From a virus: DNA of 36,944 nucleotides. This document shows, in pieces, positions 1-36,944 of the stretch. Every line of letters begins with the position of its first letter. The first letter of the stretch is position 1. The notes under the pieces were generated by a model. That model did no database searches, was not told the origin of the DNA, and saw nothing but the letters and a program-made list of their open reading frames with translations. The translations under genes and the position numbers were made by a program. The DNA is taken from positions 1 through 36,944 of the IMG/VR virus record IMGVR_UViG_3300041411_000156; one strand, given 5' to 3'.

Positions 1-577
<577 letters not shown>

Positions 578-582
578 AAAAA

Positions 583-612
583 CAAAAAGGCGCTAAAAGC
601 GCCTTAATCACT
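583..612. terminator. Hairpin terminator between thiD and attL
   Basis: A perfect 8-bp stem with an AAA loop, AAGGCGCTAAAAGCGCCTT, at 587-605. Read leftward, the stem is followed by TTTTTGTTTTT, a strong U-tract that would stop the leftward phage transcript before thiD. Read rightward (thiD direction) the U-tract is weaker and delayed. The same 19 bases occur in the host terminator on the other side of the prophage (36469-36487). Confidence 0.75.
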
Positions 613-638
613 TTTTATTATCAATTACTTATAGAAAT

Positions 639-670
639 TTGCTGCAATTTTGTTGCACTTGATTTTAAAT
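639..670. repeat. attL: attL core, left copy of 32-bp direct repeat
   Basis: A 32-bp segment that recurs at 36339-36370 with two mismatches (A/C at 647/36347 and T/C at 660/36360). It sits between the thiD terminator and the first phage gene; the other copy lies next to the integrase start. This is the arrangement expected of prophage attachment sites for a tyrosine recombinase. The exact crossover core cannot be fixed without an empty-site sequence. The mismatches suggest that attP and attB differ slightly, or drift since integration. Confidence 0.8.
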
Positions 671-713
671 TTGCTTTTTTTTAAATGTTAGATATTTCTA
701 ATTATATTTAACT

Positions 714-908
714 TTATTTTGAATCTAATTTAACTGGTAGTCGCCAGCGTCTTTTATTAAATGTCACAGTTCCATCAAAATTGATTGCCAATTCATTCCC
801 GTTGTAGTCGGAAATTTTTAGAATATTTCCAGCTTTGTCTACCTCAGCAACAAGATCAATTGTTTTTGTATTGGCAAAATCAAAAGCTTTAATCATAACG
901 TGACTCAT
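714..908 (-). CDS. Hypothetical phage protein, 64 aa
   Basis: Last phage gene before attL, downstream of the spanin pair. The ATG is preceded by GGTG at a workable distance. The product is small and soluble, with a beta-rich look (alternating hydrophobic residues, a DYNGNE turn) and a basic stretch NKRRWRLP near the end. I recognise no domain. Its place after the lysis cassette, next to the attachment site, is typical of lysogenic-conversion or moron genes, but nothing in the sequence shows such a role. Confidence 0.6.
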   Translation of the reverse strand: MSHVMIKAFDFANTKTIDLVAEVDKAGNILKISDYNGNELAINFDGTVTFNKRRWRLPVKLDSK

Positions 909-931
909 AACTACACCATTTAGTCAGGCTC

Positions 932-1225
932 TCATTTGAGAGCCTTTATAACCGCTGCGTGTCTTGTTTTGCAATCATTATATTTTGCAACTGTATCAAC
1001 CGACCAGATCATTAAATCTTTGCCAGTTGTGCCCTCGATCTCATTTAAATTTGGGCACGCCAGAATGAGATTAGCTGGTATTGCCGGCTTTAATAAGATC
1101 GTTGATCTGGTACACCCCGTCATCATCAATACAGCTAGACTTATAAACAGGACGCTCAACGATCTTTTGCACTTCACGTTCAATATATTCGACTTTGCTC
1201 CTTTGCTCTGCTTTGACTTGTTCAT
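932..1225 (-). CDS. Rz1-like outer-membrane spanin lipoprotein
   Basis: Probable o-spanin. It has a charged N-region, a hydrophobic stretch SVLFISLAVLMMTGC ending in a lipobox (LMMTGC) for lipidation at Cys, and a short periplasmic domain containing PAIPANLILACPNLNEIEG. The gene overlaps the 3' end of the Rz-like gene by 155 bp in another frame and runs beyond it, an overlapped rather than fully nested layout. The ATG at 1225 has a weak ribosome site; in-frame TTG/GTG codons just before KCKRSLSV, preceded by AAAGGAG about 14 bases upstream, would give a more usual short signal peptide. With the i-spanin it would fuse inner and outer membranes in the final step of lysis. Confidence 0.8.
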   Translation of the reverse strand: MNKSKQSKGAKSNILNVKCKRSLSVLFISLAVLMMTGCTRSTILLKPAIPANLILACPNLNEIEGTTGKDLMIWSVDTVAKYNDCKTRHAAVIKALK

Positions 1226-1439
1226 ATTCTGCGCTCACTTTATTGATTTGATTTTGCTTAACTGCAAGAGCCTCTAAATTTTTCTTTTCAATTTTCTGAA
1301 CCTGAGCCAAGCATTTTTGATCAGCTTCTTTAAGCTGACCTTCTTTGTGATTAAGTACGGCCAAAGTTATGACCAATAAAAAAGCGAGAAAACCAATAAT
1401 GATTTCTCGCCAATATTTAGCTGCTACAACAATCCACAT
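1071..1439 (-). CDS. Rz-like inner-membrane spanin
   Basis: Probable i-spanin of 122 aa. One N-terminal transmembrane segment (about residues 12-29, IIIGFLAFLLVITLAVL) is followed by a long charged periplasmic coiled coil rich in K, E and Q (about 30-95), the standard Rz architecture. The start ATG follows AGGAGATCTTTAA and is directly adjacent to the stop of the upstream gene (TAAATG). It overlaps the lipoprotein gene that supplies its outer-membrane partner. Identification rests on topology and on the paired overlapping lipoprotein, since spanins diverge too far for motif recognition. Confidence 0.8.
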   Translation of the reverse strand: MWIVVAAKYWREIIIGFLAFLLVITLAVLNHKEGQLKEADQKCLAQVQKIEKKNLEALAVKQNQINKVSAEYEQVKAEQRSKVEYIEREVQKIVERPVYKSSCIDDDGVYQINDLIKAGNTS

Positions 1440-1748
1440 TTAAAGATCTCCTATAGGCACCATATCAACCGTTTTCCCTGCAAGCTCATGATGACAATCT
1501 GATAAAAATTGAATTTTTCCATTAGTCAAAAATAAGTGGCATCGACTGGCTGGATGATGATCATTTACAAGTAATGACGGCGTAAATGTAGGATTATTAA
1601 CATCCCCATTGAAATTCCATTTGCTGCCATTGGGGTGTGAATTGACATGAAATGGATGTAAATATTTACAGCCCGGACACTTAAATAAATACATCCCGCT
1701 GCTCCAATACTCTAAATATGGAGTTAGCTTAGTTACAGTTTCGGTCAT
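1440..1748 (-). CDS. DUF6527-type phage protein, 102 aa
   Basis: Small protein with a CPGC pair near residues 25-28 and the conserved stretches WNFNGDVNNPTFTPSLLV, SRCHLF, GKIQFLSDCHHELAGKTV. These match a widespread phage family (DUF6527, sometimes mislabelled ammonia monooxygenase) whose members sit in lysis or structural gene clusters and have no proven activity. The Cys and His residues suggest a bound metal. I place the start at the ATG that overlaps the lysozyme stop as ATGA (1745-1748), rather than six codons upstream, because that implies translational coupling. Position between lysozyme and Rz suggests a late function. Confidence 0.75.
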   Translation of the reverse strand: MTETVTKLTPYLEYWSSGMYLFKCPGCKYLHPFHVNSHPNGSKWNFNGDVNNPTFTPSLLVNDHHPASRCHLFLTNGKIQFLSDCHHELAGKTVDMVPIGDL

Positions 1749-2257
1749 GAATTGGCACTCACACATTTTTGATGTCTATCGATCTGACGTAACCAAACGC
1801 CATAGCAGCCATTTTTACGAATAGAGCAATCGCGCTTTGCAACATACTTATATTTAAGCAATGAGTCACAAGCCGCTTTATATTGACCGGCCTTTAAATG
1901 CTTAACCATTGATGATTTAGCGAATGTTGGCACACCATATTGATAGGAAAAATCCAAGTACAAGTCATACTCGGTTTGTGATAATTTCACCCCCTTTAAT
2001 GAATCCTTAAATGCCACTTCTCGTTTAGCAACATCATTACGCAACCATTTATCTGCTGTTGCTCGTGTAATTGCTGGATCGGTCATTTTTACTGGTGAGC
2101 CATCAGGCTTAAATGTAGATCCATACCCTTGTGTTGGACGATCTCCTTTGACTGGTATTACTGGTTTTGAGGTATATCCCTCATCAACTTTTACGCCCAT
2201 AAAAAAAGCAGCCGAAGCTGCTAGTAAACCTACCGCATATTTAGTCTTGTTTGACAT
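1745..2257 (-). CDS. Phage lysozyme (GH24 type) with N-terminal anchor
   Basis: Endolysin of 170 aa. An N-terminal weakly hydrophobic, Ala/Gly-rich segment (about residues 7-22) looks like a signal-anchor-release sequence, which would let the enzyme reach the periplasm through Sec and be activated when the membrane collapses. The catalytic region has DEGY (Glu26) and GDRPTQGYGST, resembling the lysozyme E...D...T site; the nearest acid to the usual Asp position is Asp39, three residues off the classical spacing to Thr42. A C-terminal WLRQIDRHQKC segment is also typical. The ATG at 2257 is chosen because AAAGGTGA lies 5 bases upstream; a GTG three codons earlier would sit inside that ribosome site. 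It overlaps the holin gene by 17 bp. Confidence 0.85.
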   Translation of the reverse strand: MSNKTKYAVGLLAASAAFFMGVKVDEGYTSKPVIPVKGDRPTQGYGSTFKPDGSPVKMTDPAITRATADKWLRNDVAKREVAFKDSLKGVKLSQTEYDLYLDFSYQYGVPTFAKSSMVKHLKAGQYKAACDSLLKYKYVAKRDCSIRKNGCYGVWLRQIDRHQKCVSANS

Positions 2258-2516
2258 TACAGTCACCTTTTAGCTTTTCGATCCGAAGTTCGTACTCAGC
2301 TTTTCTTAATTTATGCTCGACTCTCTCACGGCGATTACGAGCTATTGCAAAATAGATTTGAATAATTAAACCTAAAGCAGCGATAAACAAACCACCCCAC
2401 GCAATAACATCAATTTTGGCTATAAATCCGATGAATGACCCCACACCAGTAGTTGCTGTTACTTTTTGCGTTATTGTTGCTGCACCGACCCCAAATGCAG
2501 ACTGAGTTTCAGACAT
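2241..2516 (-). CDS. Holin-like small membrane protein
   Basis: A 91-aa protein with a hydrophobic region (about residues 25-60) that can form one or two membrane spans (SFIGFIAKI and VIAWGGLFIAALGLIIQIYFAIA), followed by a highly charged basic tail (RNRRERVEHKLRKAEYELR). This topology, and its place directly before the lysozyme with overlapping ends, mark it as the holin that triggers lysis timing. The tail resembles small holins of the HP1/holin_3 kind. Start chosen at the ATG with CTGGAG seven bases upstream; an upstream in-frame ATG has no ribosome site. Confidence 0.75.
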   Translation of the reverse strand: MSETQSAFGVGAATITQKVTATTGVGSFIGFIAKIDVIAWGGLFIAALGLIIQIYFAIARNRRERVEHKLRKAEYELRIEKLKGDCNVKQD

Positions 2517-2540
2517 TTTATTTCTCCAGAATTTAGGCAA

Positions 2541-2563
2541 TAAAAACCCCAATTAAGGGGCTC
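2541..2563 (-). terminator. Intrinsic terminator after the tail fiber gene
   Basis: On the minus strand, a short stem GCCCC/GGGG with loop TTAATT is followed by TTTTTATT. It lies between the receptor-binding protein and the lysis cassette. Confidence 0.7.
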
Positions 2564-2577
2564 TATACTTCGTAAAG

Positions 2578-4704
2578 TTAAATTTTAAAAAGGACTCTTA
2601 AGATGTTTAGGAAAAAAAGCTTGTTACCCAAATCATTAAGATGCAATCCATCTGACCAGATTGCTTCACCATCTAACAAATGCTGAGCACAATATTTGTA
2701 ATGATCAATAAAAGGGATGTTCATCTCTTTAGCTAAAACAGCATTAACATCAGAGACCTGCTTCATATGAAACTTATATGTACTTTCACTTTCGTTATCG
2801 GCGTATGTAGATGCCATTAGAATAATCTTGGCATTTGGAGCCAAAGCTTTAATCTTATCCATTCCTACACGAATTCGACGTTTATAACCATCTAATGAGC
2901 CGCCAGTGGCTCGGTCATTTGTGCCTAACATGTGAAATACAAAATCATCCTTCGGATGCAAACTACCTTCATAAAGTCCCTTATCAATCCATGTTTTTGT
3001 AGAAGACCCAATAATCCCATCATTGGAAACATAGATTTTTTTATTGACAGTAAATCCGTAGATATTTACGAAAGAAGCTGAATTCGTAGAAATGTTTTTA
3101 AATCGAAGAGTATGCTGACCCACGGTTGTTGCAATGTCATAAGAAAAATCACCATAGGAACTTGAGTAATAATTAAATGTCCCATGGAGTGAGCCATCTA
3201 AATACACTTCAACTAAGTCACCTGCACTATCACCTTCTGGCCGTTTTTCATAGTCAATAGATATGTTATCACCGTAAAAACTCACCTCCATTTCTGTTGG
3301 TCTTGTCGTTGTTACGGTTTGGTTGACTAAACGCATGGATGAACCATGAAATTTCAATGCAGTTTCGGCGTCATAAGTTAAGTTAGCTAGCTTATTGGCA
3401 TCATTTACAATAGCTCCATTTTTATCAGTCATCTTGACCTGTTTAAAAATGTCTGACCATGTTGTCCGAATCTTATTAACAGTGAAACCACTACCCGGCT
3501 TGTCTTGCGTTAACGTAGTATCACCATAGGTTTTTGCAATCCAAGTTCGAAATAAATTGGCCCATGTTTTTGATATAGAAGTATCAATAGGATTTCGAAT
3601 ATCATTCAAATCCCCATTACGTGGTGTGATTGGGCCGCCAGCACTTCCGCCCATTCCCCACGTGATCGAATCACCAATAAGCTTAATCCGTGTTTCTTTG
3701 AACGGATTCATCATGTCATCGTGTAAAACTTTGACATAGTCCAATGCAGTGATTTGAGACTGTAATAAAGTAATATCTTTTTCAGTAGCTAGTCTTTCCC
3801 AAGCAGACCAGCCAAATGTCCCCCAATACCAAGCAATATATACCTCATTACTACCACGTGCGTAAGCTATCATTCTACGAACGCTAACACTGTAAAAAAG
3901 CTCAACATAATACTGCTCACCTGCTTTAGGCAGGTTACTTGTTGATGTTGGAGTTGAAGGGTCTGAGTAAGCAAGATATGTATCAGATTTCGTTAATGTG
4001 CGGACATCAGTATTTGTTGCCAAAACTACAGGGTTTTTAATACCAGCAATTAAAGTATCAAACAGGCTTTTAGTTACTACTTGGTCCCATGCAGTCGGCG
4101 CTATACCTGAGCTATCAGTCCCACGAACCCACATTTTCCCGCTGTATGACGCGTACATTTCTGGAACAAGTGAACCAGTAGAACCTGTCATCACATGCCA
4201 TGGAATAAAAGCCCCTGCATCAGTTGTTGGATAATTTTTTGCGAGGGTTGGAGTACCATGTGCTGCTACATAAATCCCTGTTCTTTTAATGTCATTTAGG
4301 TTTTCAGCGGAAAGCACAACTGGTTTAAATAACGGGTTTTCATTAACGTAATCTTTAATTGCATTAAGCCAGTTTTTACCTGTTGCCACCCATTTAGCTG
4401 CTGGGGTTGCAGTAGGATCCCAAAAATATTCATCCCCAGTATCTTGCACACGTGCAAGTTGATAATTATATGCTGGTGTTCGCGTATTAAGCTCTGTTAG
4501 TGTTGCTGCAGAGACATAACCGCCCATATTTTCAATTTTCTGAATTGCGACTGTAAAAGCTTCTTCACCTAACCGCGATACCATCGGTAAAGATTTAAAT
4601 GGCACACCATAGCGCGGACTAATAATTGCATCCGTATTTACAGCTTTCCCTGTATCGTCAATATCTCTTTCTACATTCTGAAAATCTTCTGGTGTAAGCG
4701 CCAT
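2578..4704 (-). CDS. Tail fiber/spike with C-terminal SGNH (GDSL) hydrolase
   Basis: Receptor-binding protein of 708 aa at the tail-tip end of the late operon. Residues about 1-115 form an N-terminal virion-attachment region. Two repeats of pyocin-knob type follow (about 125-205 and 225-300, each ending in a W-x-x-L/V-x-T like stretch). From about 340 an SGNH esterase fold begins: block I IGDSITWG with Ser346, block III GTND with Asn596, block V SDGLHLND with Asp685 and His688. The domain is interrupted between blocks I and III by a beta-rich insert (about 440-560), probably carbohydrate-binding. Such enzymes remove acetyl groups from surface polysaccharide, so this fiber probably modifies capsule or O-antigen during adsorption. 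The substrate cannot be told from sequence. The ATG has GGAG seven bases upstream. Confidence 0.85.
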   Translation of the reverse strand: MALTPEDFQNVERDIDDTGKAVNTDAIISPRYGVPFKSLPMVSRLGEEAFTVAIQKIENMGGYVSAATLTELNTRTPAYNYQLARVQDTGDEYFWDPTATPAAKWVATGKNWLNAIKDYVNENPLFKPVVLSAENLNDIKRTGIYVAAHGTPTLAKNYPTTDAGAFIPWHVMTGSTGSLVPEMYASYSGKMWVRGTDSSGIAPTAWDQVVTKSLFDTLIAGIKNPVVLATNTDVRTLTKSDTYLAYSDPSTPTSTSNLPKAGEQYYVELFYSVSVRRMIAYARGSNEVYIAWYWGTFGWSAWERLATEKDITLLQSQITALDYVKVLHDDMMNPFKETRIKLIGDSITWGMGGSAGGPITPRNGDLNDIRNPIDTSISKTWANLFRTWIAKTYGDTTLTQDKPGSGFTVNKIRTTWSDIFKQVKMTDKNGAIVNDANKLANLTYDAETALKFHGSSMRLVNQTVTTTRPTEMEVSFYGDNISIDYEKRPEGDSAGDLVEVYLDGSLHGTFNYYSSSYGDFSYDIATTVGQHTLRFKNISTNSASFVNIYGFTVNKKIYVSNDGIIGSSTKTWIDKGLYEGSLHPKDDFVFHMLGTNDRATGGSLDGYKRRIRVGMDKIKALAPNAKIILMASTYADNESESTYKFHMKQVSDVNAVLAKEMNIPFIDHYKYCAQHLLDGEAIWSDGLHLNDLGNKLFFLNILRVLFKI

Positions 4705-4715
4705 AAAATTTCTCC

Positions 4716-4742
4716 AAAAAAAATCCCCGCAAGTGCGGGGAT
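4716..4742 (-). terminator. Intrinsic terminator between J-like and fiber genes
   Basis: Minus-strand stem ATCCCCGC/GCGGGGAT with loop ACTT and a TTTTTTTT tract. The tract runs into the ribosome site of the fiber gene, so read-through is needed for fiber expression from the upstream promoter. Confidence 0.85.
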
Positions 4743-4757
4743 CAATAGGACCAATAG

Positions 4758-7592
4758 TTAAATAAGGTTGTTTTTTATATCGCTATCATTTTGATAATAA
4801 CGTTCGTCAAGGTTCACCAGTGTTAATTCATTTTCAAAGACACCTGCGCGATTCTTGGTTGTAATAAGAAAAAGATCATCGTTTTGTCGATCATCCGTTG
4901 AAAGTGAATAAACCGTTTTAACTTCGCCTTGCGTTACTAGCGCCTCAACTGGTGGCCGTGATAAAACAAAATCAAAATCAGTTGCACCTTGAGTCACTGG
5001 TATGATGTCGATGTATCCACTTTTAAGCTGAAGGTGAATTACAAATGAATGCTCAGTCGATAATTTACAAGGCTGTGAACCTGTAATATTTAAACCGTTC
5101 CAAGCTAAAACCTCACCCGACAAAATAGCTTTTGATGGATCACCAAAGAACGTTGGAGCCAAACGAGTATCATCAACCACCGCAACCGGATCACCATTGC
5201 CGACCAGCTCTCCCTCAGCAAAACAGGAGTAGCGACAATTGACGGCTTGATACTTAATCTTATTCCAAGCGCGCCACGCAATAATGTGTGCTTGCTGCTT
5301 ATAAACGACCCCGTAACCCTCAATTTTCTTAGGGTTTGTGATCTGGTCATTAGGAATTTTTAAAGTCTTCTCAACCCAGCCAGCTTCACTATCAACGTAT
5401 GTAAACTCTACACCGTCATAATTGTTTTCTGGTTTAGTTCGGATTGTTCTAACTTCTGTACGGGCCTTTTTGTTACGATGATTAAATAACAAATAAGGCT
5501 CTCGACCTGTGCGCTCAAGCTCAAAGTAAATCTGACGATTTAGACGGCGATCATTACAACAAGAAACGCCTGCAAACATTCTAAGAATCTCTTCAAATGA
5601 TTGGTTTGCATCATCAATTGTGTAATTGAACTCTGCCATTTTTTCCGAGCCAAAATAATCCACAACCTCATCAAAAACATCATAAAGTTTAGCTGTATTG
5701 ACCTCATTTAAAGTGCGGCGGCCAACTAGCTTATGCAAAGCAAGTTCAATGACGAGATCAGGGATGAATCTTGATGGAATTCGACTTTCTGATTGTGTAC
5801 CAGTTCGATAGGTATAAACCAAGCTCTCAGCGATACAGTTTGTCATACGGCTATCAATGGCCGTTGCAGCGCGTGTTGCTTGGGTACGTTGACGAATTAG
5901 GACTCGATCCTCATAAACAAGCTTATCTAAATAACGATATGCATAAGCTGTATAGAACTTTGTTTCATCCGATAAATCTACAGCGTCCCCATTATCATTA
6001 GTGCGGCGTGCTCTAAATCGTACAGCCCCAGTAAATGGAAGGGTAATCCACATTGAGCCGCCGACGCTGTCACGGTTATTTGCTTTACCATTTAAACGAA
6101 TTGTTTGATTAAAAACAGGTCCAGTTTCCACACCTGAAACGACTTTTTGATATTCAACATAGATATCCACAAATTTTGCATCAGAGCCTTGATATAGACC
6201 ATTCAAGGCTTGGAAATTTAATAACAGTCCAGTAGCTTTCGCCGATTCAATCGTAAACCAGCCAATATAGTTGTCTTGGCTACCTCTTAACTTGATTGTA
6301 CCAACGCCTGTTTTCTGGTCTGTTAAATCTGCAAGTTTATTCCAATCACCATTTACAGCACTTGGGGTTGCCAAAGAAATTTGCTTATTGGCAATATCTA
6401 CACCTGTCACTAAATAGTCGCCATCTAAAAAAACACTTCCTGTATTGGCAGTTAAATTTGCTGAAAGATTCGCTGTCAAAACTTCAGTAAGGTTTGCAAA
6501 GTTTGAGTTAGTGGAGACAGGATTCAATAAGTGAATTGTGTAGACACCCGACACATAAGTTATAGAATCAATATTGTATAAGCCTGCTAGGTCAAGCTGC
6601 CCACTCACTGGATCCGATACCAGAAGTGAAGTTACATTGATCTTTCGGTAATTCTGAAAGTCTACAACTGGCTGGGTTGAAGCTATCGAAAAGGTATTAT
6701 TTGTGTTATCTACATCCACCTGCCCTGTAATAGACAATTCTTCAATACCAAAGTTAGCACCACTGATAATAAGCGAGTCATTAACATCAAAGGCGCTAAA
6801 TTTATCAGCAGTTCCCTGGTCATTCGCTTTGATCAAGTTCGGGTATTGAAAATAAATGTCACTTGCTTCAATGCGTGTACTGTTTGGCGGTAAAAGAGTT
6901 TGACCATTAATTGATGCATTCTGGCGCGCAATGATAGGCGGCTGATCAAAAGTATCACCCCACTTATAAATCGTATCATTCCCAATTAAAGATTGATTGT
7001 GTCCATAAGCTGAAACGCTTGTACCGGGTATTTCCTGTATAGGTGTATCACCTGCTTTGAAAGTAGATACTTGAACTTCATTTTCACAAAGACACATCAA
7101 AGTCTCTTCAACCTCTACCCCATCTTTAAAATACTTAATGACTGGGGCAAAAAGGTCTGGAATAGCTTTAACACGACCCAAAATAAAAGGAATGCGTTGT
7201 TTTAACCGTTGTCGGTTCTCTGGATCTGACAAGTTGTTATTGCTTGAACCAGACATTGAACCGTTATTGCTCATGTTTGGCTTTGGAACTTTCACCAAGG
7301 CAGAAACGGCAGAACCCAGAATTTTTGTGGCAACCCAAGTTACGAACGAGGAAAGCTCTCCCGGATGACAGACAATACTGCAATCTTCTGCAATTTCTGT
7401 TAACCGTGCAATTGATGCCTTATCATTTCGTGTGGGTGTGATGTCATTTTCGGGACATGGATTGCCAAGATAAATCTTTGCTTGTGGAAATTCTTTTTTG
7501 ATTTTCAAGAATTCATACAGAATATTTTCTGCATCAATTACATCAACCTCATCTTTGTTAAGTGAGTTCTTGTGAAGGTAAATTTGGCTCAT
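4758..7592 (-). CDS. Tail tip attachment / host specificity protein J-like
   Basis: A 944-aa protein in the position of lambda gpJ, directly after a gpK-like peptidase. The N-terminal third contains the basic RQRLKQRIPFILGRVKAIPD, followed by GTSVSAYGHN, which I read as hub-domain features of the TipJ family; the middle (about 560-640) has the fibronectin-like stretch with VRFRARR found in J proteins; then SRIPSRFIPDLVIELAL and a region around FAGVSCCNDRRLNRQIYFEL typical of the phage tail tip barrel; the end is variable. It would form the tail-tip hub that carries the fiber and triggers DNA ejection. I use the ATG at 7592 (GGATTCGATATT before it), which overlaps the upstream gene by 35 bp, rather than a start 22 codons earlier. 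Confidence 0.8.
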   Translation of the reverse strand: MSQIYLHKNSLNKDEVDVIDAENILYEFLKIKKEFPQAKIYLGNPCPENDITPTRNDKASIARLTEIAEDCSIVCHPGELSSFVTWVATKILGSAVSALVKVPKPNMSNNGSMSGSSNNNLSDPENRQRLKQRIPFILGRVKAIPDLFAPVIKYFKDGVEVEETLMCLCENEVQVSTFKAGDTPIQEIPGTSVSAYGHNQSLIGNDTIYKWGDTFDQPPIIARQNASINGQTLLPPNSTRIEASDIYFQYPNLIKANDQGTADKFSAFDVNDSLIISGANFGIEELSITGQVDVDNTNNTFSIASTQPVVDFQNYRKINVTSLLVSDPVSGQLDLAGLYNIDSITYVSGVYTIHLLNPVSTNSNFANLTEVLTANLSANLTANTGSVFLDGDYLVTGVDIANKQISLATPSAVNGDWNKLADLTDQKTGVGTIKLRGSQDNYIGWFTIESAKATGLLLNFQALNGLYQGSDAKFVDIYVEYQKVVSGVETGPVFNQTIRLNGKANNRDSVGGSMWITLPFTGAVRFRARRTNDNGDAVDLSDETKFYTAYAYRYLDKLVYEDRVLIRQRTQATRAATAIDSRMTNCIAESLVYTYRTGTQSESRIPSRFIPDLVIELALHKLVGRRTLNEVNTAKLYDVFDEVVDYFGSEKMAEFNYTIDDANQSFEEILRMFAGVSCCNDRRLNRQIYFELERTGREPYLLFNHRNKKARTEVRTIRTKPENNYDGVEFTYVDSEAGWVEKTLKIPNDQITNPKKIEGYGVVYKQQAHIIAWRAWNKIKYQAVNCRYSCFAEGELVGNGDPVAVVDDTRLAPTFFGDPSKAILSGEVLAWNGLNITGSQPCKLSTEHSFVIHLQLKSGYIDIIPVTQGATDFDFVLSRPPVEALVTQGEVKTVYSLSTDDRQNDDLFLITTKNRAGVFENELTLVNLDERYYQNDSDIKNNLI

Positions 7593-7938
7593 AATATCGA
7601 ATCCGATTAAAAATAATCTCTGCTTGCTCCACAGTGATTCGCTCTGGTCCACGCTCAATTAAGTGAAAAATTCGACCTTGAAAAAAAAGCCCGACATGCG
7701 AGCTTTGATCCGAGTAAGTCATTAAGACAATGCAGCCATCTTTGGGCTCTTTTATTTGCTTGTTTCTATGAACTGTATTGCGTGAGGTTTTGATTGTTTC
7801 TTGCAGTGGGCCTGTTAAACCCAAGAAACACGGCGTGTAATCTTTTTCAAAAATGACCTTTGCAGCCAGTATGACAAAATGCACACAGTGAAAGTTTTCA
7901 GGATCATAAACACAGTAAAAGAGCTGCCGAATATTCAT
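7558..7938 (-). CDS. NlpC/P60-like tail assembly peptidase (gpK C-terminal domain)
   Basis: A 126-aa protein with a Cys in FHCVHFV (about residue 18) and a His in SSHVGLFF (about residue 81), spaced as in NlpC/P60 Cys-His peptidases, followed by a beta strand and the ERGPERITVEQA stretch. In lambda this domain is the C-terminal half of gpK; here it stands alone without the JAB/Mov34 domain. Order between the gpL-like and gpJ-like genes agrees. It probably cleaves peptidoglycan or acts in tip assembly. Its ATG overlaps the preceding stop as ATGA. Confidence 0.72.
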   Translation of the reverse strand: MNIRQLFYCVYDPENFHCVHFVILAAKVIFEKDYTPCFLGLTGPLQETIKTSRNTVHRNKQIKEPKDGCIVLMTYSDQSSHVGLFFQGRIFHLIERGPERITVEQAEIIFNRIRYYEPNLPSQELT

Positions 7939-8444
7939 GAATAGAACCCCTCAAGGCTCGGATCTGTGCTTGCTGAGTAGATCTGCCCATTACCTGAGTT
8001 ATTTAAACCCGGTGCCTGTGCTTCAAAACTTGTGCCTTTCCAATCTCGTGTAATTACAATGATTTCTAAATCTTTTGCTAGTGAACACGGCGTATCGTAT
8101 TTGCCGATAACATAGGCTCTATAATTTAGAATTGGTGGAACTCTTTCAGCATCTTTCAAAATTAGATCGACTAAATCGGGAATTTCCGAACCAACATCAC
8201 CAATTGAAACCGTGATTTTCTGGTCTAAGTTTTCCTCTTCATTACCTCGCGTAACGTTTAAAGGTGCATAAGAATAGGTAAAGGTTTGCCCATCCTCATG
8301 TGTTAGATCCATTGGATCACTGCCATTCACAATATATCGAAGCACACGCGGCCAATTCGGGTGTGATATCTCTACACATTCAAGCAAACCAACGGGGCCA
8401 GATGATTGATCTAAAACAGCTAACATTTCATCAGTAACTATCAT
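7935..8444 (-). CDS. Minor tail protein, DUF1833-like (gpL position)
   Basis: A 169-aa tail-tip protein in the place of lambda gpL. The stretch PLNVTRGNEEENLDQKITVSIGDVG and the NYRAYVIGKYDTPC region resemble DUF1833 members found between the M-like and K-like genes. Start at the ATG preceded by CAGGAGTCTAATA, two bases after the upstream stop; an earlier in-frame start lacks a site. Exact role in the tip is inferred from gene order. Confidence 0.7.
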   Translation of the reverse strand: MIVTDEMLAVLDQSSGPVGLLECVEISHPNWPRVLRYIVNGSDPMDLTHEDGQTFTYSYAPLNVTRGNEEENLDQKITVSIGDVGSEIPDLVDLILKDAERVPPILNYRAYVIGKYDTPCSLAKDLEIIVITRDWKGTSFEAQAPGLNNSGNGQIYSASTDPSLEGFYS

Positions 8445-8446
8445 TA

Positions 8447-8926
8447 TTAGACTCCTGTAGCGCTTGGGAACCATTCATTAGGGATTTTTTTGATAGTGCC
8501 AACAACGACCAGCCCACCATTCTGCCAAGCTTCAATAATGTTCCTGTCGTTTTCAGGATCTCGATAAATCGGCTTAATCCTTAACTGAAAACTGATTTGC
8601 AGAATCTTGCCGTCTCGCTCGTTTTCTTGGGGCTTAGAATCGGCTATAAATCGACATTCGCACTCTTCTAGTGTTCCGTTATCAAGTGCAAGCCTCCAAA
8701 GCCAGTTGTTTGGATTGCGTTGCTTATCCCGCCAAAATGCCCAGAAATATTCTTTCTCATCAGAATTGTTAAGCGAGATAGATACATCGGCTGTGTGCCA
8801 TGCACCCACAAAAAAAGGGACTTGCCTTGGCGGTCCCCCTTCTGTTTCTTGCTCCCTTAAATTGCTTCCGGGTGAAAAGTTATACCCTTTCATTAAAGGG
8901 CAAATCATGAGTCTATCCACTATCAC
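8447..8926 (-). CDS. Minor tail protein (gpM position)
   Basis: A 159-aa protein directly downstream of the tape measure, in the position of lambda gpM. Visible features are an aromatic segment EYFWAFWRDKQRNPNNWLWRLALDNGTLEECECRF, here given only as landmarks (FWAFW, NNWLWR, CECRF), and a closing PNEWFP. It probably belongs to the tail tip complex that starts tube assembly. The GTG at 8926 overlaps the tape-measure stop as GTGA; an ATG six codons in (8908) is the alternative start. Confidence 0.6.
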   Translation of the reverse strand: MIVDRLMICPLMKGYNFSPGSNLREQETEGGPPRQVPFFVGAWHTADVSISLNNSDEKEYFWAFWRDKQRNPNNWLWRLALDNGTLEECECRFIADSKPQENERDGKILQISFQLRIKPIYRDPENDRNIIEAWQNGGLVVVGTIKKIPNEWFPSATGV

Positions 8927-11817
8927 CCCCGATTTCGTGACACATTAAAACTTTCCTGCATTGCTTGGCTGTACTTGCTGTTTGGGTTGTAAACATCCTC
9001 AATGGTCACATATACCTTCCCATCATCACCAAGTGTCGTGTCGACATCAGCTTTACTATTGTTGTAAACCACAACTTGAGGTCCACTATCTTTTTGATTG
9101 CTCAAATAATTAGTAAGGTCTTTGTTTTGGTTAGGATTTAAGACACGTTCACCACCATCAAGTAGCCAAGTACCTTCTTTGGGAACATTGCCGATACCAT
9201 CGTGCGCCATACCAGTTAAAGAGGTTTGCTTGATCTGTGCCGCTTGTGCCAATTGCACACCAACCGCTGCTGCTGCAAGAGCTGGGGCAATATATGGCCC
9301 AATTAATGGGATTGCAGACACGGAGGTATAGACGTTTGAAAAGGTTTGAGGGGCATTGATTAAAGCTTGTGCCACTGCGAATGCTTTCGACATTGCAAAC
9401 ATGGCCTTATATCCTGCTGATTGCTCACCAAGCAAGCCTCCCATTAGGTCAGCCATTCCGCCTAGTGTCTCACTAGCAGACTGCAAGCCCATTGATGTCT
9501 TTTTGCGGTTATAGTCCTGATCAATCAGAATCATTCGATCAGTGTGCTGCTGCCATAATGCTTCACGTTGCTCTGCAATTGATTGCAAGTCCGCATTTGG
9601 ATCTTGCTCTTGTTGATCAAGAACAGCGGATTGTGAATCAAAAACTGCAAATGATTCTTCATATCGACCGCTTTTCTCTTGCTGCAATCCATATAAAGGC
9701 GAAAACCCCGCCATATCAGCAAAGTTGCTATTCCACTTTTCAGCTGCTTGAGCTGCTGTCTCAGTTGCGCTTTTTAACTTTTCATACTGTGCTTCCCGAT
9801 ATGCATCTAAATCCTTCAGGTAAGCTTTTTCTTGCAATCCTAAATATAGATCGAGTGAGTTAGTATCCCCAGCAAATGCAAGTTTAATCTGCTTTTTAGC
9901 CTCTTCATTTTCAAGGACTAACTTTTGTTCAGGAGTTGCATATTTAAGAGTAATCGCTAGTTGTTTCTTTAAGCGCTCCTCTTGTATTTTCTCCGCTTCA
10001 TCGTTCGCTTTTTGGAAAATATCAAGCTCTGCATTTGCATCCTTTAATGCATCTGCTGTGCCCTTATATCCAAGAACTGAAACATGAATATGACCGCCAG
10101 TTGCTCGTTTTGACGGGTTTTTATATTCATCAAGAACTTTAACAACAAAACCATATCTTTTTGCTATCTGCTCAAGTTGGGAAACCGCCTCACCAGACTT
10201 TTTCGCATCCTCAAGTGTGAAGTCAAAAGCATTACCGGTTGCGTGTTTGCTATTGGTTCCCTTGTGATAAAGATCATTGAATGCGGTAAATCTATTTAAG
10301 CCGTTACCCAATGCAGATTGCGTCATTTGGGCAAAGTTCGCTGTATATGCTCTAACTTGACCACCAGCAATAGACTCCTGACCTTTGATACGCAAACCGC
10401 TTAGAGCAGATGCACCAACCATTTTATTAAGGTCTTGTTGTGCTTTTGCTGCTTTAGCTGCCGCCTTTGCCTGCTCCTCTTTAGCCTTTGCATTTTCTTT
10501 GGCTGTTTCGGTGTCGGTAATGGTACTTTTTGAATTGGCTAAATTAGCTTGATTGACTTTTAACTGTGCAGCAGATAAGCCAGTTAAAGCAGGCATTGTT
10601 CCTGTTTTAACATTACTTACAAAGCTCATCATGCTTGTGATGGTCTTATCAATACCTGAAGCAGTATCAACCCAAATGGCCTTGCCTTCGCTAAAGCCTG
10701 TCTTAAGAACGTTAATTTGTTCTTTAATGGTTGTTGCAGCATCTAGTCTTGCGGCCACATTACCAACATGATCAATTAAACTTGCAAAGCCACTAATTGA
10801 CTGAATTACTACTGAAACTGCACTAGCAACCCCAACAATGGCAATTCCGACCACCTTGGCCACTGTGCCAACGGCGCTTAAAACGGTTCCAAAGCTTCCA
10901 CTTTTTACAGCACCATCAACAAAATATTGAATCAAATTGCTTAATACAGGAGTCATTTGACCAGCTAACTGGTTTTTGAACCCCTGAAATTGTGTGCCTA
11001 GCGCCTGTGTTTGAGCGTTCAGAATAAGTGACTTATCAATACTTTCTTGAGTGCGAACTACGCCAGCTTCACGCAACTGGTCGCCATATTCCTTGATTAA
11101 TGCAGCATTGTTAGCAAATAGTGGTGCCAAGTCACCTAAATCACTTGCTAATGATTCCAATACGAAACGTTTTTCAGCAGCAGTTGCGCCCATATCATCC
11201 AGTTTCGTGGTGATTTGACCCAGCGCCTCCACTGTATCCATGGTTGATAATTTCTTGGCGAAGTTATCAATTTCTTTTGCTGACATTTTTGTGTTGTTGG
11301 CTAACATTTCAAAAAAGTCTTTTGCGCCACCACCTTTTGTAGAGGTATATTCACCCAGCTTCTCAGAGGTATCAGCTAAAATGTCGCTTAGTTTTTCTTG
11401 CTCAACCCCAAAGGCACTTGCAGCACCTGCCACAATTTGAAAGTTTTCAGCAGAAGTTACTGCTCTTCGAGATAATTGGTTAAGTTGTGCATCTGCTTTA
11501 GCGAGTTCAATTGCCATTTGACCAAGTGCGCCAGTCGCCAAGACTGTTCCGCCCACTGCCATTCCTGCAAGCGCTGCACCCGCCATAAGAACACCACCAC
11601 GCAAAGCCCCTAATTTGCCAGTAATTCCCTCAATTGCAGATCCAATTTGAGTACCCCCAATTGCATCTTGAATCTGATCACCAAAGCTTTTGAAAGACTT
11701 CTTCATATTGTCGGAAGCTTCTTTTGCCTTTCTTTCTGCCTGACTCATTCCATCAACAAATGAACCAACTTTCGCAACCAGATCAAGTGTTAAACGACCT
11801 AATGAACCAGCAGCCAT
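8923..11817 (-). CDS. Tape measure protein with internal M15-like peptidase motif
   Basis: A 964-aa tail length ruler. The N-terminus is helical with charged coiled coil (AERKAKEASDNMKKSFKSFG), then hydrophobic Ala/Gly-rich segments (about 65-100 and 310-345) that could enter the membrane during DNA ejection, then Lys/Ala-rich coiled coil (about 435-465). Residues about 475-580 carry a peptidase M15-type signature: SKHATGNAFD (Ser523, His525, Asp532) and GHIHVS (His576, His578), the zinc ligands of D-Ala-D-Ala carboxypeptidase-like enzymes, suggesting local peptidoglycan cleavage. Near the C-terminus come a hydrophobic Ala-rich stretch and the motif GNVPKEGTWLLDGGERVL. Good ribosome site GGGAGAAAAGTAA before ATG. 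Length implies a tail of roughly 140 nm by the usual 1.5 Å per residue rule. Confidence 0.92.
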   Translation of the reverse strand: MAAGSLGRLTLDLVAKVGSFVDGMSQAERKAKEASDNMKKSFKSFGDQIQDAIGGTQIGSAIEGITGKLGALRGGVLMAGAALAGMAVGGTVLATGALGQMAIELAKADAQLNQLSRRAVTSAENFQIVAGAASAFGVEQEKLSDILADTSEKLGEYTSTKGGGAKDFFEMLANNTKMSAKEIDNFAKKLSTMDTVEALGQITTKLDDMGATAAEKRFVLESLASDLGDLAPLFANNAALIKEYGDQLREAGVVRTQESIDKSLILNAQTQALGTQFQGFKNQLAGQMTPVLSNLIQYFVDGAVKSGSFGTVLSAVGTVAKVVGIAIVGVASAVSVVIQSISGFASLIDHVGNVAARLDAATTIKEQINVLKTGFSEGKAIWVDTASGIDKTITSMMSFVSNVKTGTMPALTGLSAAQLKVNQANLANSKSTITDTETAKENAKAKEEQAKAAAKAAKAQQDLNKMVGASALSGLRIKGQESIAGGQVRAYTANFAQMTQSALGNGLNRFTAFNDLYHKGTNSKHATGNAFDFTLEDAKKSGEAVSQLEQIAKRYGFVVKVLDEYKNPSKRATGGHIHVSVLGYKGTADALKDANAELDIFQKANDEAEKIQEERLKKQLAITLKYATPEQKLVLENEEAKKQIKLAFAGDTNSLDLYLGLQEKAYLKDLDAYREAQYEKLKSATETAAQAAEKWNSNFADMAGFSPLYGLQQEKSGRYEESFAVFDSQSAVLDQQEQDPNADLQSIAEQREALWQQHTDRMILIDQDYNRKKTSMGLQSASETLGGMADLMGGLLGEQSAGYKAMFAMSKAFAVAQALINAPQTFSNVYTSVSAIPLIGPYIAPALAAAAVGVQLAQAAQIKQTSLTGMAHDGIGNVPKEGTWLLDGGERVLNPNQNKDLTNYLSNQKDSGPQVVVYNNSKADVDTTLGDDGKVYVTIEDVYNPNSKYSQAMQESFNVSRNRG

Positions 11818-11835
11818 TTACTTTTCTCCCGGCAA

Positions 11836-11860
11836 TAAAAAACCCCGCTTAAAGCAGGGT
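11836..11860 (-). terminator. Intrinsic terminator upstream of the tape measure
   Basis: Minus-strand stem CCCTGC/GCGGGG (one G-T pair), loop TTTAA, followed by TTTTTTATT. It lies between the secreted-protein gene and the tape-measure ribosome site. Confidence 0.8.
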
Positions 11861-11881
11861 CTTATTTAAATCTAAGTATTT

Positions 11882-12244
11882 TTAAGGGGTGTTTTCCCAG
11901 TTGCGTTTATCACACGCCTCTCCATCCCTTAATTTTGAATCAATGCACTTTTGAGCATACTTAAAATACGGCGCTCCCGTGATATCACCTGTGTAGGCAG
12001 GACAGCCCATATCGCGGCTTTGTTGCATGAACAAGCTTATTTCATTTTGATACTGTGGAATCTTTCTGGACTTCACAAACATCATCCCATCAACCGACTT
12101 AGCTCGCTCAACTTCAAAAACCTTTTCAAAAGCAATTGATTTTGTTTTTTCATCAATTTTGTTCGTAATATCTTCACAATTTACAGGGTTTGCATGTAAA
12201 CCTACTGAAAAAAGCGCTGAAATTAAAAATATTGCTTTTCTCAC
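11882..12244 (-). CDS. Secreted Cys-containing protein, possible moron
   Basis: Product of 120 aa when started at the GTG at 12244 (GGTGATAAT before it), which gives a textbook signal peptide: VRKAIFLISALFSVGLHA with an A-x-A-like HA cleavage site. An ATG 13 codons upstream is possible but adds a polar N-terminus and lacks a ribosome site. The mature part has four Cys residues (NCED, GCPAYTG, KCID, ACDKR), probably two disulfides in the periplasm. It separates the G/GT chaperones from the tape measure, where lambda-type phages have no gene, and is followed by its own terminator. This looks like an inserted accessory gene; superinfection exclusion is a possible role but I recognise no family. 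Confidence 0.65.
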   Translation of the reverse strand: MRKAIFLISALFSVGLHANPVNCEDITNKIDEKTKSIAFEKVFEVERAKSVDGMMFVKSRKIPQYQNEISLFMQQSRDMGCPAYTGDITGAPYFKYAQKCIDSKLRDGEACDKRNWENTP

Positions 12245-12308
12245 ATTATCACCATTTGTTTTTAGACTTAGACAATTTAACAAACAGTGCGCTTAATGTC
12301 ATTTATGG

Positions 12309-12336
12309 ATAAGTTGACTTCTTGAAGCCAACTTAT
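12309..12336. other. Long hairpin over the gpT stop codon
   Basis: An inverted repeat with a 12-bp stem (one G-T mismatch pair) and a 4-base loop; ATAAGTTG and CAACTTAT are its outer arms. The gpG-T stop codon is inside it. No U-tract follows on either strand, so it may be an RNA stability or processing element rather than a terminator. Confidence 0.5.
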
Positions 12337-13078
12337 TCGTCTGCTAATTGTTCCAAATAGTCAGCTAGACTAAGCTCTTCTTTGTATTCGTGAGGCATGA
12401 AGTTAAGTGCATCAACCTGCTCAGGATTTCTTGAATGGCTCCTGATATAAATTGCCGCCAAGTTGCCAATTGCTTGCTCAATACGGCGACCAAGAAAAAG
12501 AGAGCCTCGTCTCATACGATAGGCTCTCCAAATGTTAAGTTCTCTTAAGCTTATTTTTTGCTTTGCTTCTTCGATGGTGATTCCACCGATTCCAAGGGCA
12601 AGTTCGCACCAGAATTCGTATTCGTCAAGTTCTTCTTCCGTGACTTTCCCATGAAGTTATTCACTTCATCGGCCACGGCATAAAGAGACTCAATGAATGG
12701 GATTTCAGAATTAAGAACGTCTTGAACTGAGCTAAAGAATGGGGTGCCTTTTGCATCTTCACAAACCGAACCTAGCAAATGTCCTGCTTGCATACGTTTT
12801 ACACTTACTGACTTGAGCTTCGAGTCAGCAATATTATCTTCGTTGATTTCCCAGTCATACGCCTTAGAAATTTCATGAAGATCGTTGAAGGCTAGTTTTT
12901 TAATAAAAACTTGTCCTTCTAATTCTACTTTTTCACCAAAAGTTAATTCACGTTTGAGTTGAGCAGTAAGAAAATCAATATTTTCTTCTGTTACTTCAAC
13001 AACCCATTTGACAGTTCTTTCAACTGGTGCACCAATTTTAGTGACCTTTTTAAATGCTTTAATATTTACTTTAGCCAT
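12333..13078 (-). CDS. Tail assembly chaperone gpG-T fusion by -1 frameshift
   Basis: Frameshift product of about 248 aa. Ribosomes read the gpG-like frame to Lys145, slip back one base at the heptamer GGGAAAG (12644-12650), and continue in the -1 frame: V-T-E-E-E-L-D-E-Y-E-F-W-C-E-L and on to EQLADE, ending at 12333. The -1 frame is open all the way and contains the EYEFW and LNIWRAYRMRRG stretches expected of the T domain. In lambda the same heptamer makes gpGT, which binds the tape measure and recruits tube protein. A separate ATG at 12515 in this frame is likely internal only. Confidence 0.85.
12551..13078 (-). CDS. Tail assembly chaperone gpG-like
   Basis: Unshifted product of 175 aa, made in excess over gpG-T. 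It begins MAKVNIKAFKKVTKI, has the ELTFGEKVELEGQVFIKKL core, and ends in a Lys/Ser-rich tail SPSKKQSKK, where the tail is an out-of-frame reading of the T-domain codons. The start codon overlaps the tail tube stop as TAATG. Together with the shifted form it should keep the tape measure soluble during tail assembly. Confidence 0.82.
   Translation of the reverse strand: MAKVNIKAFKKVTKIGAPVERTVKWVVEVTEENIDFLTAQLKRELTFGEKVELEGQVFIKKLAFNDLHEISKAYDWEINEDNIADSKLKSVSVKRMQAGHLLGSVCEDAKGTPFFSSVQDVLNSEIPFIESLYAVADEVNNFMGKSRKKNLTNTNSGANLPLESVESPSKKQSKK
12644..12650 (-). other. Programmed -1 frameshift slippery heptamer GGGAAAG
   Basis: On the minus strand the frame reads ATG GGA AAG, so the heptamer is correctly phased as G GGA AAG and both tRNAs can re-pair after a -1 slip (GGG, AAA). 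It is identical to the lambda G/T slippery site. The overlap from this point to the gpG stop is about 90 bases. Confidence 0.85.
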
Positions 13079-13551
13079 TATGGAGTCACCGTACGTTTAG
13101 TTCGAGTTACTTTTGAAGTACGGACCAAGGTGTATGAATAACCTAGTGCCGCATCAACTTCAACATCATTAGGTGCTGCATCATTTAAATAGCCTTTAAA
13201 TGACCACCACATACGATCCTCAGGTAAATTGATACCTGTTGTTGCATCGTAAGTTGGAGGTGTTTTTGAGTGGCTAGAACCAACATACCAATCCAGTTTT
13301 TCACCAGCTTCCGCAATATCTGCAAGTTGGTCATGACTTGTATTTGTATCGTCATAATCAATATCAATTGCACCCTCACCCGGATCACGCATACCGCGCA
13401 TGTATTCTTTGGTTTCAGCATCTAGGCAAGTAATATCGATTTTCCCAAATGAGTCCTGACCAAAGCCAATCTTTTTTGTGCAGACAAAGCGAACAACTTG
13501 TCCATCGATCACAGTAAATAACTGTGTACCTTGAGTTTTAACATTAGCCAT
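13078..13551 (-). CDS. Major tail tube protein (gpV-like)
   Basis: A 157-aa protein just upstream of the tail chaperones, in the gpV position. It begins MANVKTQGTQLFTVIDGQVVRF and contains the beta-rich core with GFGQDSFGKIDITCLD, EGAIDIDYDD and MWWSFKGYLNDA that marks phage tail tube proteins. It should polymerise around the tape measure to form the non-contractile tube. Start at the ATG with AAAGGAG eight bases upstream; an earlier in-frame ATG would run through the preceding terminator. Confidence 0.85.
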   Translation of the reverse strand: MANVKTQGTQLFTVIDGQVVRFVCTKKIGFGQDSFGKIDITCLDAETKEYMRGMRDPGEGAIDIDYDDTNTSHDQLADIAEAGEKLDWYVGSSHSKTPPTYDATTGINLPEDRMWWSFKGYLNDAAPNDVEVDAALGYSYTLVRTSKVTRTKRTVTP

Positions 13552-13572
13552 TAAGAGCGCTCCTTTTAGGCA

Positions 13573-13598
13573 TAAAAAAAGCACCCGATTGGGTGCTA
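13573..13598 (-). terminator. Intrinsic terminator upstream of the tail tube gene
   Basis: Minus-strand stem AGCACCC/GGGTGCT with loop AATC and a TTTTTTTAT tract, placed between the tail terminator gene and the tail tube gene. Partial termination or antitermination here would set tail tube levels. Confidence 0.85.
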
Positions 13599-13618
13599 AG
13601 TGAAAATAGTTTTGTGTT

Positions 13619-13993
13619 TTATTCGCGGTTTACGATCCAGCTAACGTCAAAAGAATAATGGGGCATTCCAGTTACTGGGTCATTATCTGCTTCACCATAG
13701 CGAACTACATAACAGTCAAGCTCAATTGCATAACGAATTGCCTTTGCAACTTGATCCACAACATCCTCGTCAGTTGCATAAACATCAATTTGAATAATTG
13801 CATTATCTGAAACGGGGCGTGAATCAAGGTTGCCATTAGAATCACCTGTAATCATTTGCCAAGTGACATAGGGGGCTTCTGGCTCATCTGGAGCACGTCC
13901 AAACTTCCAGATCCGCAAAATATTATTGCTTTCAAGTAAAGCTATAATGGTTGGATCTGCTCTTGCTAATTTAAATATTGGAACGTCAATCAT
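13619..13993 (-). CDS. Tail terminator / DUF3168-like protein
   Basis: A 124-aa protein with the DUF3168 look: short N-terminal helix (LARADPTIIALLESNNILRIW), then APYVTWQMITGD and the strand-rich IIQIDVYATDEDVVDQVAKAIRYAIE. Family members cap the tail tube or join head to tail in HK97-type siphoviruses. Order (after the HK97 gp10-like gene and before the tube gene) agrees with a tail terminator. Its ATG overlaps the upstream stop as TAATG. Confidence 0.75.
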   Translation of the reverse strand: MIDVPIFKLARADPTIIALLESNNILRIWKFGRAPDEPEAPYVTWQMITGDSNGNLDSRPVSDNAIIQIDVYATDEDVVDQVAKAIRYAIELDCYVVRYGEADNDPVTGMPHYSFDVSWIVNRE

Positions 13994-14478
13994 TAAGCTG
14001 CACCTAAAACCACACTGAGTTCAAAATTAAACACCTGAACAAATTTATCAGTAACTTGTTCAATGTTTTCATATAACGCTGGACGTAAAAATGGAGTGGC
14101 AGGCTGTTTACTTGTTCCTAGCTCAAGGAATCGCCAGTAAAAGACACGGCCATCTGCTTGATAGGTTTTACCTACTCGGCCCGATCTTCTATTTTGAGCA
14201 TTGTTTGTGTAAGGAATTTGAGCGCCACCACGCACCCCAACACGCATAACTAAAGTATTTTTGTTTCTGCTTCGACCATTTTGGACAACAATTTCTTTCC
14301 AGATTTTTTCTGGTGTAGTGGGATCGTCAAGACGTTTAACGTTTTGCCGCGCCTCATCTCTAACAATGTTCATTGCTTGACGCATAGCTTTACGAGCAAT
14401 ACGTTTTACTGTCTTTTCATTACCGATCGCCCGCATTTTTCGCAAGGCTGGCTCTAGGCCGTGTATAGGTGTTGCCAT
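13993..14478 (-). CDS. HK97 gp10-like tail/neck completion protein
   Basis: A 161-aa basic protein starting with IHGLEPALRKMRAI and helix KTVKRIARKAMRQAMNIVRDEAR, followed by a beta region ending in FYWRFLELGTSKQPATPFLRPAL. The W/F-x-E-x-GTSKQPATPFLRPA ending is a hallmark of the HK97 gp10 family, proteins of the head-tail joining region needed for tail completion. It sits between the head closure and tail terminator genes as in other HK97-type phages. Confidence 0.87.
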   Translation of the reverse strand: MATPIHGLEPALRKMRAIGNEKTVKRIARKAMRQAMNIVRDEARQNVKRLDDPTTPEKIWKEIVVQNGRSRNKNTLVMRVGVRGGAQIPYTNNAQNRRSGRVGKTYQADGRVFYWRFLELGTSKQPATPFLRPALYENIEQVTDKFVQVFNFELSVVLGAA

Positions 14479-14481
14479 AGA

Positions 14482-14838
14482 TCACCCATTCCATGCTTTA
14501 TCGCCTGTGGCAAGATTGATTGTTAGATATTCATGGCGTGAGTCTGGATCGCGCATCGGGTTGCCATCAATCTTGTAATAGTAGTCATCAAAGAGCACTC
14601 GCATAGTGCTATCAATTTGCTTTGTAGTGCTGCTAAAACGTACTTTAGCCCGTGCTTGGATTGTGCTATTTGCTGCCTTAGCTGCAATAACATCACGAGT
14701 TGATAAGTCAGTAACTTCTGCCCAAACCGTTGTTAAATTTGACCATGAGATAATTAATTTACCCGTGTTTTGATCTTGTGTTTGTGTAGGCTTTTGGATG
14801 GTGATGCGGTGACGTAAATTAGGGGTAATATTTGACAA
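14482..14838 (-). CDS. Head closure protein (SPP1 gp16 / HK97 gp7 type), TTG start
   Basis: A 118-aa head-tail adaptor. The N-terminus L/M-SNITPNLRHRITIQKP is the family signature, followed by VWAEVTDLSTRDVIAAKA and DDYYYKIDGNPMRDP. No ATG is available at the right place. The TTG at 14838 lies one base after the upstream stop and is preceded by GGGGGTG, so I choose it. An ATG 29 codons upstream would overlap the connector gene by 86 bp and add residues foreign to the family. The protein plugs the portal vertex after DNA packaging. Confidence 0.8.
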   Translation of the reverse strand: MSNITPNLRHRITIQKPTQTQDQNTGKLIISWSNLTTVWAEVTDLSTRDVIAAKAANSTIQARAKVRFSSTTKQIDSTMRVLFDDYYYKIDGNPMRDPDSRHEYLTINLATGDKAWNG

Positions 14839-14839
14839 A

Positions 14840-15127
14840 TTACACCCCCATATCTCGAATAGGTTGTAAGGTATCCCAATAAGCTTGGGGTTTTCCTTCC
14901 AGACTTCGACTGTATTTATATTCAATAAAAATCAGCCGGGCATTATCTAGTTTTTTACAATCTACAATGTCCGTTTCAGAGGTCCGCTCTGATTCGTCCA
15001 AAATGATTTTTCGGTCGATATCAGTTGCTATCTCTTCATCTGCTTGAATAATCCAATCAAGAAAAAGTTCATTTTCATCATCATGATCAACTCGACACTG
15101 TAGCTTAGCGCGTTCAAGTGTAATCAT
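14840..15127 (-). CDS. Head-tail connector (HK97 gp6-like)
   Basis: A 95-aa, mostly helical acidic protein. LERAKLQCRVDHDDENELFLDWIIQADEEI matches the gp6/SPP1 gp15 connector family that forms a ring under the portal (landmarks: LERAKLQCRVD, DDENELF, IQADEEI). It overlaps the previous gene as ATGA and is followed directly by head closure, the canonical order. Confidence 0.82.
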   Translation of the reverse strand: MITLERAKLQCRVDHDDENELFLDWIIQADEEIATDIDRKIILDESERTSETDIVDCKKLDNARLIFIEYKYSRSLEGKPQAYWDTLQPIRDMGV

Positions 15128-15300
15128 TTTGGATTGTTCCGTCTGCCAGTTGGTTTTTGGGTTTCTACCTTGGTTTCATATTCACGCAAAACCTTATTTT
15201 CGACCAGGTGTCGCACTACATTGGGATCTGCCGAACGGATATCGCCCTCTTTGTAATCTCGATCACCAAAGTGTGGGCGTAAAACTTCATATTCTTTCAT
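15124..15300 (-). CDS. Small capsid-region hypothetical protein, 58 aa
   Basis: Short protein MKEYEVLRPHFGDRDYKEGD with an SADPNVVRHLVENKVLRE segment. Similar small proteins follow the major capsid gene in HK97-type phages, where they may be decoration or connector-associated proteins; none of this is proven. Start at the ATG with AGAGAGG five bases upstream; a further upstream ATG lies in the capsid gene spacer without a ribosome site. Confidence 0.65.
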   Translation of the reverse strand: MKEYEVLRPHFGDRDYKEGDIRSADPNVVRHLVENKVLREYETKVETQKPTGRRNNPK

Positions 15301-15347
15301 TTTGGCCTCTCTAAAAGGGATGGTGATAAACACCACCCCAAAACGAA

Positions 15348-16520
15348 TTAACCACCAGCAGCAGGAGTGTATGAGCCATATACAAGGGATTTAGGCTTAT
15401 AAACAGCTAATGCACCACGTGTTTCGGCAAGTAAAGTACGTTTATTCGAGGTGAAATCATCACCTTGCATACCGATTTGGACAGCAGCACCCCAACGTTC
15501 AAAGTATTGAGCAGAAGTATTAAACGCGCCTGTGAGGAATTTGCCCGCATCCATTGCAGCAGTTTGAACTACTGGCAAGCCCCACAATGTAGGAACTGCT
15601 TGCGACTGAGGATTACCAATAATGTAATTCCCGTTGGCATCTTTTTGCGTTTCCATGAGAGCCCAGTCAATCGGGTTTAATACATGTCCGTTTGCGAAAT
15701 CATCAGCCAAAACAACTTGAAGCATTGCAAAGCGCAACACATCAAACATATTTGGAGTAGCTGGAGCACCAGCAGGCGGAGCATAAGCGGTTGCTTGAGG
15801 GATTAAACCAAGCATATTGCCATTGGTTCCATCACCAGCAAGGATTTGCTTTTCAAGCTTAATGTCTAAGCCATGACGCAAGATGTTATCAATGAAAGAC
15901 TGCAAGGCTGGTGCATCACTTAACATTTGAGTGGTTACTTTCAGCCAGTGAGCAATTACCACTGCTTTCGCATCTTTATCAGCAAATGTAATTGCTGACT
16001 CTGGCTTTGCCGCACCCTCGGCAACAACTGCTGCATTATTGGTAAAGTCTTGCATTTGAACATATTCAAGAATATTACCGCTCATGCTGCCACCCGCTAA
16101 AATATCCCGAATGGTTAAGCGCATTTGATTTGGTAATTGCAAACCAAGATTGGTAGCTGGAATAATTTTTCCAACCTGAGTTGTACCAATTGTATTTTTC
16201 AACTCAACACGCTGAATACCACGATATTCACTTTCAGCAGCAGATTTATATTCAGCGGTTTCTACAAGCTCACCACCCATGGTTTGTTTTTTGGTTTCAA
16301 CATCACCATTACCACGGCGAGCCGCCTTCTGTTCAAGCTCAGTCACTTTATTTTTCATTTCAGTGAGAGTTGTTAAAGCTTCATCGGCCTTGTCTTTGGC
16401 ACTTTGAGAGATTTGTTCACTTTTCTCTTGTTTGCCTTTAAAGTCTTCGGCGATTTCTTTAACTGTATCAACGTGTTTTTGGAACTCTTGAGCGAGTTGT
16501 TCTAAAGTTTTTTCAGTCAT
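15348..16520 (-). CDS. Major capsid protein, HK97 fold
   Basis: A 390-aa capsid precursor. Residues about 1-75 are a charged coiled coil (LEQLAQEFQKHVDTVKEIAED ... LEQKAARR; only landmarks given), the delta domain that serves as built-in scaffold and is removed by the protease. The mature part, from about residue 100, has the IPATNLGLQLPNQMRLTIRDIL and GNILEYVQM stretches, then the long helix and the P-domain with GTNGNMLGLIPQ and the end segment LLAETRGALAVYKPKSLV. The order portal-protease-capsid is that of HK97. ATG with AAGGAATCAGTA upstream; it overlaps the protease by 8 bp. Confidence 0.93.
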   Translation of the reverse strand: MTEKTLEQLAQEFQKHVDTVKEIAEDFKGKQEKSEQISQSAKDKADEALTTLTEMKNKVTELEQKAARRGNGDVETKKQTMGGELVETAEYKSAAESEYRGIQRVELKNTIGTTQVGKIIPATNLGLQLPNQMRLTIRDILAGGSMSGNILEYVQMQDFTNNAAVVAEGAAKPESAITFADKDAKAVVIAHWLKVTTQMLSDAPALQSFIDNILRHGLDIKLEKQILAGDGTNGNMLGLIPQATAYAPPAGAPATPNMFDVLRFAMLQVVLADDFANGHVLNPIDWALMETQKDANGNYIIGNPQSQAVPTLWGLPVVQTAAMDAGKFLTGAFNTSAQYFERWGAAVQIGMQGDDFTSNKRTLLAETRGALAVYKPKSLVYGSYTPAAGG

Positions 16521-17181
16521 TACTGATTCCTTTTAAAATGTTTAAGGCATTTGAAATTGATTTCGCTTTTTCGTTTTCACCCTCTGACTCGCTCAAAAGA
16601 TGACGCAAACCCTTACTAGCGATGACAGTGGCTTGCGTTTTTGAAAATCCTGACTCTCTCAGGAATTTTTCAAATTCTGGTAGGGATGGCATTTCGCCAT
16701 CTTGTAATTTGGATTTGACGGAACTGATCAAGGAATTTGGATTTGATGGAAAGGCAACAATTGACCCCTCAACCAGTTCAAGCTCTAAGAGCTCACGAAT
16801 CATGGTCTGTGGATCGTGGGTTGCTTGAATGGTGATATAACCAATTGACATGCCGTCAATTGCTTTCACCTTCATCAGTGCATAAGTAGACTTGGCTCGG
16901 ACAATATCTAAAATTAATAAACGACCTTCGACATAAAGCCCTTTTTCATCCTCTCGCATGAGGGTAAAAACCCCAATGGGCTCGTCTGGATCGTGATTCC
17001 AAAATATTGCTGGGTATTTTCCTTTTGCTTTCCATTCCTCAATTGTCTTGAGAAATGCCCCCTTTCTAATCACATCACCGTGTGAATCAATGTTGTCAAA
17101 AACAGCAAGATAGCCCGAAAAAAAACCGTCCTCTTGGACGGTCTGTTCTTGCATCTTGAAATAGACTTTATTCATATTCAC
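16513..17181 (-). CDS. HK97-family prohead protease
   Basis: A 222-aa serine protease of family S78. The core GYLAVFDNIDSHGDVIRKGAF, the catalytic His in FWNHDPDEPIG (about residue 68), the Ser in DGMSIGY (about residue 110) and the LELVEGSIVAFPSNP strand are all seen (landmarks shortened). It removes the capsid delta domain during head maturation, then digests itself. The GTG at 17181 overlaps the portal stop as GTGA and has GGGGA seven bases upstream; an ATG two codons in is the alternative. Confidence 0.93.
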   Translation of the reverse strand: MNMNKVYFKMQEQTVQEDGFFSGYLAVFDNIDSHGDVIRKGAFLKTIEEWKAKGKYPAIFWNHDPDEPIGVFTLMREDEKGLYVEGRLLILDIVRAKSTYALMKVKAIDGMSIGYITIQATHDPQTMIRELLELELVEGSIVAFPSNPNSLISSVKSKLQDGEMPSLPEFEKFLRESGFSKTQATVIASKGLRHLLSESEGENEKAKSISNALNILKGISND

Positions 17182-18401
17182 GTTTTATTCCCCTGATCTT
17201 TTAACCCGACCATTTGCATTTGAACCATGAGCTCATCGCCTCCCGGTAAAGGTGCCAGATCTTCCAGATCACGCACCTCATTACGAGTCATAACCCCGTT
17301 TTGAATCATGTTTGTGTAGAACCCTGAGCGTGTCGCACTGTCCGCTCGCAATAATCCCTCAACGGCAAATTTCGGTCTGAATTTGTATTTTTCACTTGGT
17401 AAAAATAACTTTTTAGTTATCGTTTGCTCATAACGGACTAATTGAGGATTAAGGGAATATGTCAAAAAACCCCTGTTTGTTTGTTCAAGGCTTGAGGCCC
17501 AAGAGCTTGCTTTGTTTGTGTGCCCAATTAACTGAGGTGGAACGCCAAAAGCACGGCATATTTCCTCAATTCCGAAATATCGAGATTCTAATAATTGGGC
17601 ATCAACTGGATTAATGCGGATACTGTTAGAGCCTGAAAGCTTCATGCCAGCCTCAAGCACCATGTATTTCCCTGCATTTTCTGGCTTGCTGAATTCAGAA
17701 AGATGATTTCGTAAGCGTGTACGTTGCTCAGTTGTTAGTGTTGATTCACCAGTTTCTAAAAAACCACCAACCTTTAAGCCATTCTTAAACCAGTCCTGTG
17801 CTTGATTATTTGCATCAAACTGCATCCCAATGGTTTGAGCAAAAAATTGAATAGCCGATAAACCTATAAGCCCGTCTAGGGTGAATCCCTTAAAATGCAA
17901 AATCTGATCTTCTGAATAAATCGTTTCAACACCATTTTCGGTGTAATGAAAGTCAATACCCCCGTCTTTATTGCGCTTTACAATCATTCCACTCGGAAAT
18001 AAAGGCTCTAAAGCAATAACTTTATCGCTTGAATCCTTGGTAATTAGGTTGAATGCATTACCCCATAGATCTACACAAGCAACTTGAACCTGCCAAAATT
18101 CACTTGCACACATATCGGCATTGGGTGAATCGTGCAAAATACGGTAAAGGTAATGATCAGTAGCAAGCTTTTTATTGTTGTCATAGAGTTGCAAAGGAAG
18201 AGTTGAGATAGTTTCAGCTCTTAATTTTACACATGCCCAGACTGCGGAAAGCTTCAAGGCTGTTTCTGGTGTGACCACAGATCCACCGGGTGATAAATAA
18301 CTATCAAACGGATAAGATGAGTTGCCCTTTTGTAATTGTGTATTTCCAGTCAATCGTGACCAGAAGCGGGACCAAAAGCCCGGCTCTTGTGTGGTACTCA
18401 T
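17178..18401 (-). CDS. Portal protein, HK97 family
   Basis: A 407-aa portal subunit. It has SAVWACVKLRAETISTLPL near the N-terminus, NAFNLITKD, FKGFTLDGLIGLSAI, the stem/crown helix region and the FGVPPQLIGH...SSWASSLEQTNRGFL segment, all typical of the HK97 portal family. Twelve copies form the DNA channel at one capsid vertex and bind the large terminase. Start overlaps the terminase stop as ATGA. Confidence 0.93.
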   Translation of the reverse strand: MSTTQEPGFWSRFWSRLTGNTQLQKGNSSYPFDSYLSPGGSVVTPETALKLSAVWACVKLRAETISTLPLQLYDNNKKLATDHYLYRILHDSPNADMCASEFWQVQVACVDLWGNAFNLITKDSSDKVIALEPLFPSGMIVKRNKDGGIDFHYTENGVETIYSEDQILHFKGFTLDGLIGLSAIQFFAQTIGMQFDANNQAQDWFKNGLKVGGFLETGESTLTTEQRTRLRNHLSEFSKPENAGKYMVLEAGMKLSGSNSIRINPVDAQLLESRYFGIEEICRAFGVPPQLIGHTNKASSWASSLEQTNRGFLTYSLNPQLVRYEQTITKKLFLPSEKYKFRPKFAVEGLLRADSATRSGFYTNMIQNGVMTRNEVRDLEDLAPLPGGDELMVQMQMVGLKDQGNKT

Positions 18402-20098
18402 GCTATCACGACATCCTCTAAATATTCGTCAATATCAACGCGATTGGCAGGCTCAGGATTACTTGACATCAAAGCGGCGGCGTTAAACATTGCAATCACG
18501 GGGTCAATTTTCCCCTTGCCTGATTCTTGTTTTGTCACCATTAATGCATTACCTGAAATTTTGCCTTTTGCGTTACCTACTGCCCATTTAACTAATTCTT
18601 GTTTAGCTGGAATAAATGTTCCTGCCGCAAGTTTTCGCTCCAAGGTCATGCCATAACCTGACAACTCAAAGCCCTGTTTTACGGCGATTAAGGCCGTCTC
18701 AGGAATTTCAGATTTAAGCAAACCATCTACAAGTGAAGGCATACCCAAACGGTCAAGACCAAAACCTTGTTTAGGCATCTTCCCAGTGTCAAAAATACGT
18801 TTGGCAATTACTCCAGCCTGTGCCACGTCATCGCCGATATTCTCAACAATCACCAGTTCGCCAGCCGCTACAAAGTCATCCATCCTTTGCTTATTTTCTT
18901 TTCTTCGCTCCAAGGCGATTGGATGTAGCCATGATTTAGACCAACCACGCCATACCGTGTGATTTTTTTTGTCTCGACCAATGACATACATTGAAAAAAG
19001 ATCATCAAGTCCACCACCATCGAAACCAGCAGTGATGCATTCTGATTGTTCAATGAGATAATCAAGGTCAAAAACAACCTCTTTTTTCTCCCAGAAGTCC
19101 GCACCTGCCCACCGATTAGCACGTAAATTCATGCCGATCTGTACATTGAGGCGCTTTGCAAAGAAGTCTTTTAGGTCGTCTTCGCCTGCATATTTAGCTT
19201 TTTCGTAATCATCTAAAAGCTGCTCTGGGTCAACACTCGTTCCAAAGTTTGGATTAGGTATATGGAAGTTGGCTGGGTCCTTGTATTCTTCCGATTCAAT
19301 CATTTCATCGGGAAATTCATAAATCAGAGGAAGGAACTTTTTATTAATTATCTTTCCGTCACGAACATCGCGGGCATAATCAAGTTTGCTTTTAAATACA
19401 CCACAAGGCGGCTCTTTTGATTGAGTTGAAAGCCAAATCAAACAACCCTCATGACGTGAAGCTAAACCACCCGTTGCTTCACGAAACATGGATCCAGCAT
19501 TAGACATGGTTTGGAATAAGTGCAGCTCGTCAACCAAGATCCAAGAGGCTTTTTTACCACCTGTGGACTTATCATCTGCGGCCACTACTTTTAATGTTGC
19601 ATTCGTACCGTTGTGAGTAATTGTTTTGGTGTGCTCAGAGATGGTCATCATTTCGTCTAAATCGGGATCAGCTTTAATCGCATCCCGGATAGGATTAAAA
19701 GAGTTATCAGCAACTTCTTTTGTTGGTGCCAAAATGATGAGTTCGGCAGATAATCGGCTATTTAAAATAAAAGCCGTCAGCATAATGAATGCAGCAATTG
19801 TCGATTTTGTATTTTTCTTAGGAATTAAAAGAAAAAACTCATTAATCAAACGGCGTTTAGACTTTTTGTCATACGCTCCAAAAATTGCAGCAACAAACTC
19901 TGTTACCCACTGCCGGACAATTTCCCCCATTTCTGGAGAATCCAAAACATCTACAACTTTTAAGGAATTAAATGTTCTTAAAGCGACATCGGCCACATCT
20001 TGAAAAAGTGGCTTGCATGGCATTAAGGATTGACCTTTGACAATGCGCTCCGACCAATCTGGGCGAGCTGTTGTCCAGTCTGGTAGTTTTGCAGTCAT
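18398..20098 (-). CDS. terL: Terminase large subunit
   Basis: A 566-aa packaging motor. ATPase domain: adenine-binding region, a deviant Walker A PKKNTKST (residues 93-100; the first part of the loop is NT rather than GxG, as is common in the HK97-like TerL group), Walker B WILVDE with Asp190/Glu191, and a coupling motif LSTQS near 223-227. Nuclease domain: Asp360 in GFDGGG and Asp365 with a later acidic cluster, an RNase H-like fold that cuts concatemers. It drives DNA into the prohead through the portal. The preceding spacer holds a strong terminator and the ATG has only a weak ribosome site. Confidence 0.93.
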   Translation of the reverse strand: MTAKLPDWTTARPDWSERIVKGQSLMPCKPLFQDVADVALRTFNSLKVVDVLDSPEMGEIVRQWVTEFVAAIFGAYDKKSKRRLINEFFLLIPKKNTKSTIAAFIMLTAFILNSRLSAELIILAPTKEVADNSFNPIRDAIKADPDLDEMMTISEHTKTITHNGTNATLKVVAADDKSTGGKKASWILVDELHLFQTMSNAGSMFREATGGLASRHEGCLIWLSTQSKEPPCGVFKSKLDYARDVRDGKIINKKFLPLIYEFPDEMIESEEYKDPANFHIPNPNFGTSVDPEQLLDDYEKAKYAGEDDLKDFFAKRLNVQIGMNLRANRWAGADFWEKKEVVFDLDYLIEQSECITAGFDGGGLDDLFSMYVIGRDKKNHTVWRGWSKSWLHPIALERRKENKQRMDDFVAAGELVIVENIGDDVAQAGVIAKRIFDTGKMPKQGFGLDRLGMPSLVDGLLKSEIPETALIAVKQGFELSGYGMTLERKLAAGTFIPAKQELVKWAVGNAKGKISGNALMVTKQESGKGKIDPVIAMFNAAALMSSNPEPANRVDIDEYLEDVVIA

Positions 20099-20112
20099 TT
20101 AAATGGTCCATG

Positions 20113-20133
20113 AAAAAACCGCCCGAAGGCGGC
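20113..20133 (-). terminator. Intrinsic terminator with UUCG loop upstream of TerL
   Basis: Minus-strand stem CCGCC/GGCGG closed by TTCG, followed by TTTTTT. It is a very stable tetraloop terminator located between the small and large terminase genes, so TerL and all structural genes lie beyond it. Confidence 0.88.
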
Positions 20134-20402
20134 TATGATTCAATATGTTTGGTATCTAGAAATATTTCACAATTCTCTATAAAACTTTTCCCACCACAAT
20201 ATGCAATGTCGCCAAAAAAATACATAAACTCATGCATTTGAAGTGATGAAAAACCATCTTCATCAGTCTTTAAGTCAAGTGTTATATCTAATGTTTTTAT
20301 TCCACTATTTATAACTTCTCTTTTCTTTCGATAGTGATCTTTGCCGAATTGTGTTGGTTTGAAACGGATTACATAATTAATATTAAATTTAATTTCAGCC
20401 AT
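20133..20402 (-). CDS. Hypothetical protein between terminase genes, 89 aa
   Basis: Protein with alternating hydrophobic and charged residues (INYVIRFKPTQFGKDHYRKKRE, TLDITLDLKT; landmarks) and a Phe/Tyr-rich MHEFMYFFGDIAYCGG. No recognised family. AGGAAAG precedes the ATG. Small and large terminase genes are usually neighbours, so this gene and the terminator after it are an insertion in the packaging module. Function unknown. Confidence 0.65.
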   Translation of the reverse strand: MAEIKFNINYVIRFKPTQFGKDHYRKKREVINSGIKTLDITLDLKTDEDGFSSLQMHEFMYFFGDIAYCGGKSFIENCEIFLDTKHIES

Positions 20403-20410
20403 AATCTTTC

Positions 20411-20893
20411 CTAACTAGGCAATTGATTATCCAAAGTGGCGTATTTGCCAGTCCTTGTCGCTTCTTTTGCCTTATCTTGTTTTGTTTCTTTCTTGCCTTT
20501 TTCCGCAACCTTGCCATGCTTATAAGGAAGTGCTGCAATTGCTGCCTGCATTCTTAGTGGTAGCTTGTTGCCATTAAAGTTCATGACCTTAATTAAAAAG
20601 TCTAAAGGGTCATCGCCTTCAAATTGAAATTCCTCAATAGGGTTTTCATCTTCACCGCTATTTTCGGGTTCGTTTTCTGGTTTAACATTTGGTTGATCAG
20701 ATGTTAAAGATCGTCCTTCTTTTTTGGCCTTTAACATTTCGATATAAACAATAATTTCGGGGTCTTTCGCTAATCTAGCACCTGCGGCAGATGCGGTTTT
20801 TTCTGCATAACCTGCTGAAATTGCTGCTTCTTTATTTGTCTTGCCGTCAACAATGGCAAGAGCAAATTTTTCCATTTTCTCTGTTAATGCCAT
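20411..20893 (-). CDS. terS: Terminase small subunit (Terminase_2/XtmA-like)
   Basis: A 160-aa DNA-recognition subunit. The N-terminus MEKFALAIVDGKTNKEAAISAGY...ASAAGARLAKDPEI is the helix-turn-helix of the Terminase_2 family (about residues 5-50, landmarks only). A middle acidic linker (PENEPENSGEDENPIEEF) is followed by DPLDFLIKVMN...LPLRMQAAIAALPYKHGK, the oligomerisation helix region, and a Lys-rich tail. It binds the packaging start site. The spacer just upstream has three TTTAACTT repeats that are candidate binding sites. AAAGGTAGAGCA precedes the ATG. Confidence 0.88.
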   Translation of the reverse strand: MALTEKMEKFALAIVDGKTNKEAAISAGYAEKTASAAGARLAKDPEIIVYIEMLKAKKEGRSLTSDQPNVKPENEPENSGEDENPIEEFQFEGDDPLDFLIKVMNFNGNKLPLRMQAAIAALPYKHGKVAEKGKKETKQDKAKEATRTGKYATLDNQLPS

Positions 20894-21037
20894 TGCTCTA
20901 CCTTTAACTTAATTTTAACTTTTTGCTTTAACTTTTTCTGAAAGGGAATTTTTTTTATAAATGAGAAGGGGGGCGGTGTCCAACGGCGAAGGGCTTGGAA
21001 TTTTTGACCTCCCCCCTGCCTGCTGGATTTTTGTGCA
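20894..21037 (-). promoter_or_regulatory. Candidate cos / small-terminase binding region
   Basis: A 144-bp non-coding spacer before terS. It has three phased TTTAACTT repeats (20903-20910, 20914-20921, 20927-20934; steps 11 and 13 bp) and, further upstream, a GC-rich block unlike the AT-rich surroundings, with AGGGGGG (20968-20974) facing CCCCCCT (21011-21017) as an inverted pair. cos sites of HK97-type phages lie here, and an HNH nuclease gene is close by. No cleavage position can be read from one prophage. Confidence 0.45.
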
Positions 21038-21265
21038 TCATTTTGGTGCATCCTGAATATGTTCAAGAATTTTCTTCTTTCCGTCATCATTTACAACACA
21101 ACAAATCATGTTGCCACTACGCATATATAAACACGCATTGTAAATATATTGGTCATAGTCCTTCTTGCCATTCCAATTCATTACGGCGCCTTCAACGCCC
21201 TGCGGATCAAAGTAGATGTCAGAGCCCTTGTCTACATCTCTCACATGAATTAGTTGTGAAATCAT
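21038..21265 (-). CDS. Hypothetical protein, 75 aa
   Basis: Small protein with the strand-rich segments DIYFDPQGVEGAVMNWNGKKDY and GNMICCVVNDDGKKKILEHI (landmarks). AAGGATTGCTAA precedes the ATG, 10 bp downstream of the previous stop. No family recognised. It is the last gene before the terS/cos region and is one of a run of small unknown genes with good ribosome sites. Confidence 0.65.
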   Translation of the reverse strand: MISQLIHVRDVDKGSDIYFDPQGVEGAVMNWNGKKDYDQYIYNACLYMRSGNMICCVVNDDGKKKILEHIQDAPK

Positions 21266-21275
21266 TTAGCAATCC

Positions 21276-21554
21276 TTATCCACATATAGCGTCTTTATAA
21301 AGGCTATAGAATTCAGTTATTAACAAAGCCTCAACATCTCCATTCTCATGACGAAATAAAACATGCTGCTTATCTACATCCTCGGTGTAGTATTTCGTAT
21401 GAACCTTAATAGAGCTGCCACCAATAAGCAGTTTGTTTTCTTGATGCATTTTCTTAACCCAAGCTGGAAGAGCTGCAAAGTTCTCTTTGGCACTCTTTAA
21501 CAACCAAGCTACTTCATAAGCATCAACTGTGCGTTCAATCGTTATGCATTTCAT
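21276..21554 (-). CDS. Hypothetical protein, 92 aa
   Basis: Protein with a helical N-terminal half (VDAYEVAWLLKSAKENFAALPAWVKKMHQ) and a beta-rich second half with GGSSIKVHTKYYTED. No family recognised. The ATG follows GAGGAATGTTAA and directly abuts the previous stop (TAAATG), so it is translated with the 53-aa gene upstream. Confidence 0.65.
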   Translation of the reverse strand: MKCITIERTVDAYEVAWLLKSAKENFAALPAWVKKMHQENKLLIGGSSIKVHTKYYTEDVDKQHVLFRHENGDVEALLITEFYSLYKDAICG

Positions 21555-21716
21555 TTAACATTCCTCATCCAAATACTTTTGAACAAGCTCATCAATAGTT
21601 TCAGCACGTTCAATTAAAGCCTGCTTGGTATCAGGTGGGATCCGTGGATCAAACTGCATACCACGCATGAAGTTAGCAACTGATCCTAGCTGCTCTAACA
21701 ATTCATCATTATTCAT
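21555..21716 (-). CDS. Small hypothetical protein, 53 aa
   Basis: A short open frame from ATG at 21716 (AAAGGTAGACA before it) to TAA at 21555, starting MNNDELLEQLGSVANFMRGM and ending in acidic KYLDEEC. It is mostly helical and acidic. It fills the gap between two genes exactly, abutting the next start, which supports it as a real gene. No family recognised. Confidence 0.6.
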   Translation of the reverse strand: MNNDELLEQLGSVANFMRGMQFDPRIPPDTKQALIERAETIDELVQKYLDEEC

Positions 21717-21735
21717 TGTCTACCTTTCGAATTAC

Positions 21736-21906
21736 TCACGGCTTCTTAGGTGGTTGTATTTGCTGACCATTGATTGAACGGTTCTGACGATTGATAGAGA
21801 CCATCATTTGACATGACATGTATCCACCATGTGTACGTGTATAGAAACAACCAATGCAGTTACACTCACCACAAAAGGAAATACTTACAGAACCTTTAAT
21901 AATCAT
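21736..21906 (-). CDS. Small Cys-rich protein, 56 aa
   Basis: A short open frame whose ATG overlaps the HNH stop as ATGA. It begins MIIKGSVSISFCGECNCIGC, giving Cys12, Cys15, Cys17, Cys20, plus Cys32 in YMSCQMMVSI. The CxxC-x-CxxC cluster probably binds zinc. The tail is basic and polar (QIQPPKKP). Coupling to the HNH gene suggests joint expression; a role in nucleic-acid binding is only a guess. Confidence 0.6.
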   Translation of the reverse strand: MIIKGSVSISFCGECNCIGCFYTRTHGGYMSCQMMVSINRQNRSINGQQIQPPKKP

Positions 21907-22202
21907 TGCCGGCTCTCCTGTTGTGTTTTCTTCTTATGACATGGAACACAAAGAGATTGTAGGTTGGATTCATCATCCGTTCCGCCTCTCGCCACATTCA
22001 CAATATGGTCAAGTTCTAAGTCTTTAGTAACGATGCCACAACATTGACATGTCCACTCATCGCGCAAATGGATCTTAGCTTTAAGACGGCGCCAAGGCCG
22101 ACCACCACGACCAGAACCCCAATTGTTTTGCTTAGGGTTCTTCTGGGTTTGTGCGGGTGCCTGTAGTTTCTGTAACTTGTTCTTGAACGTTTGGAGTTTC
22201 AT
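21903..22202 (-). CDS. HNH endonuclease near terminase
   Basis: A 99-aa protein whose N-terminal half is basic and Gly/Arg-rich (SGRGGRPWRRLKAKIHLRDEW). The HNH module follows: Cys52/Cys55 and Cys85/Cys88 as structural zinc ligands, LDHIVNVARGGTDD with Asp65-His66, Asn80, and His89. In HK97-like cos phages such an HNH protein beside terS/terL is needed for specific cos cleavage with the terminase; position here fits. Its 5' end overlaps the upstream gene by 71 bp, and the ATG has only a weak ribosome site. Confidence 0.87.
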   Translation of the reverse strand: MKLQTFKNKLQKLQAPAQTQKNPKQNNWGSGRGGRPWRRLKAKIHLRDEWTCQCCGIVTKDLELDHIVNVARGGTDDESNLQSLCVPCHKKKTQQESRQ

Positions 22203-22422
22203 TTAAGTTTACTCGCGCATCAACACCATTTAATAAGTCAATCGATATCCAATCAATATCCAAGCCTTTGCGTTGATATTCTTGGACCAACTTAACCAAA
22301 TTGAGTTCCATGCGTTTCCTTAGAACTTCTGGAGTTTCAATCTCAAGCACTGTGTACGGCTGCTCAAGACCATCTAACCCATAAAAACCCAAGCGATTAT
22401 TAATAATGCTCTTCGGAATCAT
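22132..22422 (-). CDS. Hypothetical protein, 96 aa
   Basis: Protein starting MIPKSIINNRLGFYGLDGL, with VLEIETPEVLRKRMELNLVKLVQEYQRKGLDIDW (helical) and a Thr/Asn/Glu-rich C-terminal tail that is encoded by bases also used for the HNH start. The ATG at 22422 has AGGTGAGCAAG before it, better than a GTG three codons upstream. No family recognised. Confidence 0.6.
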   Translation of the reverse strand: MIPKSIINNRLGFYGLDGLEQPYTVLEIETPEVLRKRMELNLVKLVQEYQRKGLDIDWISIDLLNGVDARVNLNETPNVQEQVTETTGTRTNPEEP

Positions 22423-22897
22423 CTTGCTCACCTATTAGATCTGGAGTGGCGCGAACAACACCATAAATATCTTTAATCACTCCTGTTGCTGGTGGAATGA
22501 CTGTTGAATGATGAGGATTATTTTTAAGGTACTTAGTGAGATCATCACTCTTGGCCTGCTTAAAAATTCTTTCGCCCTTATCAACCAAGAATGTCCCTTC
22601 TAGAGGAATATCCGCCACTCCAGAAATTGATAGACCTGTTATAGGTCCATACTTACTTTCATTGCCGGCATATTCCTGAGCCTTTACACTGAATAGGTTT
22701 GCTAAGTCCGTATCAGTTAATTGCTCTAACACTACTGGGCTGCCAATGGCTACAACTTTTAATCCAGACTCTTTAGCTATCAACTCAAGCTCTTTGCAAA
22801 AGCAATCACGTTGGTGGGTTGATTGGAATAATTTGGAGTCATAACGGACAATAAGAAACTTTGTCTCTGGCTTGATCTGTTCTATATCGAAATTCAT
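22400..22897 (-). CDS. Hypothetical protein carrying a tape-measure C-terminal motif
   Basis: A 165-aa protein of unknown function. Residues about 10-60 look like a small alpha/beta unit (KFLIVRYDSKLFQSTHQRD, LKVVAIGSP). Residues about 94-130 contain GVADIPLEGTFLVDKGERIF followed by DDLTKYL, closely resembling the tape-measure segment GIGNVPKEGTWLLDGGERVL...DLTNYL near 9110-9215 of this same prophage. The C-terminus is polar. The ATG at 22897 follows GGGTGATGAT and lies just beyond the previous stop. It may interact with the partner that normally recognises the tape-measure end; this is inference. Confidence 0.62.
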   Translation of the reverse strand: MNFDIEQIKPETKFLIVRYDSKLFQSTHQRDCFCKELELIAKESGLKVVAIGSPVVLEQLTDTDLANLFSVKAQEYAGNESKYGPITGLSISGVADIPLEGTFLVDKGERIFKQAKSDDLTKYLKNNPHHSTVIPPATGVIKDIYGVVRATPDLIGEQDDSEEHY

Positions 22898-22901
22898 ATC
22901 A

Positions 22902-23126
22902 TCACCCATCTAGTGACTTAGATTTGTTGGTTGGCTCGCCGTCTTCAAACATCTCAAGCACTGCACTTAATTGCGCCGTTTGTTCTGAATTGATTTGAAT
23001 GAGTAAGCTATTCTGTTCGATCAGCCTATTGTTGTGATCAGTCAGTTTGTTGTTGTGATCTATAAGCTTGTTTGTCTGCTCTATTAGCTTAAGCACAACA
23101 TCTTGCAAATTTGGTTCACTGCTCAT
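22902..23126 (-). CDS. Coiled-coil protein with five heptads, 74 aa
   Basis: After MSSEPNLQDVVLK comes a strict run of seven-residue units, each starting with Leu: LIEQTNK, LIDHNNK, LTDHNNR, LIEQNSL, LIQINSE. This predicts a parallel coiled-coil oligomer with a polar Asn-rich face. The underlying DNA shows near-direct 21-bp repeats (about 23013-23092), so the heptads grew by duplication. The C-terminal tail is acidic then basic. The start at 23126 overlaps the NinB-like gene by 11 bp; an in-frame ATG eight codons upstream is the alternative. Function unknown. Confidence 0.6.
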   Translation of the reverse strand: MSSEPNLQDVVLKLIEQTNKLIDHNNKLTDHNNRLIEQNSLLIQINSEQTAQLSAVLEMFEDGEPTNKSKSLDG

Positions 23127-23646
23127 TTTGATAACACCACTTAAGGTCATCCGGGATAATCAACATCATGCCCAAGTCTCTATGTGCATAGATGTTGATC
23201 TTGTCCAGATATTTAGTGAATTCTTTAATGGTTGCCTTCTTACTTTGAAGATGGTCTCTAACAAATGTGTGGACTAAAACTTGATAATCCTTCTCAAGCT
23301 GTTGGCGTTTGTTGCCATCGAATGCTTGAACCACATCTTTAAAGTTCTGCAAAGCTCTATACTTTTCGGCTGTATCTTGTCGGCCTTCTACATAGATGCG
23401 TGAGAGATACTTTTTCTTGAAAAATAAATGAAGGTCATCACTTGAATTGCCTGTCTTCTGCCTGATCTGCTCAAGCCAAGCCCAATAAAGCCGATTTTGT
23501 GCGGTACTCCTATCATCAGCTTTCTGATTGATTCTGACGATTAAAGGCTTACCTTCTGCGGCTGCTGTAGAGTGGTTGTTGTTCAGGTAGTTAATTACCT
23601 GAACAATCCCAGAATAACTATTGATTGGGAACGTTGCTGGTTCCAT
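23116..23646 (-). CDS. NinB/Orf-like recombination protein
   Basis: A 176-aa protein. The stretches LIVRINQKADDRSTAQNRLYWAWLEQI and, at the end, KEFTKYLDKINIYA...LGMMLIIPDDLKW match NinB-type (lambda Orf) proteins, which bind single-stranded DNA and assist RecA-type loading in phage recombination (landmarks only). A middle insert with SSDDLHLFFKKKYLSRIYV differs from lambda Orf. Other Nin-region style genes (HNH fold, Lar-like) surround it, which agrees. Confidence 0.72.
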   Translation of the reverse strand: MEPATFPINSYSGIVQVINYLNNNHSTAAAEGKPLIVRINQKADDRSTAQNRLYWAWLEQIRQKTGNSSDDLHLFFKKKYLSRIYVEGRQDTAEKYRALQNFKDVVQAFDGNKRQQLEKDYQVLVHTFVRDHLQSKKATIKEFTKYLDKINIYAHRDLGMMLIIPDDLKWCYQNEQ

Positions 23647-23661
23647 ATTCCCACCTATAAT

Positions 23662-24060
23662 TTATTCATCCACGGCGGCGCGTTTACCAGCTTCTAAAAC
23701 TGGAACGTTTGCCTCAGTTGGAACGTAAATAATTTGCTGAATCTTGCCATCACGCAAAGCATCACCGAATGCACCGATAAACTCTTGTTTCCTATACTCA
23801 GGATAATCTTTTGCAGCTTGACCAATTGTTTTGATTGCTTCTGCACGTAACTTAGCGCTTTCAAGTTCAGCTCGCGCCGTTTGGACCTGAATCATTTTTG
23901 ACTGTTCAGCTTCAGCCAGTAACGCCTGACCATTCATGCCTTGCTTCCACACCTTGTAGTGAGGCCATGCAAACATAAGCAACATAATGACAATTAAAAC
24001 GGCAAAAAAGCATAAAGCAGCTAACACTACATCGGCTTGCCCTTTCTGGTTGGTTTTCAT
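23662..24060 (-). CDS. Membrane-anchored protein resembling the tail of SPFH proteins
   Basis: A 132-aa protein with one transmembrane segment (about residues 12-36, VVLAALCFFAVLIVIMLLMFAW), followed by a long Ala/Glu-rich coiled coil (LLAEAEQSKMIQVQTARAELESAKLRAEAI; landmark) and a C-terminal motif with IGAFGDALRDGKIQQIIYVPTEANVPVLEAG. The coiled coil plus the IQQIIYVPT end resemble the C-terminal part of stomatin/prohibitin/HflK proteins, without the SPFH domain itself. The ATG at 24060 follows AGGAAGCGAGAA and lies just past a terminator. A role in membrane protease control or host-membrane organisation is speculative. Confidence 0.6.
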   Translation of the reverse strand: MKTNQKGQADVVLAALCFFAVLIVIMLLMFAWPHYKVWKQGMNGQALLAEAEQSKMIQVQTARAELESAKLRAEAIKTIGQAAKDYPEYRKQEFIGAFGDALRDGKIQQIIYVPTEANVPVLEAGKRAAVDE

Positions 24061-24083
24061 TTCTCGCTTCCTTTTTAGGGACA

Positions 24084-24106
24084 CAAAAAAAGAGCCTCTC
24101 GGCTCC
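24084..24106 (-). terminator. Intrinsic terminator upstream of the SPFH-tail-like gene
   Basis: Minus-strand stem GAGCC/GGCTC with loop GAGA and a run of seven T. The upstream 50 bases (24107-24162) are non-coding and can fold into competing hairpins using AAAACCCA, AACCCA and one TGGGTTTT. Confidence 0.82.
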
Positions 24107-24162
24107 GGTTAAAACCCACCGCTTTTGATGGGTTAATTTGGGTTTTAATAATTTTTATAATT

Positions 24163-24438
24163 TCAAAATAAGTCATCTTCTGACTCAAGCATTTCGTTGG
24201 TTCGCTTAAGCCATTTATTAAATAAGTCTTCGCTTTCCTGTCTATTCCCTAGCTGGTATGTATCAAATAAATGGTGACAAGAAAAACATAATGAAACGGT
24301 TTTGGAGTCACAAGCTTTAATGGATCTGCCTTTACCGTCTTTGCTTGAATTAGAGTGTGCGGCTTGGCTTGGTGCACTCTTGCCACATCTCATGCATGGC
24401 AGCTTGCGGACTTGGGCTAATCTGTTTGCATCACGCAT
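24163..24438 (-). CDS. HNH-fold nuclease-like protein (YbcO/DUF1364-like)
   Basis: A 91-aa protein with CMRCG (Cys15/Cys18), AAHSN (His28), GRSIKACD, and [10 protein letters not shown] (Cys51/Cys54, His55/His56). This zinc-containing beta-beta-alpha layout matches the small phage nucleases of the YbcO/DUF1364 and NinG-related group in the nin region of lambdoid phages, thought to act on branched DNA in recombination. The His in HH(L)FD would be the metal ligand. Its start overlaps the upstream gene by 8 bp. Confidence 0.75.
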
Positions 24439-24604
24439 TGAGTATTGACCGCAAATTGTTAATCTGGTTTTTCAATCGGAGAATAATGCTATCTATGACA
24501 AGCATTTCGTCACGGCTTAACCCAGTGCGAGATAAATTCTGGTAGCGACTTAATTCTTCTGAGTATTTATCAAGATTCTTTTTTGCTTCAACAATATCTG
24601 TCAT
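24431..24604 (-). CDS. Small helical protein, 57 aa
   Basis: Product starting [20 protein letters not shown] and containing [29 protein letters not shown], nearly all helical and probably a coiled-coil hairpin. The ATG at 24604 has AGGGGGATAT before it and follows a terminator, so I reject the longer frame that runs through that terminator. No family recognised. Confidence 0.62.
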
Positions 24605-24615
24605 ATATCCCCCTG

Positions 24616-24657
24616 AAAAAATAAAAGCCCCGCCAATATCTAGTATTTGGCAGGGCT
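24616..24657 (-). terminator. Long-stem intrinsic terminator
   Basis: Minus-strand stem of about 13 bp (AGCCCTGCCAAATA against TATTGGCGGGGCT, G-T pairs included) with a CTAG-type loop and TTTTATTTTTT after it. A second hairpin, GAGGTGC/GCACCTC (24688-24710), lies between it and the upstream stop codon. Confidence 0.85.
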
Positions 24658-24725
24658 TCATGCGCCGTAATCCGTTCGGCAAAATTGAGAGGTGCCCCAA
24701 CAAAGCACCTCCCGCGAGATAAAAG

Positions 24726-25028
24726 TTAAACTCGTATATTCCAGATCTTAACCGCAAGATTTACAACCTCACGTTCATTTTCCCAATCAACATAAATGCT
24801 TTCTTCACTTAAGGGGTGATCGGGCCAAGTAGTTATATTTGTGCTTGGGCACTGGGAACCACACTCATGACAAAATGCACGTGCAGACCAAATCACTCCA
24901 TGTTCTTTTAAATCATGGGAATCACTATCAACTGCTATGCCATGGTCACACCCGCAAAACGGGCAAGGTAATGCATTCACCTCTGGGCGCATATTATTAT
25001 CTTGATCTGCATGCCATGTATGACCCAT
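24726..25028 (-). CDS. Lar-like zinc-ribbon protein (restriction alleviation type)
   Basis: A 100-aa protein with LPCPFCG (Cys22/Cys25) and CHECG (Cys53/Cys56), the two knuckles of the Lar family zinc ribbon, and a C-terminal NLAVKIWNIRV that matches the usual A-x-x-x-WN-x-R ending of that family. Lar of the Rac prophage relieves host type I restriction by modulating the modification enzyme; whether this homologue does so is unknown. GGAGAATCAAAA precedes the ATG. It is the first gene after the Q-proximal terminator. Confidence 0.75.
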   Translation of the reverse strand: MGHTWHADQDNNMRPEVNALPCPFCGCDHGIAVDSDSHDLKEHGVIWSARAFCHECGSQCPSTNITTWPDHPLSEESIYVDWENEREVVNLAVKIWNIRV

Positions 25029-25047
25029 TTTTGATTCTCCAGAAACG

Positions 25048-25072
25048 CAAAAAGCCCACCATTCGGCGAGCT
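25048..25072 (-). terminator. Q-proximal intrinsic terminator (tR'-like)
   Basis: Minus-strand stem AGCTCGCC/GGTGGGCT (two G-T pairs), loop GAAT, followed by TTTTTG. It is about 50 bp after the Q stop, the position of lambda tR', the terminator that Q overcomes to switch on late genes. The 50-bp spacer may hold the late promoter, but I see no convincing -35/-10 pair. Confidence 0.75.
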
Positions 25073-25120
25073 TCTTAAAGATCAGTGATTAGGCTAAACC
25101 TTGTACCACTTAACACGAAT

Positions 25121-25618
25121 TTAAAGAACTATTGGCGCCAAGTCAAGCTTTTTCTTGGCATTTTTCGGTTTGTCTTGTTTCTCTGTCAATTTGCTGCGTA
25201 GCGTGTTGCGCTGCCCAACGATATAGGCAATACCACATTTCAAATCTTGTCTTACGGCGTTACGTGAGCATTTGCTAATGTCTGCGATTGTTTCTTCACT
25301 TAATCCGTGCACATGGTACATAACTACAAAATCAATCCATTCATGTAATGTAGGGTTTTGACTCATGCGTAAATCACGTAAAAGACCACTTACAGCACGT
25401 GCCTCATCTGTAGTTATTTTACATTGCGGTAAAACGCGCTTTCTTGCATCACGTTTTACGCCTTCTACTGATTCAATCAAAAAAGTTAATGTGTTGCGCG
25501 TACCTAAATATGTTTCTGCATTATCTTCATTAATCCATGCCCCAAACTGTTCAAGCCATTGTTCAATTGTGTATTTCTTCCAGTTACATGCTTGTAATAC
25601 GTGTGGATTCTTACTCAT
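25121..25618 (-). CDS. Antitermination protein Q-like
   Basis: A 165-aa protein of the Phage_antitermQ type: an N-terminal EQWLEQFGAWI segment, PQCKITTDEARAVSGLL in the middle, and a helix-turn-helix FVVMYHVHGLSEETIADISKCSRNAVRQDL (landmarks only) followed by a Lys-rich tail. Family members load on RNA polymerase at the late promoter and make it ignore terminators. Its place between the replication genes and the late genes, with eight intrinsic terminators downstream, fits. AGGGGTTAATTA precedes the ATG. Confidence 0.75.
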   Translation of the reverse strand: MSKNPHVLQACNWKKYTIEQWLEQFGAWINEDNAETYLGTRNTLTFLIESVEGVKRDARKRVLPQCKITTDEARAVSGLLRDLRMSQNPTLHEWIDFVVMYHVHGLSEETIADISKCSRNAVRQDLKCGIAYIVGQRNTLRSKLTEKQDKPKNAKKKLDLAPIVL

Positions 25619-25628
25619 TAATTAACCC

Positions 25629-25913
25629 CTAAACCTTACTAATTACTTCTAATGCTTGATCTGTGTTCTCAATAACATAGACCTTGCCACGCCATGATTC
25701 ATGCCATTCGATTTGATCAGGAGTTAACTTTCTTTCAGACTCAAACTTCTGACCGTCTTTAATTTCCATTAAGTAATTTGTACCTCTGAACCCAACAAGT
25801 AGATCCGGGCAACCTTTACCAGTTGAAGCAAGCGACTGAACACTTGCCCCAACCTGACGTAGAGCCTTTACGATTTCTGTTTGATTTGCATCGATCTTTG
25901 CTGCTCTACGCAT
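25629..25913 (-). CDS. VRR-NUC domain nuclease
   Basis: A 94-aa single-domain protein with the PD-(D/E)xK core: GCPDLLVGFRG (Asp37), LMEIKDG (Glu50, Lys52) and TPDQIEWHESW (Gln67). These are the catalytic and accessory residues of VRR-NUC enzymes, a family of structure-specific, Holliday-junction or flap nucleases. Phage copies lie in replication-recombination clusters and probably resolve branched DNA before packaging. It is located just upstream of Q. Confidence 0.85.
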   Translation of the reverse strand: MRRAAKIDANQTEIVKALRQVGASVQSLASTGKGCPDLLVGFRGTNYLMEIKDGQKFESERKLTPDQIEWHESWRGKVYVIENTDQALEVISKV

Positions 25914-25940
25914 ATTTTGTTTGAGCCTCTTTGGATGTGG

Positions 25941-26237
25941 TCATTGGTTAGCTCCATAGGCTTGTTCTAATAAAAAGTCTTCATACCAAGGACTAAAAGC
26001 ACCATATGCTTTTTGAGCTTGTGTTGAGCACTCTTCTATTGTTTCGGCTGCATCATTTCCAGCAGCAGTAAGTGAAGTTAATGTATTGGCGTTTTTAATA
26101 CATTCGTTCGTAGCTGCAAGAATTTCCACTTTATAAGCTTCGCGGTTTGCAACTATTTTCTTAGCAGCAGCGCTCTTGTCTTCTTGTGAGCACCCCATCA
26201 ATAAGGCAATTGCTAAACCCATCACGAATAACTTCAT
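25941..26237 (-). CDS. Small lipoprotein, 98 aa
   Basis: MKLFVMGLAIALLMGC is a lipoprotein signal with lipobox LMGC. The mature part is helical with two Cys (NECIKN, EECSTQ) that could pair, and ends in an aromatic FSPWYEDFLLEQAYG. It overlaps the preceding gene as ATGA. Phage lipoproteins outside the spanin pair often act in superinfection exclusion from the lysogen; there is no direct sequence evidence for that here. Confidence 0.7.
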   Translation of the reverse strand: MKLFVMGLAIALLMGCSQEDKSAAAKKIVANREAYKVEILAATNECIKNANTLTSLTAAGNDAAETIEECSTQAQKAYGAFSPWYEDFLLEQAYGANQ

Positions 26238-26533
26238 TTTCGTTTCCTCTTTGTAGAGTTGTGATAAACACGTTCGCCATTTTCAGTTCCAAAACCACAC
26301 AATAAGCAAGCAACGTCATAGCCATGCGGGCAGTTAATACGACGACCTATTTCTATTTCCTCTTTCGTAGCTAAACGAATTTCATCTTTAAAGACTGGCC
26401 CACATTGACCAGTTTCCAGAATTGTCACTCTGTAAAGATCATCGGTATATTTATGATCAATAATTTGCAGCAAGTAATCCTTAGTTCCTTCTTTTAAAAG
26501 AACCACATTGTCGTTTGTTTTAAACTCACTCAT
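26234..26533 (-). CDS. Hypothetical protein with Cys/His C-terminal motif, 99 aa
   Basis: The N-terminal half is a beta-rich unit (TNDNVVLLKEGTKDYLLQII ... YRVTILETGQCGPVF), resembling a small SH3-like barrel. The second half has INCPHGYDVACLLCGFG, where Cys-x-His and CxxC could bind a metal, and a basic tail STKRKRK. AGGATCCAGCC precedes the ATG, 9 bp after the PP-loop gene; ATGA overlap with the lipoprotein gene follows. No family recognised. Confidence 0.62.
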   Translation of the reverse strand: MSEFKTNDNVVLLKEGTKDYLLQIIDHKYTDDLYRVTILETGQCGPVFKDEIRLATKEEIEIGRRINCPHGYDVACLLCGFGTENGERVYHNSTKRKRK

Positions 26534-26542
26534 GGCTGGATC

Positions 26543-27307
26543 CTAGATCTGACAAAACATGCAAAGTTGAGCTTCGTTGTTTCTTTGAGAAGCGCCTTTG
26601 CTTGTAAAAACTGACTTACCAATTTTCTTTTCAATTTCCCTAACCTTTTGTAGTTGCGCCTGACCAAAAGAATCGAATTGAAATGCTTTTTCCTTCGCTT
26701 TATCTCCGCCAGCCAAACAAGGAAAACACCCAACACGATCAAAGCCGTGCGAATAAAGCGGATTTACTATGTTTCCAAGAAATTCAAACACATCACTCTC
26801 AGTCCAATTTATGATAGGTAAGCGCATCATTACCCCAAGCTTTTCTAAGTACTTTGGGTATTTGCTTGGCATAATTTCATGTGGTGCATACAACTCATCA
26901 TCAATCTTGCTACCATAACGCTTCTCACGATGCTGGCTTTCTGCTGCGCGCAACCCATACCAAACCTCAAAACCACAGCCTTGTTGTTCTGCCAATTGCT
27001 TGTAAAATTCTTTACCAACATTGATTTTTAAATAGTTAGTACAGAAATTAACGTTATCACTTGGGAAGCGCCCCCACTTCATGCATTGGTCCAGAACATT
27101 CCCATCATTGCGTGTAATAATTTCTACATCATATAAGTCGCGCATATTTTCAATATGTTCATACGTCATTGGATGCTCAAACTGTGTGTCACAAAACAAG
27201 CCAATTACGTTCTCTTTCCCAAAGTGCTCAATTGCTAACGCAAGGCATGTCTGAGAGTCTTTACCGCCTGAGACCGGAACAACGCATTTAACGATTTGAT
27301 TGTTCAT
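26543..27307 (-). CDS. PP-loop ATPase, PAPS reductase/DndC-like
   Basis: A 254-aa enzyme. The PP-loop SGGKDS (residues 13-18) for ATP pyrophosphate binding, the FCDTQFEHPMTYEHI strand-helix, the FCTNYLKI segment and YGLRAAESQHR, which parallels the ERxxES-like region, define the PAPS reductase/ATP pyrophosphatase group. Two Cys pairs near the end, CFPC and CMFC (Cys249/Cys252), could hold an iron-sulfur cluster, as in the DNA-phosphorothioation protein DndC, and argue against a plain PAPS reductase. It probably activates a substrate by adenylation for sulfur transfer or nucleic-acid modification; the true substrate is unknown. Its ATG overlaps the 58-aa gene as ATGA. Confidence 0.8.
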   Translation of the reverse strand: MNNQIVKCVVPVSGGKDSQTCLALAIEHFGKENVIGLFCDTQFEHPMTYEHIENMRDLYDVEIITRNDGNVLDQCMKWGRFPSDNVNFCTNYLKINVGKEFYKQLAEQQGCGFEVWYGLRAAESQHREKRYGSKIDDELYAPHEIMPSKYPKYLEKLGVMMRLPIINWTESDVFEFLGNIVNPLYSHGFDRVGCFPCLAGGDKAKEKAFQFDSFGQAQLQKVREIEKKIGKSVFTSKGASQRNNEAQLCMFCQI

Positions 27308-27480
27308 CCCTTCACCCTGTCACGTTTTTCTTCACTCTCCTTCTTAAATTGTTCAAGCAACTTATTTCTATTCAAATTCACATATAGACAAGCTGCTGCA
27401 CGTGTTTCTGGTGTTCTTACGCCATAGTTATACGCACAACGCAAGGCCATCATTTCTTTGTAATCCATTTGCTGTTTCAT
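27304..27480 (-). CDS. Small hypothetical protein, 58 aa
   Basis: A short open frame joined by ATGA overlaps to the membrane protein upstream and to the PP-loop enzyme downstream. It starts MKQQMDYKEMMALRCAYNYG, contains RTPETRAAACLYVN and ends in a very charged coil FKKESEEKRDRVKG. The perfect overlaps on both sides support it as a real gene. Function unknown; it may assist the adjacent PP-loop enzyme. Confidence 0.62.
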   Translation of the reverse strand: MKQQMDYKEMMALRCAYNYGVRTPETRAAACLYVNLNRNKLLEQFKKESEEKRDRVKG

Positions 27481-27752
27481 GCCTTACGCTCCCATTTGTT
27501 GAACCGAAAAAAATACATAAACAAGGTCAGACCAAATATTGTGATGTGAGAAAATTCCAAATGTTTTCCACCTCCCAGCGCTATCAAAGCCAACACATTT
27601 AAAAAGAAAAAACTTATGTCCATAAACGCCAGTGAAAAGCGGAATTTAGTTCGCTTGTTTTGCTGGTGAAGCTTTGCAGCTAAAGCCGCCATAACAAGAC
27701 CAAGAAACGTTGAGAAGCAAAGAATGCTCATGATTAGAGAAAATGTTTTCAA
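27477..27752 (-). CDS. Three-span small membrane protein, 91 aa
   Basis: Three predicted transmembrane segments (about residues 4-25, 40-60, 66-83) separated by a basic loop KLHQQNKRTKFRF, ending in RFNKWERKA on the cytoplasmic side. It overlaps dnaB and the 58-aa gene by four bases each (ATGA). No family recognised. A membrane protein is unusual directly after a replicative helicase. Confidence 0.62.
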   Translation of the reverse strand: MKTFSLIMSILCFSTFLGLVMAALAAKLHQQNKRTKFRFSLAFMDISFFFLNVLALIALGGGKHLEFSHITIFGLTLFMYFFRFNKWERKA

Positions 27753-29080
27753 TCTTCCGCCTCCTGAATGGCTTTAAATCGACATGTATCAAGATGATCC
27801 TGCACACGCACAGATCCACGCTTGCCATGGCGGTTTTTCGCAATAATTAACTCTGTAACCCCAAGTGGCTTAAGTTCTTTTTCATCAACCAAAGGATTAA
27901 CGAGAATGATTTGATCAGCGTCTTGCTCAATTTGCCCCGACTCTTTAATGTCTGACGCTTTAGGTTTTTTTCCTTTTTCCGATTCACGATTTAATTGAAC
28001 TAGTGCAACAACTGGGCATTCGAACTCCTTAGCCATTGATTTAAGTTCACGACTAATAGAGCCGACTTCTTGGAATCGGTCTTTTTTGCTTGGATCTCTT
28101 ACGAGCTGTAGATAATCAACAATGATGCAGCCAAGTTTTGTGCCTGATTTGGCAAAACGGCGCTTTGCTCTTCTTGCATATGCTCTTACTTCACTTATGC
28201 TTGGTTTTTGCTTCGGCTCAATCCAGATAGGCAATTCGCTATAAACCTGTCTGTATCTCGCATATTCTCTAAGCAAGCCATCGTAAAGAGTTGCGTTATG
28301 CAAATTGTCATATGGAATAGAACTAAGTGAGCTAAACATTCGGTTTGAGAGTGTCTCTTTATCCATTTCAGCAGAGATAAAAAGAACGCCTTCTTTTTTT
28401 ACCATTGCAGTATCAATTGACAGCATTTGAGCCAAAGTTGACTTACCAGAACCGGGGCGACCACCAACGACACAGAAATGTCCGTTTTGCACAGTGCCCA
28501 ACATTTTATCCAGTGTTAAAAGATTGAATCTAACGCCAGAAATTTCGCCTTTGGTTTTCTTTTCTGATTTTTCAATCATTTGCTCTAATGCGCTTGTCAA
28601 AGAATCACCAAAGCTTGCCCCCATGTCACCATCATCAGTTTTATCAATCTGGCTCAAAAGGTTTTCAGCTTCGATAAATGCATCTGGCACTGTTGTATCT
28701 TTAGCCATTGCAGCAATACGAAAACCAATTTGCTCAATTTTTCGATGTGTTTTGAGCTTCTTCAACTGAGTAACATAGCTTTCAGAGTTGTAGAAACTAC
28801 TTGGCGCATCTTGCATAAGCTGGATTAAATATTCTTCCCCACCCATTAAATGCAAAACATTTTTGCCTTTTAGGTAGTTACCAACCATAACTACATCATA
28901 AGGATGGTTGCTTTCTGAGAGCTCTATGATGGCCTTGTAGATCTGCTGGTGACGATCTGAATAAAAACATTCAGCATCAAGCTCCTGTCCAATTGTCTCA
29001 AGCGACAATGATGTAGTCATAAGAGCAGCAAGAACACATTGCTCCATGTTCACATCATGAATATTTGAATTAAAAGACAT
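27749..29080 (-). CDS. dnaB: Replicative DNA helicase, DnaB type
   Basis: A 443-aa hexameric helicase. N-terminal domain about 1-150 (EQCVLAALMTTSLSLETIGQ, landmark), linker with FGDSLTSALEQM, then the RecA-like domain: Walker A GGRPGSGKST (about 205-214), Walker B CIIVDYLQLV with DYLQ, and motif 4 QIEQDADQIILV. It unwinds phage DNA at the origin, loaded by the initiator encoded just upstream. I start at the ATG overlapping the initiator stop as TAATG, with GGGGG seven bases upstream; a TTG two codons earlier is less likely. A phage-encoded DnaB replaces lambda's O-P-host DnaB scheme, as in P22 and HK-type phages. Confidence 0.92.
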   Translation of the reverse strand: MSFNSNIHDVNMEQCVLAALMTTSLSLETIGQELDAECFYSDRHQQIYKAIIELSESNHPYDVVMVGNYLKGKNVLHLMGGEEYLIQLMQDAPSSFYNSESYVTQLKKLKTHRKIEQIGFRIAAMAKDTTVPDAFIEAENLLSQIDKTDDGDMGASFGDSLTSALEQMIEKSEKKTKGEISGVRFNLLTLDKMLGTVQNGHFCVVGGRPGSGKSTLAQMLSIDTAMVKKEGVLFISAEMDKETLSNRMFSSLSSIPYDNLHNATLYDGLLREYARYRQVYSELPIWIEPKQKPSISEVRAYARRAKRRFAKSGTKLGCIIVDYLQLVRDPSKKDRFQEVGSISRELKSMAKEFECPVVALVQLNRESEKGKKPKASDIKESGQIEQDADQIILVNPLVDEKELKPLGVTELIIAKNRHGKRGSVRVQDHLDTCRFKAIQEAED

Positions 29081-30111
29081 TACCAATCCCCCTCAATGAC
29101 TTTGAGTTGAGTAGGATCTATTTGCTCACCACTTGGTTGATCAACTATTTGGGGTTGACCAGACATTTCAATAAATCGATCAAGCTTTGAGGGTTCGCGG
29201 CAAATCAATTCGATATCGGTAAAACTGTTTTGAAGGTGGTAATCAGACTTAGAGCAATTTGTGATTGCAAGTTTGATGTCTTCAACTCTGTACCCTTCCT
29301 TAAGTCGGGCTTGAATTTTAGCTTTACGCTTGTTGTCTAAAACGGTACGGCTGTTTTTGTTAAACGTAACTTTCCAAAACTCGAAAACCTCTTGAATCTC
29401 ATCTTTGAAATTCTCTTTAGGTTTTTCAGCGGGCACAGGTTCGCCGTTAGGCGGACATATATTTATATTATTTCCCTTATATTCCCTTATATCTCCCTTA
29501 AGAGCAGAATTCGAAGGATTTCCATTGTCTTGATTTTGGCTTTCTTCTGGTGTTCCGCTAGATTTCCGCTGGAATTCTTTTGGAACGTTATTGGAATTAT
29601 TTAGCCAATCTTTCGGACGTCCAGCAGCTATCCACTGTTCATTAGATGGAATATCAATAGAATTCTTGCCTTCACCCTCAAGCTTTTTATTGGATTTCCG
29701 CATTCTATCCACGAATCTTTCGTATTGGTGCTTATGCTTAGACGCCCAACTTTCAAGTGCTTTTTCGCAAATTGTAGGGTGATATATACGGCCATCACTA
29801 CACTCGATCCAACCGTGTAGTGCCTCAGCTCTGACTTTTTCCCACTCCGCAATGAATCGCCCAAATCCTGCAAGGTTTGCAAGAATACGGTTATCGTTTG
29901 GAAGTGAGCCAGACGGTACTTGATGCCATGAAGCACACCAAAGCAAAACACCTGCTTTGAATGCTTCCCCATCCGTAATAGCTGTGAAATCGCTATCTCT
30001 GAAACGCACCACATCAAGAGGCATGTAAGCAAAGTCGCGTAGATCTACATCACTATCGATTAATGGATCGGGTAAAGTTGCTCCGCCATCAATAGAATTA
30101 TCATCATGCAT
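29080..30111 (-). CDS. Replication initiator / helicase loader (DUF1376 N-terminal domain)
   Basis: A 343-aa protein. Residues about 25-110 match DUF1376: DLRDFAYMPLDVVRFRDSDF...AGVLLWCASWHQVPSGSLPNDNRILANLAGF (landmarks), a winged-helix-like domain of phage initiators. A polar, low-complexity linker (about 150-230) carries helically phased DNA repeats that may be the origin. The C-terminal part (about 240-320) with FEFWKVTFNKNSRTVLDNKRKAKI is a domain seen in phage replication proteins, probably for DnaB binding. Order initiator-DnaB parallels lambda O-P. AAGGATAAGTTGTA precedes the ATG, in TAATG overlap. Confidence 0.82.
   Translation of the reverse strand: MHDDNSIDGGATLPDPLIDSDVDLRDFAYMPLDVVRFRDSDFTAITDGEAFKAGVLLWCASWHQVPSGSLPNDNRILANLAGFGRFIAEWEKVRAEALHGWIECSDGRIYHPTICEKALESWASKHKHQYERFVDRMRKSNKKLEGEGKNSIDIPSNEQWIAAGRPKDWLNNSNNVPKEFQRKSSGTPEESQNQDNGNPSNSALKGDIREYKGNNINICPPNGEPVPAEKPKENFKDEIQEVFEFWKVTFNKNSRTVLDNKRKAKIQARLKEGYRVEDIKLAITNCSKSDYHLQNSFTDIELICREPSKLDRFIEMSGQPQIVDQPSGEQIDPTQLKVIEGDW
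29455..29575. other. ori: Candidate replication origin with iterons inside initiator gene
   Basis: Three TCCCTTA units at 29473-29479, 29483-29489 and 29494-29500 (steps 10 and 11 bp) beside an A/T-only stretch (about 29458-29472), then two TTCCGCT units at 29553-29559 and 29564-29570 (step 11). Iterons next to an AT-rich unwinding region within the initiator gene are the lambda ori-in-O arrangement. Functional proof is lacking. Confidence 0.45.
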
Positions 30112-30407
30112 TACAACTTATCCTTTGCTCTTAGGCGGTTAATTACGGCGTTCTCGAATCGATTGAGAAGTGCGTATAAGTGAGCATGTTTTTGCAGGTC
30201 TGCTATAACCTCTCCAATTGAGTGTGACGTTTTGCTGAAATCTTTTTGAACCCCCAAAGCTTTTTCAAGCTCTTGACGCGCTTCTTTGAATTCAGCAATA
30301 GATTCTGCATATACGTCATGGTCAATTTGCCATTGAGTAAGGACTTGATCCTCATCATCATTTGAACTTGCACAGACTGAATTTTGTGCTAATATTGATT
30401 CATTCAT
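30111..30407 (-). CDS. Hypothetical protein after cro, 98 aa
   Basis: Acidic helical protein: an SSNDDEDQ-rich start, then coiled-coil-like YAESIAEFKEARQELEKAL and a final NRFENAVINRLRAKDKL. It stands where lambdoid phages have cII, but no helix-turn-helix or CII tetramer motif is visible, so I do not call it CII. GGAG lies nine bases before the ATG. Function unknown. Confidence 0.62.
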   Translation of the reverse strand: MNESILAQNSVCASSNDDEDQVLTQWQIDHDVYAESIAEFKEARQELEKALGVQKDFSKTSHSIGEVIADLQKHAHLYALLNRFENAVINRLRAKDKL

Positions 30408-30436
30408 TTTGGTTCACTCCAAATACGATATTCAGA

Positions 30437-30473
30437 CCGCTATCTGTTCCAGCAGATGGCGGTTTTTAATTTG
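30437..30473 (+). terminator. Rightward (antisense) terminator between cro and the 98-aa gene
   Basis: On the plus strand, stem ACCGCTATCTG/CAGATGGCGGT with one G-T type mismatch and loop TTCCAG, followed by TTTTTAATTTG. No U-tract exists in the leftward direction, so it acts on rightward RNA running antisense to the early operon, toward cro and cI. Confidence 0.65.
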
Positions 30474-30663
30474 TAAAACCAAACAACAATTTTCGATCAG
30501 CTTTTAGTGATCCTCTTGTGAGCAATTCAAAAATAGCTTGCACACCAATTGGGATACCTGTGTCTTCCCACTGCTTAATAGTGGTTCTACCCTTTTTTAG
30601 CCTTTTGGCTAATTGATAGTTGTTTGATACTCCGTAAAACTTCTTAAGGTCATCCACAGTCAT
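30466..30663 (-). CDS. Cro-like repressor
   Basis: A 65-aa DNA-binding protein with a helix-turn-helix at about residues 14-34 (NNYQLAKRLKKGRTTIKQWED), in the Cro style where the gene is divergent from the CI-type repressor. The remaining part forms the dimer strand. It should bind the GTTC-N8/9-GAAC operators between the two genes to turn off repressor synthesis after induction. First gene of the leftward early operon from pR; the transcript start must be close to its ATG. Confidence 0.82.
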   Translation of the reverse strand: MTVDDLKKFYGVSNNYQLAKRLKKGRTTIKQWEDTGIPIGVQAIFELLTRGSLKADRKLLFGFTN

Positions 30664-30669
30664 AAAATA

Positions 30670-30686
30670 GTTCCATTAATATGAAC
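30670..30686. promoter_or_regulatory. Operator O1 (GTTC-N9-GAAC)
   Basis: Inverted repeat GTTCCATTAATATGAAC just upstream of the cro start codon, one of three related sites in the cro-cI gap. Spacing between half sites is nine here and eight in the other two. Confidence 0.65.
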
Positions 30687-30692
30687 ACTTTT

Positions 30693-30708
30693 GTTCGTAT
30701 ATTAGAAC
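30693..30708. promoter_or_regulatory. Operator O2 over the pR -10 element
   Basis: GTTCGTATATTAGAAC, an inverted repeat that covers the -10 box of the leftward promoter. The identical 16-mer occurs 872 bp away at 31565-31580 in front of the rightward operon, which strongly supports it as a repressor operator. Confidence 0.78.
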
Positions 30709-30730
30709 TATAAAGACTTGCAATTGTCAA
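30701..30730 (-). promoter_or_regulatory. Early leftward promoter pR
   Basis: On the minus strand, TTGACA (30725-30730, perfect -35), an 18-bp spacer, and TCTAAT (30701-30706, five of six). It drives cro and the replication genes and is blocked when O2 is occupied. Confidence 0.75.
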
Positions 30731-30746
30731 TACGTCTGTTCATAAT
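30718..30746 (+). promoter_or_regulatory. Repressor maintenance promoter pRM
   Basis: TTGCAA (30718-30723), 17-bp spacer, CATAAT (30741-30746, five of six). It points to the cI-like gene. Its -10 box lies inside operator O3, so high repressor or Cro binding there would shut it off. Confidence 0.68.
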
Positions 30747-30753
30747 TACGAAC
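30738..30753. promoter_or_regulatory. Operator O3 over the pRM -10 element
   Basis: GTTCATAATTACGAAC, inverted repeat with an 8-bp spacer, overlapping the pRM -10 box. Same half sites as O1 and O2. Confidence 0.7.
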
Positions 30754-30779
30754 ATCAACTAAGGGGTGAGGGCTTAAGT

Positions 30780-31445
30780 GTGAGCCAAGTTTCTGAGCGC
30801 ATACGCGCACGAATGGAAGAATTAAAACTGAGACATGCTGATCTAATGCGTGGTACAGGGGCTGGTAAAGCAACTATTTCAAGCTGGATCAAGGGAGCGG
30901 TAAACCCTAGTGCTACTTATATTGATTCATTAGCACAAGTATTAAAAACCACTCCAACATGGTTACTTACTGGTCAGGTGAATGACACAGCAAGCAACAT
31001 GGATAATAATGTTGATATTAATTCGATGGCATCAGTTATATACGCACCAGTTTTATCTTGGGTGCAGGCTGGGAATTGGACAGATATGGATGCAGTAAAT
31101 ATTCAAGAATGCGAAAAAATGCCACTTGTACCGGGTGCAGGTAAGCGAAGTTTTTATCTTGAAGTTAAGGGGTTAAGTAACGCGCCTTACTTTGAGGAAG
31201 GGGAAAAGATTTGTATTGACCCAGATTTCGCACTAGAAGATATCCAAACTGGAGAAATGGTTGTAGTTAGGTGTGGCAATGAGGCGACATTCAAAGCCTT
31301 AATATCTGAATCAAATGGATATTACCTAAAGCCCTTAAATCCGAATTGGAGTGAGCAAATTATTCCACTTAAAGAAGATTGTGTTTTAGTTGGCAAATAC
31401 GTTGGATCTTTTAAGCCAGCCAAGAAATTTAACTTTCTCACATAA
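30780..31445 (+). CDS. CI-type repressor with S24/LexA-like autocleavage domain
   Basis: A 221-aa lysogeny repressor. N-terminal helix-turn-helix (about residues 5-65, with MRGTGAGKATISSWIKGA as recognition region). After a polar linker the peptidase domain has the cleavage site Ala97-Gly98 in SWVQAGNW, the nucleophile Ser133 in VKGLSNAP (where most relatives have S-M) and the general base Lys172 in ATFKAL. RecA-stimulated self-cleavage on DNA damage would induce the prophage. Start is GTG with GAGGG upstream. It is divergent from cro and binds the operators between them and at pL. Confidence 0.9.
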   Translation: MSQVSERIRARMEELKLRHADLMRGTGAGKATISSWIKGAVNPSATYIDSLAQVLKTTPTWLLTGQVNDTASNMDNNVDINSMASVIYAPVLSWVQAGNWTDMDAVNIQECEKMPLVPGAGKRSFYLEVKGLSNAPYFEEGEKICIDPDFALEDIQTGEMVVVRCGNEATFKALISESNGYYLKPLNPNWSEQIIPLKEDCVLVGKYVGSFKPAKKFNFLT

Positions 31446-31463
31446 AAGAACATTTGAGAACAA

Positions 31464-31489
31464 AAGGCCCGTATATGGGCCTTTTTTTA
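31464..31489 (+). terminator. Intrinsic terminator after the cI-like gene
   Basis: Stem GGCCC/GGGCC with loop GTATAT and seven T. It isolates the repressor transcript from the pL operon. Confidence 0.88.
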
Positions 31490-31553
31490 TTACTAAATAT
31501 TTTTATAGTTCATATATTTAGACCAATGATGGAATATTTTTAAGAACAAAGTA

Positions 31554-31580
31554 TTGACTTATTTGTTCGTATATTAGAAC
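31554..31580 (+). promoter_or_regulatory. Early rightward promoter pL with operator O4
   Basis: TTGACT at 31554-31559 as -35, with the best -10 candidate TAGAAC at 31575-31580 (spacer 15, short). Operator GTTCGTATATTAGAAC fills 31565-31580 and is identical to O2. A weaker half-matching site, GTTCATATATTTAGAC, lies at 31508-31523. The promoter call depends mainly on the operator; the -10 is uncertain. Confidence 0.5.
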
Positions 31581-31597
31581 ATTAAAAACAACAAAAA

Positions 31598-31681
31598 GAC
31601 CGATGCAATTTTGTTGCTCAGTCATTTTGATGAAGATTTTTTATCTCAATTTCCTGTGAGTCTTGGCGGATATACAGGAAA
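31598..31681 (+). promoter_or_regulatory. Structured leader of the rightward operon
   Basis: Two hairpins in the 5' leader: one at 31598-31623 (GAC, GA, GCAA pairing with TTGC, TC, GTC around a TTTTG loop) and one at 31650-31681 (TTTCCTGT against ACAGGAAA, 16-base loop). The second ends 17 bases before the first start codon. A nut-type antitermination or translational control role is possible. Confidence 0.4.
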
Positions 31682-31698
31682 ACTAAGGTGCACATATT

Positions 31699-32145
31699 AT
31701 GAACCAAGCCATAAATCTTAGTCAACAAAAAGCTGACTTAAGCAAGTATAGAGACCTTGCTTTTGAAGTTTCTTGTCACTTAGACCAAATTTCAGCTTTT
31801 ATGCTTCAAGCCTCATGTATTGAAGAATATGAAGATGAAACTAAAGCCAGATGTACAGCTCAAGCAATCTCAAAAACCAGCTTAATAATTTTTAACAAGG
31901 CTTTATTGGCACTTGATGAAATGGAAGATTTATTCAAAAGCAAGGAACTGGTTGAGTTTAGAAACACTTTTACTTTTGTTGAGGGTGCCGTTTCTGCAAT
32001 TTCTGAAAGCAATATCACGTCAAAGCATCAGTGCAACTATTTCTCTGGTCTATTTCATGTCTTGAAAGAAATGGAAAAAGATATTAGTGAAGTCGACTTA
32101 GCTGCTGAGGAAGCTATCAAAAAGGAGCTCAACAATGCGAACTAG
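31699..32145 (+). CDS. Hypothetical protein, 148 aa
   Basis: First gene of the rightward operon, after AGGTGCACATATT. Helical, with several Cys residues (EVSCHLDQ, ASCIEEY, ARCTAQ, HQCNYF). The sequence TSLIIFNKALLALDEMEDLF and NYFSGLFHVLKEMEKDISEVD suggests a helical bundle. No family recognised; its place right after pL, as for lambda N and recombination genes, makes it an early function. Confidence 0.65.
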   Translation: MNQAINLSQQKADLSKYRDLAFEVSCHLDQISAFMLQASCIEEYEDETKARCTAQAISKTSLIIFNKALLALDEMEDLFKSKELVEFRNTFTFVEGAVSAISESNITSKHQCNYFSGLFHVLKEMEKDISEVDLAAEEAIKKELNNAN

Positions 32146-32551
32146 CCTACAACTTTTTCCAGAAGTAAAAACTGCAACTATTGAGACATTGATTGTAGCT
32201 CACACAGAAGCACACAACGGATTTGCAGACATTAATGCCCTGCTCTTAGCGATTGAACTAAGTCTTGTTGAGAAGTTAAAGGACCATGATTTAAGTAAAT
32301 TGTCTTTTGATAAAACCTTCCGACTGATTGAGATAGCGAAGTCTAATGCGGAAATTTCTCAAGATTTTCACAACGGCGCATTATCTGAAATCACTGGAGC
32401 TCAACATCAGTTTGATGAGCTGAAAAATTCGATTGCTCATTTAGATTTAGACCAGGATGCACCAAAAGTAAATCCGAACCACTTCGCTCCTGCAAATGCA
32501 GCTATCACAAAGACTCTAACGGAAGGATTTAGACATGACAAGCGGCGTTAA
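32135..32551 (+). CDS. Hypothetical protein, 138 aa
   Basis: Starts MRTSLQLFPEVKTATIETLI with AAGGAGCTCAACA upstream and overlaps the previous gene by 11 bp. The sequence is helical (LLAIELSLVEKLKDHDL; DKTFRLIEIAKSNAEIS) with a His-rich interior. It shares length and helical style with the first gene but no clear repeat. No family recognised. Confidence 0.65.
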   Translation: MRTSLQLFPEVKTATIETLIVAHTEAHNGFADINALLLAIELSLVEKLKDHDLSKLSFDKTFRLIEIAKSNAEISQDFHNGALSEITGAQHQFDELKNSIAHLDLDQDAPKVNPNHFAPANAAITKTLTEGFRHDKRR

Positions 32552-32771
32552 ATACGCCGACCTCTCCAAAGAGGTTATTTTTGAGGCGTTCTTATTATGG
32601 CTTACAAAGATTGGGTATCGCGGAATTATTAGACCTTGTGGTCGCATGGAGTTTTATTGCGCCACGGTCAGCAAGCTTTTTCCTAGAAACGTGCACATCA
32701 CGTATGACAGGAAAATGAATAAAGCAGCTACCCAGCTTTTTAAAGAATTTGAAAAACACTTAAGGGCTTGA
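32535..32771 (+). CDS. Hypothetical basic protein, 78 aa
   Basis: A basic alpha/beta protein: helix EVIFEAFLLWLTKIGYRGIIR, then GRMEFYCATVSKLFPRNVHITYDRKMNKAATQLFKEFEKHL (landmarks only). Its size and charge would suit DNA binding. AAGGATTTAGAC precedes the ATG and it overlaps the previous gene by 17 bp. No family recognised. Confidence 0.62.
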   Translation: MTSGVKYADLSKEVIFEAFLLWLTKIGYRGIIRPCGRMEFYCATVSKLFPRNVHITYDRKMNKAATQLFKEFEKHLRA

Positions 32772-32773
32772 TC

Positions 32774-33322
32774 ATGAAATTTAAAAAACAAGTGAAGCTT
32801 TCATATAAACACCTTCAGGCGACAAGCTTATTTGCTGCAAGCATGGATGTACGTTTCTACTTAATGGGCGTTTTAGTCAAAGATGGAATGATTGCCGCCA
32901 CCAATGGACATTGCGCTCTTATCTGCGAAGCCCCAGAAGTGAAAAATATGGAAATCATTATCCCTATTGCAACCGTTAAGGCTTTTATTCGTAAAGTTGG
33001 GAACCACCCAAAAGTTAAGACTGTAACGTTAAGCCAAATCGATAAGGAGTTTTGGTTGCTGGATTATGAGAATGGAATGTTTGAATTCTTTCGTCCAGTA
33101 GAGGGTAAATTCCCAGATATTAGCCGTGTCGATATTCCAAAACCTACTGAGCCGCCTAAAGAGTTTGTTCAGTGGAATTTAGAGTATGTGGGCCAATTCA
33201 TGAAGTGCTCAAAAATTCTTAATTGCCTCTACCCTCGCTTTTATCCATCTGGTGCTACTACTTCAACTTATGTTGAGTTTGTGGACGGCGTACACGGCTT
33301 ATTGATGCCATTAAGAGTTTAG
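32774..33322 (+). CDS. Sliding-clamp (DnaN)-like phage protein
   Basis: A 182-aa protein that resembles part of the bacterial beta clamp. Seen: VLVKDGMIAATNGHCALI, parallel to the I-x-ATDGHRLA strand of DnaN; VEGKFPDISRVDIP, parallel to the G-x-FPDY-x-x-VIP segment; and the C-terminus HGLLMPLRV, parallel to the YVVMPMRL end of DnaN. The length corresponds to about one and a half clamp domains, so a ring would need more subunits or it may instead interfere with the host clamp. Start is the ATG at 32774 with AAGGG seven bases upstream; a TTG two codons earlier is the alternative. Assignment comes from motif likeness only. Confidence 0.6.
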   Translation: MKFKKQVKLSYKHLQATSLFAASMDVRFYLMGVLVKDGMIAATNGHCALICEAPEVKNMEIIIPIATVKAFIRKVGNHPKVKTVTLSQIDKEFWLLDYENGMFEFFRPVEGKFPDISRVDIPKPTEPPKEFVQWNLEYVGQFMKCSKILNCLYPRFYPSGATTSTYVEFVDGVHGLLMPLRV

Positions 33323-33332
33323 GAGCTGCAAG

Positions 33333-33401
33333 ATGAAAGAAGCATTTTTCGGAACAACTATATTGTGCCTTTTAGCCCTTTTGGTTGTGGTTTTCTGGTG
33401 A
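33333..33401 (+). CDS. Membrane micropeptide, 22 aa
   Basis: A short open frame with a strong ribosome site GGAG seven bases before ATG. The peptide is KEAFFGTT followed by ILCLLALLVVVFW, one short transmembrane helix. It lies 10 bp after the clamp-like gene and 8 bp before the next gene, filling the gap exactly. Peptides like this can modulate membrane enzymes; no function can be assigned. Confidence 0.5.
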   Translation: MKEAFFGTTILCLLALLVVVFW

Positions 33402-33409
33402 GGTGACAA

Positions 33410-34069
33410 GTGAAAGATAAATTTTACTTAGCTTGTTTTCGTGACAATGTGGGCTCAAACGTAAGTTTTCATTGTATCGATGGCAAAGGGTATTCAACCA
33501 ACATTGATAAAGCTCATGTCTATTCACGTGAAGAAGCACAAAAAGAATGGGATACGGGTCGTGAATATGATCAACCCATCTCAGCAGAACATGTTGATAA
33601 ATTGGCAGTATGGAAGGTTGATTGTCAGTACATACCCACAGAGACGCAATGCATCAATGATAATGAAATGTATGTTGCATATCAGGAAAACAAGTGGGAT
33701 GGAAACGATGTTTACTGGCTGACCATGTATTGGCTGCCACTAACTAACTTTAAACGCGCCTACATAATGAATTTTGAATTAGCTAAATCTTTTTTAAAAT
33801 CAACTGAATCAAGCGGCTTTGTGGTAATTCCATACAGACTGGCGGATGAAGTAAAACGCCGTACTTTTGATTTTAAAATGTTTAAGCCTAGATCGATGGT
33901 TCAAGGTGCTGGGCTAAGAATGCCAGAGCGATTAAAAAGAACTAGGCGAAAAGTTGAAAATCCACAATCACGTTTTAATTGTCCACACTGTGGAAAGATC
34001 GTTTGGCAATACAATCCTTATGAGTTTGATCATTGCCCCCATTGTGGTCAGGTAGGAGCAAAACAATGA
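33410..34069 (+). CDS. Hypothetical protein with C-terminal zinc ribbon, 219 aa
   Basis: Starts at a GTG with GAGGTGACAA upstream. The N-terminal 75 residues (KFYLACFRDNVGSNVSFHC, YSREEAQKEW) look like a small phage-specific domain; the middle is aromatic-rich; the C-terminal 30 residues form a zinc ribbon, FNCPHCGKIVWQYNP...HCPHCG, with two CPHC knuckles. Probably binds nucleic acid. Ends in ATGA overlap with the next gene. Confidence 0.65.
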   Translation: MKDKFYLACFRDNVGSNVSFHCIDGKGYSTNIDKAHVYSREEAQKEWDTGREYDQPISAEHVDKLAVWKVDCQYIPTETQCINDNEMYVAYQENKWDGNDVYWLTMYWLPLTNFKRAYIMNFELAKSFLKSTESSGFVVIPYRLADEVKRRTFDFKMFKPRSMVQGAGLRMPERLKRTRRKVENPQSRFNCPHCGKIVWQYNPYEFDHCPHCGQVGAKQ

Positions 34070-34473
34070 TTGACTCAAATGAAGAAAGAAAAGCTTACGA
34101 ATCTAAGTTCCCTAAAGCTCATTGGATCGAATGGAACGAAAAAGCTAATCGGTATTACTGCCCTTATGCAGCATGCACAGCAGCAGATACTTATTCAATG
34201 ATGCATAAGGCTTGGATTGAAAGAGCTAAATTACAATCTTTACCTGCTGGTCTTAAGGTTGTTCCAGCAGAACTAGACGATGACACGGCAGCAAAAATGG
34301 CAGAGTTAGAATTTAAACATCATGAGTTCCTTTTTAATCTTGAGTTTAGAAACTCAGCCGAAGCCGAAAAGGAAGAATTTAAATTGAGATGGTTACGTCA
34401 AAAGGCAAATGATATTCAAAAGGCTTATAAGAACTTTGTGGGCTATGCAAGTGGATTGGGAGTAGCGCAATGA
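34066..34473 (+). CDS. Hypothetical protein, 135 aa
   Basis: Start at the ATG overlapping the upstream stop as ATGA, with GGAGCAAAACA before it; an earlier ATG lacks a site. The first half, MIDSNEERKAYESKFPKAHWIEWNEKANRYY and AADTYSMMHKAWIERAKLQ, resembles the small modules often paired with DUF551 proteins in phages, as in the next gene. The second half is helical and charged. No proven function. Confidence 0.65.
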   Translation: MIDSNEERKAYESKFPKAHWIEWNEKANRYYCPYAACTAADTYSMMHKAWIERAKLQSLPAGLKVVPAELDDDTAAKMAELEFKHHEFLFNLEFRNSAEAEKEEFKLRWLRQKANDIQKAYKNFVGYASGLGVAQ

Positions 34474-34976
34474 TTTTAGGTCGTGATTTCTTTGAAGAAA
34501 ATTTCAAAAAAACAGAAATTTTTAAACGTGAACTTTCGATTCGAAATTCGGATATTCTTGTTTTTAGTGAAACCATGAGTGGTTATTTTAATATCGTGAC
34601 AAATGAGGCTTGGTTGCTCTGGAACAAAGAAATGCAAGCTCATGCTGACTGGTACAAGAATGAAGACCCATTGTCATTTGAATGGGCAAAGTCTGGTTTT
34701 CCTGATTTTGAAGCAGATTTTTATACAAGTGCAAAATCTTGGGCAGCAGCCAAAAAAAATGCTGGACCGACTTGGATTAGCATCAATGAGGATGAGCCAC
34801 CATTAGATACATCGGTTCTTATTTGCTGGTCTGATTCTCCAGAAGTTCAACCCGAAATCGACCACATGACATGCGATGAATCTTTAAATCATGTTTGGGC
34901 AAATTTTGACAGGGATCCACCAACACATTGGATGCATTTTCATAAAGTGCCAAGCGAATCGGGAGCTGAGGGATGA
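34470..34976 (+). CDS. DUF551-domain protein, 168 aa
   Basis: The C-terminal 75 residues match DUF551: WISINEDEPPLDTSVLICW ... NFDRDPPTHWMHFHKVP, with the closing PTHWM that marks the family. The N-terminal part has NEAWLLWNKEMQAHADW, another phage motif of the W-x-AW type found with such proteins. GGGAGTAGCGCA precedes the ATG, in ATGA overlap. DUF551 proteins are widespread in phages and have no known activity. Confidence 0.75.
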   Translation: MILGRDFFEENFKKTEIFKRELSIRNSDILVFSETMSGYFNIVTNEAWLLWNKEMQAHADWYKNEDPLSFEWAKSGFPDFEADFYTSAKSWAAAKKNAGPTWISINEDEPPLDTSVLICWSDSPEVQPEIDHMTCDESLNHVWANFDRDPPTHWMHFHKVPSESGAEG

Positions 34977-35155
34977 GTGATTATTTAGTTAAATGTTGCC
35001 GCTGCCGAAACAAGCACCTTGAAAGTGAGCGAAAAAAGAAACCAACAAAAGAATGGGGAATTTTGGTTCAAAAATTAGTGTGTCCGCGTTGTGAATGCGA
35101 ATCATATTTTGAACTAGAAGAAATTAAAAAAGCAGAAAATCAGGAGGGATTATGA
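34973..35155 (+). CDS. Small zinc-ribbon protein, 60 aa
   Basis: MSDYLVKCCRCRNKHLESER and VCPRCECESYFELEEI give two Cys knuckles (CCRC, CPRC) of a treble-clef or ribbon fold. ATGA overlaps join it to both neighbours. Such short zinc proteins in phage early operons often bind nucleic acid or host polymerase; nothing specific is visible here. Confidence 0.65.
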   Translation: MSDYLVKCCRCRNKHLESERKKKPTKEWGILVQKLVCPRCECESYFELEEIKKAENQEGL

Positions 35156-35403
35156 CAGAAGTTAAGTTTGTTTCTATGCCCGCCTCTGAATTGGCTCAGG
35201 TCATTGAAAAGGCTTGCGAGAATGCAGTAGCTAAAGTGTTAGCAGCACAAGATGATGAGCTGCTAACAATTAAAGATATCTGTAAAAGAATACCCGGTTT
35301 GTCATACCACACATTTGTTAAGCTTCGTAAAAAGCATAATATGGTTGATGTCAATGGCAGATATTCATTTAAGGCTGTGAAAGCCGTGCTGCAATCTCAC
35401 TAG
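35152..35403 (+). CDS. Excisionase-like HTH protein
   Basis: An 83-aa protein with a helical N-terminus (PASELAQVIEKACENAVAKVLAA) and a winged helix-turn-helix of the HTH_17/Xis type: ELLTIKDICKRIPGLSYHTFVKLRKK, then GRYSFKAVKAVL. Its place as the last early gene, convergent with the integrase and sharing 35 bp at the 3' ends, fits an excisionase that directs Int to prophage excision. GGAGGGATT precedes the ATG. Confidence 0.65.
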   Translation: MTEVKFVSMPASELAQVIEKACENAVAKVLAAQDDELLTIKDICKRIPGLSYHTFVKLRKKHNMVDVNGRYSFKAVKAVLQSH

Positions 35404-36328
35404 AAGTCGGATTGTAGTAAATCATTGCCCGCTTTGGATCTACCCAACCAAACATTTTACATAGATCCAAAAGCGGGAGTTTTTGAGCAATTCTTGTTGC
35501 CGCTGTATGACGGGTATCATGAAAAGTAAAATCAAATAATTCAGCCTTAATCCTAGCTTTCATAAAATCCTGACTTGCATTTTTAGCACTATAAGAAAAT
35601 ACCTTTTTAGCATCATACCCTATGCGCTGTCGTATAATTTCACATGCAACTAAGGAGCACGGCACCTCCCTAGCTCTACCATTCTTAGTTTCTTTTAAAT
35701 ATACAAAGCTCTTGTCGAGTTTTACTCTATCCCACTCTAATTCACATATCTCTGAAAGACGCATTCCTGTTTCTAAAGCTAAAAAGAATATGCTCTTTAA
35801 TTCATCATTTAGGAATGGGATTAATATTTCAATTTCTTCATCTGAAATTATTTTTTCCCGATGTGGATTAGCCGAAGGCAGTACAACCCCTTTCATAGGT
35901 GTTTCATTGAGATAAAGCTTCGTATTAATCGTCCACGAAAAAAATGCACCTAAGACCTGCAATTCCCGCCTTACGGTAGAAGATGAGACATTCTCTAATC
36001 GATATTCACGCCACTCAACCAACAACGCCTTGTCTACATCTAGAAGAGGGATTTCAGAGTTCATGTGCTCTATCAGATAGTTGATTCGATTAAATTCCCT
36101 TGCAGCACCCTTTTTCTTTGATGAGACAGAATCCCTGTACTCAAGAAATGCATCTTTAAATACAATATGTTCAAACTTTCCTCTTTTCTCATTTTTTAGT
36201 TTTAGCTCTAAAGCATCTGCCCAAATTTTAGCCTCCTTCTTTGTATCGAAGGTCTCGCTTTTTGCTGGGTGTGGTTTGATTCTAACAGTTGCTGTTATTC
36301 TGCCATTACGCTTTTGATATGTTGCCAT
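35369..36328 (-). CDS. int: Integrase, tyrosine recombinase
   Basis: A 319-aa phage integrase. N-terminal arm-binding region (ATVRIKPHPAKSETFDTKKEAKIWA), SAM-like core-binding domain (about 52-140), catalytic domain with Arg190 in ETGMRLSEICELEW, Lys215 in ETKNGR, His270 and Arg273 in FHDTRHTAATRI, Trp295 in FGWVDPK and nucleophile Tyr304 in AMIYYNP. All catalytic residues are present. It recombines attP with attB and, with an Xis, excises the prophage. The ATG is 10 bp from the attR repeat, has no clear ribosome site, and its likely promoter spans the attachment site. Confidence 0.93.
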   Translation of the reverse strand: MATYQKRNGRITATVRIKPHPAKSETFDTKKEAKIWADALELKLKNEKRGKFEHIVFKDAFLEYRDSVSSKKKGAAREFNRINYLIEHMNSEIPLLDVDKALLVEWREYRLENVSSSTVRRELQVLGAFFSWTINTKLYLNETPMKGVVLPSANPHREKIISDEEIEILIPFLNDELKSIFFLALETGMRLSEICELEWDRVKLDKSFVYLKETKNGRAREVPCSLVACEIIRQRIGYDAKKVFSYSAKNASQDFMKARIKAELFDFTFHDTRHTAATRIAQKLPLLDLCKMFGWVDPKRAMIYYNPTSSEIAARLSQP

Positions 36329-36338
36329 GAACTAAAAC

Positions 36339-36370
36339 TTGCTGCACTTTTGTTGCACTCGATTTTAAAT
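36339..36370. repeat. attR: attR core, right copy of 32-bp direct repeat
   Basis: Matches 639-670 at 30 of 32 positions. It lies directly upstream of int and marks the right end of the prophage; bases from 36371 on are host. Confidence 0.8.
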
Positions 36371-36391
36371 CTTATTAAATAGATGATGCAA
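36362..36391 (-). promoter_or_regulatory. Possible int promoter spanning attR
   Basis: On the minus strand, TTGCAT (36386-36391, host DNA), 18-bp spacer, TAAAAT (36362-36367, inside the repeat, five of six). In the excised circle the -35 would instead be CTAACA (686-691) at the same 18-bp spacing. Weak match; inference from position. Confidence 0.35.
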
Positions 36392-36462
36392 TACAATTAA
36401 AAATAATATCATAAGTTGTTGTTTTAAATATCAATACCAATTAACACGATATGAATGAATTA

Positions 36463-36493
36463 ATAAAAAAGGCGCTAAAAGCGCCTTTTTTAT
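36463..36493. terminator. Bidirectional terminator after the LysM gene
   Basis: AAGGCGCTAAAAGCGCCTT at 36469-36487 flanked by A and T runs on both sides, so it ends the leftward LysM transcript and any rightward RNA. Same 19-mer as the thiD-side hairpin at 587-605. Confidence 0.85.
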
Positions 36494-36502
36494 TACCCTC
36501 AA

Positions 36503-36944
36503 TTATTGAGGAATACGTAAAACCTGTCCTGGGAAGATTTCATCTGGATCTTTAAGCATTGGTTTGTTTGCTTCAAAGATTTTTGGATACTGATTTGCAT
36601 CACCGTAAAATTCTTTCGCAATTTTTGAAAGGTTATCACCAGATTTTACTGTGTAGAATTTACTTTCTGGTTCAGGAGTTGCAACGGTCATTTGATCATC
36701 TACCTGTGCAACATGATCAATATTCCCAACAATAAGAATAATTTTCTCTTTATCCGCTTGGCTTTTTACCTGTCCTTTAATGATTGCGGTATCAGTTGCA
36801 CCGTTATACGTTACAGATAAACCCTCTACCCCTAGACCTAAACTTTTAATTAATCCTAATAATTTATTTGCGATTTCTTGTGCAGAAGGTTCTGCTGGTG
36901 TTGCCGGAGCTGGTTGTGGTTCTGCTGGTGCGGTATTTTTCTTA
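36503..36944 (-). CDS. BON-LysM protein, Kbp/YgaU-like, N-terminus outside window
   Basis: Host gene cut by the right edge; the frame is open to the last full codon. Upstream part: Ala/Pro/Glu-rich linker ([15 protein letters not shown]), BON domain (about 110 to 40 residues before the Lys[20 protein letters not shown] ... [18 protein letters not shown], landmarks), then a LysM domain [20 protein letters not shown] ... [25 protein letters not shown]. The [21 protein letters not shown] ending is diagnostic for the E. coli potassium-binding protein Kbp (YgaU) group. The Pro-rich linker is longer than in E. coli Kbp. Which host paralogue it is cannot be decided. Confidence 0.88.

Follow-up and report, generated by a model that had tools for sequence, protein, structure and literature searches.

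A small accessory gene of an Acinetobacter-type prophage carries a module homologous to the C-terminal region of the tape-measure protein

We found that an Acinetobacter-type prophage contains a small accessory gene encoding a segment homologous to a module of the C-terminal region of the tape-measure protein (TMP) of the same prophage. The window, by which we mean the whole stretch of DNA analyzed (36,944 nucleotides; IMG/VR record IMGVR_UViG_3300041411_000156), contains this open reading frame on the minus strand, from an ATG at 22897 to a stop at 22400, with a predicted product of 165 amino acids; an alternative in-frame ATG at 22909 would extend the product to 169 amino acids. Profile matches divide the protein between two families that are already in PHROGs without an assigned function. 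Residues 1-68 correspond to phrog_18156 (E 9e-25; hereafter gene A) and residues 82-165 to phrog_10539 (E 1e-18; hereafter gene B). The parts of the gene and the two copies of the module are as follows.

22400..22897, minus strand: probable chimeric gene, 165 amino acids, with a gene A N terminus and a gene B C terminus (open reading frame and two-family match)
22700..22897, minus strand: residues 1-66, gene A domain (phrog_18156; a stand-alone 81-amino acid protein in relatives), from PHROGs and relatives
22640..22699, minus strand: residues 67-86, junction segment, from DNA and protein alignment to L032, L034, and L035
22514..22639, minus strand: residues 87-128, TMP-like module TGLSISGVADIPLEGTFLVDKGERIFKQAKSDDLTKYLKNNP, from a TMP-only HMM, BLASTP, and hhalign
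22400..22513, minus strand: residues 129-165, gene B tail ending in GEQDDSEEHY, common to the intact gene B of L003, L004, and L027
8923..11817, minus strand: tape-measure protein, 964 amino acids (phrog_1506, E 6e-172)
9097..9216, minus strand: TMP copy of the module, residues 868-907, located 57 residues before the C terminus and directly after the last hydrophobic stretch (833-856)

An earlier note on this DNA had claimed by eye that the gene carries the TMP C-terminal motif, and several independent comparisons confirmed it. In the window protein, GVADIPLEGTFLVDKGERIF occupies residues 93-112 and DDLTKYL residues 118-124, while the TMP has GIGNVPKEGTWLLDGGERVL followed by DLTNYL at about residues 873-905. 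BLASTP of the window protein against the TMP returned one real match, with 38% identity over 56 residues and an E value of 4e-10 in that comparison. The TMP-only HMM, built from 31 distinct TMP modules that all came from other phage records, matched only the TMP and the window gene when run against the window open reading frames of at least 40 amino acids. It scored the window gene at 40.0 bits (E 5e-12 among the window open reading frames) and the next open reading frame at 6.3 bits, and among 20,000 shuffled versions of the window protein the highest score was 12.0 bits. The profile-profile comparison, which the earlier note had named both as its check and as its refuter, was highly significant, as hhalign aligned the gene B and TMP profiles over 51 columns with a probability of 98.4% and an E value of 7.9e-15. 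Thus, residues 87-128 of the window protein are, on the basis of these alignments, homologous to residues 868-907 of the TMP.

Apart from the module, the two genes are unlike each other and lie about 13 kb apart, as had been noted before, and the remainder of the window gene is modular as well. The homologous C-terminal module is the one tape-measure property that we found in the window gene; the length of several hundred residues and the hydrophobic segment(s) of a TMP are absent, and the gene does not lie between the tail chaperone and tail tip genes but between NinB-like and HNH/terminase genes. Because it has no hydrophobic segment, the 165-amino acid protein is soluble, unlike the TMP. 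At the DNA level, the two copies of the module are about 54-59% identical (54% over the module), with the same codon at 6 of the 18 shared residues. That the module was duplicated recently from the TMP, or copied from it by gene conversion, was rejected on the low DNA identity, the few common codons, and the fact that the phage's own TMP is no nearer than others, in agreement with the earlier view that the DNA had diverged. In a fixed-anchor alignment, gene B modules showed an identity of 0.525 to their own TMP and 0.521 to other TMPs, as compared to 0.92 between TMPs and 0.73 between gene B copies. Thus, the module is not tuned to the TMP of its own phage.

We also evaluated how widely the module is distributed. 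The TMP profile was matched by 49 of 50 related viral records, in the short or fragmentary ones solely through the gene B module itself, and 37 of the 38 TMP 3' regions from these records contain the module, the exception being G049. When 2.9 million viral contigs were searched twice for exact motifs of the non-TMP variants, 33 and 9 contigs (42 together) were found, nearly all of them known gene B carriers; a newly opened one (L205) carries gene B as well. No non-TMP family other than gene B was found to carry the module among the contigs checked from these searches. Within PHROGs, the module matched TMPs, the window gene's own family, and one unnamed family that resembles a C-terminal piece of a TMP. 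In a spread sample of GenBank phages, all annotated matches were to tape-measure, tail, or unnamed genes; among the unnamed, the two that we opened (PSTCR7 and STP-SP5) are TMP-sized. The module of the window gene had no match in Pfam or the PDB; Pfam hints to MCR_C, ING, and DUF3381 fell under the curated cut-offs and were set aside as chance. A generic loop, the alternative that the earlier note had raised against itself, was thus ruled out by the Pfam, PDB, and viral pattern scans, the latter returning only the gene B family among the contigs checked. The hosts, where named, are all Acinetobacter, and two scans of bacterial genome contigs found no relatives. On plasmids, gene B occurs only on a 120-kb Acinetobacter nosocomialis element, present in two records. 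This plasmid (L037, CP033552.1:1-13290) has the same prophage-like cassette of NinB, coil protein, gene B, HNH, and terminase, which suggests a phage-plasmid or an integrated prophage. We found no description of the TMP module outside tape measures in the open-access literature.

The earlier note had treated the window gene as a stand-alone gene. The open reading frame is indeed there; its reading as an ordinary single gene did not hold up, since comparison with relatives points most likely to a fusion of A and B, with gene B as the native carrier of the module. In related prophage contigs, A and B are two adjacent genes, separate in L032, L034, and L035, where the start of gene B overlaps the end of gene A. 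Gene A encodes about 81 amino acids in these relatives and gene B normally 162-187, with a maximum of 241. A gene B product begins with an N-terminal domain of about 73 amino acids, which is followed by a coiled coil, the TMP module, and then a short tail. Of gene A, the window retains roughly the first 66 residues, and of gene B roughly what follows the coiled coil, although the exact joint is uncertain; the junction residues 67-86 may be diverged gene B coiled-coil sequence, an origin that is likewise uncertain. The TMP-like module and the PDL..GEQDDSEEHY tail of phrog_10539 are present in the slot before phrog_14128 and HNH, and the MPR..LLDNGEYL..KAIIEV N-terminal domain of that family is absent, with the gene A domain in its place. 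The window gene is thus probably an in-frame deletion-fusion of A and the C-terminal part of B, in which the front of gene B was most likely deleted. Among the related records compared, no other showed a fusion like this one. Deletions in two of them (L031:9989-10252 and L033:9989-10252) arose independently and left gene A fused to only the final 10 residues of B (GEQDDSEEHY), indicating that the A/B junction region is deletion-prone. Longer forms of gene B were seen in L032 (4195-4920) and L035 (2948-3625). The former contains a second, partial copy of the module (16 bits with the TMP HMM), and the latter a weak second candidate, HDGNGRVPPRAIWMLHDRESEL, which at 5 bits is not significant.

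Comparison of gene B relatives indicates that the module is an add-on. Relatives L088-L092 (77-106 amino acids) consist of the gene B N-terminal domain alone or nearly so, and L092 scored -0.5 bits with the TMP HMM, as compared to 24 to 75 bits for full gene B proteins. Judged from these sequences, gene B is at base a small stand-alone domain to which a coiled coil and the TMP module are appended. The module has been lost from gene B in L031 and L033; the TMP module is kept in G027/G028. In L069-L074 and L079, the gene B module is shortened or altered, L028 has a stop inside the module, and L036 has a frameshift. We estimated dN/dS from 12 diverse gene B sequences as a pooled pairwise value, which is not a codon-model test, and obtained 0.17 for the N-terminal domain, 0.13 for the coil (where synonymous sites are near saturation), 0.28 for the module, 0.24 for the module core, and 0.49 for the tail. 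By this estimate of about 0.28, the module is under purifying selection, and its GVxxVPxEGTxL core is retained across gene B proteins that otherwise differ widely. Within gene B, the module is nevertheless less conserved than the N-terminal domain and the coil, and the tail is under weaker constraint.

The genes around the window gene follow a recurrent order on one strand, namely Q-like, NinB-like, 82-amino acid coil protein, A, B, phrog_14128, HNH, and terminase; this order held across the 18 loci compared, in some of which individual genes are missing or undetected, and the slot of the gene was always between the Q-like antiterminator and the terminase genes. The neighboring features in the window are listed below.

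25121..25618, minus strand: Q-like antiterminator, upstream of the window gene (phrog_79, E 2e-34; same order in relatives)
24091..24106, minus strand: intrinsic-terminator-like hairpin with a T run, between Q and the gene cluster (pattern match only)
23662-24084, minus strand: 140-amino acid neighbor (phrog_11227, labeled protease in PHROGs; no Pfam peptidase match)
22902-23150, minus strand: 82-amino acid coiled-coil-like repeat protein (NKLIDHNNKLTDHNNRLIEQN), just upstream of the A/B slot in the loci compared
20411..20893, minus strand: terminase small subunit, downstream of the window gene and on the same strand (phrog_641, E 3e-53)

The hairpin is a candidate Q-readthrough terminator, and no sigma-70-like promoter was seen on the minus strand between 24604 and 21171. 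Given the gene order, the putative terminator, and the probable lack of an own promoter, the window gene is probably expressed late, in a Q-dependent manner, together with the TMP. A protease as the link to the TMP C terminus found no support, as Pfam does not back the protease label of phrog_11227.

Within the TMP, the module sits between the last hydrophobic stretch (833-856) and the C-terminal helix, and an alignment of diverse TMP C termini shows no other long invariant block. AlphaFold2 models of gene B (mean pLDDT 61, pTM 0.26) and of the TMP C terminus (pLDDT 46, pTM 0.31) both place the isolated module, unstructured, between a long and a short helix, with pLDDT mostly below 50 there. 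In these models, the module is without a confident fold by itself, and Foldseek found no significant match (best E 0.095). In other phages, removal of the last 30 TMP residues abolishes tails (TP901-1; PMC5099701), the last 43 residues of the processed T5 TMP insert between hub subunits after opening (PMC10038345), and for residues 1022-1066 of the JBD30 TMP the prediction is a hook made up of two helices and a hairpin (PMC11445458). The module has no significant sequence similarity to the TMPs of T5, lambda, and JBD30. Elsewhere in the window TMP, residues about 511-564 showed a weak, below cut-off match to VanY-like D-Ala-D-Ala carboxypeptidases (E 0.009); this stretch is a possible embedded cell-wall enzyme. 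Also on the minus strand of the window are the candidate TMP chaperones (11882-12283 and 12333-12515), the tip proteins (8447-8926, 7935-8474, and 7558-7938), and the hub/J-like protein (4758-7658).

What might such a protein do? In Pseudomonas phage JBD26, tail assembly is inhibited by Tab, which acts via the C-terminal region of the TMP; Tab is in turn bound by anti-Tab, the product of a small late gene adjoining the small terminase gene (PMC10884400). By analogy, the reading that we prefer, only tentatively, is that the window protein may be a decoy for an anti-tail-assembly inhibitor and would thereby protect the TMP, a role that anti-Tab plays with a different sequence. The earlier suggestion of a decoy or competitor fits these data. 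Made late with the TMP, the protein would be a soluble mimic of a TMP segment; it would bind the partner of that segment and so compete for it. The likeliest partner would be a tail-assembly inhibitor that recognizes the TMP C-terminal region and comes from a resident prophage, a satellite, or the host. Once this inhibitor was soaked up, the phage's own TMP would be free to start tail assembly, and the role of anti-Tab would be reached by mimicry instead of by an unrelated binder. The general form of this idea, that the TMP C-terminal module is a detachable decoy carried in trans by small late proteins, which sequester TMP-directed inhibitors as a form of mimicry counter-defense, is a doubtful proposal at present. 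In its favor we count the homology, the add-on nature of the module, its constraint, the fixed slot, the dispensability of the gene, the solubility of the protein, the Tab/anti-Tab precedent, and the TP901-1 requirement. Several points count against it. No TMP assembly inhibitor is known to us from these hosts, and the window yielded none. If the protein really competed with the TMP segment, it could impair the tails of its own phage as well. The shortened or altered modules are as expected under weak or changing pressure, the lateness comes from gene order, the anti-Tab precedent is one of function only, and the fusion is seen only in the window record.

Four other readings were weighed, and in our ranking they follow the decoy in the order in which they are taken up here. 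A regulator or competitor in the phage's own tail assembly, in which the late soluble module would occupy the tip hub or a TMP chaperone and tune the timing or number of tails, is rather unlikely. It would suit the late-operon position, as judged from gene order, and the fact that no other block of the TMP C-terminal region is as conserved as the module; in T5, the 43 residues at the end of the processed TMP, which are comparable in position, dock between hub subunits (PMC10038345). However, the gene is dispensable, as it is missing or deleted in some phages that retain the module in their TMP. Gene B modules do not follow the TMP of their own phage, and the T5, lambda, and JBD30 TMPs have no detectable sequence similarity to the module. 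The optional gene, the recombining slot, the probable lack of an own promoter, and the module not matched to its own TMP lead us to favor an accessory decoy over a core assembly factor. The same recombining region invites the reading that the module is a relic, captured from a TMP by illegitimate recombination and carried passively. The repeated damage there (the A/B fusion in the window, the L031/L033 joins, the L028 stop, and the L036 frameshift) and the lower conservation of the module than of the gene B N-terminal domain and coil would agree with this; we nonetheless consider a relic unlikely, as the dN/dS lies well under 1 and otherwise divergent gene B proteins preserve the GVxxVPxEGTxL core.

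A TMP fragment able to bind the tip could be dominant-negative, so the mimic might resemble Tab itself, occupying the tips of phages that co-infect or superinfect and thereby poisoning their tail assembly. Near-identical TMP modules occur on different backbones (964 to about 1248 amino acids), and one decoy could therefore act widely. As its own TMP has the same module, self-poisoning would be expected without a protector, and unlike for tab (PMC10884400), we detected no own promoter for expression in the lysogen; we regard this reading as improbable. Two different N-terminal domains are joined to the same module, in native gene B and in the window chimera, which would also suit a docking tag that brings accessory domains (the gene B N-terminal domain, or here the gene A domain) into the tail tip, to be ejected with the TMP. 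The helix, extended module, and short helix predicted in both contexts, with low confidence over the module, are compatible with such a tag. It is nevertheless the one to which we give least credence, because both domains also occur without the module and the tail lumen is already filled by the TMP.

Tail assembly cannot start without the C-terminal region of the TMP, which is also targeted by phage-encoded interference with this process. Its presence as a conserved copy in another protein suggests a short interaction surface, and a small protein of this kind could be used as bait for the partner. If the decoy reading is true, mimicry would join the known ways of protecting tails, and TMP-targeting defenses would be predicted in Acinetobacter.

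Compared to known systems, the window protein shares with the TMPs of lambda-like siphoviruses (phrog_1506, phrog_13674, phrog_2854, and phrog_339) a homologous module of 40 residues with the pattern GxxxxGxxxxPxEGTWLLxxGERVLxPxxNxxLTxYL. Unlike them, it is only 165 amino acids long and lacks the tail-length region, the hydrophobic channel segment, and the C-terminal docking helix, and its gene lies about 13 kb from the TMP gene, beside the terminase genes. The gene is built from parts of both phrog_10539 and phrog_18156, neither of which is whole in the window. The T5 pb2 anchor (1085-1127; PMC10038345) and the JBD30 hook (1022-1066; PMC11445458) likewise follow directly after a hydrophobic stretch and precede the C-terminal tip-docked part, but their equivalence to the module is positional only, without significant sequence similarity. 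Matches of the window protein to PADLOC defense models were at chance level only. With JBD26 anti-Tab, the window gene shares a late-operon position close to the small terminase gene, here by gene order only, whereas its product has no similarity to Tab and chance-level similarity to anti-Tab. Since anti-Tab resembles neither its own TMP nor the module, the precedent is functional and not sequence-based. The Tai/Ati systems of phi80 and relatives (PMC11364771), likened here by description, also combine an anti-tail-assembly defense with a linked late counter-defense gene before the packaging genes, although their target is the central tail fiber and not the TMP. In the window gene, a known module stands in a new arrangement, for which a connection to a type of phage conflict described only recently is plausible.
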